Shown here: one piece after another, positions 1-64,000 of the stretch | Position numbering within the stretch: the stretch's first letter is position 1 | Layout of the letters: every line of letters starts with the position of its first letter | Source of the DNA: Candidatus Treponema caballi | Lineage (GTDB): Bacteria > Spirochaetota > Spirochaetia > Treponematales > Treponemataceae | Assembly (NCBI GenBank): GCA_018066285.1 | Contig: JAGHRS010000052.1 | Location: 1-64,000, forward strand | Direction of reading: 5' to 3' | Length of the DNA: 64,000 bases | Made by a program: the position numbers and the translations under genes | The notes under the pieces: generated by a model | Databases searched by the model: none | What the model saw: the letters and a program-made list of their open reading frames with translations, nothing else | Told to the model about the DNA's origin: nothing

Positions 1-3
1 TTC

Positions 4-621
4 TTATACTTCCTCTACCCGCTTGTACCATTTTCCGGTTCCTTCCACCGTCTTGATGAAGCGGTCGGCTGCATCGCACGTCTCTTCAATAAGGTCGGTG
101 TCAATGTCGTGGCCGCAGTTTGAGTAGATGACGAGTTTACAGTGCGGCAGGCATTTCGCCGTTCTTATCATGAGCTCTGGAGTGCTGATCGGGTCGTTTA
201 CGCCGCCAATCATAAGTGTCGGCACCTGAATGGTCTTAAGCGCCGCACAAAGGTTCTCTTCGTTTTTGTACTTCATGAGCGGGCGTCCGTAGTCGACGGC
301 CTTTTCTTCTGCAGGACGCGTCGGCTGAGCGGCTATGTGTGAAGCGCCCATGTATATGAACTTCTTGATGCTAAACTTATCCGCAACAGCAGCAACGTCA
401 TCTGCAAAGATGTCGTACCAGGCTTCTCCGTAGTCTTCATCTACAAATGAAGATGGCGCAAATCCACGCAAGGTAATGCAGTACACGTGATAGCCCATTT
501 CTGCGAGTTTCTGCTGCATCCCTTTCGGGTAAAAACCCACCTGGGCAGACAGAATGTACCGGTCGCCGCTTCCGTATTCTTCGACATACAGGGAAATCTT
601 TTCGTTAATTTGTAAAATCAT
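4..621 (-). CDS. Alpha/beta hydrolase, apparently with an internal deletion
   Basis: A 205-residue cytoplasmic protein of the alpha/beta hydrolase fold, substrate unknown. Visible elements are the strand VYCITLRG (residues 46-53), a nucleophile elbow MGASH (91-95, Ser94), an acid-bearing strand GGVNDP (139-144, Asp143) and a late histidine in NCGHD (168-172). Family members are usually 250-280 residues. Here the sequence runs from the nucleophile elbow to the AVDYGRP segment in under 20 residues, so the cap region and the helix behind the nucleophile seem to be missing, without loss of frame. The second glycine of the GxSxG elbow is also lost. It may be a decayed enzyme. The stop codon lies at the very left edge of the window. 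Confidence 0.75.
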   Translation of the reverse strand: MILQINEKISLYVEEYGSGDRYILSAQVGFYPKGMQQKLAEMGYHVYCITLRGFAPSSFVDEDYGEAWYDIFADDVAAVADKFSIKKFIYMGASHIAAQPTRPAEEKAVDYGRPLMKYKNEENLCAALKTIQVPTLMIGGVNDPISTPELMIRTAKCLPHCKLVIYSNCGHDIDTDLIEETCDAADRFIKTVEGTGKWYKRVEEV

Positions 622-623
622 CG

Positions 624-652
624 TTGCATCCGTTCATTTTCAATAATATACT
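624..652 (+). promoter_or_regulatory. Sigma-70-type promoter for the lipoprotein gene at 681
   Basis: TTGCAT at 624-629 and TATACT at 647-652 are separated by exactly 17 nt. The inferred transcript starts near 659 and leaves a short leader holding the Shine-Dalgarno AGGAG at about 670-674. Confidence 0.55.
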
Positions 653-680
653 GAGTATATCACTTTTTCAGGAGTTTCCC

Positions 681-1154
681 ATGAACAAAAAACGCAACAT
701 ACTTCTGGCAGCACTGCTTATTGCAACCCTTTTACTCGCGGGATGTACCTCCACAAAAGGGACAGCACCGACACCTGTACAAGCCCCTACAGAAGCACAG
801 GCATTGATTGTTGGCACATGGGTTGAAAACCCCAACCGCGATGGCAATGTCGAGACAGTAACCTGGGGCGCTGACGGCAGTTTCCAGGCAGCCGTAATCA
901 CACCGGATGGAGATCTTGTTGAAGTCGATAACGGCTGGTATGAGTTCATGGAAGGGCAGCTTGTCCTGTTCATTGCAAATGCAGGCGGTGACTGGAACGG
1001 TGGTGTTCTTGAGTCAATCGATCCTCCGCTTGAAAACTGGTACAGTTACTATGTCACAAAAAACACGCTGCACCTTGAACGCACAAAATGGGTCAGATTC
1101 GGAACCGAACAGTCGTTCGACCCGCCTCCTATAGACAATTACACAAGAAAATAA
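681..1154 (+). CDS. Putative lipoprotein
   Basis: A 157-residue lipoprotein of unknown function. The N-terminus has two lysines and an arginine, a leucine/alanine-rich hydrophobic stretch and a lipobox ending LLLAGC (Cys near residue 20), followed by a Thr/Pro/Ala linker. The remaining domain (TWVENPNRDG..., WGADGSFQAAV, LERTKWVR) is short beta strands rich in tryptophan, like small lipocalin-type periplasmic domains, but I do not recognise the family. The ATG at 681 is chosen over the upstream one at 624 because AGGAG sits 7 nt before it and the signal peptide starts there. The gene stands alone, with its own promoter and terminator. Confidence 0.85.
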   Translation: MNKKRNILLAALLIATLLLAGCTSTKGTAPTPVQAPTEAQALIVGTWVENPNRDGNVETVTWGADGSFQAAVITPDGDLVEVDNGWYEFMEGQLVLFIANAGGDWNGGVLESIDPPLENWYSYYVTKNTLHLERTKWVRFGTEQSFDPPPIDNYTRK

Positions 1155-1173
1155 TGCAGAGGTGCATTCAGGG

Positions 1174-1205
1174 AAAGCGGGTTTGAATCCCGCTTTTCTT
1201 TTTTT
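1174..1205 (+). terminator. Rho-independent terminator
   Basis: The 8-bp stem AAAGCGGG/CCCGCTTT (1174-1181 and 1189-1196) with a 7-nt loop is followed by a T-rich run. It follows the lipoprotein gene. The A-run on the other side may let it also stop the convergent minus-strand gene. Confidence 0.85.
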
Positions 1206-1866
1206 AGAGACGCCCCTCAACCAATGCGTTCATGACTTTCTGGACGTTCTCATAGAACTGCCCCATCTGGATGCCGTCAACAAGGCCATGATGAACGACG
1301 ACGGTCAGCGGCATCATGAGGCGGCCGCGGAAATCCGGCTCGAACTTGCCCCAGCCAATCCGCGGATGTGAGTCAAAAACGCCGTCTGTCGGATGGATGC
1401 AGTCTGTGTAATGAACCCAGGGAAGGCATGTGGTGAAAAGAAGCGCATCGCTATTACTGCCTTCATCAAGAGAACCGGCTGTGCGGGCTTTCTGCTGCTG
1501 CTCAGCCGCTTTCTGAATGTACTCCTTCCACGGCATATCATGATGCAGCGTACAGTAGCAGTACATGTCATTTCCGCATGGTTCTGTGTGCGACGTGGGA
1601 CATTTCTCATACTCACGGATTTCATATCCGCCTGACGGAAGAGGGATGATGCGCTGCCTGAACTGCGGAATGCTGTTTGCAGCAAGCGCAACGACATGCA
1701 TGAAAGTCAGATATAAAGAGCAGCCTTCTTTTTTGGTAAACGCCTTAAGATCAGTGACGTCAACATCCACAGTCAGACCTGTATGCGGAGATGCCATTCC
1801 CATGAAATGCTCAAGGTGAGCTTTCCGCGGATACGTTGCAAGGTCAATTGTCCTGTATGAAATCAT
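1204..1866 (-). CDS. Chloramphenicol acetyltransferase-like O-acetyltransferase (CAT family)
   Basis: A 220-residue protein matching the trimeric CAT fold over its whole length, including the family N-terminus (MISYRTIDLATYPRKAHLEH), the SLYLTFMHVVA helix and the active-site segment VVHHGLVDG near residues 187-195. The second histidine is the general base and the Asp is the structural aspartate of the HHxxxDG motif. CAT proteins move an acetyl group from acetyl-CoA to chloramphenicol, but many chromosomal CAT-like proteins have other or unknown acceptors, so resistance should not be assumed. A GGGG Shine-Dalgarno lies just before the ATG. It is monocistronic and converges on the lipoprotein gene. 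Confidence 0.88.
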   Translation of the reverse strand: MISYRTIDLATYPRKAHLEHFMGMASPHTGLTVDVDVTDLKAFTKKEGCSLYLTFMHVVALAANSIPQFRQRIIPLPSGGYEIREYEKCPTSHTEPCGNDMYCYCTLHHDMPWKEYIQKAAEQQQKARTAGSLDEGSNSDALLFTTCLPWVHYTDCIHPTDGVFDSHPRIGWGKFEPDFRGRLMMPLTVVVHHGLVDGIQMGQFYENVQKVMNALVEGRL

Positions 1867-1914
1867 TTTTCTACCCCTTCCTGCATCGCATGCACTTTTC
1901 AGGCAGATGCATTA

Positions 1915-3228
1915 CTAATATCTTACACTGATTCCTGCAGTAAACGCAAAGTCTTCATCCATGGAAACGATTTCAGGCATGAAGCCGGCAGTCTTGTACA
2001 TGATGTTCATGTTCAGACCGAAGTCAAACTTTGCACCTTCATTCTTCTTGAGCGGATACACATTACATCCCAGAGTCACGCTGCCACCGAGCTGAGCTTT
2101 ATCCGTAGTGAAACTCAGATCTTCCGGCTGCCACCAGATGTCACCGGCAGCGTTGAGTGTAAGCCAGCTGAACGGCGAAAAGCGCTGACACGTCAGGATG
2201 AACTCAGGGAACCAGTTCTCTTTGTTCTGGTACTGGCGCGCTGTCAGCGAGAACTCCAGAGGGCCGTGAAGGACATCATCCACATGGAAGTAAAAGTTCT
2301 CGTCAATGAAATCGCCAAACGGAGCAAGACAGTAGCCGGTGTTGAAGCTCATCTTTGTGCTGTCACCAAGCTGGAAGGAAAAGCGGTTGAAAAGCATGGG
2401 GTTGATTATCGGGAAATCGAGCCACGTTCTGAGATACACGCGTTTCAGAAACGCATTTTCTTCATCGGAAAAGCCAGACGTCGTCCAATAGCGGTGATAT
2501 TCTGCAGTCGGATTAAAAAGGTGGTGAATCATGCCGCAGATATCATCACCGACAATATCGCGCTCAAGCTCATCCGCCTGTTCAGTTTCATCAATTCCGC
2601 CACTGTGATATGTATGAGATACGTAATTCCAGATGCTTATCTCCCTGAAAAAGTAAGACCACATGAGTGAAGGCAGTTTATACCCTTCCATATCGGTATC
2701 ATCCAGAAAGGTAAACCGCTGGAAAGCCTTCTGGGCAATACAGTAGTCGGATTCGTTACCCGCCGTGTGCAGACGGATGAACGTCGGAAAGTCAGTGTCG
2801 CGCAGGTTTTGAAGCGTTGCGTCGGTAACGCCTTTTACGTATGCAACGCCATTTTCATTGAATAAAGGCTGGGAAATGGAGCCTATCCCCTTATCGGTGA
2901 GGATTGCCCGGTGCGCTTCTTCGTGCGTTATCGGAATAAAGAGAAGTGAATCAGTCATCCACAGGGTAATCTGCGGAATCATTTTTCCGATTGAACCCAA
3001 CCGTTCTAAAACTGTATCTCCGAGCACCATCGGCTGAATGTTGCTTTCAAAGAACATATCAGTTCCAAGCTGATACAGTGACAGGTACAGATCGTCAGAC
3101 TGCTTCATCGTAAAATAATCAGCAGATCCGTCATAAAAGGGAAACGTGAGTTCACGTGTCTGTGCAAATGCTGTTGATGTCATAAGCAGGCACAGAGTCA
3201 GCACCAATTTGATGAAAAACTTTCTCAT
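1915..3228 (-). CDS. Envelope protein with HExxH motif and beta-rich C-terminus
   Basis: A 437-residue exported protein of unknown function. The ATG at 3228 is preferred to the GTG two codons earlier because GGAG lies 5 nt upstream of it. A signal peptide (hydrophobic residues about 5-20, cleavage near AFAQ) is followed by a mostly helical region containing ITHEEAH, whose HEEAH (residues 102-106) fits the zinc-metallopeptidase HExxH pattern. From about residue 270 the sequence alternates like amphipathic beta strands (FSLTARQYQ, LTLNAAGDIWW, GGSVTLGCNVYPL) and ends in GISVRY with a terminal aromatic, typical of outer-membrane barrels. A barrel-anchored or membrane-associated metalloprotease is possible. 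The third zinc ligand is not evident. Confidence 0.8.
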   Translation of the reverse strand: MRKFFIKLVLTLCLLMTSTAFAQTRELTFPFYDGSADYFTMKQSDDLYLSLYQLGTDMFFESNIQPMVLGDTVLERLGSIGKMIPQITLWMTDSLLFIPITHEEAHRAILTDKGIGSISQPLFNENGVAYVKGVTDATLQNLRDTDFPTFIRLHTAGNESDYCIAQKAFQRFTFLDDTDMEGYKLPSLMWSYFFREISIWNYVSHTYHSGGIDETEQADELERDIVGDDICGMIHHLFNPTAEYHRYWTTSGFSDEENAFLKRVYLRTWLDFPIINPMLFNRFSFQLGDSTKMSFNTGYCLAPFGDFIDENFYFHVDDVLHGPLEFSLTARQYQNKENWFPEFILTCQRFSPFSWLTLNAAGDIWWQPEDLSFTTDKAQLGGSVTLGCNVYPLKKNEGAKFDFGLNMNIMYKTAGFMPEIVSMDEDFAFTAGISVRY

Positions 3229-3266
3229 ATACACTCCAGAATATCTGAGTCTATATTTTAAACAAA

Positions 3267-4079
3267 TCAGTTTATCATCTCTGTTACTTTTTCCTTCAGT
3301 TCACCGGTTCCGTCCGGCAGATCTGACAGAAAGGAAATCATCACACCGCTTTCAGGCAGGCAGTAGCATTTCTGCCCCCACTTGCCGTTCAGGCTGAAGC
3401 CGTCAAGGAACTTCCAGAAGAAGTAGCCGTAGCCGCCTTCCCGGTTCATCTGCTGAACGCCGGTTGCGCGGCTCACATACGCTTCGGGAACAATCTGCTT
3501 TCCGTCAGAGCGGCCGCCGTTCATGAGCATGCGGCCAATACGCGACAGTTCGTCAACGCTCATCTCCATGCCGGAAGCGCCGTTAAAATGTCCTTCAGGC
3601 GATGTCTGGTACGGCGGCTTTTCAACGCCGAGCGGCGCGAACAGCTTTTCTGTAAGATAGTCGTAGAGCGGCCTGCCAAGCGCATTCTCAAGCGCAACAG
3701 CCACCAGGTACGCGTTAATGTTTGAATAGCAGAACCCGCGTTTCTCAAGCGGATAGTCGAGCCCCGCACAGAATGAAAGCCAGTTGTCTCCTTCCGGGCG
3801 GAACGGAAGCCCCGGGATAGACATGGTCAGCAGGCGCTCGAGCGGAACATCCAGGATGCGGTCCGTCAGCTTGATGACGCCCTCCGCTTCTGCAATGCCG
3901 AACGCAAGCGACACAAGGCTTTTTGTGACTGAATAAAGCGGGAAGCGGTCCGTCGTGTTTCCCCACGACTTCACGAGCGAGCCCGCGTTCCAGACTTCAA
4001 GCCCGTGAACGGCGAGGCGTTCCTGCTCAATATACGCGATGAGGGCGTCGGCTTTTTCAGTAACTTCAGCGTCTGTCAT
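3267..4079 (-). CDS. Serine hydrolase of the class C beta-lactamase / esterase family
   Basis: A 270-residue protein of the penicillin-binding-protein/beta-lactamase fold. The SxxK motif is SVTK in YSVTKSLVSLAFG, and the second motif is the tyrosine of CYSNINAYL (YxN). The usual HxG third motif is WGQ here. There is no signal peptide, so it is probably a cytoplasmic esterase or peptidase rather than a periplasmic beta-lactamase. AAGGA sits 8 nt before the ATG. It follows a metallo-beta-lactamase stub (4095-4238) by 15 nt and is the last gene of a minus-strand run starting near 7293. Confidence 0.88.
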   Translation of the reverse strand: MTDAEVTEKADALIAYIEQERLAVHGLEVWNAGSLVKSWGNTTDRFPLYSVTKSLVSLAFGIAEAEGVIKLTDRILDVPLERLLTMSIPGLPFRPEGDNWLSFCAGLDYPLEKRGFCYSNINAYLVAVALENALGRPLYDYLTEKLFAPLGVEKPPYQTSPEGHFNGASGMEMSVDELSRIGRMLMNGGRSDGKQIVPEAYVSRATGVQQMNREGGYGYFFWKFLDGFSLNGKWGQKCYCLPESGVMISFLSDLPDGTGELKEKVTEMIN

Positions 4080-4094
4080 GGGAGTGTTCCTTAC

Positions 4095-4238
4095 TCACAC
4101 AGGAATGTCGCGCGCGTTATGCACGTTCATGCCAGAGTCTATGAGAAGAGCGCGCTCGCTTCCCGTAAGCAGGAAAAAGCGCACGCCCTGGTCTTCAATG
4201 CGCCATGTGTTTTCGTTGATCTTGATGATATCAGGCAT
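4095..4238 (-). pseudogene. N-terminal stub of a metallo-beta-lactamase-fold hydrolase
   Basis: A 47-codon frame, readable on the minus strand, beginning MPDIIKINENTWRIEDQGVR and continuing FFLLTGSERALLIDSGMN. This is the first beta hairpin of metallo-beta-lactamase-fold proteins, where the LLIDSGM strand precedes the HxHxDH metal site. The frame stops at VHNARDIPV, before any metal ligand, so it cannot be a working hydrolase. It keeps a good start (GGAGG 6 nt before ATG) and overlaps the end of the upstream phosphotransferase gene by 8 nt. I read it as a gene whose 3' part was deleted, leaving the downstream serine hydrolase close behind. Confidence 0.75.
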
Positions 4239-5289
4239 GGGTACCCTCCGTAGTTACAGTATAGCAGATATTTTCCAGCACTGCCTTAATCTTCTCTTCA
4301 TGCTCGCGGATGTAGCGGATTCTGCAGATTGTCTGCCTGACCTGCTCAATGCCCAGCTGGCGTTCATCTTCAGGAAAGCCGTCTTCGAGCGCGCGGCGGA
4401 TGTTGTACTCAAGCCACTCAATCCACGTGTAGGCAAGCCCGAATACGGCGGGATATGAACGGAAGCCACTATCGTATGCAGCAAGATAACCCCGGAAGAA
4501 AGCGGCTACGTTATCCACATCAAGGCTGCAGGTCGTGATGCCTGCCCACTGAAGCGCAAGCTGAAGAACATGCGAGACGGGATTCCCGTAATTCAGGCAC
4601 TCAAGATCAATGACATGCGGCGCGCCATCATCCCACATGATGTTCTTCGGGTCCATATCCTCGTTAGAAATGCAGACGATGTCAGGCAGGCTTTCGCGCG
4701 CCCTGTTCACTTCCTTTTGAGCGTAGTCCAGAAGCTCTTCGCTTTCAGAAAGCAACGCAGCCAGTTCGCTTTTCTGCGCGTCCAGCCCGCTTTCCGCAGA
4801 TGCAGCATGAGCCGCCATCACCGCACGTTCCGTGTACGCGTGCCAGTCGATGGCACAAGGCACCGGCTCTTCGTGCGGCACGTCCCGCGGCTCAATCGCG
4901 TGTATACGCCCGAGAATGTTGCCCGCTTTCTCACACTGAGCCGCGCTAATGGTGTTCCAGTCAGAAATCGCGCCGTTCTGCCAGTTGAAGATATAGAAGT
5001 AGTCATCATCCACCTGCTGCATCTTTCTGCCGCAAAGCGTAAGAGAAGGCACAATGGGAATATCATGCCGTTCAAGAATAGCCTCAAGAGAATCCGCGCG
5101 CGCGTAGTTTTCAAAAACGCCGGGCCGCGCCATCACTTCGCGGTTCAGGTGTTTCACGGCGAAAACGCCTTTATCCGTTGCAACGCGGTACATCTTGTGC
5201 ATGAAGCCGCCTGAAACCGGCTCCGGCTCTCCGTAGAGCTTTCCGAGAGCGCACTGCGTCATCAGGCGCGACAAAAGCACATCATTCAT
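4231..5289 (-). CDS. Aminoglycoside phosphotransferase-family kinase
   Basis: A 352-residue member of the APH/choline-kinase fold. The N-lobe has GVFAVKHLNREV with the ATP-binding lysine. The C-lobe has NEDMDPKNIMW, equivalent to the HxDxxxxN catalytic loop with His replaced by Asn, and VIDLECLNYGNP carrying the metal-binding Asp. The substrate is unknown: small-molecule alcohols or aminoglycosides are typical. I chose the ATG at 5289 because its ATGA overlaps the stop of the upstream HAD gene, a common coupling arrangement. An in-frame GTG at 5307 is the alternative. No signal peptide. Confidence 0.85.
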   Translation of the reverse strand: MNDVLLSRLMTQCALGKLYGEPEPVSGGFMHKMYRVATDKGVFAVKHLNREVMARPGVFENYARADSLEAILERHDIPIVPSLTLCGRKMQQVDDDYFYIFNWQNGAISDWNTISAAQCEKAGNILGRIHAIEPRDVPHEEPVPCAIDWHAYTERAVMAAHAASAESGLDAQKSELAALLSESEELLDYAQKEVNRARESLPDIVCISNEDMDPKNIMWDDGAPHVIDLECLNYGNPVSHVLQLALQWAGITTCSLDVDNVAAFFRGYLAAYDSGFRSYPAVFGLAYTWIEWLEYNIRRALEDGFPEDERQLGIEQVRQTICRIRYIREHEEKIKAVLENICYTVTTEGTHA

Positions 5290-5882
5290 TTCATCCACTG
5301 TTCCCACTCCTGGAAAAGCGAGTCCGCGTCGGTAAAGCGGACGGCGTGAATGCCCAGGGATGAAGCGGCAGCGCAGTTCTCCGCGCTGTCATCCGTGAAG
5401 AAAGCGTCTTCTGCGCGTACGCCCTCTGCTTTAAGAATGTGCTCGAAAAACGCGGTGAATGGCTTTACGACGCCCATTTTATTGGAAGCATACGTTTCGT
5501 GAAACAGTGCGTAATCGCCGCGTTCTTCATGAATGGCGTAATGGCTCGCGTTTGTGTTGGTGCCGCACACGACGCGGTGCTTTTTCTTGAGAACTTCAAT
5601 AACAGCCACCGTTCCTGCATTCAGTTCGGGATGGAAATACTGCCTGTATATGTCGCCATGCACTTCTGGAATGTCTTTCCGCATATCCCGCGACCGCTGG
5701 TTGAATGCGCTCCAGAAGCCGTCTATGGAAAGCTTCCCGGATTCAAACGCGTTCCAGATATTGGATGAGCCTCCGGTACAGAGCGTAAAGAACTCTTGCG
5801 GCGTAAGATTGAGCCAGTTGAAGAAATCAGGCATTTCATCAGGTTTCGTCACGACACCGCCCATGTCAAAAATAAAAAGCAT
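5286..5882 (-). CDS. HAD-superfamily hydrolase
   Basis: A roughly 198-residue haloacid-dehalogenase-like phosphatase. Motif I is FIFDMGGV near the N-terminus, with the nucleophile Asp and a Gly where many relatives have a second Asp, as in YihX-type sugar-phosphate phosphatases. A helical cap follows (ESGKLSIDGFWSAFNQRSRD). Motif II is VVCGTNTNAS, motif III the lysine of NKMGVVKP, and motif IV FFTDDSAEN. The ATG at 5882 has AGGA 6 nt upstream, whereas the one two codons earlier is too close. It is coupled by ATGA overlap to the phosphotransferase downstream. Confidence 0.87.
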   Translation of the reverse strand: MLFIFDMGGVVTKPDEMPDFFNWLNLTPQEFFTLCTGGSSNIWNAFESGKLSIDGFWSAFNQRSRDMRKDIPEVHGDIYRQYFHPELNAGTVAVIEVLKKKHRVVCGTNTNASHYAIHEERGDYALFHETYASNKMGVVKPFTAFFEHILKAEGVRAEDAFFTDDSAENCAAASSLGIHAVRFTDADSLFQEWEQWMK

Positions 5883-5913
5883 GCTCATTCCTCACTTTAT
5901 GGAAACATTGTCG

Positions 5914-6708
5914 TCATTTCTTCACCCGTAAGCCCGCCATCTGCACGAAATGCGGGATGGTCGTTTCTGGCAGCATGATGTTTTCAAGCATGGCCATGTG
6001 TTCCTTTTCCCACGCGGCGATTTCCGCATCTCCAAGCGACGCGCCAATGCCGCGGCACGCCTTTACACGGCCATTCCAGCTTTCACGGGTGAATGGCACA
6101 TCCACGTACAGTTCCTTATGAAAAGCCATGTCAAAAATGGAATAGGTGTAGTCGTTGAACTGCAGCGGGCACTCATACGTCTGTCCGCCGTTCCAGCTCG
6201 GATTAGCCTTTTTCACTGATTCAAGGCTCCTTCTGGTGATATCACATCTGTTTGGAAGCCACGCCATATATAGGACAAGAAAAATGCCATCATCTTTCAG
6301 AAGGCTTGCTATCTTTGGCAGCGCCACATCACGCTTGAAATACATGAAGCACTGGGCCGCTGTAATCAGGTCAAAACTCTTTGGCGCAAAATCAAGGTCT
6401 TCCGTTGCAACTGTATGATACGTGATATCCATGCCGGCGGCTTCAGAAAGCTCACGTGCCATCAAAATCTGGTTTTCTGAAATGTCACATCCCGTCCACG
6501 TGGCGCCATATCTGTACATATTGCGCGGAATGACGCCCGTTCCCGTTCCGACATCAAGGCAGTTCTGGCCTTTTATGCCGAGTCCTGCATCAACAATTTC
6601 GCGGTAAAACTCATCCGGATAGATATCACGATATTTTGCGTAGTCTTTTGAAGTGCGTCCCCAGTCAAACGCCTTTCCTTCATCTACATCCTTAAACTGC
6701 TGTGGCAT
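5914..6708 (-). CDS. Class I SAM-dependent methyltransferase
   Basis: A 264-residue methyltransferase. The SAM-binding motif I is CLDVGTGTGVIPRNM (about residues 55-70), followed by the acidic motif WTGCDISENQI and a motif near YHTVATEDLDF. FDLITAAQCFMYF is the equivalent of motif IV. The FDWGRTSKDYAKYRDIYP start is typical of small-molecule methyltransferases annotated as UbiE/BioC-like, but the substrate cannot be predicted. AAGGA precedes the ATG. It lies 3 nt downstream of the flavin reductase gene in the same run. Confidence 0.88.
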   Translation of the reverse strand: MPQQFKDVDEGKAFDWGRTSKDYAKYRDIYPDEFYREIVDAGLGIKGQNCLDVGTGTGVIPRNMYRYGATWTGCDISENQILMARELSEAAGMDITYHTVATEDLDFAPKSFDLITAAQCFMYFKRDVALPKIASLLKDDGIFLVLYMAWLPNRCDITRRSLESVKKANPSWNGGQTYECPLQFNDYTYSIFDMAFHKELYVDVPFTRESWNGRVKACRGIGASLGDAEIAAWEKEHMAMLENIMLPETTIPHFVQMAGLRVKK

Positions 6709-6711
6709 AGT

Positions 6712-7293
6712 TCAGTCCTTTATGTCTTTTGACATTTCGCCTATCTGGCCGAGCTTTTCACCAAGCTTATAGTAGTAGCTTGAGTAGATGACCGGGTCGA
6801 GCAGGCTGATGTCGACATCGAACGTATCCTTAGGATCAAGGCGCTCATCCACCTGGATGTTCATGATTTTGCAGAAGAATGTGGTGGAACCGCCAAGTTC
6901 AACGGTTTTGACAACCTCGCATTCGTACACCCAGCGGCTTGCCTCCAGAACCGGCACATCCACGACTTCGCCACGGCCCACTTCGTACGGGATGGCGTCT
7001 TTCTTCCCGTTCTTTCCTTTGTGCGTTCCAAGGTAATCCATGAGACGGAGCATATCCGTGCTGACGAGGTTGATGCTCAGTTTCTTTTCCCTGAGCGCGT
7101 TCGTCTTAGTCCGCTTAGTACCGTACATGCTCACCGTCATGTGGTAGTCCCAGTCTTTGTCGTTTGTCGCGCTTACCCACGTGATGGGCGCGAACTCGTA
7201 TGAGCCGTCCTCGTTGTTCGTTCCGATGATGAACGCCGGCTGTACGCAGGACGAGAAATGCGTCCCGATTGATTTTCGCTTACATTTTGTCAT
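6712..7293 (-). CDS. Flavin reductase-like (FMN-binding split-barrel) protein
   Basis: A 193-residue protein resembling flavin reductase-domain flavoproteins: an early QPAFIIGTNNEDGSYEFAPI strand pair, then the FMN-contact segment TKTNALREKKLSINLVS and a dimer barrel. Such proteins reduce or bind FMN and are often annotated as conserved flavoproteins of the DIM6/NTAB type. It is probably the first gene of a minus-strand run reaching 3267. GGGGAG precedes the ATG, and a TATACT about 25 nt upstream of the start is a plausible -10. Confidence 0.8.
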   Translation of the reverse strand: MTKCKRKSIGTHFSSCVQPAFIIGTNNEDGSYEFAPITWVSATNDKDWDYHMTVSMYGTKRTKTNALREKKLSINLVSTDMLRLMDYLGTHKGKNGKKDAIPYEVGRGEVVDVPVLEASRWVYECEVVKTVELGGSTTFFCKIMNIQVDERLDPKDTFDVDISLLDPVIYSSYYYKLGEKLGQIGEMSKDIKD

Positions 7294-7355
7294 AACAATA
7301 CTCCCCGCTCTTCAGTATAACAGACGTACCCTGATTTTTGGGATAAAGCTGTGGT

Positions 7356-7790
7356 TTACGCAACCACAAATTCCTCGGGATACACCGCCTGCACTTTTGC
7401 GGCTGCGAAGTCCTTCTTGTTCCGGGTGATGATGTAATCCGCATCCACGGAAAACGCGCATTCATCCTGCAGGCAGTCTTCAAAATCGGGGAAGGCATCG
7501 TTGTTCACTGCGTCGAGAATCTGGTCTTTCTTAGCTCCAGCTATATCAAGGAATGACAGGAAAGACATCATCAGCGTTCTGCAGGTTGCATCCTCAAACT
7601 CTCTTCTGATTACATACCAGATTGTTGCAACAGAATGCTGTGAGACATAGCCATTGATAATAGTCCGCCTGCACAAATCAACAATTCTTTTCGACTCATC
7701 ATAGAACGGTTTCCGTTTCAACAGAACATCGAGGATGATATTTGTATCAATAAAAACTTTTGGCTTTGCCTGTCTTTTAGAATGGTCCAT
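7356..7790 (-). CDS. PIN-domain ribonuclease, toxin candidate
   Basis: A 144-residue PIN-domain protein. The first acidic residue is in FIDTNIILDVLLKRKPFYD (Asp15), a middle segment DFEDCLQDECA supplies further acids, and the C-terminal ITRNKKDF is the usual last motif. PIN toxins cut RNA, often tRNA or rRNA, when freed from their antitoxin. The gene overlaps the upstream XRE gene by 14 nt, with GGAGA just before its ATG inside that gene, so the two are almost certainly co-translated. The second pair at 17241-18127 has the same gene order. Confidence 0.85.
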   Translation of the reverse strand: MDHSKRQAKPKVFIDTNIILDVLLKRKPFYDESKRIVDLCRRTIINGYVSQHSVATIWYVIRREFEDATCRTLMMSFLSFLDIAGAKKDQILDAVNNDAFPDFEDCLQDECAFSVDADYIITRNKKDFAAAKVQAVYPEEFVVA

Positions 7791-8370
7791 ATTTCTCCTT
7801 CATCGCTTCATAGCGCATCTGATCATAATCCGGGTCTTTACCTTCATAGGTAAAAGGCCGTTTTTCCAGAATCTCCTGAATCGCCTTCCATGCAGCATCC
7901 TTGCGCGCCTGCTCTTCTTCAGGCGTTTCTTCTTCAACAATGACTTTAAGGCGCTGGCCTTCCTCGTACGGATACGGGCTGTTGCCGCCTATGACGTGAA
8001 TGGCGTCGTGAGAGAAATATGCGTCGTACGTGCGCGCCCGCACCTTACGTGGAGGAACCGGCAGAACAGGCTTTTCCGAAGCAGCATCAGCGGCATACGC
8101 AGGCTCGGCTTCATCAACTTCAAGCAGCTTATCAGTCACATCCGAATAAAGCGGTGTCTTCTGTCCGGGAACCGCGGGCACTTTATTCGCTTTTATGAAA
8201 GCTTCATCGACGTGATAGAAAGCGGCGAGACTGGCGACCGTCCTGTCAGACGGCACAACCGTGCCCGCCTCATACTTGTTGTACGACTGCCGTGAAAGCC
8301 CGATAGCCTCAGCAACCTTTTCCTGTGAATAACCGTTTACCGTGCGCAGATACTTCAAAATCTCTTTCAT
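7777..8370 (-). CDS. XRE-family regulator, antitoxin candidate
   Basis: A 197-residue protein with an N-terminal helix-turn-helix of the Cro/CI type (residues about 5-58, with YSQEKVAEAIGLSRQSYNKY as the core) and a long acidic, Pro/Ala-rich C-terminal part, including EEETPEEEQARKDAAWKAIQ, that could wrap the PIN partner. It precedes and overlaps the PIN gene. It is probably autoregulated: a consensus promoter and three copies of a 17-bp repeat lie directly upstream (8371-8440). The leader is very short. The HTH closely resembles that of 17241-17747. Confidence 0.85.
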   Translation of the reverse strand: MKEILKYLRTVNGYSQEKVAEAIGLSRQSYNKYEAGTVVPSDRTVASLAAFYHVDEAFIKANKVPAVPGQKTPLYSDVTDKLLEVDEAEPAYAADAASEKPVLPVPPRKVRARTYDAYFSHDAIHVIGGNSPYPYEEGQRLKVIVEEETPEEEQARKDAAWKAIQEILEKRPFTYEGKDPDYDQMRYEAMKEKYGPF

Positions 8371-8440
8371 GTTTACACCTTGTAATTAGTATAGTATCTG
8401 ATTTACACATTGTCAATAGATAACTTTACACAATGTCAAT
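8371..8440 (-). promoter_or_regulatory. Promoter and three-copy operator of the XRE/PIN pair
   Basis: On the minus strand, TTGACA (8411-8416) and TATACT (8388-8393) are spaced by 17 nt, a near-consensus sigma-70 promoter. Three related 17-mers, written on the plus strand, lie at 8371-8387 (GTTTACACCTTGTAATT), 8401-8417 (ATTTACACATTGTCAAT) and 8424-8440 (CTTTACACAATGTCAAT). One covers the -35, one lies upstream, and one sits between -10 and ATG, the layout expected for autorepression by the XRE protein. Confidence 0.7.
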
Positions 8441-8454
8441 CTACAAACCAGGAA

Positions 8455-8531
8455 CCAGGGGACGGTTCTCTGGGGCACGCCCGTTTGAGTACACTAGAGA
8501 ACCGTCCCCTGGTGCACGCCCGTTCAAGTAG
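8455..8531. repeat. GGGACGGTTC palindromic repeat element
   Basis: A perfect 17-bp inverted repeat (8455-8471 against 8496-8512, core GGGGACGGTTCTC) is separated by 24 nt. Each half is followed by a related tract, GCACGCCCGTTTGAGTAC at 8475-8492 and GCACGCCCGTTCAAGTAG at 8514-8531. The element lies in the 312-nt gap between the XRE gene and the XRE-FliM fusion. A third half-copy occurs inside prmC (45817-45840). No transposase is present in the window. It resembles the dispersed REP-like palindromes found in many bacterial genomes. Confidence 0.75.
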
Positions 8532-8540
8532 AATTTTGCG

Positions 8541-8568
8541 TAGACTTCATCCGTTTTCGTGCTATAAT
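8541..8568 (+). promoter_or_regulatory. Possible promoter for the XRE-FliM fusion gene
   Basis: A perfect TATAAT lies at 8563-8568, with TAGACT (four of six matches to TTGACA) at 8541-8546, spacing 16 nt. The leader to the ATG at 8683 is about 110 nt and includes AAGGAG shortly before the start. Confidence 0.45.
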
Positions 8569-8682
8569 CTACATAACTCTACTCAAAACTCTACCTGACT
8601 CAACTACCGGTAGGGTGACATATGGCGGAAGCGTGGCGATACTGAAATCAGCCTGCAGGCAAACACACCCAAGGAGAATGAA

Positions 8683-9981
8683 ATGAACGCAGAAAAAACA
8701 GGCGCGCTGATAAAGCAGCTCCGCACAAACAGGAACATGACACAGGCACAGCTTGCCGAGCTCGTGAACGTGAGCGACAAGGCTGTCTCAAAATGGGAGC
8801 GCGGTGACGGCTGCCCAGACATCACGATACTGCCGAAACTTGCGGAAGTACTCGGCGTTGAAATGGAAAGCCTTGTCGAGGGCGCAATCCCGAAAACGCA
8901 GGATGTAAGCGGCATGCATATCAAGGATTACAACTTCCGTCAGCCGGATGTATACCCGCGCCACATGCAGAAGGACATCCTCATGATGGGCGAGGAAATC
9001 AGGAAGAAAATCAACAAGGCGTTCACAGCCATCATGAATGAGCGCTGTGAGATTGCCCTTTTCGGCGTGGATCAGATGGTGAACATTGAGTTTTTGCGCT
9101 CAGTGCCCGCGACCTGCTTTTTCTACGACTTCGACTTCCAGAACAACGGCTTCTGCGTCGAGCTCGATCCTGAACTTGGCAAGATGCTTCTGAAGCAGGA
9201 TGCAGAGAAGTTTCCGTCCATCACAGAGTTTGACCTTGAAGTGCTCAAAAGCTGGTTCATGAAGGAATTTGCCGCTGCGTTTGCAGAAGAGGTTGCCGTA
9301 AATACTGACGGCAGCATAGACGCCGACCGCTTCTCCATCGACAGGGCACGCTCATGCGCCAACACGAACAGCGCGAACCAGGAAGAAATGCACATGATGC
9401 TGCTTCTTTCGTTCAAGTGCAGCGTGAACGGAACTGACCGCTTCCTGAATCTGCAGATGAGCGCGGGCCTTCTTGAAGACATGAGCCTCGCAGGCTTCTT
9501 CAAGGACGGCTACTCAAGCAGGATGAAGTTCCAGCTGCTTTCAAACGTCAAGGACAGGGCAGAGCCCGACAACGTGTTTGTGGAGTTCGGCCGCTTTCGC
9601 CCCGAAAACGTAAATCTGTCACACGGCCAGATTCTCGTCATGGACAAAAAGGAAACGGAGGGCCTTAACGTCGTGTATAAGGACCGCGTCATCCACTCGG
9701 GAAAGACGATTGTTGCGGATGAGCACATGGGCGTTGAGGTGCTTGAATCGCACCAGCTTGATGAAATCACCTACGACGAAGACGATTACCTGAGCGTACG
9801 TCTTGGAAGCACTTCCCTTACAGACGAACAGGTAAGTGCACTGCATCAGGGATCGTACATCATCCTTGACCAGATTGCAGGCGAGCCGCTCCAGATTGTC
9901 CGCTCAGGAAAGACTGTCGCAACCGGTGACATTGTGATTGCAGACGGCTTGTTCGCCATCCGCGTGCTGGAAAGCAAATAA
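8683..9981 (+). CDS. XRE DNA-binding domain fused to FliM-like and two SpoA domains
   Basis: A 432-residue protein with an unusual architecture. Residues about 6-60 are a Cro/CI helix-turn-helix (MTQAQLAELVNVSDKAVSKW). From about 80 the sequence follows the FliM middle domain: DYNFRQPDVYPRHMQKD matches the FliM opening YDFRRPD, then VDQMVNIEFLRSVP corresponds to the VDQxxYxEFxxSLP stretch. Two C-terminal segments look like SpoA/FliN folds: VFVEFGRFRPENVNLSHGQI (about 300-355) and LSVRLGSTSLTDEQ...GDIVIADGLFAIRVLES (about 370-432). FliM/FliN form the flagellar switch and SctQ the type III sorting platform. Why one would carry a DNA-binding domain is unknown. AAGGAG precedes the ATG. Confidence 0.8.
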   Translation: MNAEKTGALIKQLRTNRNMTQAQLAELVNVSDKAVSKWERGDGCPDITILPKLAEVLGVEMESLVEGAIPKTQDVSGMHIKDYNFRQPDVYPRHMQKDILMMGEEIRKKINKAFTAIMNERCEIALFGVDQMVNIEFLRSVPATCFFYDFDFQNNGFCVELDPELGKMLLKQDAEKFPSITEFDLEVLKSWFMKEFAAAFAEEVAVNTDGSIDADRFSIDRARSCANTNSANQEEMHMMLLLSFKCSVNGTDRFLNLQMSAGLLEDMSLAGFFKDGYSSRMKFQLLSNVKDRAEPDNVFVEFGRFRPENVNLSHGQILVMDKKETEGLNVVYKDRVIHSGKTIVADEHMGVEVLESHQLDEITYDEDDYLSVRLGSTSLTDEQVSALHQGSYIILDQIAGEPLQIVRSGKTVATGDIVIADGLFAIRVLESK

Positions 9982-10245
9982 CACAAAAATATTGTCGTCA
10001 TCTTCCTTATTGCCCTGCTTATTGCATGCTTCCAGAACAGGAAGCTTTCTTTCGATGAAAAGCTCAAGCTGATGGGTAACGGCGTCGCCTACTTCATCCT
10101 TTCAATCATTCCGGCTAAGTTTTCTGCCGCCGCAGCACTCGGCTCAAACGTCAGTGCCTTTGAAGTGCTTCCGTTCCTGTTCTATCCGTATGCGCTGCTG
10201 ATCAGCTCACTGCTGTTCATCTACCTGGGCCGCGACAGGAAATAA
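9982..10245 (+). pseudogene. 5'-truncated membrane-protein remnant
   Basis: An open frame of 87 sense codons begins immediately after the TAA of the XRE-FliM gene, in the same frame, and ends at TAA 10243-10245. It has no ATG until 10072. It encodes two hydrophobic segments, IVVIFLIALLIACF and YPYALLISSLLFIYLG, joined by a polar loop (NRKLSFDEKLKLMGNG) and a small-residue stretch. This looks like the C-terminus of a multi-span transporter whose 5' part is gone. Readthrough of the TAA would instead add a membrane anchor to the FliM fusion. Apart from this the 360-nt gap holds little. Confidence 0.6.
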
Positions 10246-10341
10246 CGGGAAAAAGGTCCGTTTTCAGGGGATAAATTACACAGTTCCGTCATTCTGAAGA
10301 AACTGTTTTCCATTTCGCACATTATCTTATACACTTGCGTT

Positions 10342-11517
10342 ATGGACTATTCTAAACTGTACTTCTTTCAGATTGACGTGATGTGCGTCATTCCCCTTCT
10401 GAGCATTCTGCTGAATATCGCAAGGGACAACCGCAAAATCGGAATGGAAGAAATTTTCCTGCGGCGGATCATCCTTACAAATGTCGTCTATTGTCTTTCT
10501 GATACAGTTTACTTTCTCGTATATAAGTCAGGAATTCCTGACAGCATAACCATCCCGGTGATGTACGTCACCAATATCGTGTACGTTGGAATTCCGCTTG
10601 TTTACAGTCTTTTCATAACAAAATATGCGGCATACAAGCTGAACAACAGTAACCTGACCGATACGCTTTCCGGAAAAATCATCATAGCGCCGCTGATTAT
10701 CTGTTTCCTGCTGATGTTTTCAACTCCATTCACCCATTTCATATTCTACATAGATGGAAACGCGGAATATCACAGGGCAGCTGGCGCCTATCTCATTCCA
10801 GCAGTTGCCTGGGGTTATCTCCTGGCAGTTACTGTTGCAACAGCAATCAGAATCATGCGCACAGAAAGCGTCGTTGAAAAAGATGCACTCAGGCCACTGG
10901 AGTCATTCCTGGTTCTTCCATTCATAACAACGGTCATCCAGCTGCTTTTCTACGGATTATCTGTGGCGGCATACGGTTTCACAGTCTCAATCATCGTATT
11001 TTACATAAGGCGTCTGCAGAACCAGATTTCCAACGACGATCTTACAGGCCTGAAAAGCCGTGCTGAATTCAAGCGCTTTGTCACCAGCCACATAAAGAAG
11101 ACTCAGCAGCAGGATATGTTTGTCGTCATGCTCGACTTTGACAAGTTCAAGAAAATCAACGACACGTACGGACACATAGAAGGCGACAGGGCATTGCAGA
11201 ACGCCGCATTTGTTCTGAAAAAGGCATGTCTTGAAGTAAACCAGAACTACGTTCTGTCACGTTATGGCGGAGACGAGTTCATCATTGTGGGAAAATATGC
11301 AGATGGTGATGAAGACAGGAAGCTGAAACAGGCAGTTGATTCCAACATCCAGAAGATAAATGATTCAAGGATAAACAAATTCACCGTAAGCCTGAGCTTC
11401 GGTTTCGCCCATAAGGCCATTTCAAGCTATCAGGAATTCTGCACAATCATTTCTGAAGCTGACGAAGCAATGTACAAGGACAAACTGCAGAAAAAACAGG
11501 TCGACTTTTCGCGCTGA
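10342..11517 (+). CDS. Membrane diguanylate cyclase (GGDEF)
   Basis: A 391-residue protein that should make cyclic di-GMP from two GTP. About seven hydrophobic segments fill residues 1-215 and form a membrane sensor of unknown ligand. The GGDEF domain starts at DDLTGLKSRAEFKRF (about 232) and has FDKFKKINDTYGH and an intact YGGDEF active loop. The inhibitory RxxD site expected just before GGDEF is absent, so product inhibition may be lost. The ATG is preceded by TACACT only 6 nt upstream and has no Shine-Dalgarno, so the mRNA may be leaderless. Confidence 0.92.
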   Translation: MDYSKLYFFQIDVMCVIPLLSILLNIARDNRKIGMEEIFLRRIILTNVVYCLSDTVYFLVYKSGIPDSITIPVMYVTNIVYVGIPLVYSLFITKYAAYKLNNSNLTDTLSGKIIIAPLIICFLLMFSTPFTHFIFYIDGNAEYHRAAGAYLIPAVAWGYLLAVTVATAIRIMRTESVVEKDALRPLESFLVLPFITTVIQLLFYGLSVAAYGFTVSIIVFYIRRLQNQISNDDLTGLKSRAEFKRFVTSHIKKTQQQDMFVVMLDFDKFKKINDTYGHIEGDRALQNAAFVLKKACLEVNQNYVLSRYGGDEFIIVGKYADGDEDRKLKQAVDSNIQKINDSRINKFTVSLSFGFAHKAISSYQEFCTIISEADEAMYKDKLQKKQVDFSR

Positions 11518-11521
11518 CCTG

Positions 11522-11749
11522 TTACATTCCGCCCAAACAGCCAGACTGGCTTTCTTCCGGATGAGCGACGACAATGCCGCATTTCGCTTCACGATTAAGC
11601 TCGGCAAGTTCCTTCTTGCCGTCAATGTACAGCTGGTAGTCAACGCCTGTTGAACAGGTGTCGCAGCCTATATCCCAGCCATCGCCGAGCGCGTTGCGTA
11701 CAATGGCCTCGCGCTCTTCCCGGGTAGTGTCTTTAATCAGAATGCTCAT
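11522..11749 (-). CDS. Small conserved protein, often annotated as PurH-like
   Basis: A 75-residue protein starting MSILIKDTTREEREAIVRNA, with WDIGCDTCSTGVDYQLYIDG and KELAELNREAKCG. From memory it resembles a short family common in gut Firmicutes that is named purine biosynthesis protein PurH by old transfer. It is far too short to be the AICAR transformylase/IMP cyclase, so the function is unknown. The cysteines (CDTC) could bind a metal. The start is set by AGGGGG 7-8 nt upstream. It overlaps the end of the upstream gene by 17 nt and should be co-translated with it. Confidence 0.7.
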   Translation of the reverse strand: MSILIKDTTREEREAIVRNALGDGWDIGCDTCSTGVDYQLYIDGKKELAELNREAKCGIVVAHPEESQSGCLGGM

Positions 11750-12095
11750 TATCTTTCCCCCTTGGCAGGCAGGACTCCCACCAGTCACGGCAATCAGCGC
11801 CGTCACGCTCACAGTACTCTTCTATCGGCTCAAGAAATGCAGGATTCGCCTTCACCAGCGTTTTGACAGCAAGCGAAAAGCGGTTTTCCGCAATCTTCTG
11901 ATACATTGAAAGAAACTGCTCCGGCGCTGTCTGATCTACAACCTGAACGTACTCTCCGTCCGGAATGCCGCCGCAGTTCATATCCACATAATCGCTGAGT
12001 CCTGACGCGCCGCACTGCTCGCCGTATGCGATGATCTGGCCCGCCATGCTGTTGAGAAGCTGAATCTTTGCAAAAAGCTGTTCGTGTGAATCCAT
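11733..12095 (-). CDS. Conserved hypothetical protein
   Basis: A 120-residue soluble protein, MDSHEQLFAKIQLLNSMAGQ..., with a helical front half, four cysteines including a C-terminal EYCERDGADCRDWWESC cluster, and an acidic tail. I do not recognise the family. The ATG at 12095 has AAGGGG 6 nt upstream. Upstream in-frame codons run into the histidine phosphatase gene and have no start signal. It sits between the histidine phosphatase gene and the small PurH-like gene, with tight spacing or overlap, so the three probably share one transcript. Confidence 0.75.
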   Translation of the reverse strand: MDSHEQLFAKIQLLNSMAGQIIAYGEQCGASGLSDYVDMNCGGIPDGEYVQVVDQTAPEQFLSMYQKIAENRFSLAVKTLVKANPAFLEPIEEYCERDGADCRDWWESCLPRGKDNEHSD

Positions 12096-12105
12096 GAGAA
12101 GCCCC

Positions 12106-12666
12106 TTATGACCATGTATCCGGCAGCGGCATAAGCTTGCACTGCTCAAGGCCATTCGCCCAGAACTCAGAGCGCGGCAGATTCCGTACCTGACAGACAA
12201 TGCTCGAGTTCATGGCGCCGTGGCCCACAATAAGCACGTCCTTTCCCTCAGCAAGCAGCGGCTTCACTTTCTCAGCAAGGAACGCGCCCGTCCTCTCAAA
12301 AAGCGAGTCCATGCTTTCAGCTGTCTCAGGAGCAGTATAATGTGCGGGATCTAAGAAAAAGGGATTAATCGGACAGTCCGGGTCAGAGAAGCTGTTTTCA
12401 ACGCCTTCATAGCAGCCGAAGTTCATCTCTTTGAGGCGGTCGTCGTAGATAATGGGAACATTGCGTCCTTCAAGCAGAAGGGCGGCTGTCTCTTTTGCGC
12501 GCATGAGCGGCGAGCAGAAGCACACGTCAAAGTGCACATCCTTATACTCGTCGTGCGCTTTCACAGCAAGGGCGCGGCCATCTGCATTCAGCGGGATGTC
12601 CGTCTGCCCCTGCAGTTTACGCATGGCATTCCATCCGGTAATGCCATGCCGCATGATATATAACAT
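12106..12666 (-). CDS. Histidine phosphatase family protein (phosphoglycerate mutase-like)
   Basis: A 186-residue member of the RHG superfamily. MLYIMRHGITGWN has the phospho-accepting histidine and its arginine, FCSPLMRAKETA the second arginine, EMNFGCYEGVE the acid segment and IVGHGAMNSS the second catalytic histidine. It is shorter than glycolytic phosphoglycerate mutase and resembles the broad-specificity phosphatases PhoE and CobC. The ATG shares a base with the TGA of the upstream barrel-protein gene (TGATG), implying coupled translation. Confidence 0.9.
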   Translation of the reverse strand: MLYIMRHGITGWNAMRKLQGQTDIPLNADGRALAVKAHDEYKDVHFDVCFCSPLMRAKETAALLLEGRNVPIIYDDRLKEMNFGCYEGVENSFSDPDCPINPFFLDPAHYTAPETAESMDSLFERTGAFLAEKVKPLLAEGKDVLIVGHGAMNSSIVCQVRNLPRSEFWANGLEQCKLMPLPDTWS

Positions 12667-13424
12667 CAGAACTTGAGACCGTAACCGAAGCCGATGTTGA
12701 ATGAAATGCGGTTTCCGATTTCTTCAAGATTCTGAGAGAAAATGTATCCTGTATCAGCAGAATGATATGTCTTGTTTAAATCATAGGTAACAGTGAAATC
12801 ATAGGACATGAGCCATTTTCCCATAATAAGGCCTGCATCAAAACCACCTCTGATACCATACAGAATGTCATTCTGCAGCTTAACAGGTGAATCCATTTCT
12901 GTTCCTGCCATTCTTATTTCAGTTGTATCACCGGTTATTGCAATATTCGGTCCTATTTTGGCCGCAACCCATCCGAGACTGTCATTAACGAAATAATTGC
13001 GGTAATGAGGATACACTTCAACCACTGAGAAGGCGCGAACGTAGTCTAACTGGCCATCTGAATCCTTTGGTTCAAAATGAGAATCAAAACCTTCCTGGAA
13101 CATATATGTAACATCAGCTCCAACACCTTTCTTCTTGTCAAGCGCTACATACAGATATCCGTCCAAACCGCAGGAAAGGTTCTGCTGGCTTGATACAAGA
13201 TTCGTTGCGTTATAGCCACTTCGAAAAACTCCTCTGGAAAGGAGTTCAAGCATATCACGCTGAGCAACATCCTTACCACCAGTATAAATAACAGGCTTAA
13301 AGACAAAGTTTGCACCAAGAACAACCGGGCTGTAATCTCTTGTTTCAATTACCGTATACTCAACAGCAGAAAGCCCTGAAACAACACAAAGTGCCATAAG
13401 AATGGCAATAATCATTTTTTTCAT
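12666..13424 (-). CDS. Putative outer-membrane beta-barrel protein
   Basis: A 252-residue exported protein. The start at 13424 gives a clear signal peptide (MKKMIIAILMALCVVSGLSA, cleavage near SA/VEY) with GGGAG upstream. The mature part is a series of short amphipathic strands with aromatic girdle residues (YLYVALDKKKGVG, GVGADVTYMF, YDFTVTYDLNKTYH) and ends in IGFGYGLKF with a terminal phenylalanine, the usual barrel-assembly signal. An eight-stranded porin-like or OmpA-like barrel is likely. It is the first gene of a four-gene run down to 11522. Confidence 0.75.
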   Translation of the reverse strand: MKKMIIAILMALCVVSGLSAVEYTVIETRDYSPVVLGANFVFKPVIYTGGKDVAQRDMLELLSRGVFRSGYNATNLVSSQQNLSCGLDGYLYVALDKKKGVGADVTYMFQEGFDSHFEPKDSDGQLDYVRAFSVVEVYPHYRNYFVNDSLGWVAAKIGPNIAITGDTTEIRMAGTEMDSPVKLQNDILYGIRGGFDAGLIMGKWLMSYDFTVTYDLNKTYHSADTGYIFSQNLEEIGNRISFNIGFGYGLKF

Positions 13425-13500
13425 ATAAATTCTCCCTGAATTATTTACTTCTGTTACTGTATCATAAAAAAATGAAAAATCAAAATTCACTGATAAAAAG

Positions 13501-15210
13501 TCAGTTCTCAACGCTGTTGTAGTACTTTTCCAGCTCGTCGCGGCAGCTTAAGAAAACAGGAACAAGCTCCGGGTCAAAATGAGAGCCGGCGTCCTTCTCA
13601 ATGATGGCAAACGCCTCGTCGTAACTGAACGCATCCTTGTAGCAACGCTTTGAAACGAGCGCATCGAACACATCCGCAAGCGCCATGATTCGTGCCTCAA
13701 ACGGAATCTCGTCACCCTTAAGACCGCACGGATAGCCTGTTCCGTTCACCTTTTCGTGATGATAGTGAGCCACATTATCAGCAACTGCAACAAATTCCGG
13801 CTCCTCAAGATCAGTCAGAACCTGTCTGACCATTCCAGAGCCAATTTCAGCATGCTTCTTCATGATGGCATATTCTTCATCAGTAAAGCGGCCCTGTTTA
13901 CGTAAGACAGCGTCATCAACACCAATTTTTCCAAGATCATGCATAGGCGCGCTTCGAATGACAAGGCGCAGGAACTGGCGGTCAAGACCGAACCCCGTAC
14001 GGAGCAGTTTCTGGGCGAAAATCCTGACGACGTCGCTTGTCCGCTTGATGTGACCGCCAGTACTCAGGTCGCGAGATTCAACCATCTGCGACATGCCCAG
14101 AATCGTCTTTTCCTGCATGCTCCTGATCTTTTCCGTTTTAAGCTCAACTTCCTGATTCAGTTTTTCGTTGTACTTCTCGGTAAGCTCAAGCACGCGGACA
14201 TGATCAGTCACATCCCTGAGTTCAAGCGTAACGCCTGCAGTATGCTTATGAAAGCTCAGAAGCGAGTGGATTTCAGTTTCAAATGTCTTAAGTCCAATCT
14301 TCAGATTTGCGCTGTTCCTGTGCTGATGCCCTCGTATTTCTTCGCACTCCTCAAGAAAAGCCTCAATATCCTGAAGCACCAGCACCAGTTCCCCAGGCGG
14401 AGAAGCAATCTTCTTTCCAAGCGGTGTGTCACCCAGCGACTCAAAAAGGTTCAGGGCGCACTCATTGGCACCCATATACCGCATTCTTTTATCAAACGAA
14501 ATGAAACCTACCTTTTCAAGCTGCTCATCAATAACGTCCTCATTTTCAACAACTGCAAAGACATCTGACTTATAAATGGGCACAAGCGCCCCCGCCATAA
14601 GGACAATGTAGACGATCGGCGTCAAATCACACGTCTGAAAAAGCAGCTTATCAATAAGGTAATAGCTGCTGGTAAGAACTTCACAGATGACAAGGGCAAC
14701 AATACCGGACTTATAGACATTCTTCATCCTGAAACATGCGTACAGCGCCACAAAGAGCGATGCTGCCAGATACGCATACATAGTGAGCGGATGCAGGAAA
14801 TGAAGCGGGCCATACTGCCTTGCCAGCGTACAGACGCCGTTGATGAAGACAAGGTCCACATCCGTATAGAAAAGATTGTTGTACCCGATGGTGCAGACTG
14901 CAAAGAAAACAAACATCTGAATGATTGTCAGCACAGTTATGACAGGAACACGCACACGGATGTTGCACACTCCGCAGACAGTCAGGAAGTAAAGCAAAGG
15001 AAGGAAACACGCGCCAAGATAGTAGATTTTGCATGAGATGATGGCACCAGACACATCCGTCTGAAGGGCAAGACTCAGATAGCCAATGTTGGCAAGCGTC
15101 ATGACAAGAAGCATGATGTTCTGAATGATGCCCCTTCTGACATCCACAAGGAAATACCAGAAGCACATGGCAATAGAGACAGCTACACAAATGAAATAAA
15201 CAGGAATCAT
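13501..15210 (-). CDS. Membrane HD-GYP cyclic-di-GMP phosphodiesterase
   Basis: A 569-residue protein. Residues 1-220 hold about eight hydrophobic helices resembling the N-terminal membrane sensor found on many histidine kinases. A PAS-like region (about 230-350) begins VGFISFDKRMRYMGAN. A short coiled coil leads into an HD-GYP domain with HDLGKIG near 423 and HHEKVNGTGYP near 485-495, plus the IMALADVFDALVSKR motif. All metal-binding positions seem present, so it probably degrades cyclic di-GMP. AAGGAAG precedes the ATG. It is the only complete HD-GYP domain in the window. Confidence 0.93.
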   Translation of the reverse strand: MIPVYFICVAVSIAMCFWYFLVDVRRGIIQNIMLLVMTLANIGYLSLALQTDVSGAIISCKIYYLGACFLPLLYFLTVCGVCNIRVRVPVITVLTIIQMFVFFAVCTIGYNNLFYTDVDLVFINGVCTLARQYGPLHFLHPLTMYAYLAASLFVALYACFRMKNVYKSGIVALVICEVLTSSYYLIDKLLFQTCDLTPIVYIVLMAGALVPIYKSDVFAVVENEDVIDEQLEKVGFISFDKRMRYMGANECALNLFESLGDTPLGKKIASPPGELVLVLQDIEAFLEECEEIRGHQHRNSANLKIGLKTFETEIHSLLSFHKHTAGVTLELRDVTDHVRVLELTEKYNEKLNQEVELKTEKIRSMQEKTILGMSQMVESRDLSTGGHIKRTSDVVRIFAQKLLRTGFGLDRQFLRLVIRSAPMHDLGKIGVDDAVLRKQGRFTDEEYAIMKKHAEIGSGMVRQVLTDLEEPEFVAVADNVAHYHHEKVNGTGYPCGLKGDEIPFEARIMALADVFDALVSKRCYKDAFSYDEAFAIIEKDAGSHFDPELVPVFLSCRDELEKYYNSVEN

Positions 15211-15242
15211 AGACTTCCTTTACTTTTTTTTATTTATATATA

Positions 15243-15977
15243 CTATAACACCATTTCAGACTGCTGTGTCACCTCATCCGGCAGTTTTGCAAGATAAATG
15301 CCGTATACAATGCAGCCAGAAAACACGACGCCAGTCACAATCCACGAAAGAACCATGCCGTAATTGATGAAATACGAAAAGATATCTATCAGCTGATGAG
15401 AAATGATACACGGCCAGAGACTCCTGCTCCTGTAGAAAACCATGGTAAACATAAACCCCATCGCAACCGCATACACAACCTGGATGAACGTCATCAGCGT
15501 ATCCATTCCCGTAAACAGATTCACGATATGACCAATACCGAACGTCACAGAAGACACCGTCACCGCTGTAACGACACCTTCACTCTTCAAAAGCGCACTG
15601 AACAGAAGGCCCCGGAAAAGCATTTCTTCTATGTAACCCACAAACAGCATTGAAACAACAGTGCCGGCAAGCGCAATGCCATGCTCAGAAAACGCAACGC
15701 CTCCCCACAGATTTGAAGACGTAATTATCCATAAAGGAATGAAATACAGAAACTTACGGGAATGCACAGGCCACGAAGAAAGCCCGTATCTTCCGGCGTT
15801 CCCGGAAAGACACACACCAAGCGTAATCACCAAAGCGCAGCAGCCAAGGAAAAGGATGCACCAATAACTGTCACTGCCGCCCGGCACATTTGCCGACCCG
15901 AAACAGTACACAGCAATCAGCAGGATGGCAGAACCAACCTCATGTCTTCCAATAAAATCACGCATCCAATGACGCAC
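15243..15977 (-). CDS. CPBP-family intramembrane glutamic protease
   Basis: A 244-residue polytopic membrane protein. Motif 1 is EEMLFR at residues 117-122 (EExxxR), followed by FGIGHIVNLF with the conserved histidine and ISHQLIDIF as the third motif. These glutamate/histidine residues form the catalytic centre of the Rce1/CAAX-protease-like group. Bacterial members process or protect small peptides, and the substrate is not evident. Seven or eight transmembrane helices are visible. It has no tight operon partner. Confidence 0.87.
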   Translation of the reverse strand: MRHWMRDFIGRHEVGSAILLIAVYCFGSANVPGGSDSYWCILFLGCCALVITLGVCLSGNAGRYGLSSWPVHSRKFLYFIPLWIITSSNLWGGVAFSEHGIALAGTVVSMLFVGYIEEMLFRGLLFSALLKSEGVVTAVTVSSVTFGIGHIVNLFTGMDTLMTFIQVVYAVAMGFMFTMVFYRSRSLWPCIISHQLIDIFSYFINYGMVLSWIVTGVVFSGCIVYGIYLAKLPDEVTQQSEMVL

Positions 15978-16043
15978 CAGAAGCCCCCGTAACCAGTCGA
16001 TGTACCAACAGTATACCGGAACCGTGTGTTTTTTGCATCAAAC

Positions 16044-17129
16044 CTAGAACCGGAACTCCTCTACTCCGCGCTTGACGGCGGCGGGGCACTTGTGGGCGTG
16101 GAACGGGCCGTACGCGCACTGGGGGCAGCTGGCGCACTTCACGTACGGCTCGCCGGTCAGGATGGCTCCGGTGAATGCGGGGTCTGCGAGGAGGCCGCAC
16201 GCAAGGTCTATGGTGTCGATAAGGTCGTGGTCGAACATGTAGCGCACCTGCTCCACTGTCCTGAAGCCGTTCACTGTCGAGACCGGAACGCGTCCCTTGA
16301 AGTGTTCGTGCATGGCGACACCAAGGGCTGCGATTTTTGTGTATGGCAGCGATTCATCCCAGGGAACATCGGGGAACTCTGCGATGCCACATGACACCTG
16401 CAGGTAATCGCAGCCGGCAGCGACGTACTGTTCGGCGATGAGGGGCGCTTCTTTTGGTGAGGGGTCAGCGCCCGACACGCGCATTGATATGATGAAGTCT
16501 GGCCCGCACGCTTTTCTGATGCCGCTGATTATCTCGCTTCCAAAACGCGCAAGATTTTCAATGCTGCCGCCGTACCGGTCAGTCCGTTTGTTCACCGGAG
16601 ATGCAAAATTATTTATGAGATACGCGTGACAGCCGTGCAGCTGAACGCCGTCATAGCCCGCTTTCTGTGCACGGATGGCGGCATCCACAAACTGCTGCTG
16701 GATGCGCGCAATGTCTTCCAAAGTAAGCTCAACGGCATCCACTTCTTCATCGCCGTTGTTCCAGCGTACTTTTGTCGGGGAAGTGAGCGGGCCGCATGCA
16801 GGATGCGTTCCAAGTCCGCCATGATGTATCTGCGGAATGATAAGCGTACCATGCTTATGAACGGCATCGGCAATCTTTCTGTGGCCTTCAATCTGCTCAT
16901 CACACCAGAGGCCGAGCTGAGACGGGAAAAGGCGGCCCTCAGGAGCAACGCACGTTGCTTCAAGCACAATAAGGCCGACGCCGTGTTTTGCACGCTCTTC
17001 GTAGTGGTGCACAAACTCATCAGTTACAAGGCCATCAGCGCCTGCAGCAAATTTGACGGTAGGCGCCATGGTGATGCGGTTCTTAAGTGTCTTTGTTCCA
17101 ATTTTAATGGGGGATGCGGGATCTGTCAT
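16044..17129 (-). CDS. Old-yellow-enzyme family NADH:flavin oxidoreductase
   Basis: A 361-residue FMN-dependent TIM-barrel reductase. MAPTVKFAAGADGLVTDEF, IIPQIHHGGLGTHP (catalytic-pair position), YDGVQLHGCHAYLINNF and RVSGADPS are the usual strand ends of the family, with VSTVNGFRT for phosphate binding. The C-terminus has a cysteine set C332-x2-C335-x2-C338-x9-C348, like the 4Fe-4S site of dienoyl-CoA reductase relatives, but the flavodoxin/NADPH domain that normally follows is absent. Substrates are likely enoates or similar. TATACT lies 6 nt before the ATG. Confidence 0.9.
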   Translation of the reverse strand: MTDPASPIKIGTKTLKNRITMAPTVKFAAGADGLVTDEFVHHYEERAKHGVGLIVLEATCVAPEGRLFPSQLGLWCDEQIEGHRKIADAVHKHGTLIIPQIHHGGLGTHPACGPLTSPTKVRWNNGDEEVDAVELTLEDIARIQQQFVDAAIRAQKAGYDGVQLHGCHAYLINNFASPVNKRTDRYGGSIENLARFGSEIISGIRKACGPDFIISMRVSGADPSPKEAPLIAEQYVAAGCDYLQVSCGIAEFPDVPWDESLPYTKIAALGVAMHEHFKGRVPVSTVNGFRTVEQVRYMFDHDLIDTIDLACGLLADPAFTGAILTGEPYVKCASCPQCAYGPFHAHKCPAAVKRGVEEFRF

Positions 17130-17204
17130 GTAGATAGTATAGCATGAATTCTAGAAACACTGATTGTCTTTTCTTTAATTGATTACTTTCAATGTATTGT
17201 TTTA

Positions 17205-17233
17205 TTGACATTTCAAGAATACAAATATATACT
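17205..17233 (+). promoter_or_regulatory. Promoter of the second XRE/PIN pair
   Basis: A perfect TTGACA (17205-17210) and TATACT (17228-17233) with 17-nt spacing, the same hexamers and spacing as at 8388-8416. The ATG at 17241 lies where transcription would begin, so the mRNA is probably leaderless. Confidence 0.75.
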
Positions 17234-17240
17234 TTTCAGT

Positions 17241-17747
17241 ATGAAGGAAATACTGATTAAGCTGCGGACAGAAAACAGGTATACTCAGGATCAGATAGCC
17301 AGAATGCTCGGCATAACGCGACAGTCATACATCAAGTATGAAGCAGGTGATGTTGAGCCAACCGTCGAAATGGTCCGCAAACTGAGCCGCTTTTATTCGG
17401 TTCCCTACGAAGTGCTGATTGACAACAGCATCACCCCAAAAAGTGTTTCCTACCCGGATGAAGACAAAGCCGGCTTTTGCGCCGCAGAACCTGCACCGGC
17501 ATACGATACTGCAGGCGAATCCTTTTCAGCAGACTATTTTGCAGAACAGCTTAATTACCTGAGTGGCGTCATTGCCTCGATGCAGAAGAAACTCATGCTC
17601 GCAAGTTTTTCGGCGCAGCACGAAAACACGCAAGTCTCTTCCCGCACCGCAAAAACGCTGGATAAAACAGCCTTTTTCGCAGAATACGGCGATGTGCAAA
17701 TCGACGGATCATATGTTGAAGAATGGAGGCAGATGAGCCTCATATGA
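17241..17747 (+). CDS. XRE-family regulator, antitoxin candidate
   Basis: A 168-residue protein with an N-terminal Cro/CI helix-turn-helix, YTQDQIARMLGITRQSYIKY at its core, closely matching the XRE protein at 7777-8370. The rest is a flexible linker and a C-terminal segment ending EEWRQMSLI that may bind the PIN toxin. The ATG at 17241 is used because the -10 element overlaps the earlier in-frame start at 17205. Its stop codon overlaps the PIN start (ATATGA). Likely autoregulated. Confidence 0.85.
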   Translation: MKEILIKLRTENRYTQDQIARMLGITRQSYIKYEAGDVEPTVEMVRKLSRFYSVPYEVLIDNSITPKSVSYPDEDKAGFCAAEPAPAYDTAGESFSADYFAEQLNYLSGVIASMQKKLMLASFSAQHENTQVSSRTAKTLDKTAFFAEYGDVQIDGSYVEEWRQMSLI

Positions 17748-18127
17748 TTCTGTTCGATACAAACGTCATCATTGATATGTCAAATAATCCTGAAAATGCT
17801 GCGTGGGATATTTACTCAAAAGAACCAGCGGCTACATGCGGAATCACAATAACCGAACTGTACCGCGGCTTCAGGAATGACCGCGAAAAAGCAAAAATTG
17901 AAATGCTGCTTTCTGGATTCCAGATAATTCCCATTGAACAGAATGACTGGAAGGAAGCTGGCTTACTCATTGCAGAACTCAGAGACAGCGGTGTAACAGT
18001 TCCGTTTCAGGACGCAATCATCGCGTATCTTGCCATCAAGAATAACTGTGCGGTTTTGACTTCTGACAGGCACTTTAAGCTGATTAAAGCGTGTGACGAG
18101 CGGCTGCAGCTGATGCTCAACATCTGA
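17744..18127 (+). CDS. PIN-domain ribonuclease, VapC-like toxin candidate
   Basis: A 127-residue PIN-domain protein with the VapC layout: ILFDTNVIIDMS (first Asp), GITITELYRGF (Glu), VPFQDAIIAYLA (third acid) and VLTSDRHFKLI (fourth). It should be an endoribonuclease toxin held by the XRE protein encoded just upstream. The ATG at 17744 overlaps that gene's TGA. An in-frame ATG at 17723 is possible but would add seven residues before the first beta strand. Its 3' end overlaps a truncated acetyltransferase fragment on the opposite strand. Confidence 0.87.
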   Translation: MILFDTNVIIDMSNNPENAAWDIYSKEPAATCGITITELYRGFRNDREKAKIEMLLSGFQIIPIEQNDWKEAGLLIAELRDSGVTVPFQDAIIAYLAIKNNCAVLTSDRHFKLIKACDERLQLMLNI

Positions 18128-18230
18128 GCAGATGGCTCTCATCGCAGCCGCGGTTCACTTCATCAAGCTGGATGTACAGCTCAAGCAGCGACGGGATGTC
18201 ATCCTCTGTAAGCAGTCTGTATTCAATCAT
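18117..18230 (-). pseudogene. N-terminal stub of a GNAT acetyltransferase
   Basis: A 37-codon minus-strand frame with a good start (GAGGTG 7 nt before ATG) reads MIEYRLLTEDDIPSLLELYI then QLDEVNRGCDESHLLRC. The first strand and helix are the classic GNAT opening (YRxLTxEDIPxLLELY). The acetyl-CoA pyrophosphate loop is absent because the frame ends within the 3' end of the PIN gene. It is best read as a GNAT gene cut off at the point where the toxin-antitoxin module adjoins it. Confidence 0.7.
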
Positions 18231-18250
18231 GATGTTCCACCTCTGTGTGT

Positions 18251-18865
18251 TCAGTCCTTGAGCCAGCCGTTTTCGCGGGCGCGCGCTATGTTCGCGTCAT
18301 ACCAGCTTCTGAGCGCTGGAATCGTCTCAATCGCGGGGCCTATTCTCTTATCCACCTGCGCGATCGTGGGCTTTCCCTCAACCCAGGTGTGGCCTTTTGT
18401 AAGCGTGTTGTGAAGGTATGGCTGAATGCGGTCCATGGCGGCTGCGTACTTTGCGTCGGGCGTTTCCATGGCGTCAAACTCTTCCCAGAGCTTGCGGAAC
18501 TCTTTTCCTATGAGTTCGGGAAGCTGGCCGAAGAGCTTGTCGGCGGCGAGTTTTTCGCGCGCTTCCTTGTCTTCGTTTGCGTGGACGTCGTAGGCGAACG
18601 TGTCACCGGCGTATATTTCAACAAGATCGTGGACAATGCACATTTCTGCGGCGCGGGCAATGTCGCAGCCTTCGGGAGCATAGTCTCTGAAAAGCATGCA
18701 CATGAGCGCGATGTGCCACGAATGCTCGGCGTCGTTCTCGCGGCGACTGCCATCCACAAGCATGGTGCGGCGCGCGATGCCGGTCATCTTGTCCACTTCT
18801 GCCGTGAAGTGGAGGAGCTGGTTAATCTTCTCATCACTTCCCGGTAAAAAATCTTCTACACCCAT
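18251..18865 (-). CDS. HD-domain hydrolase (YfbR/HDDC2-like 5'-nucleotidase)
   Basis: A 204-residue HD-superfamily phosphohydrolase. ENDAEHSWHIALM supplies the first metal-binding histidines, CIVHDLVEIYAGD the HD pair, and a later aspartate is in AAAMDRIQPYL. This order matches YfbR-type deoxyribonucleoside 5'-monophosphatases and HDDC2 proteins. The distal LHNTLTKGHTWVEG segment is also typical. GGGAG precedes the ATG. It lies 36 nt downstream of the GH43 gene on the same strand. Confidence 0.87.
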   Translation of the reverse strand: MGVEDFLPGSDEKINQLLHFTAEVDKMTGIARRTMLVDGSRRENDAEHSWHIALMCMLFRDYAPEGCDIARAAEMCIVHDLVEIYAGDTFAYDVHANEDKEAREKLAADKLFGQLPELIGKEFRKLWEEFDAMETPDAKYAAAMDRIQPYLHNTLTKGHTWVEGKPTIAQVDKRIGPAIETIPALRSWYDANIARARENGWLKD

Positions 18866-18901
18866 GTCTCCCTCCCGCAGCTGCCTGAAAGCGTCTGCAT
18901 C

Positions 18902-19840
18902 TTATATCTTTTTTATCTCACTGCACTTAGCGACTGTGTCGATTGTGCCATCCGCGTTGTACATGAACTCTGCCACGCATACCGAGCGGTGGAACAGACT
19001 GCCGCCAGGAAGCTCATCCGTGTGGTAGAACAGGTATGAGTGCCCCTTGAAGTCGCAGATTCCCGGATGATTCGTGAAGCACGGGCCTTCTTCCATAAGG
19101 ACGCCGCCGTACACCCACGGACCTGTCGGTGACTTGGATGTTGAGTATGCGAAGTGCTCGTTCCTCTTGTCGCCCTTCTTGCCGGCAAAAGCGGCGTACA
19201 CCATGTAGTACAGGTCATTCCGCCTGTAGAACCAGGGACCTTCGCCATAGCTGGTGCCCGTGTAATGGCTTCCCGTACCGAAAGATTCTGTCGTCATCGG
19301 GATTTTCCGAATGCCCACTTCCCTGTTGTATGAAACCATGTCTTCGTTCAAGAGGACATAGCGCAGTTCAGGATTTCCGAAGTAGAGATATGCCTGGCCG
19401 TCATCATCGATGAACACGGTAGGGTCAATGTCGTTCCAGTCGCCTTCATCAATGAGCGGCGCACCAATGTCTCTGTACGGGCCTTCCGGCTTATCCGCGA
19501 CGCCGACTGCAATCGCCATGCCGGTATCCTTGCCTGCCTTGTGGACAGGACAGTACAGGTAGAACTTGCCGTTCCGTCCGACGCACTGCGGCGCCCATGC
19601 GCGGTCGTCTGCCCAGGCGATGTCATCAAGAGAGAAGATGGTGCCGTGGTCTGTCCAGTTCACCATATCCTTTGTGGAAAAGCAGCACCAGTCACGCATG
19701 GTGTAGAAGTCGTTTATGAGCACGTCTTCATCGTGCGTCGTAAAGAGATAGAGCGTGTCGCCGACAACCAGCGGTGCCGGGTCAGCCGTAAAAACAGTCT
19801 TGCAGATAGGATTTGTCGTTGCCGTAAACGTTTTTGCCAT
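18902..19840 (-). CDS. Glycoside hydrolase family 43 enzyme
   Basis: A 312-residue five-bladed beta-propeller hydrolase. FTADPAPLVVGDTLYLFTTH carries the general-base Asp, DWNDIDPTVFIDDDGQAYLY the pKa-modulating Asp, and SYGEGPWFYRRNDLYYMVY the acid Glu. This is the GH43 triad, and characterised relatives act on arabinan, arabinoxylan or xylo-oligosaccharides. It has no signal peptide, so it should act on imported oligosaccharides in the cytoplasm. It follows mntP by 15 nt, with the SGNH esterase upstream, which fits hemicellulose use. Confidence 0.92.
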   Translation of the reverse strand: MAKTFTATTNPICKTVFTADPAPLVVGDTLYLFTTHDEDVLINDFYTMRDWCCFSTKDMVNWTDHGTIFSLDDIAWADDRAWAPQCVGRNGKFYLYCPVHKAGKDTGMAIAVGVADKPEGPYRDIGAPLIDEGDWNDIDPTVFIDDDGQAYLYFGNPELRYVLLNEDMVSYNREVGIRKIPMTTESFGTGSHYTGTSYGEGPWFYRRNDLYYMVYAAFAGKKGDKRNEHFAYSTSKSPTGPWVYGGVLMEEGPCFTNHPGICDFKGHSYLFYHTDELPGGSLFHRSVCVAEFMYNADGTIDTVAKCSEIKKI

Positions 19841-19855
19841 ATGGGCCTCCGCGCC

Positions 19856-20446
19856 TTAAAAGAAGACGCCTTTCACGAATATTTCAATACCGATGCCGAC
19901 AAGGATGACACCGCCAAGGATGCTCGCCTTACCGCTGAGTTTCGTACCCACTTTCTTGCCGATTACAAGGCCGCCGATGCAGATGAAGAACGTAACGACG
20001 GCGATTATCATGCTTGCGACAAACGCCATGAGCGCACCGTAATCCGCAATCGTAAAGCCGACAGAAAGAGCATCAATTGAGGTCGCTATTCCCTGCACGA
20101 CAAGTGTGCCAAAGGCGAGCTTTTTTTCCCCGCCGTCTTCTGCTTCCCCACCGCGGATGCCTTCAATGAGCATCTTGCCGCCAATGTACAGCAGCAGAAT
20201 GAGCGCTATCCACGGGATGAACGCCTGGAACGCGCTGAAGTACACAACTATGGTATGGACGCAGATCCAGCCGATCATCGGCATGGCGAACTGAAAAACG
20301 CCGTAGCAGCCCGCGATAAGGCTCATGCGGCCGCCTTTCATATCAGGCTCGTTCAGGCCGTTTGCCATGCTCACCGAGAAGGCGTCCATGGCAAGACCGA
20401 CGCCGAGAAGAATGCTGTTTATGAAGAATGTGAAATTCCAGGACAT
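19856..20446 (-). CDS. mntP: Manganese efflux pump MntP
   Basis: A 196-residue protein with six transmembrane segments in two related halves. GVGLAMDAFSVSMANG and GIATSIDALSVGFTIADYG are the paired motifs with membrane aspartates characteristic of MntP (formerly YebN). It exports Mn2+ and protects against manganese excess. A yybP-ykoY riboswitch often precedes mntP, but the 78-nt gap upstream has no room for one and instead has a 16-bp palindrome (20500-20515). Its position between carbohydrate genes is probably chance. Confidence 0.93.
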   Translation of the reverse strand: MSWNFTFFINSILLGVGLAMDAFSVSMANGLNEPDMKGGRMSLIAGCYGVFQFAMPMIGWICVHTIVVYFSAFQAFIPWIALILLLYIGGKMLIEGIRGGEAEDGGEKKLAFGTLVVQGIATSIDALSVGFTIADYGALMAFVASMIIAVVTFFICIGGLVIGKKVGTKLSGKASILGGVILVGIGIEIFVKGVFF

Positions 20447-20499
20447 AAAAACCTCGTGCCGTCAGTAGTATCAGACGAAAGCCGGTTGTGCAAGACTAA

Positions 20500-20515
20500 C
20501 TGAAAGCGCTTTCAG
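20500..20515. promoter_or_regulatory. 16-bp perfect palindrome, LacI/cre-like operator
   Basis: CTGAAAGCGCTTTCAG is a perfect palindrome with the central CG typical of LacI-family and cre operators. It lies between the stop of the SGNH esterase gene and the start of mntP, upstream of mntP and GH43 on the minus strand. Confidence 0.5.
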
Positions 20516-20524
20516 CACATCCGT

Positions 20525-21499
20525 TTAGAAGCCGAGCTCGCGGATTTTTTCGACAAGGTTCCGGCCATAGACTTCGCAGCCCAGGCAGTTTGGATGCAGG
20601 TTGTCGAGGTAGTATTCAGGAAGGTGTGGCACGAGCGTAAAGCCGTCGACCATTCTGATGTTCGGGTACTGTGCGAGGATTTCCTTGAGGTTGTCGCAGA
20701 ACTTGACGAGGGTTGGAACGCCCTGCATGTTGTCACCGCGCCAGAGCGGCGTAATGACGAGCGTCGGCATATCCTTGCCGTACAGTTCGAACAGGCGCGG
20801 ATAGAATTCCTTGACCATCTTCATGTCCAGGTCGCCGTACTGGTTGGTGCCGAGCGCGACCACGAGCTTTTCAGGCTTGTAGCCGGTCATTTCAAGCAGG
20901 CTGCCCTTGTCGTACACATAGCCGCCGATTCCCTGATTGATGATGTCCCAGTTCAGAAGGCGGTTGGCAACGCTCACGTACGTCTGGCTTGAGCGGAGCG
21001 GACCGAAGCCCTGGGTGATTGAGTCGCCGAGCCAGAGCACTTTCGGACCCTTCTTTGCAGGCTCGTATGTGCCATTTATCGTGAAGTTCTTTACAAGCAC
21101 GGTGGCATCAGCCGGCAGATAGATGATGACCTTTCTCTTTCCGCCGTCGTAAATGCCTTCGCGGTGGGCTGTCAGGTCAAAGGTGAGCGTACCGGTGTCC
21201 ATCAGGTCCTTCACGTAGAAAATCTGGCTCAGAAGGCCATCTGTATACAGCTCGAATGAGTCAGGTGAACCTTTCCAGATGATTTTATAGTCAAACGAAA
21301 CGCTGTCTGCATCCGTCGTGAATTCAAATGTCTTTGAAGTGGAAGCTGTCGAACGGTCATAGTAAAAATCCATTCTCTGCTTGAACCAGGCAATCTGGTC
21401 CTTTGTATGCTGATGTGCCTGTATGTAGCCGCATTCAGCATCTTCAAAACTGTAAGCGCCAAAATAAATCTTCTTCAGTTCTTCATTTGTCAATGTCAT
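20525..21499 (-). CDS. SGNH/GDSL-family carbohydrate esterase-like protein
   Basis: A 324-residue protein with an N-terminal beta-sandwich (about 1-145) and a C-terminal SGNH hydrolase domain. VLWLGDSITQGFG holds block I with Ser160, INQGIGG the Gly of block II, VVALGTNQYGD the Asn of block III, and YLDNLHPN the Asp and His of block V. The jelly-roll plus SGNH order matches CE2/CE3-like acetylesterases that remove acetyl groups from plant polysaccharides. No signal peptide is visible, so it may act inside the cell. It is the first gene of the run leading to mntP and GH43. Confidence 0.88.
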   Translation of the reverse strand: MTLTNEELKKIYFGAYSFEDAECGYIQAHQHTKDQIAWFKQRMDFYYDRSTASTSKTFEFTTDADSVSFDYKIIWKGSPDSFELYTDGLLSQIFYVKDLMDTGTLTFDLTAHREGIYDGGKRKVIIYLPADATVLVKNFTINGTYEPAKKGPKVLWLGDSITQGFGPLRSSQTYVSVANRLLNWDIINQGIGGYVYDKGSLLEMTGYKPEKLVVALGTNQYGDLDMKMVKEFYPRLFELYGKDMPTLVITPLWRGDNMQGVPTLVKFCDNLKEILAQYPNIRMVDGFTLVPHLPEYYLDNLHPNCLGCEVYGRNLVEKIRELGF

Positions 21500-21643
21500 G
21501 ATTTCATCCCCATTTTCCGGCAGGCTAACTGCCAGAATTCATATTATACACTATTTAGCAATAAATTACTGCGTTTATTCTTTGCATTTACGCCGCTCGT
21601 TTTCCATTTTACTATGTAAAATAAGGAGTTGTATCTAAAAAAG

Positions 21644-24325
21644 ATGAGTTCTGGTTTTCTGTATGCAGCAGTAACACTTGTCTGTACTACGGGCATCTTC
21701 ATGGTCTGGTTCAGAGTTCATGCGCTTTCAGACAGGGTTTCAGTCAGAAATGCATTCCTAGGTATCCTCAACTTTTATATCATGTTTACCCTGATAGACA
21801 CCGTGTGGGGTATTCTCTTCACCCGTATCATTCCAAACAGCAGGGTTTCTCTTACCATAGCAACTTACTTTTTTCATGTGGCTTCAGCCATAAGCGCATT
21901 CTGGTGGACCGGATTCATCTGTACATTTCTCAACGCATCTGAATCTGTCAAAAAAGTCATAGACGTTGTCCGTACAATACTTTTCTCAATACAGATAATC
22001 ATCCTTGCAGCTAACATAAAACTTGGTCTTGCTTTTTATTTTGAACCAGACTATACATATGTAACGCTCTGGCCAAGAAGTATACTGTTTCAGATACAGT
22101 TATGCCACTACGTTTTTATCATAGGCTTTTCTTCCATATCATTGGCACAAACTCATGATTCCATCAGAAAAAGCAAACTGGTAGCTGCAATCTTCTTTTC
22201 TATCATATTGATTCTGTTCGGCATCGGCCAGATGAAATATCCCGAAATACCGTTCTATTCCATGGGTTTTTTCGTAACATCCATAGTGATTTACCTTACC
22301 ACAGTCAGCCATGTCCGTAAAATGGACGAACAGCAGCGCGAGGCCCTCATTACAGGTCTGGCCGACGATTATGAATCAGTTGTCCTTATCAACCTGAATA
22401 ACGACACCATTGAAACCATAAAAGAAACAACATCTTTTAAAGAACAACACAAAGACAATACAGAAACTCTTTTCTCCCGGTTCAATGAAAAGGCAACAGC
22501 CTATATTCACCCGGATGACAGGATGAGATTCCTCGAAGAACTGGCCCCGGAGAACATCAGAGCAAAACTCGATTCACAGAAATCATTCTTCCTGAGTTAC
22601 CGCCAGTATATAGACAATAAAGCAGTTTATTACAGGCTGAAGGTGTTCCGTACTGACAACTGGGAAAAGAGCTCAGAGCTCATAATAGGAACGAGCAACA
22701 TGGATGAGATCATCCGCAAACAGATCAGTTTTAACGAAGAAAACACCAGAAAGACATCAGTTCTCAACGCATTGGCCAGTTCTTATGAATCAGTCTGCTA
22801 TGTTAATCTTGAAACACTGAAATACATACCTTTCTTCAGCACAGATGAACTGAAGCAATGGTATAAGACAGACTCCTATAGAACTGATTTTACCGCCTAC
22901 ATTCATGAAAAAGTCGCTGTTGAATATCGCGATGCCCTGCTCTCTGCCGTTTCAGAAGAAAGCTTTGCAGAATACCGTAAACCGGAAAACTTCGGAAATC
23001 AGAAATTCGTCACTCTGCAGTTTCTGGTCGAAATAAACAAAAAAATGATCTGGTGCGAATTCTCGCTCATCCGGATAGATGAAACACACATCATTGCAGC
23101 AATTCAGAACCGTGATGAGATAATACGTAACGATCTGGAACAGAAACTCAATCTTGCAGAAGCAAAGGAAAAAGCAGAAGCTGCAAGCCGGGCGAAGACA
23201 ACTTTCCTGTTCAATATGAGCCATGACATCCGTACGCCTATGAACGCAGTCAGCGGATTCATTGAACTGGCAGAACGCAACCTGGGAAACAATGAGAAGA
23301 TTTCTGACTATCTTTCAAAGGCAAAAACTTCAAGCGAGCATCTGCTCAACCTGATAAATGACGTACTAGACATGAGCCGCATTGAAAGTGGCAAGGCAAC
23401 CATTGATGCCGTTCCAACTGATATAAGGGCAGAAACAAACAAACTTTTCGCCATTCTTGAAGTTTCTGCAAAAGCAAAAGGCATAGACTTTACGACCGAT
23501 GTCTCTTCAATCAGGAATAATTACATCTATAGCGATATTCTTCACCTGAACCAGATTCTGCTGAACATCGTTTCGAATGCAATAAAATACACAAAGCCCG
23601 GTGGAAGCGTGTCACTTTCCATAAGACAGCTTGAAGAAGCGGAAGAAGGAAAAGCTTCTTACTGCATGCAGATAAAGGATACCGGCATCGGCATGAGCAA
23701 GGAATTCCAGAAGCATATATATGACGAATTCTCCCGCGCAAAAAACACAACGGAAAGTGGCATAGAAGGCACCGGTCTCGGTATGGCAATCGTCAAGCGG
23801 CTTGTCACCATGATGAAGGGCGACATTGAAATTGAGTCAGAGCTTGGAAAAGGCACTGTAGTCCAGGTATATCTGACCTTCAGGATTGCTGAAAACGAAA
23901 CCAGTGAGCAGCCAACTGAAATCCAGGACCAGACAGAGCTTCGTGGCAGAAGGCTTCTGCTTGTTGAAGACAATGAGCTCAACAGGGAAATTGCGCGTGA
24001 CATTCTGGCTTACGAAGACCTTGAAATAGAAGAAGCCGAAGACGGCTCCATTGCCGTCGAAAAAGTTAAGGCTCATGATTCCGACTATTACGACTATGTC
24101 CTTATGGATATCCAGATGCCGTACATGAACGGTTACCAGGCAGCACGTGTAATAAGAAGCCTGAAAAATGCTGATTACTCAAAGCTGCCAATCATTGCCA
24201 TGACGGCAAATGCTTTTGAAGAAGACATACGGAACGCCCTTGAGGCAGGCATGAACGATCATCTTGCAAAGCCTATCAATGTTCCTGAATTAATCAACTG
24301 CCTGAAAAAAAATGCCCGTGAGTAA
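21644..24325 (+). CDS. Hybrid sensor histidine kinase with receiver domain
   Basis: About 893 residues. Seven or so hydrophobic helices occupy residues 1-215. Two PAS-like regions follow, each opening with an ASSYESV- or ADDYESV-like segment. The HisKA box MSHDIRTPMNAVSGFIELAE has the phospho-histidine near 526. The ATPase part shows an N-box (LLNIVSNAIKYTKPGG), a G1 box (IKDTGIGMS) and a G2 box (GTGLGMAIVKRL). The C-terminal receiver has LLVEDNELN and LMDIQMPYMNG with the phospho-Asp near 820. A downstream Hpt protein is expected, and two free ones lie at 50698-51403. The start is uncertain: AAGGAG abuts a TTG at 21629, while the ATG at 21644 lies 15 nt from it. Confidence 0.93.
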   Translation: MSSGFLYAAVTLVCTTGIFMVWFRVHALSDRVSVRNAFLGILNFYIMFTLIDTVWGILFTRIIPNSRVSLTIATYFFHVASAISAFWWTGFICTFLNASESVKKVIDVVRTILFSIQIIILAANIKLGLAFYFEPDYTYVTLWPRSILFQIQLCHYVFIIGFSSISLAQTHDSIRKSKLVAAIFFSIILILFGIGQMKYPEIPFYSMGFFVTSIVIYLTTVSHVRKMDEQQREALITGLADDYESVVLINLNNDTIETIKETTSFKEQHKDNTETLFSRFNEKATAYIHPDDRMRFLEELAPENIRAKLDSQKSFFLSYRQYIDNKAVYYRLKVFRTDNWEKSSELIIGTSNMDEIIRKQISFNEENTRKTSVLNALASSYESVCYVNLETLKYIPFFSTDELKQWYKTDSYRTDFTAYIHEKVAVEYRDALLSAVSEESFAEYRKPENFGNQKFVTLQFLVEINKKMIWCEFSLIRIDETHIIAAIQNRDEIIRNDLEQKLNLAEAKEKAEAASRAKTTFLFNMSHDIRTPMNAVSGFIELAERNLGNNEKISDYLSKAKTSSEHLLNLINDVLDMSRIESGKATIDAVPTDIRAETNKLFAILEVSAKAKGIDFTTDVSSIRNNYIYSDILHLNQILLNIVSNAIKYTKPGGSVSLSIRQLEEAEEGKASYCMQIKDTGIGMSKEFQKHIYDEFSRAKNTTESGIEGTGLGMAIVKRLVTMMKGDIEIESELGKGTVVQVYLTFRIAENETSEQPTEIQDQTELRGRRLLLVEDNELNREIARDILAYEDLEIEEAEDGSIAVEKVKAHDSDYYDYVLMDIQMPYMNGYQAARVIRSLKNADYSKLPIIAMTANAFEEDIRNALEAGMNDHLAKPINVPELINCLKKNARE

Positions 24326-24336
24326 TCTTACGGGCA
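24305..24336 (-). terminator. Terminator of the PAS-GGDEF gene, inside the kinase 3' end
   Basis: Read on the minus strand, TGCCCGT/ACGGGCA (24330-24336 and 24313-24319) forms a 7-bp stem followed by a T-run (24305-24312). It lies within the last codons of the convergent kinase gene. Confidence 0.65.
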
Positions 24337-24358
24337 GACTTCAAAGAAACCGGAAACG

Positions 24359-25210
24359 CTACTTTCTCGCTTTATGATGCGCTTCCTTCATCCTGTACAT
24401 ATTCTGGTCTGCTGTCTTGATTGCTTCCATGAAATCATCACCATAGGTCTCAATGATGCTGGAACCAAAAGAAATCTGTATCGGTTTCTGCCGCAACGTC
24501 ACATGCTTTGAGTAACTTTCCATGTGTTCAATGTGGCGTTCCCCCTGCTCTTTTGTCGTTTTCGGAATGAGCATCAGGAATTCATCACCACCTGTCCTGA
24601 ACTTGATGGCTTCTTCCGGAAGGCCGACACGGAACACTGATGTAGTAAGGTGCAGGTATTCATCGCCCACCTGATGACCGTACGTATCATTCATCTCTTT
24701 CAGGCCGTCGCAGTCGGCTGAAATAATAAACAGCGGGAACATATCAGGCTTAAGGATGTTCTTTCTCCAGTAATCAAGGTAGAAACGGTTGTACAGACCT
24801 GTCAGGGAATCGGTACGTGCCGAAGTCTCAAGCTGGCGTTCAAGCAGCACTCGGGCGGTAATATCATGCATCAGGCCGACGACACCCATGATATTCTGTT
24901 TATCATCATAAACAGGTTCCATCTTGATTTCGATGAAAGCCTCTTTACCGGGAACAGAATAGTCATTTACAAAGCAGACTCCTTTTCTCGTCTCAATTAT
25001 CTTTTTCGTCGTTTCATAAGCTTCCCTGCCGGCAGGAGTATCTCCAAAAACCTCAAGATCAGTTTTTCCCCTGACATCTGAACGTTCCATATCTACCGGA
25101 TTTGTATTGAAGTGTGTTGCAAATGCATACCGGCATTCCGTATCCTTGAAAAAGATACAGGAAGGAATGAATTCCAGGATTTTCTGAAGCAGTTCAATGG
25201 TTATTTCCAT
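24359..25210 (-). CDS. PAS-GGDEF diguanylate cyclase
   Basis: A 283-residue soluble protein. A PAS domain (about 5-110) starts ELLQKILEFIPSCIFFKD and ends VVGLMHDITARVLLE. The GGDEF domain begins TDSLTGLYNRFYLDYW, with SADCDGLKEMNDTYGH and the signature RTGGDEF intact, so it should make cyclic di-GMP. No RxxD inhibitory site precedes the signature. The ATG at 25210 has GAGG at proper spacing. The longer frame to 25249 adds residues without a better start. It converges with the hybrid kinase gene. Confidence 0.9.
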   Translation of the reverse strand: MEITIELLQKILEFIPSCIFFKDTECRYAFATHFNTNPVDMERSDVRGKTDLEVFGDTPAGREAYETTKKIIETRKGVCFVNDYSVPGKEAFIEIKMEPVYDDKQNIMGVVGLMHDITARVLLERQLETSARTDSLTGLYNRFYLDYWRKNILKPDMFPLFIISADCDGLKEMNDTYGHQVGDEYLHLTTSVFRVGLPEEAIKFRTGGDEFLMLIPKTTKEQGERHIEHMESYSKHVTLRQKPIQISFGSSIIETYGDDFMEAIKTADQNMYRMKEAHHKARK

Positions 25211-25431
25211 CATCTTCCTCACAATAAACAACTTAATTAATTGTACCATGCATCAAGAAAAATGAAAAAAACTTTTTATATTTCATAAAATTATGTCAGA
25301 AAAGTGAATATGTTACCCTTCAAAAAAAAAGGATTGTCTGATTGAAACAGAACGACTAAAAAAAAGAGACAAAAAATGAAAAAACAGTCCACTTTTCTTT
25401 CTCAGATATTTCTCTGATTTCTTTATCTTTC

Positions 25432-25466
25432 TTGAAGATTTACAGTTTTTCTTGAATATAATCAAG
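25432..25466 (+). promoter_or_regulatory. Promoter with small palindrome upstream of the esterase gene
   Basis: TATAAT at 25457-25462 has TTGAAG at 25432-25437, spacing 19 nt. The -10 sits inside the palindrome CTTGAATATAATCAAG (25451-25466), a possible operator. The rest of the 240-nt gap before the esterase is AT-rich, and I see no gene in it. Confidence 0.45.
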
Positions 25467-25488
25467 TTTATCTGAAAGGAGACAAAAA

Positions 25489-26949
25489 ATGAAAAACACA
25501 AAAAGATTTGTAAGCATTGTGTGTGTGGCACTGCTTGCTCTCAGTTTCTTCGGTTGCCAGAGCAACAAAGAAGCTGTTCAGACTGCAGACTCAGCATTCG
25601 GTCTGAAAGTGGGAACTAATGCACGTATTCCATTCACCAAAGCACTTACATTTGACACCGTTGCAAGCGACGTCGTATACAACGATGACGGCTCAGTAAC
25701 GTATGTTGCAACAGCAGCCGGTGGTGCAGGCGGTGGACTCGCTTTCTACCTGAACGAAGATGTTGCCGCTTCCATCATCAATACAGCAAACTATGACTCA
25801 TGTGACATTGAGCTTTCCTATGCTCCAGTAGAAGGCACATGGACAGCAGGCGCCCAGGATCCTGGATTCTGCCTCCGCCTTCTTACTTCAGACTCAACAG
25901 GTATCTTCGGTGGTGCCGTTGATGTTGAATACTTCGACACAGGCGTTCTTTCAGGTGACTATACATACACGGTAAAATTCCCGGAAACACTTTCATCACA
26001 GGTTGTGGACGCAGCAGACTATGATGGCATCAAGGCATTCTGCATCAAGTTCAACGACTACCAGCGTGGTCACACAGACAACGTTGACCAGCTCAAGGTC
26101 ACCATCAAGAAGATTACCTTCAACAAGAAGGCAGGCGCACCTGCTGACGTCCCGTTCGATGACGGTCTGACAGATGCACAGCGCGGAAAAGTCATTTCAA
26201 TCAACTATCCGACACACGACTACACCACAGGCGACACAACATCATACGACAAGCACGCATGGGTTTATCTGCCTGCAGGCTACAACGCTGCTGACACAGC
26301 AACAAAGTACCCGGTTTTCGTACTGCTCCACGGCTTTGGACAGAACGAAAACACATGGGGCCTTTCAGACCAGGGCGACGGCGGAAAGATTAAGGGCTAC
26401 ATGGACCGCGGCATGGCTGACGGCTCTGTAAAGCCATTCATCCTTGTCGTTGCAACAGGCGTTGCAAGCAGGAACTGGGGCCCGAACGGCGCTGGCGATG
26501 ACTTCAACGGCTACAACGCATTCGGCGGCGAACTCAGAAACGACCTGCTTCCATACGTCTATGCAAACTTCAACTGCGCTGAAGGACGTGACAACACAGC
26601 ACTCGCAGGCCTTTCAATGGGTGGCGGACAGACACTGAGCATCGGTATCGGCGAGTGTCTCGACATCGTTGGAAACTTCGGTGCTTTCTCTGCAGCAACA
26701 TTCGTCGGCTCAAGAGACTTCATGGCTCAGGTAAACAGCACATTCCCGGACACAAAGATCAACACGCTGTACATGATCTGCGGCGATGCAGACTTCCTGG
26801 TCTACAGCAGCTTCCCGGAATTCACCGGCGCATTCAGCAGCTGGGACAAGATTGAAGACTTCTCATTCGACACAGTCCCTGGCGGTACCCATGACTTCCC
26901 AGTCTGGTTCAAGGGATTCAAGAACTTCATCACAAAGATCTTCAAGTAA
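25489..26949 (+). CDS. Lipoprotein CE1-family carbohydrate esterase (feruloyl or acetylxylan esterase-like)
   Basis: A 486-residue lipoprotein. The signal peptide ends in the lipobox LSFFGC. Residues about 40-220 form a beta-rich domain resembling a carbohydrate-binding module. The C-terminal alpha/beta hydrolase has YPVFVLLHGFGQNENTW (oxyanion region), the nucleophile elbow GLSMGGG near 375, the acid in GDADF and the histidine in PGGTHDFPVW near 465. This is the esterase D / CE1 layout that releases ferulate or acetate from xylan. It should sit on the cell surface or in the periplasm. AAAGGAG precedes the ATG. It has its own promoter and terminator. Confidence 0.9.
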   Translation: MKNTKRFVSIVCVALLALSFFGCQSNKEAVQTADSAFGLKVGTNARIPFTKALTFDTVASDVVYNDDGSVTYVATAAGGAGGGLAFYLNEDVAASIINTANYDSCDIELSYAPVEGTWTAGAQDPGFCLRLLTSDSTGIFGGAVDVEYFDTGVLSGDYTYTVKFPETLSSQVVDAADYDGIKAFCIKFNDYQRGHTDNVDQLKVTIKKITFNKKAGAPADVPFDDGLTDAQRGKVISINYPTHDYTTGDTTSYDKHAWVYLPAGYNAADTATKYPVFVLLHGFGQNENTWGLSDQGDGGKIKGYMDRGMADGSVKPFILVVATGVASRNWGPNGAGDDFNGYNAFGGELRNDLLPYVYANFNCAEGRDNTALAGLSMGGGQTLSIGIGECLDIVGNFGAFSAATFVGSRDFMAQVNSTFPDTKINTLYMICGDADFLVYSSFPEFTGAFSSWDKIEDFSFDTVPGGTHDFPVWFKGFKNFITKIFK

Positions 26950-26992
26950 AGTCAATAAACACTGCCCGGTCTGCTTTAAAAGCAGCCGTGAC

Positions 26993-27028
26993 AAAAGCCT
27001 GATTCTTCAAAGAGTCAGGCTTTTTTTT
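26993..27028 (+). terminator. Rho-independent terminator
   Basis: The 10-bp stem AAAAGCCTGA/TCAGGCTTTT (26993-27002 and 27015-27024) with a 12-nt loop runs into eight T residues. It ends the esterase transcript. Confidence 0.92.
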
Positions 27029-27064
27029 ATTCACTGATTTCCGGTGATATGGTAGAATACTAAA

Positions 27065-27220
27065 ATGGCATCTGATTCCAAATTCACAACCTGGCTTAAA
27101 AGCAAATGGGATATTCTCAATAACGACAACATTCCTCAGAAAAGAAAAAACCGGCAGTTCCTTACACTGGCACTGGAATAGCAGACTTTCGTACTGACTG
27201 CAGTCCTGGCTGTACTGAAC
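27065..27220 (+). pseudogene. 5' end of the HD-GYP gene, cut off by an amber codon
   Basis: ATG at 27065 opens a 38-codon frame (MASDSKFTTWLKSKWDILNN...FLTLALE) that stops at TAG 27179-27181. The same frame then continues without interruption into the ATG used for the HD-GYP gene at 27221, through another hydrophobic stretch (QTFVLTAVLAVLN). The TAG therefore falls inside what looks like the first transmembrane helix of one original gene. A nonsense mutation is the simplest reading. TAG suppression or sequencing error are alternatives. Confidence 0.6.
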
Positions 27221-28168
27221 ATGAAACGGAATCAGCAGCTGCTTTCCCTTCTTCTTGTTTCCTCATGGCCCTTTCTCATATTTGCCACAATCTGGACAAT
27301 CGTCAAGAAAGACAGAAAACCTGCAATTATCCTATATGAAGCCTTTTTCATCCTGCTATTCACCTACGCAGTCTACGCAGGTCCGAACGACGGCGCCGGC
27401 ATGCTCTGGATTTACCTCATGCCAATCCTGATAATCAGCATATTCGGCGTAAAACCTGCCCTGATAATTGACATCTGGTTCTCTCTTCTTTTTCTTATCC
27501 TCGCAGTAAGCCCAAAACTCCGTTCACTGTTGCAGTATACGTATCCGGAAGGAAGATTCCTCAACTGTCTGTTCATGTTCCTGTCAGATATCATCATTTC
27601 ATTCATCATCATGACAGGAAATATGGAAAGCCTTGCTTACCAGAACGATTATGCAAACCGTCTTAAGGATGCTCTTGAAGAAGAAAGTGAACTCAAGAGC
27701 ATCTATGACACCGCACTGCTGCATGATATCGGAAAAATCGGCATTAACTGTGACATCCTCACAAAAAATGGTTCACTTACCGATGAAGAACACGCCTCAA
27801 TAAGAAAACACACCGTCATTGGCGGAGAAATCCTTAAGGAAGTAGATTTCATCCCCGGCATATCAGACATTGTGCGCCATCATCATGAATTCTGGGACGG
27901 CTCAGGATATCCTGACGGACTTGCGGGAACTGACATTCCCCTGGATTCACGCATTATTGCTGTAGCAGACTCGTTTGATGCCATGCTCCACGGAAGGAGC
28001 TACCGCAAAAAAATGACAGTCAGCCAGATAAGGGAAGACCTGATGGCAAAAAGCGGTACCCGGTATGACCCGGAAATCGTTTCCATCGTGCTTGAGCATT
28101 GTGCGGAGATGCATGCTGGTAATTGCCATTATCTTAGCGGTGGCAATTCCAATGTTCCTTATCCGTAA
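27221..28168 (+). CDS. HD-GYP domain protein lacking the first HD-GYP helices
   Basis: A 315-residue membrane protein. Several hydrophobic helices fill residues 1-135. A short coil (NRLKDALEEESELKS) then runs directly into YDTALLHDIGKIG (HD near 168) and HHHEFWDGSGYP (GYP near 230). The 60-70 residues that normally precede the HD motif, with the HSxRVA helix and its metal-binding histidine, are missing. The phosphodiesterase site is therefore probably incomplete. The ATG at 27221 has no Shine-Dalgarno and lies behind an in-frame TAG, so expression is doubtful. The next gene has the opposite lesion. Confidence 0.75.
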   Translation: MKRNQQLLSLLLVSSWPFLIFATIWTIVKKDRKPAIILYEAFFILLFTYAVYAGPNDGAGMLWIYLMPILIISIFGVKPALIIDIWFSLLFLILAVSPKLRSLLQYTYPEGRFLNCLFMFLSDIIISFIIMTGNMESLAYQNDYANRLKDALEEESELKSIYDTALLHDIGKIGINCDILTKNGSLTDEEHASIRKHTVIGGEILKEVDFIPGISDIVRHHHEFWDGSGYPDGLAGTDIPLDSRIIAVADSFDAMLHGRSYRKKMTVSQIREDLMAKSGTRYDPEIVSIVLEHCAEMHAGNCHYLSGGNSNVPYP

Positions 28169-28985
28169 TGCTTACAGGCTGGCCATGTATACCACAGGCG
28201 CCTCTCTTCTGATGCTGTTCTGCTATGGTCTGACAAAACTGACAGGTTCACTGGAATTGGGACGCGCTCTTGCCGGCCTTCTTATGACCTGCCTCTATAC
28301 ACTGACCTTCCTGTTTGGAACAAGCGACGGTTTTGGCGCCAACTGGATGCTGCTCATGCCATGCCTGACCATGTACCTGCTCGGCTTCAGCAACGGCGTC
28401 ATCATATCCCTCTATTTCTGGGGATTACTGTTTTTCTGTACGAAAATCCCGGGCGGATACGACATTCTGAAATATCCGTACTCAGACAGGTTCCTTTCCA
28501 TCCTCTTCATTATCCTTACAGTGGAAACAGTCTTCTCAACTGTCTGCATGTATGAGTACTACAAGAACCAGCTGAAAATAAAGGAAATGGAAGAAGACCT
28601 TGAAAAGGCCGTTCTTGAAGAACATGAAAAGCTGGCTGACATATCCCTCAAGACAATTCTCGTCATCAGCAATACCGTTGAAGCAAAAGATGAATACACA
28701 AGCCAGCATTCACACCGTGTTGCCGATTTCTCGTGCATGATTGCCAGAAAACTCGGCTGGTCAGAAGAACAGATTGCGCATTTACGGAATATTGCCCTGC
28801 TGCACGATATTGGAAAAATCTCCGTGCCTGAAAGCGTACTCAACAAACCCGGAAAACTCACTGACGGAGAATGCGATCCAGACTACATACTTGGCGAACT
28901 GAACAAGGGCCGCGGCACCCAGTTTGATCCTGAACTGCTAGATATCTTCCTGGAAGTAATTAAGGAAGAAAACATCCTGCATTAA
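28113..28985 (+). CDS. HD-GYP domain protein lacking the GYP half
   Basis: A 290-residue membrane protein with six or so hydrophobic helices (1-150), a coil (KIKEMEEDLEKAVLEEHEKL) and the front of an HD-GYP domain: HSHRVADFSCMIARKLG near 200 and IALLHDIGKISVPESVLNKP (HD near 231). After LTDGE it jumps to CDPDYILGELNKGRGTQFDP, the distal helix, without the HHE...GYP region of about 80 residues. The deletion is in frame. The ATG at 28113 has GGAG upstream and overlaps the previous gene by 56 nt. The two neighbours look like duplicates with complementary losses. Confidence 0.78.
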   Translation: MLVIAIILAVAIPMFLIRNAYRLAMYTTGASLLMLFCYGLTKLTGSLELGRALAGLLMTCLYTLTFLFGTSDGFGANWMLLMPCLTMYLLGFSNGVIISLYFWGLLFFCTKIPGGYDILKYPYSDRFLSILFIILTVETVFSTVCMYEYYKNQLKIKEMEEDLEKAVLEEHEKLADISLKTILVISNTVEAKDEYTSQHSHRVADFSCMIARKLGWSEEQIAHLRNIALLHDIGKISVPESVLNKPGKLTDGECDPDYILGELNKGRGTQFDPELLDIFLEVIKEENILH

Positions 28986-29048
28986 GATTCACAGCCTGAA
29001 GCACTACCACAGCTCGGGAAATTTATCCTTTTTAGCTGGATATATTTA

Positions 29049-29078
29049 TTGGTTAACTCCTTCTCTGTGTGATATACT
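29049..29078 (+). promoter_or_regulatory. Promoter for the lipoprotein-pepF operon
   Basis: TTGGTT at 29049-29054 and TATACT at 29073-29078 are spaced by 18 nt, 46 nt upstream of the lipoprotein ATG. Confidence 0.5.
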
Positions 29079-29124
29079 AGCATTTATACAATAATTGGCA
29101 ACACGCCAGAAAAAGGAGTTTTCT

Positions 29125-29661
29125 ATGAAAAAAATAGTATCTGTTCTTTTAGCACTTGTTGTTCTTCTTATGTTTACATCATGCCTTACAGGCGGCGAAG
29201 ACGTTGGTCCTACAGAAGGACGCGGCGTTCCTTCCCTGAGTTTTGGCGGCAGCTCATCCTCCGATGATGAAATTCACGGCGAAGCGGAAAGCACCGGTCT
29301 TACAGATGCAGACATGAAGGCCCTCTGCAAGAACTACGACAAAATCATGGATGCACTTGATGAATACGGTGCAAACTATGAAGTTGACGATTACGATACA
29401 TACGATGCCGACATTGACGCCATTTTCGAAGAATATGGCGTTTCAGGTCCAAACCAGTACAATAAATTCATCATGGTTTATTACTGCTACATGGTTCTCG
29501 ATTATGATGCAGAAATGAAGAAAGACTTTAAGACAGCCCTCACCATGAAGGCTATGGGTCTTGATCCAATCGCTGAATACCGCAGAATGATCAATGATGA
29601 TGACTACGCTATCGTTAAAGCAAACTATAAAGCATACAAGAAGGCAGTAGAAAACTACTAA
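29125..29661 (+). CDS. Putative lipoprotein
   Basis: A 178-residue lipoprotein of unknown function. MKKIVSVLLALVVLLMFTSC gives a signal peptide with the lipobox FTSC. A Gly/Ser/Asp-rich linker (GGSSSSDDEIHGEAES) leads to a helical, acidic domain with many Tyr and Asp residues (DEYGANYEVDDYDTYDADID). AAAGGAG precedes the ATG at 29125. The stop TAA shares one base with the ATG of pepF (TAATG), so the two are co-translated. Whether it works with the peptidase is unknown. Confidence 0.82.
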   Translation: MKKIVSVLLALVVLLMFTSCLTGGEDVGPTEGRGVPSLSFGGSSSSDDEIHGEAESTGLTDADMKALCKNYDKIMDALDEYGANYEVDDYDTYDADIDAIFEEYGVSGPNQYNKFIMVYYCYMVLDYDAEMKKDFKTALTMKAMGLDPIAEYRRMINDDDYAIVKANYKAYKKAVENY

Positions 29662-31454
29662 TGAAAACAAACAGCATTCCAGAAAGAAAAAACGTGCCCG
29701 CAAAGGATAAGTGGGACCTTACTTCACTATATATGAGCGACTCTGACTGGGAGTCTGACCTTTCACTCATTCCGGTTCTTGCAGACGAACTGTGCAACTT
29801 CAAGGGCAAGCTGGCATCAAGTGCAGAAACCATGCGCGATGCACTTGATACATACTGTCAGCTGCTCATGGTAATGGAAACTTCAGGAAACTACGCGTTC
29901 CTGCTTGTCTCAGCAGATGCTGGTGACAGTTCCAACCAGGAAAAGTACAGCCGCTATATGATGACCTGTTCTCAGGCTGATGCAAAGACAAGTTTCTTCA
30001 TCCCGGAACTGCAGTCAATCCCTGATGACGAGATGAAAAAGCGCATGGAGCGCCCAGACTACGCAGATTACAAGATCTGGCTGTCAAAGAAAGCACGCAT
30101 GAAGCCGTACATCTTAAGCGAAAAGGAAGAGCGCATCATGGCCCTGCAGTCAGAAGCAGGCGAAACGTCAAAACACACATACGAAACGTTTACTGACGTC
30201 GACCTGAACTTCGGCAAGGTAAAGACTCCGGATGGCATGAAACCGCTGACACAGACGACATGGTCATCATTCATGCACAATCCAGACAGGGAAATCCGCA
30301 GGAAAGCGTACAAGAAATATTACGGCACATTCGATGCGAACAAGAACACGCTTGCGTCACTGTATGCAGGCAGCGTCAATCAGGATGTATTCCTGTCACG
30401 CGCACGCGGCTATGATTCAGTCCGCCAGATGCGCCTGTTCCCCGATAAAGTCGATGAATCCGTATACGACAACCTGGTAAACACTGTCCGGGCAAATCTT
30501 GAGCCGCTTCACAAATACTACAGCATCATGAAAAAGCTGCTCAAAGTGGATGAGCTCCGTCACTATGATGTGTACGTTCCGCTTATCCCTGAAGTGAACA
30601 AGATTACGCCGTATGAAGACGCCGTTGAAATCATCCGGAATGCGCTTGCCCCGCTTGGAAAAGAATACACGGACACTCTGTGTCACGGACTTCTTTCAGG
30701 CTGGGTAGACAGATACGAAAACAAGGGCAAGCACAGTGGCGCTTTCAGTTCAGGAACTTTTGTCGGTGAACCGTTCATCCTGGTCAACTACAAGGAAGAT
30801 GTCATCCGCGATGTATTTACACTCGCGCATGAAGGCGGCCACTCCATGCACAGCTGGTACTCAAAGCGGTCCAACGTGTTCATGAGCTATGACTACACAA
30901 TCTTTGAGGCAGAAGTTGCCTCAACATTCAACGAGCAGCTCGTCTTCGAGTACCTGATGAAGACCGCTAAGGATGAGAAACTCAAGAAGTACCTCATTGC
31001 AACACGTGCTGGCGACATTCTTGCCACACTGTACCGCCAGACAATGTTCGCAGAGTTCGAGCATCAGGCACATGTCCTCGTTGAGCAGGGCAAACCGCTT
31101 TCTGCAGACGTACTCCGCGCAGAGTACCGAAAACTGCTTGAAGCGTACTTCGGTCCGGAAATGCACTTTGAAAAGACAAGTGACCTTGAAGGACTGCGTA
31201 TTCCGCATTTCTACCGCGCATACTACGTCTATAAGTATGCAACCGGCATTTCCGCTTCCCTCGCACTGGCAAAGCGCGTCACCGAAGGCGGAGAGAAAGA
31301 GAAGGCAGACTACTTCAAGTTCCTGTGCTCAGGCGGTTCACGCTATCCTATTGAAGCGCTCAAGGTTGCCGGCGTAGACATGAGTACAACAGCTCCTGTC
31401 CAGGCAGCATGTGACACATTCGCAGACCTTGTCCGCCAGATGGAAGCATTCTGA
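29661..31454 (+). CDS. pepF: Oligoendopeptidase F (M3 metallopeptidase)
   Basis: A 597-residue cytoplasmic zinc peptidase. The zinc motif HEGGH is at residues 390-394 in TLAHEGGHSMHSWYS, and the third ligand Glu lies downstream in FEAEVASTFNEQL. The start (KWDLTSLYMSDSDWESDL) and the C-terminal YYVYKYATGISASLALA segment are typical of PepF, and the length fits. It cuts oligopeptides of about 7-17 residues, recycling imported or internal peptides. It is coupled to the lipoprotein gene upstream. Confidence 0.95.
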   Translation: MKTNSIPERKNVPAKDKWDLTSLYMSDSDWESDLSLIPVLADELCNFKGKLASSAETMRDALDTYCQLLMVMETSGNYAFLLVSADAGDSSNQEKYSRYMMTCSQADAKTSFFIPELQSIPDDEMKKRMERPDYADYKIWLSKKARMKPYILSEKEERIMALQSEAGETSKHTYETFTDVDLNFGKVKTPDGMKPLTQTTWSSFMHNPDREIRRKAYKKYYGTFDANKNTLASLYAGSVNQDVFLSRARGYDSVRQMRLFPDKVDESVYDNLVNTVRANLEPLHKYYSIMKKLLKVDELRHYDVYVPLIPEVNKITPYEDAVEIIRNALAPLGKEYTDTLCHGLLSGWVDRYENKGKHSGAFSSGTFVGEPFILVNYKEDVIRDVFTLAHEGGHSMHSWYSKRSNVFMSYDYTIFEAEVASTFNEQLVFEYLMKTAKDEKLKKYLIATRAGDILATLYRQTMFAEFEHQAHVLVEQGKPLSADVLRAEYRKLLEAYFGPEMHFEKTSDLEGLRIPHFYRAYYVYKYATGISASLALAKRVTEGGEKEKADYFKFLCSGGSRYPIEALKVAGVDMSTTAPVQAACDTFADLVRQMEAF

Positions 31455-31481
31455 CAGATACAAAAGAAAAAAACACGGCAG

Positions 31482-31545
31482 TATCGGCAGATATGAATGG
31501 AGACTTTAGCGAAATTGTTAAAGTTTTCCATGAATTCTGCCGATA
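31482..31545. repeat. Long imperfect inverted repeat
   Basis: The outer arms TATCGGCAGA (31482-31491) and TCTGCCGATA (31536-31545) match perfectly. Inside, ATGGAGACTTTAGC and the complement of GTTAAAGTTTTCCAT pair imperfectly around a short AT-rich loop. The gap between pepF and the deaminase gene holds only this. It has no T-run, so it may be a protein-binding site or RNA structure rather than a terminator. Confidence 0.6.
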
Positions 31546-31590
31546 TCTGTGATAGATTATCAGTATTGAAAATCGCGTGGAGATTTTGTC

Positions 31591-32499
31591 ATGAGTTTGT
31601 TAGACGAATTTGTTGCACATCCTAAAGTTGAGGCACACAATCACCTTAATCTTGGAATGTTTTATAAATCATATGCACCATGGGCAGGTTTCTATATTCC
31701 TGATTTTCCTCAGGAACATTACGACGGCCTGAACGGAATGCACGAGTACATCGGTCAGTATACACGTCCGAGAGCTACAACAGGACAGGATGCAAAGGAT
31801 TTGTTCACACTCTCCATTGAGGATGCAATCAGAGACGGAATCACCGTTCTTGAAGGAAGCTGCGACCTTCAGTTCGTCGGCCACTGTGGCGGCATAGACC
31901 AGTTTGTAGAAATGGTCGCAGGTCTTCGCGATAAATACGCTGATAAGATTGATTTCAGACCTGAACTTGGTATTGGAAAACTGTTCCCTGCAGATAAAGT
32001 TCAGGCATGGGCTCCAGGCTGTCTTGAATCAGGTCTTTTCAAAAGTATGGACCTGTACGGACCTGAAGTTTTTGAAGGTCTTGAAACATTCAAGCCGATT
32101 TTTGATGAGGCAGGAAAACTCGGCATTAAGAAGAAGGCTCATATCGGTGAGTTCTCAAATGCCGAAACTGTCCGTCAGTTTGTTGAATATTTTGAACTTG
32201 ATGAAGTACAGCACGGTCTTGGCGCCTGCCAGGATGACAAAGTGCTTAAGATGCTTGTTGATAAGAAAATCCGCTGTAACGTCACCCCTGCAAGTAACGT
32301 TTCCCTCGGTGCCGCAAAGAGTCTTAAAGAACACCCGATGCGCAAGATGTGGGATGCAGGCTGCCGTCTGACCATCTGCACGGATGACCTTCTGTTCTTC
32401 AACAGAAGCGTAAGTGAACAGTGTGTCGACATGGTTGACTGCGGGCTGTTTACAAAAGAAGAACTCTTTGCGATACTTGACTCAGAAATAGATAAATAA
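31591..32499 (+). CDS. Adenosine deaminase-family amidohydrolase
   Basis: A 302-residue metal-dependent TIM-barrel hydrolase. The first zinc motif is EAHNHLNL (H16, H18), the strand KKAHIGEFS holds the third histidine and the catalytic Glu, DEVQHGLGAC has the next histidine, and LTICTDDLLFF the Asp pair. These are the adenosine/AMP deaminase motifs. It is shorter than typical Add (about 330-340), and the substrate could be another purine or a cyclic ureide. GGAG precedes the ATG. A long inverted repeat lies just upstream. Confidence 0.88.
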   Translation: MSLLDEFVAHPKVEAHNHLNLGMFYKSYAPWAGFYIPDFPQEHYDGLNGMHEYIGQYTRPRATTGQDAKDLFTLSIEDAIRDGITVLEGSCDLQFVGHCGGIDQFVEMVAGLRDKYADKIDFRPELGIGKLFPADKVQAWAPGCLESGLFKSMDLYGPEVFEGLETFKPIFDEAGKLGIKKKAHIGEFSNAETVRQFVEYFELDEVQHGLGACQDDKVLKMLVDKKIRCNVTPASNVSLGAAKSLKEHPMRKMWDAGCRLTICTDDLLFFNRSVSEQCVDMVDCGLFTKEELFAILDSEIDK

Positions 32500-32523
32500 A
32501 CTGATTTTCAGGAAATAACAAAA

Positions 32524-33483
32524 ATGAGTAAAAACGCAATCCAGCAGACAACTGCTGCCCTCTTACCGTCAGTATGCCGTGTATTCCGCGGCAATGAAGA
32601 AACGGTTAAGATGCTTCTGGCTGCCCTTTTCGCAGGCGGTCACGTCCTTCTTGAAGATGTTCCGGGAACCGGAAAAACGGTCCTTGCAAAAACCCTGGCA
32701 AAAAGCGCGGGGCTTCCCTATTCACGCATTCAGTGTACACCAGACCTCATGCCGTCAGACATTACCGGTTCATCCGTATGGCTGCCACAGGAGCAGAAGT
32801 TTGATTACAGAGCTGGTCCAGTTCTTTCTTCCCTCGTACTCGTCGATGAGCTCAACAGAGCAACGCCCCGCACACAGTCTGCGCTTCTTGAGGCTATGGC
32901 CGAAGCTCAGGTCAGTGTTGATGGCGTAATCCACACCATAGACAAGCCGTTCTTTGTCATTGCGACTGAGAACCCCGTTGAATCAGAAGGAACGTTCCCG
33001 CTTCCAGAAGCACAGAAAGACCGCTTCATGCTGACCCTTTCAGTCGGCTACCCGGATGCGGAAAACGAGGCTGCCATCATTACAGCACAGAGGGCCAGCG
33101 TTCATCCAGTGGAGACTGTTGAGGCCGTTGTCTCAAAGGAAGACATTCTTGCCTGTCAGGAAGAAGCCGCCGCCATTCATGTTGATGAAGCGGTCCTGCA
33201 GTATCTGCTTGACCTTGTTGCTGCAACAAGAAAGGATGACCGGCTGCAGTGCGGCGTTTCTCCGCGCGGTTCCATTGCGCTGTACAAGGCGGCACAGGCC
33301 TGGGCGGCAATTGAAGGAAGAAACTTCGTCACGCCCGAGGATGTAAAGCTGCTGGCCCTGCCGGCTTTCAGAAAGCGCCTTATCCTTACTCCTGAGTCAA
33401 CACTGAAAGGCTTCTCTGCTGAACACATCATTCAGGAACTGCTGATTTCCGTTCCGATTCCATCATTCAAAGCTCATGTATGA
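32524..33483 (+). CDS. MoxR-family AAA+ ATPase
   Basis: A 319-residue AAA+ ATPase. Walker A is DVPGTGKTVLAKTLA (about 46-60), Walker B LVLVDELNRATPRTQSALLE, sensor I FVIATENPVESEGTFPLPEA, and the arginine region is KDRFMLTL. MoxR ATPases act as chaperones that mature envelope or metal-dependent complexes, usually with VWA/DUF58 partners. The next gene encodes a DUF58 protein and starts in the ATGA overlap at 33480. Confidence 0.94.
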   Translation: MSKNAIQQTTAALLPSVCRVFRGNEETVKMLLAALFAGGHVLLEDVPGTGKTVLAKTLAKSAGLPYSRIQCTPDLMPSDITGSSVWLPQEQKFDYRAGPVLSSLVLVDELNRATPRTQSALLEAMAEAQVSVDGVIHTIDKPFFVIATENPVESEGTFPLPEAQKDRFMLTLSVGYPDAENEAAIITAQRASVHPVETVEAVVSKEDILACQEEAAAIHVDEAVLQYLLDLVAATRKDDRLQCGVSPRGSIALYKAAQAWAAIEGRNFVTPEDVKLLALPAFRKRLILTPESTLKGFSAEHIIQELLISVPIPSFKAHV

Positions 33484-34556
33484 TCAGGATTCCTAAAAAA
33501 GTCAGAGATCTTTTCCTGTTTATCCTCATCCTCTTTCTTTTCACACCGTGGAAGTTCCTTCAGGCCATCCTCATGTCCGTTCTGGTGTGCATTCTGCTTT
33601 CATACCTGTATTCATGGAGGCTTTTACAGAATCTGTCTGTAGAACGGACTCTGAAATCTGTATCGCTTGCAAAAAACGAATCGGTAAAAATCACCTTTAC
33701 GGTTAAGAATAACGGAATGCTTCCGGCCCTTGCCTGCTACATCCAGGATTATACAAACGAGCTTCTGGTCATCAACGGCCAGAACAGGCAGCTTTTAACG
33801 CTGAGAAGTCACGAGCTTGCTCCCATTTCCTATACGCTGATGGGAACTCACCGAGGTAAATACATGATAGGGCCGGTCACCATAAGAGTTGCAGATCCCC
33901 TCATGCTGTTTCCCGTTGAAATGAAACTTGATGCGCCTTGTGCCGTCACCGTCCGGCCTTCCCGCATTGAAGTGCCGGCAATCCCTAAACCCGGCTTTCC
34001 TCAGGGCGTTCTTAAGATTCAGAACATTGCGTATGAAGACGTTACCATGCGCCGCTCCCTTCGTGAATACAGAAGCGGCGATGAGCAGAAGAGAATCAAC
34101 TGGCGCGCGAGTGCCAGGCATACCGGCGCATCAGCCGCTTCTGGTCTGGCGTTGTTCACCAACGAATACGAGGCAACCTTTGACGCGCCGCTCTTCGTTT
34201 TCCTGAATCTTGCACTGGATGACTTCCCGCTCAAGCAGCGCTGGGAACAGGGCGAAAAAGCCATTGAAATTGCAGCCGCAGTCATTGAGAAGAGCAGTAT
34301 GCTCGGCCAGAAATGCGGCTTTGCGGCGTACGGTACAGACTTTCCATATCTTGCTCCGGCAAAAAATCAGGCAGGCGCCATCCTTGACCTGCTCGCCGTC
34401 ATACAGATGGCAGAAGGAAGCGTCTCAACAAATCCGTATGATGTATACAAGGCGAAACTGCCGTCAGGAACACGCTTTCTGGTTATAGACAGTTCCACCG
34501 TTGAAGATTACGACGCTGATTTTCCCAAAGGCGCCCTTGAAGGAGACCGTGTATGA
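33480..34556 (+). CDS. DUF58 domain protein
   Basis: A 358-residue protein with two N-terminal transmembrane helices (about 10-55) and a DUF58 domain whose signature LREYRSGDEQKRINWRASAR lies at about 190-210. DUF58 is a degenerate von Willebrand-type fold and is the standard partner of MoxR ATPases. Its start overlaps the MoxR stop by 4 nt and its stop overlaps the next ATG by 4 nt, so three proteins are made from one coupled transcript. Confidence 0.92.
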   Translation: MIRIPKKVRDLFLFILILFLFTPWKFLQAILMSVLVCILLSYLYSWRLLQNLSVERTLKSVSLAKNESVKITFTVKNNGMLPALACYIQDYTNELLVINGQNRQLLTLRSHELAPISYTLMGTHRGKYMIGPVTIRVADPLMLFPVEMKLDAPCAVTVRPSRIEVPAIPKPGFPQGVLKIQNIAYEDVTMRRSLREYRSGDEQKRINWRASARHTGASAASGLALFTNEYEATFDAPLFVFLNLALDDFPLKQRWEQGEKAIEIAAAVIEKSSMLGQKCGFAAYGTDFPYLAPAKNQAGAILDLLAVIQMAEGSVSTNPYDVYKAKLPSGTRFLVIDSSTVEDYDADFPKGALEGDRV

Positions 34557-35986
34557 ACAGAGCATTCCTTCAGAGAGTCCTGCACCGTATCTTCATTCTG
34601 TTTCTGTCACTGGCCGGTTCCTTTACGCTTGTTTTCTGCATCCGCGACGCACTGCCTGCGGGCTTCGTAAAGCCTCTTGGCATTACACTGCTTTTCATCA
34701 CCGGTCTGGATATCATCAGCATGATAGTGCATGATCTGTTCGTTTCGGAAAAAGCCAACGGATTCACGTATATCAGGTATGCGGTGTATCTGAACATCAT
34801 CCTGATTCTGCTCATCAAATTCTGCAAGCCGATTGTCTCAACCGGCCTTATTTGGATAGGCACAAACCTTGCGGTCGTACTGACATACCTGATAAAGCGG
34901 ATGTTCGACCTGTATGAAACGTTTTGCGAACACACAAACGGGATGGACGGGAAAGAGCTTTCATCTGACCTTACAGAAAACAACTGGTTTGTATCGGATT
35001 ACATAAACTATGCAAAAAAGCTGATTTTCTCGCTGTTTATCATATCCCTTGTCCTTTGTGCTTTTGTCCTTGTCCTGCATATTGTCGGACGGTCTGTATC
35101 CATTCCGCTGTATGTAAGCCTTGTCTGCTTCATTGTTGCCTATGTTGGACTCATCATCCTGCATACAGTTAATGATCACGAAACGTCTTTTGCTTTTCTG
35201 GGACACGCAGCCATTTTCAACTACAGAAAACATATCCTGCTTATCTGCATCCTCCTCTGCCTCATCAGCATGGGAGCCGGTATCATTCTTTCGTCAGACA
35301 CGCCGCTGCTCAGACCTGAGTATTTTGCCTGGCTGCTGAAAGGTTTCCCTCAGGATATATCACCGTCTGAATATACCGGATATAACTCTTCTTCTTCACC
35401 GATTGAGGAAGCGATTGACCTTACTGACGTCGGTAACTTACGGGAAGATTCGCCAATCATTAAGATTCTGCACTATTTCTTCATAGGTCTTGAGTATTGT
35501 GTCATTGCCGCTATTGTAATCGGCATCTTCATCTTCATGACAAACGCCTTCTTCGGCAAAAAGTGGAAGGATTTCTGGAAAGAAAGAAAACTGAGCAAGC
35601 TGATGAAAGCGGTGTGGATGAAACTGAAACAGCTTATTCATGACCTGCTTCACATGAAGTGGCAGAAACGTGTCTACAACACCGTGGAAGCGGCAAGTTT
35701 CCGTGATGCCATGAAGAGCCTGCTTTCCGGCGCGCGCAAGTCAAAAGAAAAGCGTGCGGAACTGGATGCCCTCACAAAGAAGTTCATGGAACTTGTCGAT
35801 TTCGCCGCTTCCAAAGGTGTCAGTTTCAAACCGCACATAGCCCCGCTGGAGTTCGCGCGCCTGCTGGAAAACGATGCTGCACTTACCGCAGGCCGGCTGT
35901 TTGAGCAGGCACTGTACGCGAAAGAGCTTCTCACCAAAGAAGAGCGCGCGCAGTTTGAAGAAAGCATTCAGACGGCGTGCAGATAA
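34553..35986 (+). CDS. Multi-span membrane protein with DUF4129-like tail
   Basis: A 477-residue protein with about eight transmembrane helices (1-340) and a cytoplasmic C-terminal segment containing FMELVDFAASKGVSFKPHIA, PLEFARLLENDAALTAG and LFEQALYAKELL. This resembles the DUF4129 tail found on transglutaminase-like proteins in MoxR-DUF58 operons. The transglutaminase domain itself is not present. It is the third gene of the coupled operon and is followed by a strong terminator. Confidence 0.8.
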   Translation: MNRAFLQRVLHRIFILFLSLAGSFTLVFCIRDALPAGFVKPLGITLLFITGLDIISMIVHDLFVSEKANGFTYIRYAVYLNIILILLIKFCKPIVSTGLIWIGTNLAVVLTYLIKRMFDLYETFCEHTNGMDGKELSSDLTENNWFVSDYINYAKKLIFSLFIISLVLCAFVLVLHIVGRSVSIPLYVSLVCFIVAYVGLIILHTVNDHETSFAFLGHAAIFNYRKHILLICILLCLISMGAGIILSSDTPLLRPEYFAWLLKGFPQDISPSEYTGYNSSSSPIEEAIDLTDVGNLREDSPIIKILHYFFIGLEYCVIAAIVIGIFIFMTNAFFGKKWKDFWKERKLSKLMKAVWMKLKQLIHDLLHMKWQKRVYNTVEAASFRDAMKSLLSGARKSKEKRAELDALTKKFMELVDFAASKGVSFKPHIAPLEFARLLENDAALTAGRLFEQALYAKELLTKEERAQFEESIQTACR

Positions 35987-36021
35987 AAGAGAAGGGCGCT
36001 GTGAAAGCGCCCTTCTCTTTT
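35985..36021. terminator. Strong bidirectional terminator
   Basis: A perfect 15-bp stem (35985-35999 and 36007-36021, starting AAAAGAGAAGGGCGC) with a 7-nt loop and an A-run/T-run at the ends. It separates the MoxR operon from the convergent mnmG and overlaps both stop codons. Confidence 0.93.
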
Positions 36022-37981
36022 ATCTCAGATATACCATGAGCAGCATGACGTCGCTCGTGCGGATGCCGGATATGCGGCTTGCCTGACCGAGCGTAACCGG
36101 CCTGATTTTCTCAAGCTTCAGACGACTCTCGGCAGAAAGGCCAGGGATGGCGCCGTAGTCAAAGTGTTCGGGGATATGCGCGTTCTCCATCTTCTTCATC
36201 TTTTCGACGCGCTTATCCTGCTTTTCTATGTAGTGCTCGTACTTGTAGTCAATCTGCGCAGCATTCCAGTACGCTTCCCTGTAGCCGGGGTTTTCGGCGT
36301 GCGGCTTTTTCTTAAGCAGCGCAAGAATCTCGTCGCGTGCGGCAACTTTCTCGCGCACCTTATCAAGCTGAGCCTGCGTCTTAAGGCCGACGGCGAATCC
36401 CTTTTCAATAAGGCGCTCATCAGCTGTGTCGTGACGCAGGTTCAGGCGGTACTCGGCGCGCGCGGTGAACATGCGGTACGGCTCTTTGGTGCCAAGCGTC
36501 ACAAGATCGTCGATAAGAACGCCGATGTACGCTTCGCTCCGTCCCAGGATAAGCGGCTCGTAGCGCGGAATGTCGTGCAGGCGGTCAGCGCTGCAAGAAT
36601 ATGTCTTGCCGTCAGCTGAGCTTTCAGCAGTCATGCGCGGACCGCACGCCTCAATATGGGCGCGGCAGTACAGGCCTGCGTTTATGCCGGCAACAAGGCC
36701 CTGCCCCGCAGCTTCCTCGTAGCCGGAAGTTCCGTTAATCTGGCCTGCATTAAAGAGCCCGGCTACAAGCTTCGTTTCAAGTGACGGATAGAGCTGTGTC
36801 GGCTCAACATAATCGTATTCGACAGCATAACCAGGCCGGGCGACGACAGCGTGCGCAAAGCCGGGCAGCGTGCGGAGAAAGCGGTCCTGCACTTCTTCAG
36901 GCAGCGAAGACGAGAAGCCGTTCAGGTAGACTTCTTCAGTTTCAAGGCCCTCCGGCTCAATGAAAAGCTGGTGCCGCTCGCGTTCCTTGAAGCGCATGAC
37001 CTTATCCTCAATTGACGGACAGTAGCGCGGACCAACGCCGCTTATCTTGCCTGAGTACAGCGGGGAAAGCCCGATGTTCTCACGGATTATTTTATGCGTT
37101 TCTTCGTTCGTGTACACAAGATGGCACGGCACCATAGGGCGGTCAATTGTCTCGTCGTCAAACGAGAACGGAATGACGTCATCATCGCCAGGCTGCAGCT
37201 CGAGCGTAGAAAAGTCAATTGAGTGACGAAGGACGCGTGGCGGTGTTCCCGTCTTTAAGCGGCCTGTCGTAAAGCCGATGCGGTTGAGCGCCGCGGTAAG
37301 GCCGAATGCGCCTGCTTCACCGAGACGGCCACATGGGGCGTCGTATGCGCCAATGAAAATGCGTCCGCCAAGGAATGTGCCCGTCGTAAGGATTGCCGCC
37401 CTGACCGGAACACGCCGGCCACGCTCAGTAATGACGGCGGTCAGTTTCTGCCGCATCGCGACGCCATCTGCATTCACGCTGACTTTCTCGCAGTCAACGC
37501 GGTGCTCGCCTGGAATTGAGCCTTCCTCAGCCTGAGAGCCCGCGCCTTTTGGAAGCGGGTCAGAACTCATCACCGTTTCAAGGTCGACAACGGTGTCCTG
37601 CAGCGTATACAGGTTGTCTGTCTGCTCGAGCGTCTGACGGGCAAGCCGTGAGTAGAGCAGCTTGTCCGCCTGGCTTCTTGGAGCCTGCACGGCCGGGCCG
37701 CGGCTTCTGTTAAGCAGGCGGAACTGAATCATGCTTTTGTCGATGAGTTTTGCCATCTCACCGCCGAGTGCATCTATTTCGCGGACGATGTTGCCCTTTG
37801 CAATGCCTCCGATTGACGGATTGCAGGACATGCGGCCGATTGAGTCTATGGTCTGTGTGATGAGGATAGTCTTAAGGCCCATGCGGGCACAGGCGAGCGA
37901 CGCTTCAATGCCGGCGTGGCCGCCGCCTACGACAGCGACGTCAAAGCTGTCATGGTATCCGGTATAAGTAACATCAATCAT
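36020..37981 (-). CDS. mnmG: tRNA uridine-5-carboxymethylaminomethyl(34) synthesis enzyme MnmG (GidA)
   Basis: A 653-residue FAD enzyme that, with MnmE, modifies U34 of tRNAs reading split codon boxes. The dinucleotide fold VAVVGGGHAGIEASLACARM (residues 14-33), CNPSIGGIAKGNIVREIDA, ILTTGTFLGGRIFIGAYDA, FNAGQINGTSGYEEAAGQGL and the C-terminal helical domain ending IRTSDVMLLMVYL are all present. It is about 25 residues longer than E. coli MnmG. The extra sequence is a Ser/Pro/Gly-rich stretch (MSSDPLPKGAGSQAEEGSIP) before LTAVITERG. GGAGG lies 9 nt before the ATG. Confidence 0.96.
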   Translation of the reverse strand: MIDVTYTGYHDSFDVAVVGGGHAGIEASLACARMGLKTILITQTIDSIGRMSCNPSIGGIAKGNIVREIDALGGEMAKLIDKSMIQFRLLNRSRGPAVQAPRSQADKLLYSRLARQTLEQTDNLYTLQDTVVDLETVMSSDPLPKGAGSQAEEGSIPGEHRVDCEKVSVNADGVAMRQKLTAVITERGRRVPVRAAILTTGTFLGGRIFIGAYDAPCGRLGEAGAFGLTAALNRIGFTTGRLKTGTPPRVLRHSIDFSTLELQPGDDDVIPFSFDDETIDRPMVPCHLVYTNEETHKIIRENIGLSPLYSGKISGVGPRYCPSIEDKVMRFKERERHQLFIEPEGLETEEVYLNGFSSSLPEEVQDRFLRTLPGFAHAVVARPGYAVEYDYVEPTQLYPSLETKLVAGLFNAGQINGTSGYEEAAGQGLVAGINAGLYCRAHIEACGPRMTAESSADGKTYSCSADRLHDIPRYEPLILGRSEAYIGVLIDDLVTLGTKEPYRMFTARAEYRLNLRHDTADERLIEKGFAVGLKTQAQLDKVREKVAARDEILALLKKKPHAENPGYREAYWNAAQIDYKYEHYIEKQDKRVEKMKKMENAHIPEHFDYGAIPGLSAESRLKLEKIRPVTLGQASRISGIRTSDVMLLMVYLR

Positions 37982-38010
37982 TAAAAAAAGCCTCCATGGG
38001 CTGTAAAAGA

Positions 38011-38928
38011 CTACAGTTTGCCCAACTCGAACGGTGTTTCCTGGTAAACGTAATAGTTCAGCCAGTTCGAATAGAATAAGTGGGCGATGCTGCGCCAGGT
38101 TGAGCGCGGGCGCATGGATGGGTTGTCATCGGGGAAGTAGTGCTTTGGCATATCCACGTTGTCCATGCCTTTTTTAAGGTCACGGCGGTATTCTCCTTCG
38201 AGCGTGTCCGTGTCGTACTCAAGGTGTCCCGTCATGAAAATCTGACGGTTGTTGTTTGACTTTACGAGAAGGACGCCTGACTCATCAGATTCTGCAAGAA
38301 TGGTAAGCTCATCATGCTTTTTTACGTCTTCACTGTGGATTTCTGTGTGGCGTGACTGCGGACACGGGAATAAATCGTCAAAGCCACGGAGAAGCGGTTC
38401 TGCAACGGTCGTCTTGTAGTTGGTGAAAATGCCCGACAGCTTCTTTTCAAGACAGTACTTGGGAATACCGTAGTGGTGGTACAGACCAGCCTGAGCACCC
38501 CAGCAGATGTAAAGCGTACAGAAAACGTTCCTGTTTGCGTAATCCATAATCTGGCACAGTTCATTCCAGTAGTCTACATCCTCAAACGGAATCTGCTCTA
38601 CAGGAGCTCCCGTGATGATCATGCCGTCGAAACGCTGCTTGAGGACTTCATCCGTAGTAATGTAGAAGCGTTCAAGATGCTCGCGTCCGGTATTTTTTGA
38701 TTCATGACTTGCCATGTGTACAAGGGAAATCTCAATCTGAAGCGGCGTGTTTCCGAGAAGGCGGAGAAGCTGCGTTTCCGTTGCAATTTTTGTAGGCATC
38801 AGGTTTACAATGGCAATCTTGAGCGGACGGATATCCTGGATGGCAGCACGCTGTTCTGTCATGACGAAGATGTTCTCATTTTCAAGCACCTCACGTGCCG
38901 GTAAATCTGACTGAATCTTTATTGGCAT
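38011..38928 (-). CDS. metA: Homoserine O-acetyltransferase (MetA type)
   Basis: A 305-residue enzyme that acylates homoserine, the first committed step of methionine synthesis. Starting at MPIKIQ (38928) places Cys142 in [16 protein letters not shown] as the nucleophile. Residue 111, in [10 protein letters not shown], is then Glu. In this family Glu111 goes with acetyl-CoA use and Gly111 (E. coli) with succinyl-CoA, so acetylation is predicted. The exact numbering supports this start over the ATG at 38952. It diverges from the hydrolase gene at 38976. No riboswitch fits the short gap. Confidence 0.93.
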
Positions 38929-38975
38929 GTGAGAAAATATAGCATGTTTCACTTATATTTGCTATACTTAGGGAT

Positions 38976-39917
38976 ATGACAAACGACAGGCGCAGCGCAG
39001 TCAAAAAGCTCAAAACTCTTGTTTATACACCAAAATCAGAAACTGAAAGTTTCAGACGGCGCATCGAGGACTCTTTCACAAACGTTTTTCTCCCCAATCA
39101 CGTAGAAAAGACGGAAATTGACGCTGAAGGCATAGTCAGCGACATGCTCACGCCACAAGTCTATGCAACAGACAGAATCATTCTCTACATTCACGGCGGA
39201 TCTTTCGTTGGTGGCAGCCGCGCTTCCTGGCGCAACTTCTGCGCATCCCTTGCAAACACGTCAAACACGCGCGTAGTCGTTCCTGAGTTCCGTCTGGCGC
39301 CTAAATACGCGTATCCGGCAGCTCTTGATGACGCAAAGAAAGTCCTTAAGTACCTGTACCAGGATGGCGTTCAGATTACCATTGCAGCAGATGGTTCAGG
39401 CGCTTCCATTGCACTTGCGCTTGTTTTCTGCCTGAAAGGTGAAGCGCGCAAAAAGATAGACAATATCGTCCTGCTTTCACCATGGCTCAACCTGTCAGGA
39501 TCTGCATCAATCCTTCACATGAAGAAATGCCGGGATGAAATTCTTTCACCAGAAGCAGTCCGCCACTGCAGCAACATGTACACGTACGAGTCAAATCAGG
39601 TGAATCCGCTTGTCTCTCCGCTCTGCGCACAGCCTCAGATGTTTGAGGATTTTCCGGAAGTCTACATCCAGATGGGTGAAAAGGAAGCGCTTAAAGAAGA
39701 CGCGGAAAAGTTCTGTGCGCTGCTTAAGGAAGCGGACGTTCCGCACATCCTTGATGTCTGGCCGGATATGATGTTCATGTTCCAGATGGCTGATGAATAC
39801 ATCAAGGAAGCACATCTTGCAGTCATCAAACTGGGTAAGTACGTTCAGGATTTCAAGCAGCGCAAGCGGAAAGAGTCAGAAGAACAGGATATACAGGATA
39901 ACCAGGAATCAATATGA
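38976..39917 (+). CDS. Alpha/beta hydrolase of the HSL family, catalytic residues apparently lost
   Basis: A 313-residue protein with the hormone-sensitive-lipase layout: LYIHGGSFVGGSRASW (HGG oxyanion motif) and FRLAPKYAYPAALDDA. The expected nucleophile motif GDSAGG reads ADGSGA, with glycine at the serine position. The expected catalytic histidine before the last helix (usually GxxHxF) reads PDMMFMF. The acid segment (GEKEALKEDAE) remains. It may be a non-catalytic relative. A charged tail ends the protein. It is coupled to the U32 gene by ATGA overlap. TATACT ends 7 nt before its ATG. Confidence 0.82.
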   Translation: MTNDRRSAVKKLKTLVYTPKSETESFRRRIEDSFTNVFLPNHVEKTEIDAEGIVSDMLTPQVYATDRIILYIHGGSFVGGSRASWRNFCASLANTSNTRVVVPEFRLAPKYAYPAALDDAKKVLKYLYQDGVQITIAADGSGASIALALVFCLKGEARKKIDNIVLLSPWLNLSGSASILHMKKCRDEILSPEAVRHCSNMYTYESNQVNPLVSPLCAQPQMFEDFPEVYIQMGEKEALKEDAEKFCALLKEADVPHILDVWPDMMFMFQMADEYIKEAHLAVIKLGKYVQDFKQRKRKESEEQDIQDNQESI

Positions 39918-41371
39918 TGGAATTGCTCGCCCCAGCCGGCAACATTGAGAAGCTGAAGTATGCTTACGCGTACGGAGCAGATGCTGCATACATCGGCTTG
40001 AAAAAGTTCTCGCTCAGAATCAAGGCAGATAACTTTTACGAAGACGAATACAAACAGATAATCGAGCTTAAAAAGCAGTATCCGGGACGCCGCCTTCACT
40101 GCGCACTCAACATCAGCTTCCACAACAAGGATATAGACAACTTCCTTTCAGAAATAGACTACTTCAAGGCGTACCCCATCGACGCGTTCATCGTGCAGGA
40201 CATCGGCATCGTACCAATTCTGCAGAAGCACTTCCCTGATGTTGCGCTTCACGTCAGTACCCAGGCAAACTGCATCAACCGCGAGGCTGTAAAAATGTAC
40301 AAGTCTCTGGGCTTTTCGCGTGTCGTACTTGGCCGCGAGGCAAGCCTTGCTGAAATACGCGAGATAAAGGACGCTGTTCCTGACATGGAACTTGAAGCAT
40401 TCGCTCACGGCGCCATGTGCATCTCGTACTCAGGCCGCTGCCTCATGAGCGCGTACCTGACCGGTCGCAGCGCCAACAGCGGATTCTGCTCACACAGCTG
40501 CCGCTGGAACTTCAAGCTTGATGAAGCACCAAGCGCCAAAGACCTGGCAGAAAGCGGCCGCCTGTACCTGACTGAGCAGCAGCGCCCGGATGAGCACTTT
40601 CCCGTGTACGAAGGCGAAGACTTTACCGCCATCCTTTCATCAAAAGACCTGTGCATGGTAGACCATCTTGCAGACATGAAAGCAGCCGGCATCGACTCGC
40701 TTAAAATAGAAGGCCGCATGAAGAGCCTGTACTACGTCGCCATGACAACGCGCGCATACAGGAAAGCGCTCGACGCCCTTGAAGGCAGAATCAGCGACGC
40801 AGAAGCAGCTCCGTACGTGGCAGAGCTCTACAAAGCCGCCCACCGCGAGTTTGCCACAGGCTTCTTCTACAACCATGAAGACGCTGACAAGACAACTTCT
40901 GGCGAATCATTCAGTGAGTTTGAGCTTGCCGCTACCGTAGGCGCCCCTCTCTCTGACGAAGAGACCGCAGCCATTGTTGAAAAAGGGGCGGCGACACGCG
41001 CTGCTTTCGATGCCATGATGGCATCCCTTCACCCGGACGCGCTCACCGCAAAAAAGAAAGACCTTGCCGACCATCCAGAAAAAGAGCCTTTCCCACTTCC
41101 GAAAGCAGATTGCACGGGCGAGGCAGCAAAAGCGCACCTGTTCCGCTTTGACCCGCTCAACCGCATAGAAGCTGAAACATTTGTTGAATACGTGGGCCCT
41201 GACTGCACCGGCATTCAGGACACGACATTCCGCTTTGTAGACCCGGAGACAGGCTGCTTTGTGCCATGGACAGGCCACGACCACGGCTATCTGCTCTGGA
41301 CAGACAAACCAATCAGCGACGGTTTCATTGTGCGGATAAAGTCTGTTCCGCAGCCAAACAGGGGAAGATAA
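39914..41371 (+). CDS. Peptidase U32 family protein (tRNA hydroxylation type)
   Basis: A 485-residue protein. MELLAPAGNIEKLKYAYAYG, ADAAYIGLKKFSLRIKA, LGREASLAEIREIK and the signature EAFAHGAMCISYSGRCLMSA are typical of U32 proteins, with cysteines SGFCSHSCRW that may hold an iron-sulfur cluster. Members such as TrhP and RlhA take part in prephenate-dependent 5-hydroxylation of tRNA or rRNA rather than in proteolysis. Which RNA is modified cannot be read here. The ATG overlaps the hydrolase stop by 4 nt. The last 100 residues form the variable C-terminal beta domain. Confidence 0.92.
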   Translation: MMELLAPAGNIEKLKYAYAYGADAAYIGLKKFSLRIKADNFYEDEYKQIIELKKQYPGRRLHCALNISFHNKDIDNFLSEIDYFKAYPIDAFIVQDIGIVPILQKHFPDVALHVSTQANCINREAVKMYKSLGFSRVVLGREASLAEIREIKDAVPDMELEAFAHGAMCISYSGRCLMSAYLTGRSANSGFCSHSCRWNFKLDEAPSAKDLAESGRLYLTEQQRPDEHFPVYEGEDFTAILSSKDLCMVDHLADMKAAGIDSLKIEGRMKSLYYVAMTTRAYRKALDALEGRISDAEAAPYVAELYKAAHREFATGFFYNHEDADKTTSGESFSEFELAATVGAPLSDEETAAIVEKGAATRAAFDAMMASLHPDALTAKKKDLADHPEKEPFPLPKADCTGEAAKAHLFRFDPLNRIEAETFVEYVGPDCTGIQDTTFRFVDPETGCFVPWTGHDHGYLLWTDKPISDGFIVRIKSVPQPNRGR

Positions 41372-41402
41372 AAAAAAGAGAAGCAGAAGCTTCTCTTTTT
41401 TT
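41371..41402. terminator. Bidirectional terminator
   Basis: The stem AAAAAAAGAGAAGC/GCTTCTCTTTTTTT with an AGAA loop (41385-41388) lies between the U32 gene and the convergent PilZ gene, and serves both strands. Confidence 0.92.
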
Positions 41403-41414
41403 ATGAGCCACGCA

Positions 41415-42341
41415 TTAGTGAGCGGCGGTTATATCGGTGTAATGCAGACCTGATTTATTGTCATCATCAGCGTAAAAGTCATCATCAGTGCATTCTTCAA
41501 GATCAGCAAGCGCCTCAACCTTCTCAGCCTCATCCGGCACGCGGGTATAATCAGTCGGATCAAGTCCGCCACGTACGCAGATGGCTGTTGCCACTTTCTG
41601 CAGCTGAATGGCAGAATACGCCTTTATGTTTTTCTTCAGGTTCCAGGAATTGCCCTTGCTCGCAAACAGCATGACAAGCGTAACAGACAGATTCGTCGGT
41701 TTCAGTGCATACAGAACGGCGGTACAGGGAAGTATCATCTGACCAAGGATGAGCTTTCCCTGAAGGACGGAATTGACCGTGAAGTGTGATTCATCTAATC
41801 CGACAGCATCACAGGCAAAGCCGCACGAACTTATGTCCTTGATGGGAAGCGACATCTGCTTGCTGTTCGTCATGAAAGAGAACTTTGCATCTGCTCCATG
41901 CGGAATGGAAACACGCACATACTGACGGCGGCCCTTAACTTCATTCAGCTCAAGGACGCCTGCAATTGCAGAACGGATTTCTTCCCTGTTGTTGCACCGC
42001 GGAAGATATCCGGCCGCAAGCTTAACGTTCAGCAGGAAGTTCTTCTGAACGGTACCTGTCTTACGCGAAATGACGCCGATAAGAACGTTCTTAAACTCAG
42101 GATTCTGCTCAATGGAAAGGATGAGATGAAGATACTCATCTTCAGTCATGCCGGAATCAATATCGAAAAAGCAGATGCTGTCAGGGAACTGTCTCAGAAG
42201 CGATTTTGCATAGCGGGGTTCTTCAGTGTAATAGACTTCGTATTCCATCTCCAGCAGGTCTGGAATAATCTGTGTTTTGAGGATATATCCGGGATTGATG
42301 AAAAGGACCTTACGGCCAAATGCTGGACTCCACTCTCCCAT
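41415..42341 (-). CDS. PilZ-domain cyclic-di-GMP receptor with receiver-like N-terminus
   Basis: A 308-residue protein. Residues 1-125 look like a divergent response-regulator fold (KVLFINPGYILKTQIIPDLL, SICFFDIDSGM with an Asp at the phospho-acceptor region). A PilZ domain follows, with RRQYVRVSIP near 137 (RxxxR) and IKDISSCGFACD near 170 (DxSxxG), the two cyclic-di-GMP binding motifs. The tail is acidic (CTDDDFYADDDNKSG). It is a paralogue of the next gene upstream (42369-43241). GAGGAG precedes the ATG. Confidence 0.88.
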   Translation of the reverse strand: MGEWSPAFGRKVLFINPGYILKTQIIPDLLEMEYEVYYTEEPRYAKSLLRQFPDSICFFDIDSGMTEDEYLHLILSIEQNPEFKNVLIGVISRKTGTVQKNFLLNVKLAAGYLPRCNNREEIRSAIAGVLELNEVKGRRQYVRVSIPHGADAKFSFMTNSKQMSLPIKDISSCGFACDAVGLDESHFTVNSVLQGKLILGQMILPCTAVLYALKPTNLSVTLVMLFASKGNSWNLKKNIKAYSAIQLQKVATAICVRGGLDPTDYTRVPDEAEKVEALADLEECTDDDFYADDDNKSGLHYTDITAAH

Positions 42342-42368
42342 ATACCGCTCCTCATCCCATCCGTTGAA

Positions 42369-43241
42369 TTATTGCCCGCTGTCAGCAGGCGGCTGCTCAT
42401 CCGCAGAACTGTCGCCGTCTTTCTTCTTTTTCGCATCTACATCCTGCGAATAATCCATCTCATCAGCAGGAGCAGAAGCCCGGATTTCATCTATTGTCTT
42501 CTGCATCTTTTCTGCAACAAAAGACTGGATGATTTTCTTGTTGCTCCACGCGTTCGTCTGAGCAAACAGCATGACAAGAATAAGCGTGGTGTCAAACCGC
42601 TTTATGGTGAACAGAACGACAGAACACGGCAGAATGGTCGTTCCAAGCTGCAACTCACCGGGGATAAGAGAATTGACCGTGAATGCAGCTTCAGGATATC
42701 CCTTGGCATCACACGCAAATCCGCATGAACTGATATCCCGGAGCGGGAAATGCGTCGGAATTCCCTGAACCTTGCAGTAAAACTGGGCACCAGATCCAGG
42801 AGGCAGGGAAACACGGACGAACTGACGGCGGCCTTTGACTTCGTAACAGTCAAAGAGCGACTTGAGTTCCTGCAGAAGCGCATCTTTATTTGAAGATGTA
42901 TTGATATATCCGGCAGATATTTTGAGTTTCTCATTGAACAGCTTCTGAAGACTGGCCATGCGTCTTGTCAGGACGGAGATGAGGACATCACTGAATTCAG
43001 GATCATTCTCAATTGAGGCGATGAAGTTGAGGAACTCTTCCGCGGCCATGGATGAATCAACATCAATAAGGCACATGGAATGGGGAAACTTTCGAAGGAT
43101 AGCTTTCACACTGCGGGGGCTGTCCACGTAGTACACCTCATACTCCATTTCGAGAAGTTTCTGTATGATAATCGTCTTCACCAGGTACGACGGATTAACA
43201 AAGATAACCTGCCGACCGAAAGCTGTAATATTCTCGCCCAT
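42369..43241 (-). CDS. PilZ-domain cyclic-di-GMP receptor, paralogue
   Basis: A 290-residue protein with the same plan as its neighbour: MGENITAFGRQVIFVNPSYL with a receiver-like N-domain (SMCLIDVDSSM), then RRQFVRVSLPPG near 137 and LRDISSCGFACDAKG, both PilZ motifs intact. The tail is charged and Asp/Lys-rich. The two genes are clearly a tandem duplication and probably share a transcript. There is no evident Shine-Dalgarno. A TATTCT hexamer lies about 7 nt before the ATG. Confidence 0.88.
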   Translation of the reverse strand: MGENITAFGRQVIFVNPSYLVKTIIIQKLLEMEYEVYYVDSPRSVKAILRKFPHSMCLIDVDSSMAAEEFLNFIASIENDPEFSDVLISVLTRRMASLQKLFNEKLKISAGYINTSSNKDALLQELKSLFDCYEVKGRRQFVRVSLPPGSGAQFYCKVQGIPTHFPLRDISSCGFACDAKGYPEAAFTVNSLIPGELQLGTTILPCSVVLFTIKRFDTTLILVMLFAQTNAWSNKKIIQSFVAEKMQKTIDEIRASAPADEMDYSQDVDAKKKKDGDSSADEQPPADSGQ

Positions 43242-43329
43242 AGAATATAGAATAACACTAAATCACATAAATTCCATAGATAAAAATTATAAAGATAGGG
43301 AAAAAACTCCACTTTCTTTATCTTTCTTA

Positions 43330-45141
43330 CTATTTCCGTTTTGAAGACCTGCTGAGGTTTGCCGGAATGACGGGCTTCTCTTCCCAGATGACGCTGACAG
43401 TCCGCTCTTCAACATGCGGAATGCGCGCGAATTCCGGACACGCAGCCCGATGTATGATGAGGCCCCGGCCGCGTGACACGTAGCCGATGATGTCGTCGCC
43501 GTACACAGGGTTGCAGCAGCCGGCAGCTTTTACGAGGAAATTGGTCGTATCCCCAATGCGGATGTGAATTGGCTCTGCATGCTGAACAGGAGACGTGCCT
43601 TCCGGATTATCCGGGTTCCAGGGCTCAGTGTGGCGCAGTCCGCCATAGTGCGGAGACGGAGCGGCCGGCTGGGTGTTTTGAGACGCTGCTGTTTTCTGTT
43701 CAGGCTGCCACTCGGGATTATGCTGCAGCAGATACGCACGAATCTTGCTTTTTGCCTTAGCGGTCTTCACCCATTGCAGCTGGTTTTCAACAGGATGAGC
43801 CTGGGGACTCGTGAGGATTTCGATAATCTGCGTATTTTCAAGCGGACACGAAAGCGGAATGATGTGACCGTCCGCCTTTGCGCCGACAATCGTTTCGCCT
43901 ATATGAGAATGAATGCTGTATGCAAAGTCTATCGCTGTTGAGCCGGTTGGCAGCTCGCGCACATCCCCTTTAGGAGTGAACACGAAAATGGAGTCTCCCA
44001 GAAGCTCTTCGCGGATTTCATTGAACAGTTCCGCGTCGTTGCCCTGCTCCTGCCTCAGCCTCTTGAGCTGGTTTATGATGGACAGGTTCTCAACGGAAAC
44101 GGAATCGCGGCTCGTTCCTTTCTTGTACAGCCAGTGACTCGCAACACCGTGCTCAGCGACCGAGTGCATTTTCTCCGTCCTGATCTGGATTTCAAGTGGC
44201 ATATCGTCACACATGACTGTCGTATGAAGGCTCTGGTAGCCGTTCGCCTTTGGCATGGCGATGTAATCCTTGAAACGGCCGTCGAGCGGCTTCCACAGAT
44301 TGTGGACAATGCCGACGAGCGTGTAGCATTCTGTATCTGACTGACAGATGAGGCGGATGGCGAGCAGGTCAAAAATCTCGTCGACGCCCTTGCCGCGTTT
44401 CCGCATCTTCTGGTAAATCGAGTAAAAATGCTTTGCACGGCTTGTAATCTGCACTGTGATGCCGGCATCCTGAGCGGCGGCTGCAATTGCTTTCTGTGCG
44501 CGTTCAAGATACTCCGAACGCTCGCCCTTCTTCAGAAGAACGATGTGCTTAATCTGCTCATATGCGTCGGGGTTCGTAAACTTAAGGCTCAGATCTTCAA
44601 GCTCATCCTTCATGGAAGACATACCAAGACGGGATGCAAGCGGCGCCCAGACATCGAGCGTTTCCTGAGCAAGCGCTTTCTGGACATCAGGCTCCTCGCC
44701 CTTCATGGAGCGCAGGCGGTCAAGCCGCTCGGCCAGTTTCACGAGAATAACGCGAATGTCATCGACCATGGCGAAAAGCATTTTCCTGACAGAGTCAGCC
44801 TGCTGCAGCGTCTTGTTCTGTATCTTGAGCCCCGTAATGCGCGACGAGCCTTCCAGGATGATGCGTACGTTTCTGCCGTACTTTTCTTCTATGGCCTCAG
44901 GAGATGTTCCCTGTTCAAGAGAATCGTGCAGAAGCGCGGAAACAACGCTATCGGCATCAAGCTGTGACTCGGCGAGAATGGCGGCTGTCCTGAGGCAATG
45001 ACAGATTCCCTTTTCACTCAGCCCCGAAGCGCACACATCTTTCCACGCGGATAAAATACGGTCTCTGTCCGAATCCCCGTAGACGGAATACAGTGAGAAA
45101 AACTGGTCAATTGTCGTTAATGCTGCATATTTGTCTTTCAT
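43330..45141 (-). CDS. rel: RelA/SpoT-family (p)ppGpp synthetase, shortened
   Basis: A 603-residue stringent-response protein. The N-terminal HD domain keeps H48, H72, D73 and E76 (LLHDSLEQG), but the next residue, Asp in bifunctional Rel enzymes, is Gln77, and the later Asp of LADRLHN is Glu138 in KLAERLDRL. Hydrolysis may therefore be weak or lost. The synthetase has FKDYIAMPKANGYQSLHTTV and LEIQIRT intact. A TGS domain (VFTPKGDVRELPTGSTAIDF) follows. The helical domain is replaced by a Gln/Pro-rich linker of about 60 residues before the CC zinc-finger segment (AAGCCNPVYGDDI), and the ACT domain is absent. Confidence 0.93.
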   Translation of the reverse strand: MKDKYAALTTIDQFFSLYSVYGDSDRDRILSAWKDVCASGLSEKGICHCLRTAAILAESQLDADSVVSALLHDSLEQGTSPEAIEEKYGRNVRIILEGSSRITGLKIQNKTLQQADSVRKMLFAMVDDIRVILVKLAERLDRLRSMKGEEPDVQKALAQETLDVWAPLASRLGMSSMKDELEDLSLKFTNPDAYEQIKHIVLLKKGERSEYLERAQKAIAAAAQDAGITVQITSRAKHFYSIYQKMRKRGKGVDEIFDLLAIRLICQSDTECYTLVGIVHNLWKPLDGRFKDYIAMPKANGYQSLHTTVMCDDMPLEIQIRTEKMHSVAEHGVASHWLYKKGTSRDSVSVENLSIINQLKRLRQEQGNDAELFNEIREELLGDSIFVFTPKGDVRELPTGSTAIDFAYSIHSHIGETIVGAKADGHIIPLSCPLENTQIIEILTSPQAHPVENQLQWVKTAKAKSKIRAYLLQHNPEWQPEQKTAASQNTQPAAPSPHYGGLRHTEPWNPDNPEGTSPVQHAEPIHIRIGDTTNFLVKAAGCCNPVYGDDIIGYVSRGRGLIIHRAACPEFARIPHVEERTVSVIWEEKPVIPANLSRSSKRK

Positions 45142-45271
45142 AACACATCTTGATACATTATGGGGTTATTTTTAAAGATAAACAATAGAGAATGCGAAGG
45201 CAAACGTAAAGTTATGGTTTAGAACAGAACGCTTTCAAAACCAGCAAAGACACAGGAAAAGCTGTATCCGC

Positions 45272-46324
45272 TTACAGAGGGCGGCGCGCTTCCGTCACGC
45301 GGAGCTGGCCCGAAAGGTCTTTGTGAATGCGCACATCCGTAAAGCCGACGCTTTCAAGATATGCCGCGGCTGCTTCTGCGTTGTACTCGCCCGTTTCAAG
45401 AAAGAACGAGCCGCCCGGAACAAGATGGCTGAACACCTGCGGTCCGAGCCGCCTTATGATGGCAAGACCGTCGCTGCCACCGTCAAGAGCGAGGCGCGGC
45501 TCTCCCCGGCCGTCAGAAAGCAGTTCGTCAGTCACGCTGGCGGGCACGTACGGCGGATTAGACACGATGATGTCAAACAGCGCACCATCATTGAGGGGAA
45601 CGCACAAATCTCCCTCCAGAAGCGAAATTCGGGCCCGTAGCGCGTCCGGAACGAGTTTTCCGACATTCTTATCAGCTACGTCCAGTGCGTCGCGTGACAG
45701 GTCCGTAGCAACCACATCCAGGGCCATGGAGGGCCCTGCAAAGCCAGGAGTTTTTTGAGCAGCTTCGCTGTGAACAAAACTCGGGAAGGACGGCTGCATG
45801 GACGCAGCCGTCCGACGAGAACCGTCCCCTTGTCCGCCCGTCAGTTCCAGCAGCAGCGAGATGGCGATGCAGCTCGAGCCCGTGCAGATGTCCGCTATGC
45901 GGAGCGCAGTCTGCTGCAAAGGCCGGCTGCTTTCTGAAGACGCAGGTTGCAGTGAAGGCACCTGCTGCTTTTCAAACATGCGGCGGCGGGCGTCGGCTAC
46001 GGCAAGTTCTACCAGCAACTCAGTATCTGGTTTCGGGATGAGCACATTCTGGTCGACGTAGAACGGCCGGCCGTAAAACTCTTTTTCATTTGTTATGTAC
46101 GCGACAGGAAGGCCCGAAAGCCGCTGTCCCAAAGCAAGCGAAAGTTCTTCTGCGAGGAAAAAAGAAATCTGCTCATCCTCGTGGGTGAGCAGATGCGTGC
46201 GGGAAAAGCCCCCAAAATGGCAGATGATTACATCCGCATCGAGTGCAGGCGTCTGGCGTACAAACGGATTTACACTATCCGCAAGAAGTTTCCTGAACGT
46301 TCTGCGTACCTCGCCAAGAGTCAT
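45272..46324 (-). CDS. prmC: Release factor N5-glutamine methyltransferase PrmC, with insertions
   Basis: A SAM-dependent enzyme that methylates the GGQ glutamine of RF1 and RF2. The N-terminal helical domain (RTHLLTHEDEQISFFLAEEL, YITNEKEFYGRPFYVDQNVL) and DICTGSSCIAISL (SAM motif I), DVVATDLSRDALDVA and DIIVSNPPYVPA (NPPY) are clear. At 350 residues it exceeds the usual 280. Extra segments precede motif I and, more strikingly, lie between motif I and VVATDLS, where the DNA carries a GGGACGGTTC repeat and a hairpin. The start at 46324 (MTLGEV) fits the family. The frame is open to an ATG at 46405. No clear Shine-Dalgarno. Confidence 0.9.
   Translation of the reverse strand: MTLGEVRRTFRKLLADSVNPFVRQTPALDADVIICHFGGFSRTHLLTHEDEQISFFLAEELSLALGQRLSGLPVAYITNEKEFYGRPFYVDQNVLIPKPDTELLVELAVADARRRMFEKQQVPSLQPASSESSRPLQQTALRIADICTGSSCIAISLLLELTGGQGDGSRRTAASMQPSFPSFVHSEAAQKTPGFAGPSMALDVVATDLSRDALDVADKNVGKLVPDALRARISLLEGDLCVPLNDGALFDIIVSNPPYVPASVTDELLSDGRGEPRLALDGGSDGLAIIRRLGPQVFSHLVPGGSFFLETGEYNAEAAAAYLESVGFTDVRIHKDLSGQLRVTEARRPL
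45788..45840. repeat. GGGACGGTTC repeat copy inside prmC
   Basis: GAGAACCGTCCCCTTGTCCG (45817-45836) continues to CGCCCG and repeats one half of the element at 8455-8531. Just beside it is a 10-bp hairpin, GGACGGCTGC at 45788-45797 and GCAGCCGTCC at 45804-45813. Both fall within the in-frame insertion of prmC. Confidence 0.75.
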
Positions 46325-46486
46325 ATCTGCTGTAAAAAAGCCTTCGCACATATGAATAAGAATACTGCCGGAACGCCCGTTAATCAACCGCTCAGGGAAA
46401 GCCATGATTGAAAAGAATTACCACAGATGCTAGAATTTATTCAAAGACAAAACAGTCTGACATGGAAAAACATAAGGAAATACATT

Positions 46487-47140
46487 ATGAAAAAAACAAC
46501 GATTATCGCAGCACTGTTTCTTGTTATGATACTGTTCGTTTCATGCCCCGGCAATGAGCAGGAAAGCCCAATCCCAGAAGAACCAACAAGGAATCCTTCG
46601 GGAAACGGGATTGCAGGATTAACCGCATTACAGACAATTGTTCCTTCTGTAGAAGATCTTGAAGAAGGCGAATCATTTTTCCCTGCTGACTATGATACCA
46701 GTATTTCAGGGTTTGAAGGAAGATGGGTTGCTGTCTATATTGAAACTCATATCAGCCCAAAACCAAAGTACGCAAAAAAGGTAACTGAAGAACTTGTAAT
46801 TGTCGCACTAACAGGAGAATCAACCTCTCATTTCTATACCACCACATATACTTATGACTATAGTGCAGCAATTGCTGATCTTGGGGAGTCTTATTGGGAT
46901 ACAATAAAAACCGATTTTCCAGAAACGGAATATACTGTTTCCGGCTATGTTGCAACCCAGACTTCTGGTTATACAAACGGTTGTTCAGACATCGGAGATA
47001 TTTTTGATGATTTCTGGAATCCAGGAAGATTTACTGTCAACGTGAATAACCATGATAAAGCAAATGTCACAAAAATCAAAGTATATGACAGTCTCCTAGA
47101 TGACACGAAAATCTTCGTTAAGCAGAATCAGCAGAACTGA
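46487..47140 (+). CDS. Putative lipoprotein
   Basis: A 217-residue lipoprotein of unknown function. MKKTTIIAALFLVMILFVSC is a signal peptide with lipobox FVSC. A Pro/Glu-rich linker (PIPEEPTRNPSGNG) is followed by a beta-rich domain (FEGRWVAVYIETH, FYTTTYTYDYS, FTVNVNNHDKANVTKIKVYD). AAGGAA lies 7 nt before the ATG at 46487, which is preferred to the upstream frame start. Base composition is more AT-rich than in its neighbours. Monocistronic, with a strong terminator. Confidence 0.82.
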   Translation: MKKTTIIAALFLVMILFVSCPGNEQESPIPEEPTRNPSGNGIAGLTALQTIVPSVEDLEEGESFFPADYDTSISGFEGRWVAVYIETHISPKPKYAKKVTEELVIVALTGESTSHFYTTTYTYDYSAAIADLGESYWDTIKTDFPETEYTVSGYVATQTSGYTNGCSDIGDIFDDFWNPGRFTVNVNNHDKANVTKIKVYDSLLDDTKIFVKQNQQN

Positions 47141-47160
47141 CTTTTTCTAACGCAGCAGTG

Positions 47161-47202
47161 AAAAAAAACGGAGCCCGTACACAACGCAGCTCCGTTTTTT
47201 TT
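47161..47202. terminator. Rho-independent terminator
   Basis: The stem AAAAAAAACGGAGC (47161-47174) / GCTCCGTTTTTTTT (47189-47202) with a 14-nt loop has A- and T-runs on both sides. It separates the lipoprotein gene from the convergent ABC exporter genes. Confidence 0.92.
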
Positions 47203-47243
47203 GCCTGCGGTTCAGCGTATCAACGCCAGCCGCATCTGCTTTC

Positions 47244-48479
47244 TTACTCCTTGAAGGTGAGCCAGAGCTTCATGTCCTTGAAACCGAAGTTCTTGCCGCT
47301 CTGCATGATTCCCACGCGGAAAATGCGTGCTGAGAACTTTATCATGCCCCAGATTGAAACAATCAGAATTACGATACTGAGCACAAGCTGCCACATAGGA
47401 ACGCCGCCCTGCAGCATGCGTGTCAGCATAATCATCGGGGAGGTCAGCGGAATCTCGGACAGAATGACGGCGAATGTGCTGTGCGGATTCTGTGAAATGT
47501 TTGAAATGAAGATGATAGGCACAATAAGGCCGATGACGAGCGGATAAGAAAGTTCACCCATGTGCTGCTCATCTTCGCAGGCGGCACCGATAGCGGCATA
47601 GCCAAGACCATACAGAACAAAGCCCAGCAGGAAGAAAACAGCGAGCCAGACGAAGTTCATGAACGGCAGGCTGAGGTTGATGTTGAGCATGTTAGTTACC
47701 TTGATGCCGATAAAGCCAAACAGCATCCAGATGCTGTACTGGATAAGGCCGCCAGCACCAACGCCGAGCAGTTTTCCTAACAGCAGATCCTGCGAGCGTA
47801 CTGATGAAAGCAGTACGTCGACAATCTTTGAAGACTTTTCGGTTACGACTGAGCGGCCGATCATCTGGCCGTACAGCAGAAGTGACATGTAAATGAGCAT
47901 GGCAAAGCAGAGCGGCACGAGCAGCTTAATCAGGAACTCGCTGCCTTCATCTGTTTCTTCAGCATCCGTTGCTTCCTTTGAAAGCTTGAATGTCTTGAGC
48001 GTTGTCTGTTCTGAAAGCTGGTGCACAAGGGCAGGATCAATGCCTGCATCTATAAGGCGCGCGTTTATGACGCTTTCAGAAATAATGCTTTCAAGCGTTG
48101 AAGTAAGGCCCATGTTGCCCGTGTCATCAGAATACCAGCTGTAACTGTTATCTGCACCAGCAACACAATAGCCGTCAAGTTCATCTGCAAATACGCGTGC
48201 ATCAAGTCCGTCTGTGGATGAAGCTTCCTCCACCTGCCAGCCAATGGCGATAAGCGTGTCACGAACGGCGTATGTGGCATTTGTTTTTTCTGCTGCAACA
48301 AATGCGATATGAACCGGTTTGTCGCTGTTCATATTGGATGCGCTGGCACCCGCAAAAGCAGAAATACCCATTATCGCAATGATGAGGAACGGCCCGAGGA
48401 TCGTAGCAATGATATATCCGCCTGATTTTACGAGCTTCTTGAACTCGTAGTTGAAAACTACCTTAAACTTGTTTTTCAT
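47244..48479 (-). CDS. ABC-2 type exporter permease (NatB-like)
   Basis: A 411-residue membrane protein. The N-terminal helix (YIIATILGPFLIIAIMGISA), a large extracytoplasmic domain (about 50-175) and five further helices from 180 on match the ABC2_membrane_3/NatB group. GRSVVTEKSSKIVDVLLSSV is the characteristic cytoplasmic helix. Such pairs export sodium, peptides or drugs, and the substrate is unknown here. Its ATG overlaps the stop of the ATPase gene (ATGA), so subunits are made together. Confidence 0.92.
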   Translation of the reverse strand: MKNKFKVVFNYEFKKLVKSGGYIIATILGPFLIIAIMGISAFAGASASNMNSDKPVHIAFVAAEKTNATYAVRDTLIAIGWQVEEASSTDGLDARVFADELDGYCVAGADNSYSWYSDDTGNMGLTSTLESIISESVINARLIDAGIDPALVHQLSEQTTLKTFKLSKEATDAEETDEGSEFLIKLLVPLCFAMLIYMSLLLYGQMIGRSVVTEKSSKIVDVLLSSVRSQDLLLGKLLGVGAGGLIQYSIWMLFGFIGIKVTNMLNINLSLPFMNFVWLAVFFLLGFVLYGLGYAAIGAACEDEQHMGELSYPLVIGLIVPIIFISNISQNPHSTFAVILSEIPLTSPMIMLTRMLQGGVPMWQLVLSIVILIVSIWGMIKFSARIFRVGIMQSGKNFGFKDMKLWLTFKE

Positions 48480-49408
48480 TCTTCTTCTCCTGCAATGCTG
48501 ATGAATATTGAATGAAGGTCAGGTTCATCCACCTTGAAGCTTGAAATGACAAGTTTCTTTTCTGCAGCTTTGGCTGTGACGGCAGCAATAAGGGCCGCCT
48601 GGTCAGCTGAATCTTCAAACACGGCGTTCACGACGTTTCCGTTAATCTTTACTTCGCCAAGGCCTGCGATACCCTGGAAGACAGCCTCAACAGCGCCTGC
48701 TTCAGCGCCTTCAGAAGGAGCAAACTCTACGGTCAGCGTATTGCTGCCAAACTTGTGCTTTATGTCGGCGAGTGAGCCGTCGAGCAGCTTCTTGCCGTGG
48801 TTCAGCATGATGATGTGGTCGCATACGCGTTCAGCCTGTTCCATGACGTGCGTTGAGAAAACGATGATGCGTCCTTCTTTTTTAAGCTCCAGAATGACTT
48901 TCAGAAGCTCATCCGCACTGACAGGGTCAAGGCCGGTGAACGGCTCATCAAGGAAGATGATTTTCGGGTCGTGCAGGATTGCTGAAATGAACTGGATTTT
49001 CTGCGCCATACCTTTAGAAAGGTTGTCGATTGTCTTTGTCTTCCACTCGGTAAGCTCAAAGCGTTCAAGCCAGGCGTCAAGGCGTTTCATGGCTTCTGCG
49101 CGCGGCACTGACTTCAGGGCAGCAAGGTACGCTATGGTGTCGCAGATTTTCTGCTTTTTGTACAGGCCGCGCTCTTCAGGCAGATAGCCGATCTTGTCCG
49201 TATCCTCAGATGCGAACGGCTTTCCGTCAAGCAGGATTTCGCCCGCATCCGGTCTGATGATGTCCATAATCATGCGGAACGTTGTCGATTTTCCGGCACC
49301 GTTCGGTCCAATCAGGCCCACGATGGTTCCTTCTTTAACTGTAAAACTGAGGTCGTCTACAGCCAGAAAGTCACCGTACTTTTTCGTTACATGTTTTAAC
49401 TCAAGCAT
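48476..49408 (-). CDS. ABC transporter ATP-binding protein (NatA-like)
   Basis: A 310-residue ATPase. Walker A is GLIGPNGAGKSTTF, the Q-loop region is IGYLPEERGLYKK, the signature NLSKGMAQKIQF (LSKGM variant) and Walker B KIIFLDEPFTGLDP, with the switch His in STHVMEQA. The C-terminal 90 residues are the accessory domain seen in NatA-type exporters. GGAGAG precedes the ATG at 49408, and MLELKHVTKKYGDF is the standard beginning. The cognate permease is the next gene. Confidence 0.95.
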   Translation of the reverse strand: MLELKHVTKKYGDFLAVDDLSFTVKEGTIVGLIGPNGAGKSTTFRMIMDIIRPDAGEILLDGKPFASEDTDKIGYLPEERGLYKKQKICDTIAYLAALKSVPRAEAMKRLDAWLERFELTEWKTKTIDNLSKGMAQKIQFISAILHDPKIIFLDEPFTGLDPVSADELLKVILELKKEGRIIVFSTHVMEQAERVCDHIIMLNHGKKLLDGSLADIKHKFGSNTLTVEFAPSEGAEAGAVEAVFQGIAGLGEVKINGNVVNAVFEDSADQAALIAAVTAKAAEKKLVISSFKVDEPDLHSIFISIAGEEE

Positions 49409-49461
49409 TGTGAACTCTCTCCTATATCTATTTAACACATGAGTAATACAAAAGGTGTCAC

Positions 49462-50544
49462 CTACTGCTGTGAAGCTGTTGCTTCCTTAAGCTGTTCTTC
49501 CTTTGCATACACACCGAGCGCGTCGATGATTTCATCGCAGTAGCCCTGCATGAACTGGTCAAGCTTGTATACAGTAAGGTTGATGCGGTGGTCTGTGACG
49601 CGGTTCTGCGGGAAGTTGTACGTGCGGATGCGTTCTGAGCGGTCACCGGAACCGACCATGCTCTTACGGGCTGCGGCTCTCTCTGCGTTCTTCTTTGACT
49701 CGTAAAAGTCGAACAGGCGTGCGCGAAGAATACGCCATGCCTTTGCCTTGTTCTTCGTCTGGCTCTTCTCATCCTGCTGAATGACGACAATTCCTGTCGG
49801 GATATGGGTCAGGCGTACAGCAGAGTCAGTCGTGTTGACGCACTGGCCGCCAGGACCGCCTGCGCGCATAACGTCGACGCGCACCTCTTCAGGCTTTATG
49901 TCTATTTCAGTTTCTTCCGCTTCAGGAAGGACGGCGACCGTAACGGCGCTTGTCTGAACGCGGCCCTGAGATTCGGTGACAGGAACGCGCTGAACACGGT
50001 GAACGCCGCTTTCGTAGCGCAGCGAACCGTACACAAACTTACCGCTTATACTGAAGCTTATTTCCTTGTAGCCGCCGACTTCAGTTTCAGAAGCGTCCAT
50101 GACTTCGTACTTCCAGCCCTTCATATCAGCATAGCGTGTGTACATGCGGAACAGTTCGGCTGCGAACAGCGTCGCTTCATCACCACCCGTACCGCTTCTT
50201 ATTTCAACGATAATGTTCTTTTCTTCAAGAGGATCCGGCGGAATAAGCAGGAATTTCAGGTTTTCCTCAAGTTTCGGCTGTCTTTCTTCAAGCTCATGAA
50301 GCTCCTCGCGGGCCATTTCTTTCATATCATGGTCTTCCTCTTCAGTAATGAGGATTTTCGCATCCTCTATTCCCTGAAGCACTTCCTTATATTCCTTGTA
50401 GGCTTCCATGACTTCAGTCAGATGTGAATGCTCGCGCATCACATCCTTATAGCGTTTCTGATCCTTAATAAGATTAGGATCCTGAATGAGGGCATTCACT
50501 TCCTCATAGCGTCTGGCCATTTCTTCAAGTTTCTTTAACAGCAT
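49462..50544 (-). CDS. prfA: Peptide chain release factor 1
   Basis: A 360-residue RF1. The codon-recognition tripeptide is PVT in [20 protein letters not shown] (PxT of RF1, reading UAA and UAG), and the peptidyl-hydrolysis motif is [19 protein letters not shown] near 230. The length with start 50544 matches the family exactly. The glutamine of GGQ is the target of PrmC, encoded 3 kb away rather than next door as is usual. No Shine-Dalgarno is present: TTGCGT and TACAAT (18-nt spacing) end 6 nt before the ATG. Confidence 0.97.
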
Positions 50545-50550
50545 GGGCGT

Positions 50551-50580
50551 ATTGTAACAAAAAAATAACTTTCCACGCAA
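50551..50580 (-). promoter_or_regulatory. prfA promoter, leaderless candidate
   Basis: On the minus strand, TTGCGT (50575-50580) and TACAAT (50551-50556) with 18-nt spacing. The -10 ends 6 nt before the prfA ATG. Confidence 0.5.
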
Positions 50581-50697
50581 TATGCATAAAATGGAGAAAA
50601 AACTATCACTTTTAAACTTGATAATCTACAAAATGATGATAGTATAGTAGTATATAGAAAAGTACCTGCATATACTGAGGAGAGTTGTAAAAAAGGT

Positions 50698-51054
50698 ATG
50701 AACAAGGAAGTTCTTATTCAGGCGGGCATAGATTTTGACAGCGGGCTGGAGCGATTCAGCGGCCGTACGGAAATCTATGTGAAGTACTTAAAAAAATTCC
50801 CGGATGACACATGCTACCCTGCCCTTCTGGAAGCTCTGGAAAACAAGGATGTTGAAAACGCATTCATAAATGCGCACTCAATAAAAGGTACAGCAGGTAA
50901 TCTCAGTCTGAACGGTTTTTACGAGGCTGTATCAAACATGGTGGAAGCACTCAGGGCAAACGACCTTGATAAAGCGCTGGAACTGCTTCCCGCAGTCAAA
51001 AAGACTCACGAAGACACAATTGCAGTCCTGACTTCAGGAGTACTTGATGAATAA
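50698..51054 (+). CDS. Free-standing Hpt phosphotransfer protein
   Basis: A 118-residue four-helix Hpt protein. FINAHSIKGTAGNLSLNGFY holds the phospho-histidine H60 and the conserved K-G. It would pass phosphate from a hybrid kinase receiver to a response regulator. It is followed by a second Hpt gene starting inside its last codons (ATGA-type overlap). A hybrid kinase without its own Hpt domain is encoded at 21644-24325, but no physical link is shown. Confidence 0.88.
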   Translation: MNKEVLIQAGIDFDSGLERFSGRTEIYVKYLKKFPDDTCYPALLEALENKDVENAFINAHSIKGTAGNLSLNGFYEAVSNMVEALRANDLDKALELLPAVKKTHEDTIAVLTSGVLDE

Positions 51055-51403
51055 GCTCTGTACAGCACTGAAAAACTGGGGCTGCGACGTTGAAGGCGCT
51101 ATGGTGCGCTGCCTTAACGACGAAGATTTTTACTGTAAACTTGTCAAAACAGTCATGAAAGACCCTTCATTCGAAAACCTTGGAAGGACGCTTGAAGAAG
51201 GAAACGTTAACCAGTCATTTGATATTGCCCATTCTCTTAAAGGTTCCCTTTCAAATGTCGGACTGACACCGTTGTATGACCTTATCGTACAGATTGTTGA
51301 GCCATTACGCGGAGGAAACATTCAGGGGCTTGCAATCCCTTACCTGAAGCTGACTAAAAAGAAAGAAGAATTCGATGCCATCCTGATGGACTGCGGCAAC
51401 TGA
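51047..51403 (+). CDS. Second Hpt phosphotransfer protein
   Basis: A 118-residue Hpt protein, FDIAHSLKGSLSNVGLTPLY with H62 and the K-G pair. It is related to but clearly diverged from its neighbour. The ATG at 51047 overlaps the end of the upstream gene by 8 nt. The TTG one codon earlier is less likely. Two adjacent single-domain Hpt proteins suggest branching or insulated phosphorelays. Confidence 0.86.
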   Translation: MNKLCTALKNWGCDVEGAMVRCLNDEDFYCKLVKTVMKDPSFENLGRTLEEGNVNQSFDIAHSLKGSLSNVGLTPLYDLIVQIVEPLRGGNIQGLAIPYLKLTKKKEEFDAILMDCGN

Positions 51404-51447
51404 CGGCTGCATCCGGCAGGCAACATGGCACACACGATGGCGGACTG

Positions 51448-52410
51448 TTACAGTTCCGCCATTTTTTTTACTTCAGCGCGCCACAGTTCCACAAGTTCAG
51501 GCGGCTCGACCGGCTTTGCGAGAGCCCCGAACGAAAGGATTTTACCGAGGACTTCCGTAAAGGATGCAACCGGGAAAGTAAGCAGAGACGGCTCTTCTCC
51601 CTTCCCAACGGTAAGTTTCTGTTTTGCATGCCACTGCTGACTTTCAATAAGCCGCCTGCCTTCCCCATAAAAGGCTACGGTCACTTTCTGCACATTCTTT
51701 CCCATGAAAATACCGTAAGCATTTGAGACGCGGTCGTTAAGTTCATCCTGATATGATTTGAACTTCATATTAGGATAGCCTTCTTTATGAGAAAGGAATT
51801 TCTCATCTGTCAGCTTTATATCATCAATGCGGGCAAGATGGAACGTACGGATTTCGTTGCTCTTCCGGTCAAAGCAGACCATATACCAGGTACCGCCATA
51901 GTTGATGACACGCTCCGGCTCTATCAACCGTTCAGAAGCTTCATCCTTCAGGTTCCGGTAAGCAATGTTAAGACATTTCCTGTAAATGACTGCATCAAAA
52001 ATGACCATGAACTGTTCAGGATTAATCAGCGACACGGATGGCATCTGGTACTCAATGTTCTTGCAGAGGTCTTTGTAATTCTGCGGGATGGACTCTTCTA
52101 TGGAACCAAACAGTTCTTTTGACTCGACAGGGATATACTGCTGGTTTCCTATCAGGGATTTGAGGATGACATAAAAGAGGACGAAATGCTGGTCAGCAAA
52201 CTCGAGCTTTTTGAAAGCCCTTTCGTACCGGTAACCATGAACAGCGCGGGAATACTCAACAGGTGCATCGAATCTGTCGCGCATATACTGAATGTCGCGT
52301 TTTATCTGTCTGTCGCAGACTTCAAACTCAGCTGCAGCCTGCTGAACAGTGACGCGTCCGTTTGCCCTCATCATCCTGTCAAGATAAAGAATACGCTCTG
52401 TCTGACTCAT
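51448..52410 (-). CDS. WYL-domain transcriptional regulator
   Basis: A 320-residue regulator with an N-terminal winged helix (RILYLDRMMRANGRVTVQQA, then CDRQIKRDIQYMR as recognition helix) and a WYL domain near 140-215 with WYMVCFDRKSNEIRTFHLAR. A C-terminal WCX-like extension (VQKVTVAFYGEGRRLIES) follows. WYL domains bind nucleic acid or nucleotides and often control stress or defence genes, though none lie beside it here. GGAGG precedes the ATG. Confidence 0.92.
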   Translation of the reverse strand: MSQTERILYLDRMMRANGRVTVQQAAAEFEVCDRQIKRDIQYMRDRFDAPVEYSRAVHGYRYERAFKKLEFADQHFVLFYVILKSLIGNQQYIPVESKELFGSIEESIPQNYKDLCKNIEYQMPSVSLINPEQFMVIFDAVIYRKCLNIAYRNLKDEASERLIEPERVINYGGTWYMVCFDRKSNEIRTFHLARIDDIKLTDEKFLSHKEGYPNMKFKSYQDELNDRVSNAYGIFMGKNVQKVTVAFYGEGRRLIESQQWHAKQKLTVGKGEEPSLLTFPVASFTEVLGKILSFGALAKPVEPPELVELWRAEVKKMAEL

Positions 52411-52440
52411 AGTGCCTCCTATACTGGCGGCAGCGTGGTA

Positions 52441-53442
52441 TCAGTGTCTGCCGCAGTGCATCCAGGTAAACTCATGTTTATTATAACACAAGTGTACCAC
52501 GCGGCTGTCAGGAATTGAAGCAAATTTATTGATAAGGTCCCAGTCGGTGCCGCCCTGCAGTTTTATCGTGCAGATGAAGTTCGCGCACAGTCCGCTTTCA
52601 AGCCAGTCATTGATCCAGCCAAAGAGCCGCTCAGGATAGCAGATGACGTCGCTGAAAATCCAGTCAAAGCGGCCAAGCTCGGCGGGTTTCAGCGTAAAAG
52701 CGTCGTGCGTCATGAAATGCACCGCGCTGTCTTCCATGAGAGACGGAACGAGCGGTGCGCGGTCTATGGCAGTAACATCACAGCCAAGTTCGCGAAGCAC
52801 CCATGTCCAGCCACCGGGACAGGCTCCTGCATCAAGCACACGCGCCCCTTCAGCCGGCATGTCGCAGCCAAACGCGTCACAGAAGCGGACAAGCGCCTCT
52901 TCTATTTTAAGATACGCGCGACTTGGCGGGTTTTCGTGGTCTTCCTGCAACAGAACGGTGCCCGCCGGAAAGTGTGACTGCGTAGCAGCGGAAGCGAGCA
53001 TGGTGTTCGCATCAAGCAGCGTGTAAATGCCCATGTCAGAAGACGGCACCTTGTACGGGAATGTGCGCGGCTTTAAGTTTATGTACGGAAGTTTCTCCTG
53101 GATGAGGGCGGCGCGGCGGAACTGCGTGAACTGGTACGGCGCCCAGTTTCTCTGCATGTCGCGAAGAACGTTTGCCGCCTCGCCGATTGAGTCAAACGAA
53201 ATGCGTAAGGGCTTTAAGAAAGCGCAGCGTGCCCAGAGCGGCAGAACGCTTCCTGACGGAAGGAACGCGTCTCCGCTTTCAAAAGCGGGAACGGGCGCAT
53301 CCGGATAGTACGCGACATCGCCATACAGCACAGGCTTCCCGAAAGCGGGGAACCTGAGTGCGACTTCTTCTAGAAGATATGTTGTTTTTTCTGGATAACC
53401 TAAAAATGCAAGGCCGGGAAGCTGTTCTAGACTATTGCGCAT
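52441..53442 (-). CDS. RlmM/FtsJ-like rRNA 2'-O-methyltransferase
   Basis: A 333-residue protein with an N-terminal THUMP-like region and a C-terminal Rossmann methyltransferase: LDAGACPGGWTWVLRELG (SAM motif), VTAIDRAPL, FDWIFSDVICYPERL and the lysine in FICTIKLQGG. The K-D-K-E type catalytic set and the C-terminal NKHEFTWMHCGRH closely match RlmM, which methylates C2498 of 23S rRNA. Its start overlaps the end of the upstream PilZ gene by 16 nt. Confidence 0.87.
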   Translation of the reverse strand: MRNSLEQLPGLAFLGYPEKTTYLLEEVALRFPAFGKPVLYGDVAYYPDAPVPAFESGDAFLPSGSVLPLWARCAFLKPLRISFDSIGEAANVLRDMQRNWAPYQFTQFRRAALIQEKLPYINLKPRTFPYKVPSSDMGIYTLLDANTMLASAATQSHFPAGTVLLQEDHENPPSRAYLKIEEALVRFCDAFGCDMPAEGARVLDAGACPGGWTWVLRELGCDVTAIDRAPLVPSLMEDSAVHFMTHDAFTLKPAELGRFDWIFSDVICYPERLFGWINDWLESGLCANFICTIKLQGGTDWDLINKFASIPDSRVVHLCYNKHEFTWMHCGRH

Positions 53443-53807
53443 TGAGCGAGCATTTCTTCCTCTTCCTCGAACTCAGCTTCGGCAAGTGCAAGTTTCTGCA
53501 CATACGTGCCAAGCATGCGTGTTCCAGGAGAACGGAGCAGCTTGAAGCCTACCTCTGTGGATTCGCCTTCATGCTTGACCCACTGAGGATGACCAATCAA
53601 AAGAATGTTCTGGAGTGAATATTTTCTTGCTGGGGTAATTTTCAATTCAAAATCAGATTCCATATCTACATCGAAAGCAGCGGGGAACCGGATTCTGCAG
53701 CCGAGCATGCTGATATCAACGAGCACGCCGGGGAAAACACAAAGATTTTGAGCATCGACACGACCGATATCTTCGAATCGTTCGTCTTTTCTGTGTTCTA
53801 ATGACAT
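53427..53807 (-). CDS. Small PilZ-domain protein
   Basis: A 126-residue single-domain PilZ protein. HRKDERFEDIGR near the N-terminus gives RxxxR and VLVDISMLGCRIRF gives DxSxxG, both needed to bind cyclic di-GMP. The acidic tail (AEAEFEEEEEMLAQ) is unusual. It precedes and overlaps the RlmM-like gene. It has no clear Shine-Dalgarno. TTGCAA and TAGAGT with 17-nt spacing end 6 nt before the ATG. Confidence 0.87.
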   Translation of the reverse strand: MSLEHRKDERFEDIGRVDAQNLCVFPGVLVDISMLGCRIRFPAAFDVDMESDFELKITPARKYSLQNILLIGHPQWVKHEGESTEVGFKLLRSPGTRMLGTYVQKLALAEAEFEEEEEMLAQCAIV

Positions 53808-53911
53808 AGTTCTACTCTACTACGCCGTTAATTTTTTTGCAAGTGTATGAAAACAGTGTACTTTTATTGAAAAATGTGAGCCGATATCGGTGCTGCAAGG
53901 GTTTTCAGGCT

Positions 53912-56900
53912 TTAATCACGCACAACCATGACTTTGCGCGTTTCATCAATATCCGATCCGATGACCCGGATGAAATACATGCCACGGGCAACAGCCTTTC
54001 CCTTTCCGTTCGTTCCATCCCATGAATAGCCGTACGTTCCGGCGGCTTTTCTGCCTCTCTGCAGCGTCGTAATGACAGAGCCGTCAAGCGTCAGGACCTG
54101 AACGGTCAGGCTTCCAGCCTTCTGCATCTGGATGGTGACAAACGTCTGCTCCCTCTGATCAGAGTTGATGACATTGTTGAGGATAGTCACGTTTCCGCGC
54201 TGCAGTTTCGTTGCCTCCAGCATAACAGACCACAGGTCAAAAGATGTGATGTCAGCATCATCCACAAGGCGGATGGCATACAGAGGCTTTCTTGGTGTCG
54301 GCGAAGGATTATTCACAGGGTCTTCATCGCAATCGTGGTCAATCATGAAATCAGTTCCATCAGGGTTCTTTATCTTGAACAGAAACTGTATTTCTTCGCC
54401 ATCCTTCATCTTGAACAGCTGGCTTGATGACGATTTATTGTAATGCAGCGAGAAGTTCCTGAGTCTTCCCGCTGATGTACTGTCCTGCGTTATTGCCTGA
54501 GCGGAAGGAACGGTCTGATTCTGAGAACTGAGCGCCAGCTGCTCATCCGGCAGCCAGAGTCGTGTTGAAAGGTCGTAGTAATCCTTGTAGTTGTCACTGA
54601 TTATGGATGTATTCAGCTGAGATGCAAGCATGGCAACCATTTCAAGCTTCATATCACCCGGAACGCTTGCCGCAAACTGAGCCTGGAACAACAGGTCGCT
54701 GTCTGAATGCAGTCTGTTGCTTATTGAATCTGACTGGTCCCAGGTGCGTACGCTGTTTGCGCCTTTTTCAATGGTAAGCGGTGTGGATGAGTCTATGTAG
54801 TTGTCATAACCGAACAGCATGCGTGCTGCATTTATGGCAAAGTCGCTCGCACAGTGCTTTACACCCTGCTGATATTTGATGTTGGAGTTTCTGACAAGGA
54901 CCGCACCTGACTGGACAATCTCAACATGAAGCCGGTCAGAAGCAGAGCCGAACAGATCATCCCAGGTAAGGGCACGGGTAAGGCCATACACCACAGTTGT
55001 CTTTGATTTATCCGACGAACCCGTATACATGCTGACAGGCACAGAAGCGTCTATCAGATTAGAACCGGTGTCTGTCTTAAGGGCAACCGCAGTACGCAGA
55101 TCCCTGCCGGCAACAGCATCAACTTCTGTAGAAAACATGACGGCAAGCTGTTTACCGCCAACGGAAGCCAGCGACATGAAAATGGAAGGCATGTCATCAA
55201 ACCAGTTGACGTTGGTACTGTCACGCAGATTGGGTGCATCATCGATACAACCGACAAGACAGCCTTTAAGCTTGGCGCTGTATGAAATGGATTTGTGCGG
55301 TGCGGCATATTCGATATGCGGCTTTCTGTGTTCTGCAGTTCCGGCAGCGACATCCCAGACAACGTCGAGCGTCCACTTTTCGCCTTCAACGTTACTGTCA
55401 GTCGTCAAAGAAATAAGGTCACCGGCAGAACCACCAATCCAGATCTGGTGGTCAACATTCGTAGTTTTATTTGCATCAAAAACAAGCGTTGCGCCCGGAG
55501 AAATACAGACAAAATCATGGAACTTGTTGTTTCCGCGGATTTCATGAGTACCGTTTCCCGTTATTTCAACCCGACCATGCTGCGCCACAAACCCCGGATA
55601 TGGAGTCGCATTTGAGTGGCCGGTGTTATAGTTGATGAAGTTTCCGCTCACCGTAAGCACATAGCCACCGCCGAACGTGGTGCATCCGTGAACGGGATTT
55701 GACGGATCTGCAGAGTCTGCTGCCGGTGGTGTCGGGTCTGAAGCACGTGAGTCTGCGTCGAGCGTGGCTCCATCTGCTATGATTACATTGCCGGCGGATA
55801 TGTTGCTTGCAAGGGTAAGGGTGCTGTTGCTCGTAATGTTCAAGGCGCTGAAGACAGGCGCGTTGCCGGTACCTCCAGCAGAAAGCTGGGAGACCGCATT
55901 GACGGTGACTGCCGTAAACTTCAGTGCGCCATTGCTGTTATTGGTGACGGTAGCGTTGCCGTTCATCGTAAGTGAACTGACAGCAATCATGCCCGTTCCG
56001 TTACCGCCCGCAGAGGCAGTAACTGAGCCACCTGCTATGGTCAGCGTATCGTCCGAAACCCCAGTATGCAGATACAGACCGAAACAGAGTCTGTTGCTTC
56101 CGATATTGATTGCGCGCTTATTCGTGAGCGTACCGGCAACAGTCAGATCACCGGCCTGAATTATGTTGCCGTTATTTTCGAAGTTTCCGTTAAAAGACAA
56201 CCCGCCGGATGTGATGGTCAACGTCTTGTCTGCATCAAGAATACCGTTCGTTATGGTTGGCCCGCTTATATTTTCAAAATTGCGGGTTGCTGTAAACACA
56301 AGGTTGTTGAGCGTACTGCCAGCTCCCAAAGCCAATCTTCCCGTTCCCAGCTTGATGAAGCTGTTGGCAGCATCATCAGTGTAAGAGGCACAGGTCAGGT
56401 CGTTGTTCTGCATATCAATGGTACCGTAGTTGGTAAGGGCGCCGGTTACATTAAGGTTGCCGTTCTGAACAACAGTAGCGTAGTTGGTAAGTGTTCCTGT
56501 AAATGTGATTGCATCACCAAAAGTCAGTGTTATGTTTGCACCGCCGGATGCGCCGACTTCAGCATTCCTGAAGGCGAGTTTCGGAATATTGCTGAAAGGA
56601 CGGGTTCCGGTAAATATCAGTTTATTGATGGTTCCGCATGGGGCTGTTCCTGTGGCTGTTATGCTTCCCGTTGCTCCAATCTTAACATCACCAGAACCGG
56701 TATATGACAAGAAGGTCATATTATTGCCATTCATGTTAATGGTACCTGCATTAGTAAGTACCGAAGAAACAACAACATCCTCATGCTGTGTCAGTTTTCT
56801 GCCAGTTTCAATTTCCAGAGTTGCCACGTTAACCGGGACCGTAACAGAAACATCAGCAGATGCGGATGAAGGTATCTTAACTGCATATGATTCACCAGTA

Positions 56901-59900
56901 ACAACACCTGGTACAATATGAACCGTCCAGTTTTTATAACGGTTCCAATCTGATTTCTGCTCATCTGTCGTTCCATCGCCGCCAATCCACTCATACACAA
57001 GATCACCGGAACAGATGTTCCAGCCGTTTCCAGATGAACCAGAACTGTGTTTAGCTGTACAGATTACATCTGTTTCTGAAGCATTGTAAGCAACAGAAGG
57101 ACGAGGGCTTTGAGAAAGGTCCAGATAATCTCCACCAACCTGAGAAGCATTCAGCATGATGGTACCACTGCCTTTCACAGTCAGCCTGTTCGATGTGTTT
57201 CCTGAAAGACGGAGTGTATCACGTGAAGTTCCACTACCGCCAATTCTAAGCGTTCCATTCAGAGTAAGTGATTTCCCACTGCTGGAGATCGTTTGTGAGT
57301 ATTTAGCCGCAACCAGTGCTTTACCAGTATCTATCGTCACATTACAATCCGTAGCAGTAAGGATTCCTGATACAGTCGTAGGTCCGGAAACCGTCAGGTC
57401 AGCACTTGCGGTCACGTTACCGGTTACTGTTGTCGTTCCAGACACTGTCGTACTTCCAGCAACGGTAAATGAAGTCATGTTCATTGTGCCGGCTAATTCC
57501 GCCGGTCCCGCAGCAACATTCAGAGATCCAACACTCAGACCAGCAGCCCCTGGAGTCAGCGTACCACTACTGTAATTGAGGGTACTGACAGTTCCCGATC
57601 CAATACTGAGCGAAACATTGCCGGAAAGCGTCATGCTGTCATTCGAAGAAGGCGTGTATGTCGTACAGGTAATATTTTTGCCAGATGATATGATCGATCC
57701 GTTATTATGCAGTGTCGTTGAAATCAGGTTGCTACCAAGAGTCACCGCATTTTCGGATGAAACAGTAAAAGAAGACAGCGTGTAGTTTCCTGTCTGAGTG
57801 AAGGTGGTTGTGCCGTTCGTAGTGACTGACGCAACCGTTCCCGGCGTTGTAGACGTACCGGAACTGAGCGTTACCGCTCCTGATACAGTGTAGCCGCCAT
57901 TACCCGCAAAAGTGCCGGCAGTAAGCGTTTTGTCAGAGAAAGAAACCGTTCCGTTGTTCGTAAACGTGCCTGAAACGGTAAGCGAGCTGTTAAGCGTAAG
58001 TTTTGCCGTACTGCTGGTGACAGAGACGTCAATCAGTTCAGGAAGCGTTGCGGATCCGCTTTTCGCAACTGTCAGAACAGCATTATTGGATGTAACTGAA
58101 GCAGCTGTCAGCATGAGGGTGCCCGTTCCGCTGTTGGTTACTGATGAAGTGCCATTCAGCGTGGCGGATGAAATAGTGCCACCTGTTCCTGTCGCCGTTA
58201 TCGAGCCACCATTGACGGTAACGGCGTCTGTCTGGGTACCGGCACCATTTGTGTATGTGGCAAAACTCAGCGCATATCCTGCAGCATTGACCGTACCTCT
58301 GTTATCAAGCGTGCCAAGAGTCAGATTGCTGCCAAGCGTCAGTGTCTTTCCCGCATCAATAATACAGTCCTTGAACGCTAAACCGGTAATGTTGGAAAAG
58401 CTCCTATTCGCAGTGAATTGCAATCTGTTGATGGTGCCGCCAGAACCACCTGAAAGAACGGCAAGAGTACCAGCAGCAGCAAGCTGGATGGTACCAGTGT
58501 CTGAAACAGTGGCAAATGAAAGGTTCTTTCCGTTTGTATTGATGGTGCCGGCGTTTGTAAGCGTACTGGCCGTAAAGTCGTTCTGCAGAGTCAGGGTACC
58601 AGCGTTAACAGTTAGTGCAGAATATGTGGCGCTGCCGCTTGTTGTAAACGACGCCGTATCCGTTACCTTCAGTGTCGTGACAGTGCCACCACCCGTCAAA
58701 GTAACAGCTCCCTTCAGTTCGATACTGCCACTGCCTGCAAAAGTTCCCGTCGTAATTGATTTGCCATCAGTTGAGATTGTTCCGTTGTTCGTCAGCGTGC
58801 CAGATACAGAAAGAGTATCCCCCAAAGAAAGTGACGAATTAGCAGCGACTTCAATATTTGTGAAAACTATATTGGTAAAGGTTGTTTCTGTAAAACCCGT
58901 TCTGGTTCCAGAGAAAATGATTTTGCCAACTGTTGCGGCTGCTGTAGAAGATACAGTATTTGAAGCCCCGACCTTTATGGTTCCGATATTGCCGGTAGAT
59001 GGATCAGAATAAGAAGCAAATGATAATGCTTTTCCATTTGTATCGACCGTGCCTTCGTTCTTCAACTCGCCAGTTACCGTAAGATTTCCACCAAGTGTTA
59101 TGCCTTTTCCGCTTTTTACAGTAAGCGAAGCAAGCGTCAGAACAGAAGAAGTAACAGGATCCGGTTTACCACTGGTAGTTTCGATGGTGACAGCGCTGTT
59201 TTCATCTGGAACAGCATTTACATCCCAGTTTCCGGCAGTGCCCCAGTCATTACTACCAGCGTTGCCAGTCCATGTGTACACCGAAGCTCCTGAGAAAATC
59301 TTCCAACCGGTGGGATTTGTCGCAGGCCCAGAACTGTATGAAGCCGTGTACGTAACGGTCGTACCATCTGATGAATCGTGTACTACAGGAACAGTTCCGT
59401 ATGTTACATCAAGCCACTTTCCGCCTGTCTGCGACTCAGCCAACTTGATGGTTCCTCCGCCAGTTATAACTAACTTATGGCCAGCGTCAGTTCCTTCCAA
59501 TGTAAGCGTATCCGAGACAGAAAGCGTTCCGTTTATGGTGAGCGTTTTTCCACCCATTCCAGTTGCTATACATTTTTCAGCCGTTACCGTTCCGGCTATG
59601 GTTGAACTGTCAGTAATCGTCAGCGTATGTCCGCTACAATCAAGCGTTCCTCCGCTTTCAACAGTCAGTTTTCCAACAGTAAAGTCAGCGCCGAGCGTTA
59701 CGCGTGCCCCGTTCTTTACGGTGATGGCGTCAAGAGAAGTAACTCCGGATATGGTCTGAGAACTTCCGCCACAAAACACGAGCGACTTACCGTTTTGAGT
59801 CAGAGTTCCGTTTACTGTCAGATTGCCCTTCAGATACAGGTCGCTGTTAAGAGTGAGCTTTTTTCCGGATTCAATCGACACATTATTGAAGTATGTATCG

Positions 59901-61423
59901 CCATTATAAACTGCCGAGTATGTACCATCCGATCCATTAAATTGAACAGTTCCCCCATCGTCAATGAATTTACCGGTTCCCTGACAGGTTATGCTTTCAA
60001 CAGAAAAAGATCCCTCAGTTTGAGTGACTGTTGCATTGTTCGTTATTGTCAGAGTTTTTACCTGTACATCCGTACTGATTTCAGGTTGGTTCTGTGCGCT
60101 TGAGTTTATAGAAATATCTTTAGTGGAAAGGTCCCCCAGATCGGTTATGCCCGTCCAGTTTCCAAGGGTATTCCACGCTGTTGAAGAAGCTCCCGTCCAG
60201 CCTGGAACACCCTGATACCAGGACACAGTTCCAAGTACAATACCGTCTGGACGATAAATAGTCAAAGTGAAGCCATTACCAGCAGACAAATCAGAATTGT
60301 TATATGAAAGAGTAAAATCACCTGAATAGGAATTACCTGATCCAGAGGAAAGCTGAATCTGACTACTTGCATTATTGTTTCCATTAAACGTAAATTGGTT
60401 TCCGTTCTGAGAAAAGGTATACAGAAACTTTTTATATCTGTCATTCAAAGACGATTCTGTAGTTGAAGCCACAATATGAATAGTAACAGACTGTACTGAA
60501 CTGGATGGAAAACCTGTCATAGTCCCGACAGTCATTGTATAGGTATTGTTTCCCGGTGGATTCAGAACTATTATGTCTGGACTGATATGAAGTCCCTGTG
60601 GTTTACCATTATTTGTTGTATCAATACCAGCATTTTGAAAATCAATAGTACCGGACCCGTTGATTGTTATAGAACCACTTGTATCCTGGTAAAAAGTTCC
60701 GCCAGAAGAAAAACCAAGCGCTACACCTTCCTCTATCGTCAGTTCGTGGTTATTTGCATTCGGAAAATCAAGAGTTTTTGTGGTAACAGAACCACTTCCT
60801 GAAAAGACAGTTTTAGTATTATTAGAGCCATTCTGATCATACTTACCAATATTCATACAGCCTTCCACTGTAATACTGGAATCAGTAGCAATCTCAACAG
60901 TTCCTGCTGTTTCGCCGGCATTAATGTTGAAGTTTCCATCTTTAACCGTCACCGGGACATTGCCGAAATTCAGGACAGACTTTTTCGAACTGTCTGGCGG
61001 AGCTTTGACTGAAATGGAAGAAGCCTCAATGGAACCGCCGTTTGTCGCTGAAAAAATATAGGTACTGGCCATTCCCCTACCATCACTGTGAAAACCGAGT
61101 TCTCCAGTATGTATTTCCCGATCTACAACTATGTAGAAAGTGCCATTGTCTGTTCCTGGAAACCAGATCTGCTTATCAGTACTGCGTCCGTCTCCAGGAT
61201 AAAATCCGCCCGACGACTGCTCCTGATAATCTATTCCAGAACTCGAATATTTCCAGTTACAGGGATTAGACCAGAGATTGCCCTCATTGCTGCCTATCCA
61301 GATAAAATAGGCATCCGCTCCCCAGACACATGACGCAGCAGCAAGCAGCACCAGCACGCACACAAGCCGGCGGGAGCTTTTTTTGAGAAAATCTGTGTTG
61401 TTGAAAAATGTCCGTATATGCAT
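53912..61423 (-). CDS. Giant repetitive surface protein with FlgD-Ig-like C-terminus
   Basis: A 2503-residue exported protein. After a long n-region the signal peptide (LVCVLVLLAAASCVWG) ends near residue 37. The protein is built of short beta-repeats such as LTNAGTINTNGKNLSF and AGKTLTLGSNLTLG, a likely beta-solenoid. Four modules with the pattern W-x-G...NW open blocks: near 40 (FIWIGSNEGN), 405-425 (GWTGASSTAWNTLGNW), 713-738 (YTWTGNAGSNDWGTAGNW) and 1473-1498 (YEWIGGDG...YKNW). A non-repetitive region (about 1990-2400) precedes a final Ig-like domain of FlgD type (YGYSWDGTNGKGKAVARGMY). Adhesion or polysaccharide binding is plausible. Monocistronic. Confidence 0.88.
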   Translation of the reverse strand: MHIRTFFNNTDFLKKSSRRLVCVLVLLAAASCVWGADAYFIWIGSNEGNLWSNPCNWKYSSSGIDYQEQSSGGFYPGDGRSTDKQIWFPGTDNGTFYIVVDREIHTGELGFHSDGRGMASTYIFSATNGGSIEASSISVKAPPDSSKKSVLNFGNVPVTVKDGNFNINAGETAGTVEIATDSSITVEGCMNIGKYDQNGSNNTKTVFSGSGSVTTKTLDFPNANNHELTIEEGVALGFSSGGTFYQDTSGSITINGSGTIDFQNAGIDTTNNGKPQGLHISPDIIVLNPPGNNTYTMTVGTMTGFPSSSVQSVTIHIVASTTESSLNDRYKKFLYTFSQNGNQFTFNGNNNASSQIQLSSGSGNSYSGDFTLSYNNSDLSAGNGFTLTIYRPDGIVLGTVSWYQGVPGWTGASSTAWNTLGNWTGITDLGDLSTKDISINSSAQNQPEISTDVQVKTLTITNNATVTQTEGSFSVESITCQGTGKFIDDGGTVQFNGSDGTYSAVYNGDTYFNNVSIESGKKLTLNSDLYLKGNLTVNGTLTQNGKSLVFCGGSSQTISGVTSLDAITVKNGARVTLGADFTVGKLTVESGGTLDCSGHTLTITDSSTIAGTVTAEKCIATGMGGKTLTINGTLSVSDTLTLEGTDAGHKLVITGGGTIKLAESQTGGKWLDVTYGTVPVVHDSSDGTTVTYTASYSSGPATNPTGWKIFSGASVYTWTGNAGSNDWGTAGNWDVNAVPDENSAVTIETTSGKPDPVTSSVLTLASLTVKSGKGITLGGNLTVTGELKNEGTVDTNGKALSFASYSDPSTGNIGTIKVGASNTVSSTAAATVGKIIFSGTRTGFTETTFTNIVFTNIEVAANSSLSLGDTLSVSGTLTNNGTISTDGKSITTGTFAGSGSIELKGAVTLTGGGTVTTLKVTDTASFTTSGSATYSALTVNAGTLTLQNDFTASTLTNAGTINTNGKNLSFATVSDTGTIQLAAAGTLAVLSGGSGGTINRLQFTANRSFSNITGLAFKDCIIDAGKTLTLGSNLTLGTLDNRGTVNAAGYALSFATYTNGAGTQTDAVTVNGGSITATGTGGTISSATLNGTSSVTNSGTGTLMLTAASVTSNNAVLTVAKSGSATLPELIDVSVTSSTAKLTLNSSLTVSGTFTNNGTVSFSDKTLTAGTFAGNGGYTVSGAVTLSSGTSTTPGTVASVTTNGTTTFTQTGNYTLSSFTVSSENAVTLGSNLISTTLHNNGSIISSGKNITCTTYTPSSNDSMTLSGNVSLSIGSGTVSTLNYSSGTLTPGAAGLSVGSLNVAAGPAELAGTMNMTSFTVAGSTTVSGTTTVTGNVTASADLTVSGPTTVSGILTATDCNVTIDTGKALVAAKYSQTISSSGKSLTLNGTLRIGGSGTSRDTLRLSGNTSNRLTVKGSGTIMLNASQVGGDYLDLSQSPRPSVAYNASETDVICTAKHSSGSSGNGWNICSGDLVYEWIGGDGTTDEQKSDWNRYKNWTVHIVPGVVTGESYAVKIPSSASADVSVTVPVNVATLEIETGRKLTQHEDVVVSSVLTNAGTINMNGNNMTFLSYTGSGDVKIGATGSITATGTAPCGTINKLIFTGTRPFSNIPKLAFRNAEVGASGGANITLTFGDAITFTGTLTNYATVVQNGNLNVTGALTNYGTIDMQNNDLTCASYTDDAANSFIKLGTGRLALGAGSTLNNLVFTATRNFENISGPTITNGILDADKTLTITSGGLSFNGNFENNGNIIQAGDLTVAGTLTNKRAINIGSNRLCFGLYLHTGVSDDTLTIAGGSVTASAGGNGTGMIAVSSLTMNGNATVTNNSNGALKFTAVTVNAVSQLSAGGTGNAPVFSALNITSNSTLTLASNISAGNVIIADGATLDADSRASDPTPPAADSADPSNPVHGCTTFGGGYVLTVSGNFINYNTGHSNATPYPGFVAQHGRVEITGNGTHEIRGNNKFHDFVCISPGATLVFDANKTTNVDHQIWIGGSAGDLISLTTDSNVEGEKWTLDVVWDVAAGTAEHRKPHIEYAAPHKSISYSAKLKGCLVGCIDDAPNLRDSTNVNWFDDMPSIFMSLASVGGKQLAVMFSTEVDAVAGRDLRTAVALKTDTGSNLIDASVPVSMYTGSSDKSKTTVVYGLTRALTWDDLFGSASDRLHVEIVQSGAVLVRNSNIKYQQGVKHCASDFAINAARMLFGYDNYIDSSTPLTIEKGANSVRTWDQSDSISNRLHSDSDLLFQAQFAASVPGDMKLEMVAMLASQLNTSIISDNYKDYYDLSTRLWLPDEQLALSSQNQTVPSAQAITQDSTSAGRLRNFSLHYNKSSSSQLFKMKDGEEIQFLFKIKNPDGTDFMIDHDCDEDPVNNPSPTPRKPLYAIRLVDDADITSFDLWSVMLEATKLQRGNVTILNNVINSDQREQTFVTIQMQKAGSLTVQVLTLDGSVITTLQRGRKAAGTYGYSWDGTNGKGKAVARGMYFIRVIGSDIDETRKVMVVRD

Positions 61424-61531
61424 GAAGGGGCTTAGTGTACTCCACTATAACTATAGCACAAAACATACGAAAAAAGTACCGATGCTGCATAAAATGGAGA
61501 TTCTTACTGATTGGATTAAAGATTTCTGATA

Positions 61532-61837
61532 TCAGATGTCGCCGTTTTTTACGGGTACGGCGGTTGCGACGCTTTCGTCATCCTCAAACGGGGTGATGGA
61601 TACGACGCGCAGAGTTTTCTCGGTTCCTGCAGCATACGGCTTACGGATAATCATCAGTTCTGCGGATGAAAGCACGGTGTCCCACTTGATCTTATTGAAT
61701 GCGTTCCACAGTTCATCATCACTGACGGGATAGTTACATCCTGCCTGTACGTTGATGTATGAAACAGGCGCACTCATTTTCTGTGCATAAGGGAGGGCAA
61801 TATCGTAAATCTTGTGGCAAATCTCTTCTGCTGTCAT
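61532..61837 (-). CDS. Conserved hypothetical protein
   Basis: A 101-residue soluble protein (MTAEEICHKIYDIALPYAQK, then NVQAGCNYPVSDDELWNAF and LRVVSITPFEDDES). I do not recognise the family. The sequence has an amphipathic front helix and a mixed alpha/beta remainder. The ATG lacks a Shine-Dalgarno. TTGCAG (61867-61872) and TATCAT (61844-61849), spacing 17 nt, end 6 nt before it, suggesting a leaderless mRNA. It lies just downstream of pspC-like 61933-62352, beyond a hairpin. Confidence 0.65.
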   Translation of the reverse strand: MTAEEICHKIYDIALPYAQKMSAPVSYINVQAGCNYPVSDDELWNAFNKIKWDTVLSSAELMIIRKPYAAGTEKTLRVVSITPFEDDESVATAVPVKNGDI

Positions 61838-61843
61838 GCTTTA

Positions 61844-61872
61844 ATGATACACCAGTCTCCGATTATCTGCAA
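61844..61872 (-). promoter_or_regulatory. Promoter, leaderless candidate
   Basis: On the minus strand, TTGCAG-17-TATCAT. The -10 ends 6 nt before the ATG at 61837. Confidence 0.45.
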
Positions 61873-61876
61873 ATAG

Positions 61877-61907
61877 AAACAGCACATCCGTAGAGATGTG
61901 CTGTTTT
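61877..61907. terminator. Hairpin, probable terminator of the padR-pspC operon
   Basis: The 12-bp perfect stem AAACAGCACATC/GATGTGCTGTTT (61877-61888, 61895-61906) with a 6-nt loop lies just past the pspC-like gene. The T-run on the minus strand is short. Confidence 0.75.
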
Positions 61908-61932
61908 CCGTTGATTTTTGCAGTCCTGGCAG

Positions 61933-62352
61933 TTATTTTTTGAAAAAACTGTCGAATTCGCTGTCTGTTCTGAGCTTTTCCGCATGTTCGGCGAACTTCC
62001 GCGCATTCTCGGCCTCGCGCTCATCCGCCTCTTCGTCTTTTTCAGAGCGGTCTTTTCCGTCGGACCCAGAAGCTCGTTCAGTGTTCTTGTGGACTTTCTC
62101 GCCGTCAATGTTGGCGCTCTTCAAATCCTCGTCGGCAAACTGCCAGCAGGTCGCATCATCATCCACATGGCGCTCGGGGAAGATGAGCCCGCAGCCCAGA
62201 TAGATGAAAACCATTGTCCAGAACTTAGTCAGGATTGTCAGCAGGATTGTAATGAGGCGGACAATCGTCACATCCCAGTTGAAGTACTCGGCAATGCCGC
62301 CGCAGACGCCAAAGAGCATCCGCTTTCTTGATTTGTATATTTTCTTAGCCAT
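61933..62352 (-). CDS. PspC-domain membrane protein
   Basis: A 139-residue protein. RKRMLFGVCGGIAEYFNWDV and TIVRLITILLTILTKFWTMV form the PspC domain with its two hydrophobic segments. A charged tail (GKDRSEKDEEADEREAENAR) is probably a cytoplasmic coiled coil. PspC proteins sense or buffer envelope stress. It lies 43 nt downstream of the DUF1700/DUF4097 gene and, with padR, forms a three-gene cluster like those seen in many Firmicutes. Confidence 0.9.
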   Translation of the reverse strand: MAKKIYKSRKRMLFGVCGGIAEYFNWDVTIVRLITILLTILTKFWTMVFIYLGCGLIFPERHVDDDATCWQFADEDLKSANIDGEKVHKNTERASGSDGKDRSEKDEEADEREAENARKFAEHAEKLRTDSEFDSFFKK

Positions 62353-62395
62353 AAAAATCTCCTTTTATGCCCCCAGACGGGCATTCTTTTTATGT

Positions 62396-63379
62396 TTAGC
62401 GGGCCATCCGGATGGTGACCTGTCCCATGCCGCAGTTTACAGAAAAGTGATTCTCAAGCCGCTCATTACACTCTATGTTACCGACGCCGCTCCGTTTTGT
62501 CTTGTTGAACGAAATCTCGCCCAATCCGACACGGCCGGCGAATGAGTACTCATCCGGGTTTCCGGTAAGATTCATGACGATTCTGCCCATGCCGCAGTCG
62601 ATGTTGCAGCTGCCGTTTGCAGTACCGGTCAGTTCCATGTTGCCGGCGCCGCAATGAAGCGTCCAGGTGCCGCCGCGGGCATTGCCCAGAACAAGGTTTC
62701 CGGCGCTTACGTCAATGAAGCCTGCCTTGCAGGAAAGCTCCACGTTCCGTGTTGTGAATGAGCCCGCTCCAAGCGCAATCTTCATGATGCCGAGCTCAGC
62801 ATTTTCAGGCACGGTAATGAGGATGCGCGGCGCACTGTGTCTGTCTGCATGCTGCCAGAACGAAAGGTTCGGCAGGCGTATTCTGTTGTCGATAATGAGC
62901 GTGCCCTTTTCAGAGACTTCGCACCTGAAGGCAGACGGCTCAACCATGCGCGTCTCGACTGTCCACTTACTGCCTGAAACCATGACGATTTCAGCGGCAC
63001 CAATCGCCAGTTCAAGATTCTTCACTTTGTCAGCGTCAAACTCGTAGAACAGGCCGGCTGAGCGGTATGTTGAGCCGCCGGTTCCGCTGCTGCCAGAGTT
63101 GCGGGCGCGTTTTGGACGGAAGCCGCCAGCCGCGCCGCTGTTGTCAGCCTTCTTCTCTTCTTTCTGCACATCCGTGTTGATTGTGGCAGGCACCCAGGCA
63201 AACTGTGCCTTTATTTCTTCAGCGAGCTTATCTGGCGCGCCGAGTTCCTCTATGACTTTCTCGTCGTTTTCTGCGTCTTCGAAAAAATCTGTAAAATAGT
63301 CCAGCGCCTCATCCTGTTCTTCTACAGGAAGGGCTGACAGGCAGTTTCTCAATTCTGCAAGATATGTATTTCTATCCAT
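62396..63379 (-). CDS. DUF1700-DUF4097 fusion protein
   Basis: A 327-residue protein. Residues 1-65 (YLAELRNCLSALPVEEQDEA, VIEELGAPDKLAEEIKAQF) match DUF1700/HAAS, a helical domain regularly found next to PadR regulators. A Gly/Ser-rich linker leads to a right-handed beta-solenoid resembling DUF4097 (putative adhesin), with repeating CKAGFIDVSAGNLVLGNARG and NIDCGMGRIVMNLTG steps. No signal peptide. AGGAGAAGGG precedes the ATG at 63379. It lies directly after padR. Confidence 0.87.
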   Translation of the reverse strand: MDRNTYLAELRNCLSALPVEEQDEALDYFTDFFEDAENDEKVIEELGAPDKLAEEIKAQFAWVPATINTDVQKEEKKADNSGAAGGFRPKRARNSGSSGTGGSTYRSAGLFYEFDADKVKNLELAIGAAEIVMVSGSKWTVETRMVEPSAFRCEVSEKGTLIIDNRIRLPNLSFWQHADRHSAPRILITVPENAELGIMKIALGAGSFTTRNVELSCKAGFIDVSAGNLVLGNARGGTWTLHCGAGNMELTGTANGSCNIDCGMGRIVMNLTGNPDEYSFAGRVGLGEISFNKTKRSGVGNIECNERLENHFSVNCGMGQVTIRMAR

Positions 63380-63389
63380 TTCCCTTCTC

Positions 63390-63713
63390 CTATTCTGACT
63401 GAGTGCCAAGCAGCACGTGGTCGACGCTCTTTCTGAACGCAACCCAGTCCCTGCGATATGCATCCAGCTGGATCATGCCGTTGGATGTAATCTTGTAGTA
63501 GCGTCTGTTCCTTCCGGCAGCTTCCCTGTCGTACGTCTCAAGGAAACCGTCTTTCTGGAGGCGGCGCAGTACGGGGTACAGCGTGCTTTCAGACACTTCC
63601 ATAATTGACCGGACATCCTGCGTGATTTTGTAGCCGTACGTTCCTTCCGCATCCTGTGAGACGACGGAAAGCACAACAGCATCAAGAAGCGCAGAGCCCG
63701 CTGTAAATACCAT
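63390..63713 (-). CDS. PadR-family transcriptional regulator
   Basis: A 107-residue winged-helix repressor: LLDAVVLSVVSQDAEGTYGY, then SESTLYPVLRRLQKDGFLE as the recognition helix and wing (GRNRRYYKITSNG). It is the first gene of the cluster with the DUF1700/DUF4097 and PspC proteins and probably represses it in response to envelope stress or a small ligand. AGGAGG lies 5 nt before the ATG at 63713. A GTG one codon earlier is the alternative. Confidence 0.93.
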   Translation of the reverse strand: MVFTAGSALLDAVVLSVVSQDAEGTYGYKITQDVRSIMEVSESTLYPVLRRLQKDGFLETYDREAAGRNRRYYKITSNGMIQLDAYRRDWVAFRKSVDHVLLGTQSE

Positions 63714-63763
63714 CACTTCCTCCTACATTGCTTTTTCATACATAGTATTGTATCAACAACTAT

Positions 63764-63793
63764 AATATACGCAATATAATATTATAACGTCAA
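63764..63793 (-). promoter_or_regulatory. Promoter of the padR cluster
   Basis: On the minus strand, TTGACG (63788-63793) and TATATT (63764-63769), spacing 18 nt. The surrounding AT-rich tract contains near-palindromic CATAGTATTGTATC / ACTATAATATAC runs that could be the PadR operator. I see no gene between 63794 and the window end. Confidence 0.5.
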
Positions 63794-64000
63794 CTATTTT
63801 GTGCAAAATTTCTTACTTTTTTTCAACACACATGATACGCGGATGTGTCACCAGCATCTTGAGAGAAAATGCGCCGTTTCAAAGCTGGAAGACAGCGAAC
63901 CCACGCGCGGAGGGGACACGCTGTTTCACTGCAGATAAGCGCACAGGCAGAGAAATGTGGGCTTTTCGTGCGTTTTCGCCTTTTTTCGCGGACACTTCGC

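Follow-up and report, generated by a model that had tools for sequence, protein, structure and literature searches.

The known roles of FliM, FliN and SctQ are structural, in flagellar rotors and sorting platforms. In FliM, the GGXG motif couples the protein to FliG (PMC7355467). The two SpoA domains of SctQ form an intramolecular pseudodimer, and the protein is equivalent to a FliM-FliN fusion (PMC4832279). Switch proteins have also been connected to gene expression, as in polar flagellates FlhG contacts both FliM and FlrA, informing transcription (PMC12826062). That route depends on a separate ATPase, whereas in the locus described here the switch protein itself would be the DNA-binding partner. 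The window that we analysed (64,000 nucleotides of a contig of Candidatus Treponema caballi) encodes a protein in which an XRE helix-turn-helix (HTH) precedes a FliM-like body:

8683..9981, + strand: xre-fliM-spoA-spoA gene, 432 aa (intact ORF; Pfam, NCBIfam and PDB matches; 40 homologues)
8683..8880, + strand: XRE/Cro-CI helix-turn-helix, residues 1-66 (HTH_3 2.5e-16; conservation among the 40 homologues)
8917..9507, + strand: FliM middle (CheC-like) domain, residues 79-275, GGXG loop absent (profile match, hhalign)
9550..9750, + strand: SpoA1 (FliM_C-like), residues about 290-356 (second FliMN_C stretch; the hhalign alignment with FliM runs through it; 52% mean identity)
9778..9978, + strand: SpoA2 (FliN-like), residues 366-432 (FliMN_C 5e-16; fliN 4.5e-21; PDB 1yab/1o6a)

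Searches of Pfam with the single sequence placed HTH_3 (PF01381) at residues 10-62 (59.9 bits against a gathering score of 23, 2.5e-16) and FliMN_C/SpoA (PF01052) at two stretches, the best being 370-430 (58.8 bits against a cut-off of 23.8, 5e-16). The Pfam FliM model (PF02154) matched weakly at residues 83-152, below its cut-off of 27 (14.9 bits, E 0.025). When a five-member profile was compared to PDB sequences, the middle domain of solved FliM structures 4gc8/4fq0 was covered whole (columns 78-269, 1.2e-14), and solved FliN 1yab/1o6a was matched at columns 372-433 (5e-14). Profile-profile alignment with hhalign against 16 canonical FliM of Treponema relatives extended over 272 columns of the body, comprising the middle domain and SpoA1 (99.6%, E 1.2e-23), and SpoA2 aligned with FliY (96.9%). 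These matches bear out the preliminary description of the gene, which had proposed an N-terminal Cro/CI HTH, a FliM-like middle with the right order and anatomy and two SpoA segments with a FliN-like second one; the comparison of the C-terminal body with FliM and SpoA that it recommended returned both.

The body follows FliM (PF02154/TIGR01397) in the succession of a CheC-like middle domain and SpoA1, and it carries the FliM-type motifs IKDYNFRQPD and VDQMVNIEF. It differs from FliM in having an HTH where FliM has the EIDxLL peptide, in lacking GGXG and in the added SpoA2; furthermore, it is encoded off the flagellar operon, evolves fast and scores below the curated cut-offs. The tandem of two SpoA domains in one chain, evident from the two FliMN_C stretches and the alignment, is shared with SctQ and FliM-FliN fusions, and an intramolecular pseudodimer would be expected (PMC4832279). 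Unlike SctQ, the fusion has a recognisable FliM middle and a DNA-binding domain, and it scores 22.3 on the SctQ model TIGR02551, for which the cut-off is 100.8. No SctQ-like internal start with a Shine-Dalgarno sequence just ahead of SpoA2 was conserved among the fusion homologues; an invariant Met238 is positioned within the FliM domain, not before SpoA2. Meanwhile, SpoA2 resembles FliN/FliY (NCBIfam fliN, TIGR02480, 4.5e-21) but stays under the cut-off (74.5 vs 84.05 bits) and is part of a longer regulator.

A search of 274 genomes of the host's family yielded 40 full-length fusion homologues from three genera, with at most three copies per genome, and among 393 genomes drawn evenly from the phylum fusion matches were confined to the host's family. 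Further XRE-SpoA fusions, which the preliminary description had advised looking for, are thus present in Treponemataceae-like genomes. A phage or plasmid origin of the fusion was considered and rejected, as IMG/VR, INPHARED and PLSDB gave HTH-level matches only. A scan of genome contigs likewise yielded nothing but an HTH protein unrelated to the fusion. A frameshift or assembly error that joins an xre gene to a fliM-like gene might be suspected from the oddity of the architecture, and from nothing more; given 40 full-length homologues from separate assemblies with an identical junction, we assign hardly any probability to it, and the sequencing error that had been named as the case against the fusion is excluded. 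It is virtually certain that 8683-9981 encodes a real XRE - FliM-middle - SpoA - SpoA fusion. Both halves, the XRE HTH and the FliM/SpoA body, are of known kinds, and in the open-access literature searched we found no precedent for an XRE-FliM or XRE-SpoA fusion.

In a tree of the bodies, those of HTH type formed a single group (SH-aLRT 95). HTH-less FliM-SpoA-SpoA orphans were close to this group, and canonical FliM split from it (SH-aLRT 100). The simplest reading of this topology is one fusion event. The HTH-less orphans, found in Treponema-like relatives, constitute the neighbouring tree group and possess a body like that of the fusion (hhalign E 3.3e-56). They differ by the absence of the HTH, most have a FliM-type EIDxLL N-terminus, and several are encoded near AAA+ ATPases or FliG-like proteins. 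One subclade of the fusion family keeps a remnant of the FliM N-terminal peptide between HTH and body (SLTASEIEQLLHAISTGED at locus L180 vs VLSQDEIDQLLTAISSGDS in canonical FliM), which the window's clade has lost. The retention of this remnant suggests that the FliM to whose N-terminal side the HTH became joined probably still possessed the CheY-binding peptide.

The preliminary description had also pointed to the question of a separate FliM. On contig C63 of the host genome we found a canonical fliM of 345 aa (PF02154, E 5.5e-88) with fliY directly behind it, hence the fusion gene is not the cell's FliM. The GGXG motif occurs in 15 of 16 canonical FliM as opposed to 1 of 40 HTH-type proteins; in the alignment the loop is deleted, and it is absent from the window protein. 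The CheY-binding EIDxLL peptide at the N-terminus is likewise missing from the window protein, with a recognisable remnant in 5/40 HTH-type proteins. Because the known docking elements for FliG and CheY are gone, the fusion protein is probably not a canonical C-ring subunit. The HTH is the best-conserved domain among the 40 homologues, with a mean pairwise identity of 71% (26 of its 66 positions are at least 97% identical); the FliM middle averages 42% and the SpoA domains 50-52%. Between genomes G001 and G002, identity is 99.1% for canonical FliM, and within the fusion it is 91% in the HTH, 65% in the FliM middle, 84% in SpoA1 and 72% in SpoA2. SpoA1 reaches 84-85% in two close pairs, close to the level of the HTH. 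The fusion gene is located outside flagellar operons, and its neighbourhoods differ among homologues.

The region 5′ of the fusion gene contains TCTAC repeats and a CTAC/GTAG dyad placed against the -35 box:

8528..8545, - strand: predicted distal operator array in opposite orientation, GTCTACGCAAAATTCTAC (2 mismatches to the family consensus)
8577..8594, + strand: predicted proximal operator array, CTCTACTCAAAACTCTAC (0 mismatches to the family consensus)
8604..8613, no strand: palindrome CTACCGGTAG adjoining the -35 box; centre at about -41.5 relative to the predicted start (from the sequence)
8615..8643, + strand: sigma-70 type promoter with -35 GTGACA (8615-8620), 17-bp spacer and -10 GATACT (8638-8643) (consensus scan)
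8672..8677, + strand: Shine-Dalgarno AGGAGA (from the sequence)

The palindrome centre near -41.5 follows from a predicted transcription start set about 7 bp past the -10 box. A site centred near -41.5 is at the position typical of class II activators. Distal sites on the opposite strand similar to those of the window are also present in loci L068 and L071. Among the otherwise unlike upstream regions of the window's clade there is a common block, ACTCTACTCAAAATTCTACTC...AAACTAC.CGTCGGGTTACAA, with a corresponding block in another clade, GTAGAATTCTAC...TTCTAC..TTCCTACG...GTCGGGTGACAA, and a GTCGGGT(T/G)ACA (GTCGGGTKACA) block is conserved upstream of homologues. Within 250 bp upstream of the genes of the window's clade, the 18-mer occurred with at most 3 mismatches in 18/19 and GTCGGGTKACA with at most 2 in 19/19. 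The operator motif was not found in the 250 bp searched upstream of the L063 and L066 homologues. Dyads of the form CTAC-N5-GTAG/GTTG/GTCG, equivalent to the window palindrome, occur in further clades as well as at short XRE regulators. Because spacing within the predicted operator varies by subclade (N2 in the window but otherwise N5) and the window's clade retains the left half of the dyad poorly, it is uncertain which bases make up the exact site.

The closest HTHs outside the family belong to short treponemal XRE proteins of 194-202 aa (about 50-53% identity). A short XRE gene with its own promoter bears a CTAC-N5-GTAG/GTTG/GTGG dyad at an equal position before the -35 box. These short regulators resemble the fusion in HTH and promoter dyad; they differ in that their C-terminus is metal-site-like, possibly desulfoferrodoxin-like (Desulfoferrod_N 0.002, below cut-off), with no switch fold. 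Since the regulators with the closest HTH bear an identical dyad, HTH and operator were probably captured together from a short XRE regulator. A promoter-anchored dyad search of the host genome returned just two matches. One is the window promoter; the other belongs to an operon (L279:174-1469) that combines an FMN-reductase-like gene with that of a short XRE protein of weak desulfoferrodoxin similarity. This operon possibly represents a redox regulator with cross-talk, and a related short XRE protein, rather than the fusion, could read the sites.

To assess how specific the predicted operator is, we searched the family consensus 18-mer, YTCTACTCAAAAYTCTAC, with up to 2 mismatches. Within 730 kb of collected loci it gave 24 sites, 22 of them no more than 300 bp upstream of an intact family gene; these loci were selected for holding family genes, and whole-genome searches therefore weigh more. 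The other two sites are at L185 and L215, where the fusion gene is interrupted (two reading frames) with the operator still in the locus, a sign of gene turnover. Across the 2.9 Mb of the host genome, matches with at most 2 mismatches were limited to the two sites of the window promoter (8577-8594 and 8528-8545), the former being the only one with 0 mismatches, and at 3 mismatches the number of matches equalled that of the control. Of the sites in 20 other genomes, those with 0 mismatches each preceded a family gene, and several with 2 mismatches were inside chemoreceptor coding sequence. Those further operator-like sites in relatives that we inspected were rejected as targets, being inside coding genes, including chemoreceptors, or showing no consistent target. 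Likewise, the idea of a global flagellar regulator was set aside, as relaxed operator searches of the host genome gave only control-level matches away from the window promoter; weaker or rearranged target sites would escape the search patterns used.

Based on these findings, we propose that a FliM-FliN-fusion-type orphan switch protein gained the N-terminal HTH of a short treponemal XRE regulator, probably along with its promoter and operator. The HTH very likely binds the predicted operator, that is, the TCTAC and CTAC-GTAG sites directly upstream of its own -35 box, and its own promoter is likely the main or only strong target. Through homology with SctQ, SpoA1 and SpoA2 would form an intramolecular pseudodimer of the FliM_C:FliN-like kind, and this pseudodimer together with the CheC-like domain may multimerise the HTHs, resulting in cooperative binding to the repeated sites. 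Binding would then modulate the protein's own promoter. The site geometry near -41.5 leans to activation over occlusion, with a sign that is not readable from sequence. More speculatively, free SpoA partners (FliN/FliY, FliH) or another ligand might bind the body and shift the protein off or onto DNA, whereby its level would report the pool of unassembled partners. We consider it reasonably probable that the fusion is an autoregulatory DNA-binding protein, apparently with a single target, made of an orphan switch body and a captured HTH. In some bacteria of the Treponema family, then, a copy of a flagellar motor-switch protein is joined to a DNA-binding domain, and the conserved upstream sites suggest control of its own production.

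What the body senses, if anything, can be read in several ways. These are readings of the last, speculative step, which overlap with the proposed autoregulation, and their likelihoods are not meant to add up to one. The possibility to which we give most room, although it falls short of being probable, is that the switch fold is a pure scaffold, an oligomerisation or small-ligand module of an XRE regulator from which the link to motility has gone. The loss of the known C-ring docking elements, the fast divergence of the FliM middle and the lack of conserved neighbours are in line with this, whereas conservation is higher in the SpoA domains than in the middle domain, and the FliN pattern persists in SpoA2. 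The same conservation can be taken as a hint of a sensor of flagellar status, in which the SpoA pair would engage FliN/FliY or FliH and couple C-ring or export assembly to transcription, an outcome comparable to that of FlhG. Both SpoA domains are retained, SpoA2 is strongly FliN-like, SpoA1 is near the HTH in identity between close pairs, the host encodes canonical FliM and FliY, and a link from C-ring to transcription exists elsewhere (PMC12826062). Against such a sensor, GGXG is lost, as is the CheY peptide in the window's clade; the FliM middle diverges fast between G001 and G002, where canonical FliM is nearly frozen (65% vs 99%); no operator sites were found beyond the protein's own promoter in the host genome; and the gene is outside flagellar operons. 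We regard this reading as unlikely.

Another alternative is a dominant-negative or accessory switch subunit, which would use its HTH for homeostasis only, metering its own level while competing for FliN/FliY at the motor or export gate. An operator limited to its own gene and a body of the FliM-FliN-fusion type (PMC4832279) would suit such a role, but the FliG docking loop is absent, and we consider this reading quite improbable. Through its retained SpoA pair the protein might contact FliN/FliY/FliH; that the body still contacts a flagellar protein is a doubtful but not far-fetched proposition. Rather unlikely, in our view, is the full version, in which the FliM-FliN fold serves as the sensing part of a one-component transcription factor. 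Its SpoA pair would read the pool of C-ring or export subunits not yet assembled, the factor would adjust its own expression, and a rotor protein would bind DNA directly. The preliminary description had ventured both a switch fold reused in a regulator and a link from the flagellar switch to transcription. The former agrees with the HTH being the most conserved domain and with the conserved predicted operator at the protein's own promoter. The latter fared worse: GGXG and the CheY peptide are absent, and with the operator nowhere else in the host genome there is no sign of flagellar-gene regulation by the fusion protein. The fusion offers a small test system, consisting of one gene and one promoter, for the control of transcription by SpoA partners.

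The fusion gene shares its upstream intergenic region with a divergent gene pair:

7356..8370, - strand: XRE (7777-8370) and PIN-domain (7356-7790) pair (HTH_3 1.7e-12, PIN_3 1.6e-21)

This pair has its own strong promoter (8416-8388) and is a probable toxin-antitoxin-like module. It is not conserved beside the homologues, which indicates a neighbour that is not part of the fusion system. We also looked for a conserved partner gene, and no neighbour was common to the homologues beyond close synteny. At 8458-8509 there is an intergenic inverted repeat with AGAGAACCGTCCCC arms, a REP-like element with about 65 near-copies genome-wide (vs 0 in the control) that cluster on a few contigs. Downstream of the fusion, 10342-11517 (+ strand) encodes a GGDEF protein; similar GGDEF proteins are found close to the homologues at L073 and L075, which may merely reflect how common they are.

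The fusion family indicates that gene regulation can draw on switch proteins, and orphan paralogues of FliM and FliG, which have expanded in Treponema-like genomes, suggest more reuse of motor parts. HTH-less orphans of loci L080-L098 (L083:4759-5901, L090:5276-6415, L091:1063-2277) are located near double-AAA+ ATPases, WYL-like regulators and an HsdM-like methylase, as well as sigma-factor-like and orphan FliG-like proteins, so that switch parts appear reused in island-like operons. One of these orphan FliG (L090:2163-2837; FliG_C 2e-17, weak FliG_M) directly precedes an AAA+ ATPase and an orphan FliM-SpoA-SpoA. A single chain of 816 aa (L084:710-3160) combines a UPF0227 (esterase-like) domain, a FliM middle, two SpoA domains, FliG_M and FliG_C. 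Finally, L021:1314-3185, from a different family within the order, is a FliM-like ORF that continues into a putative FliG-like tail, beside a short FliN-like match.
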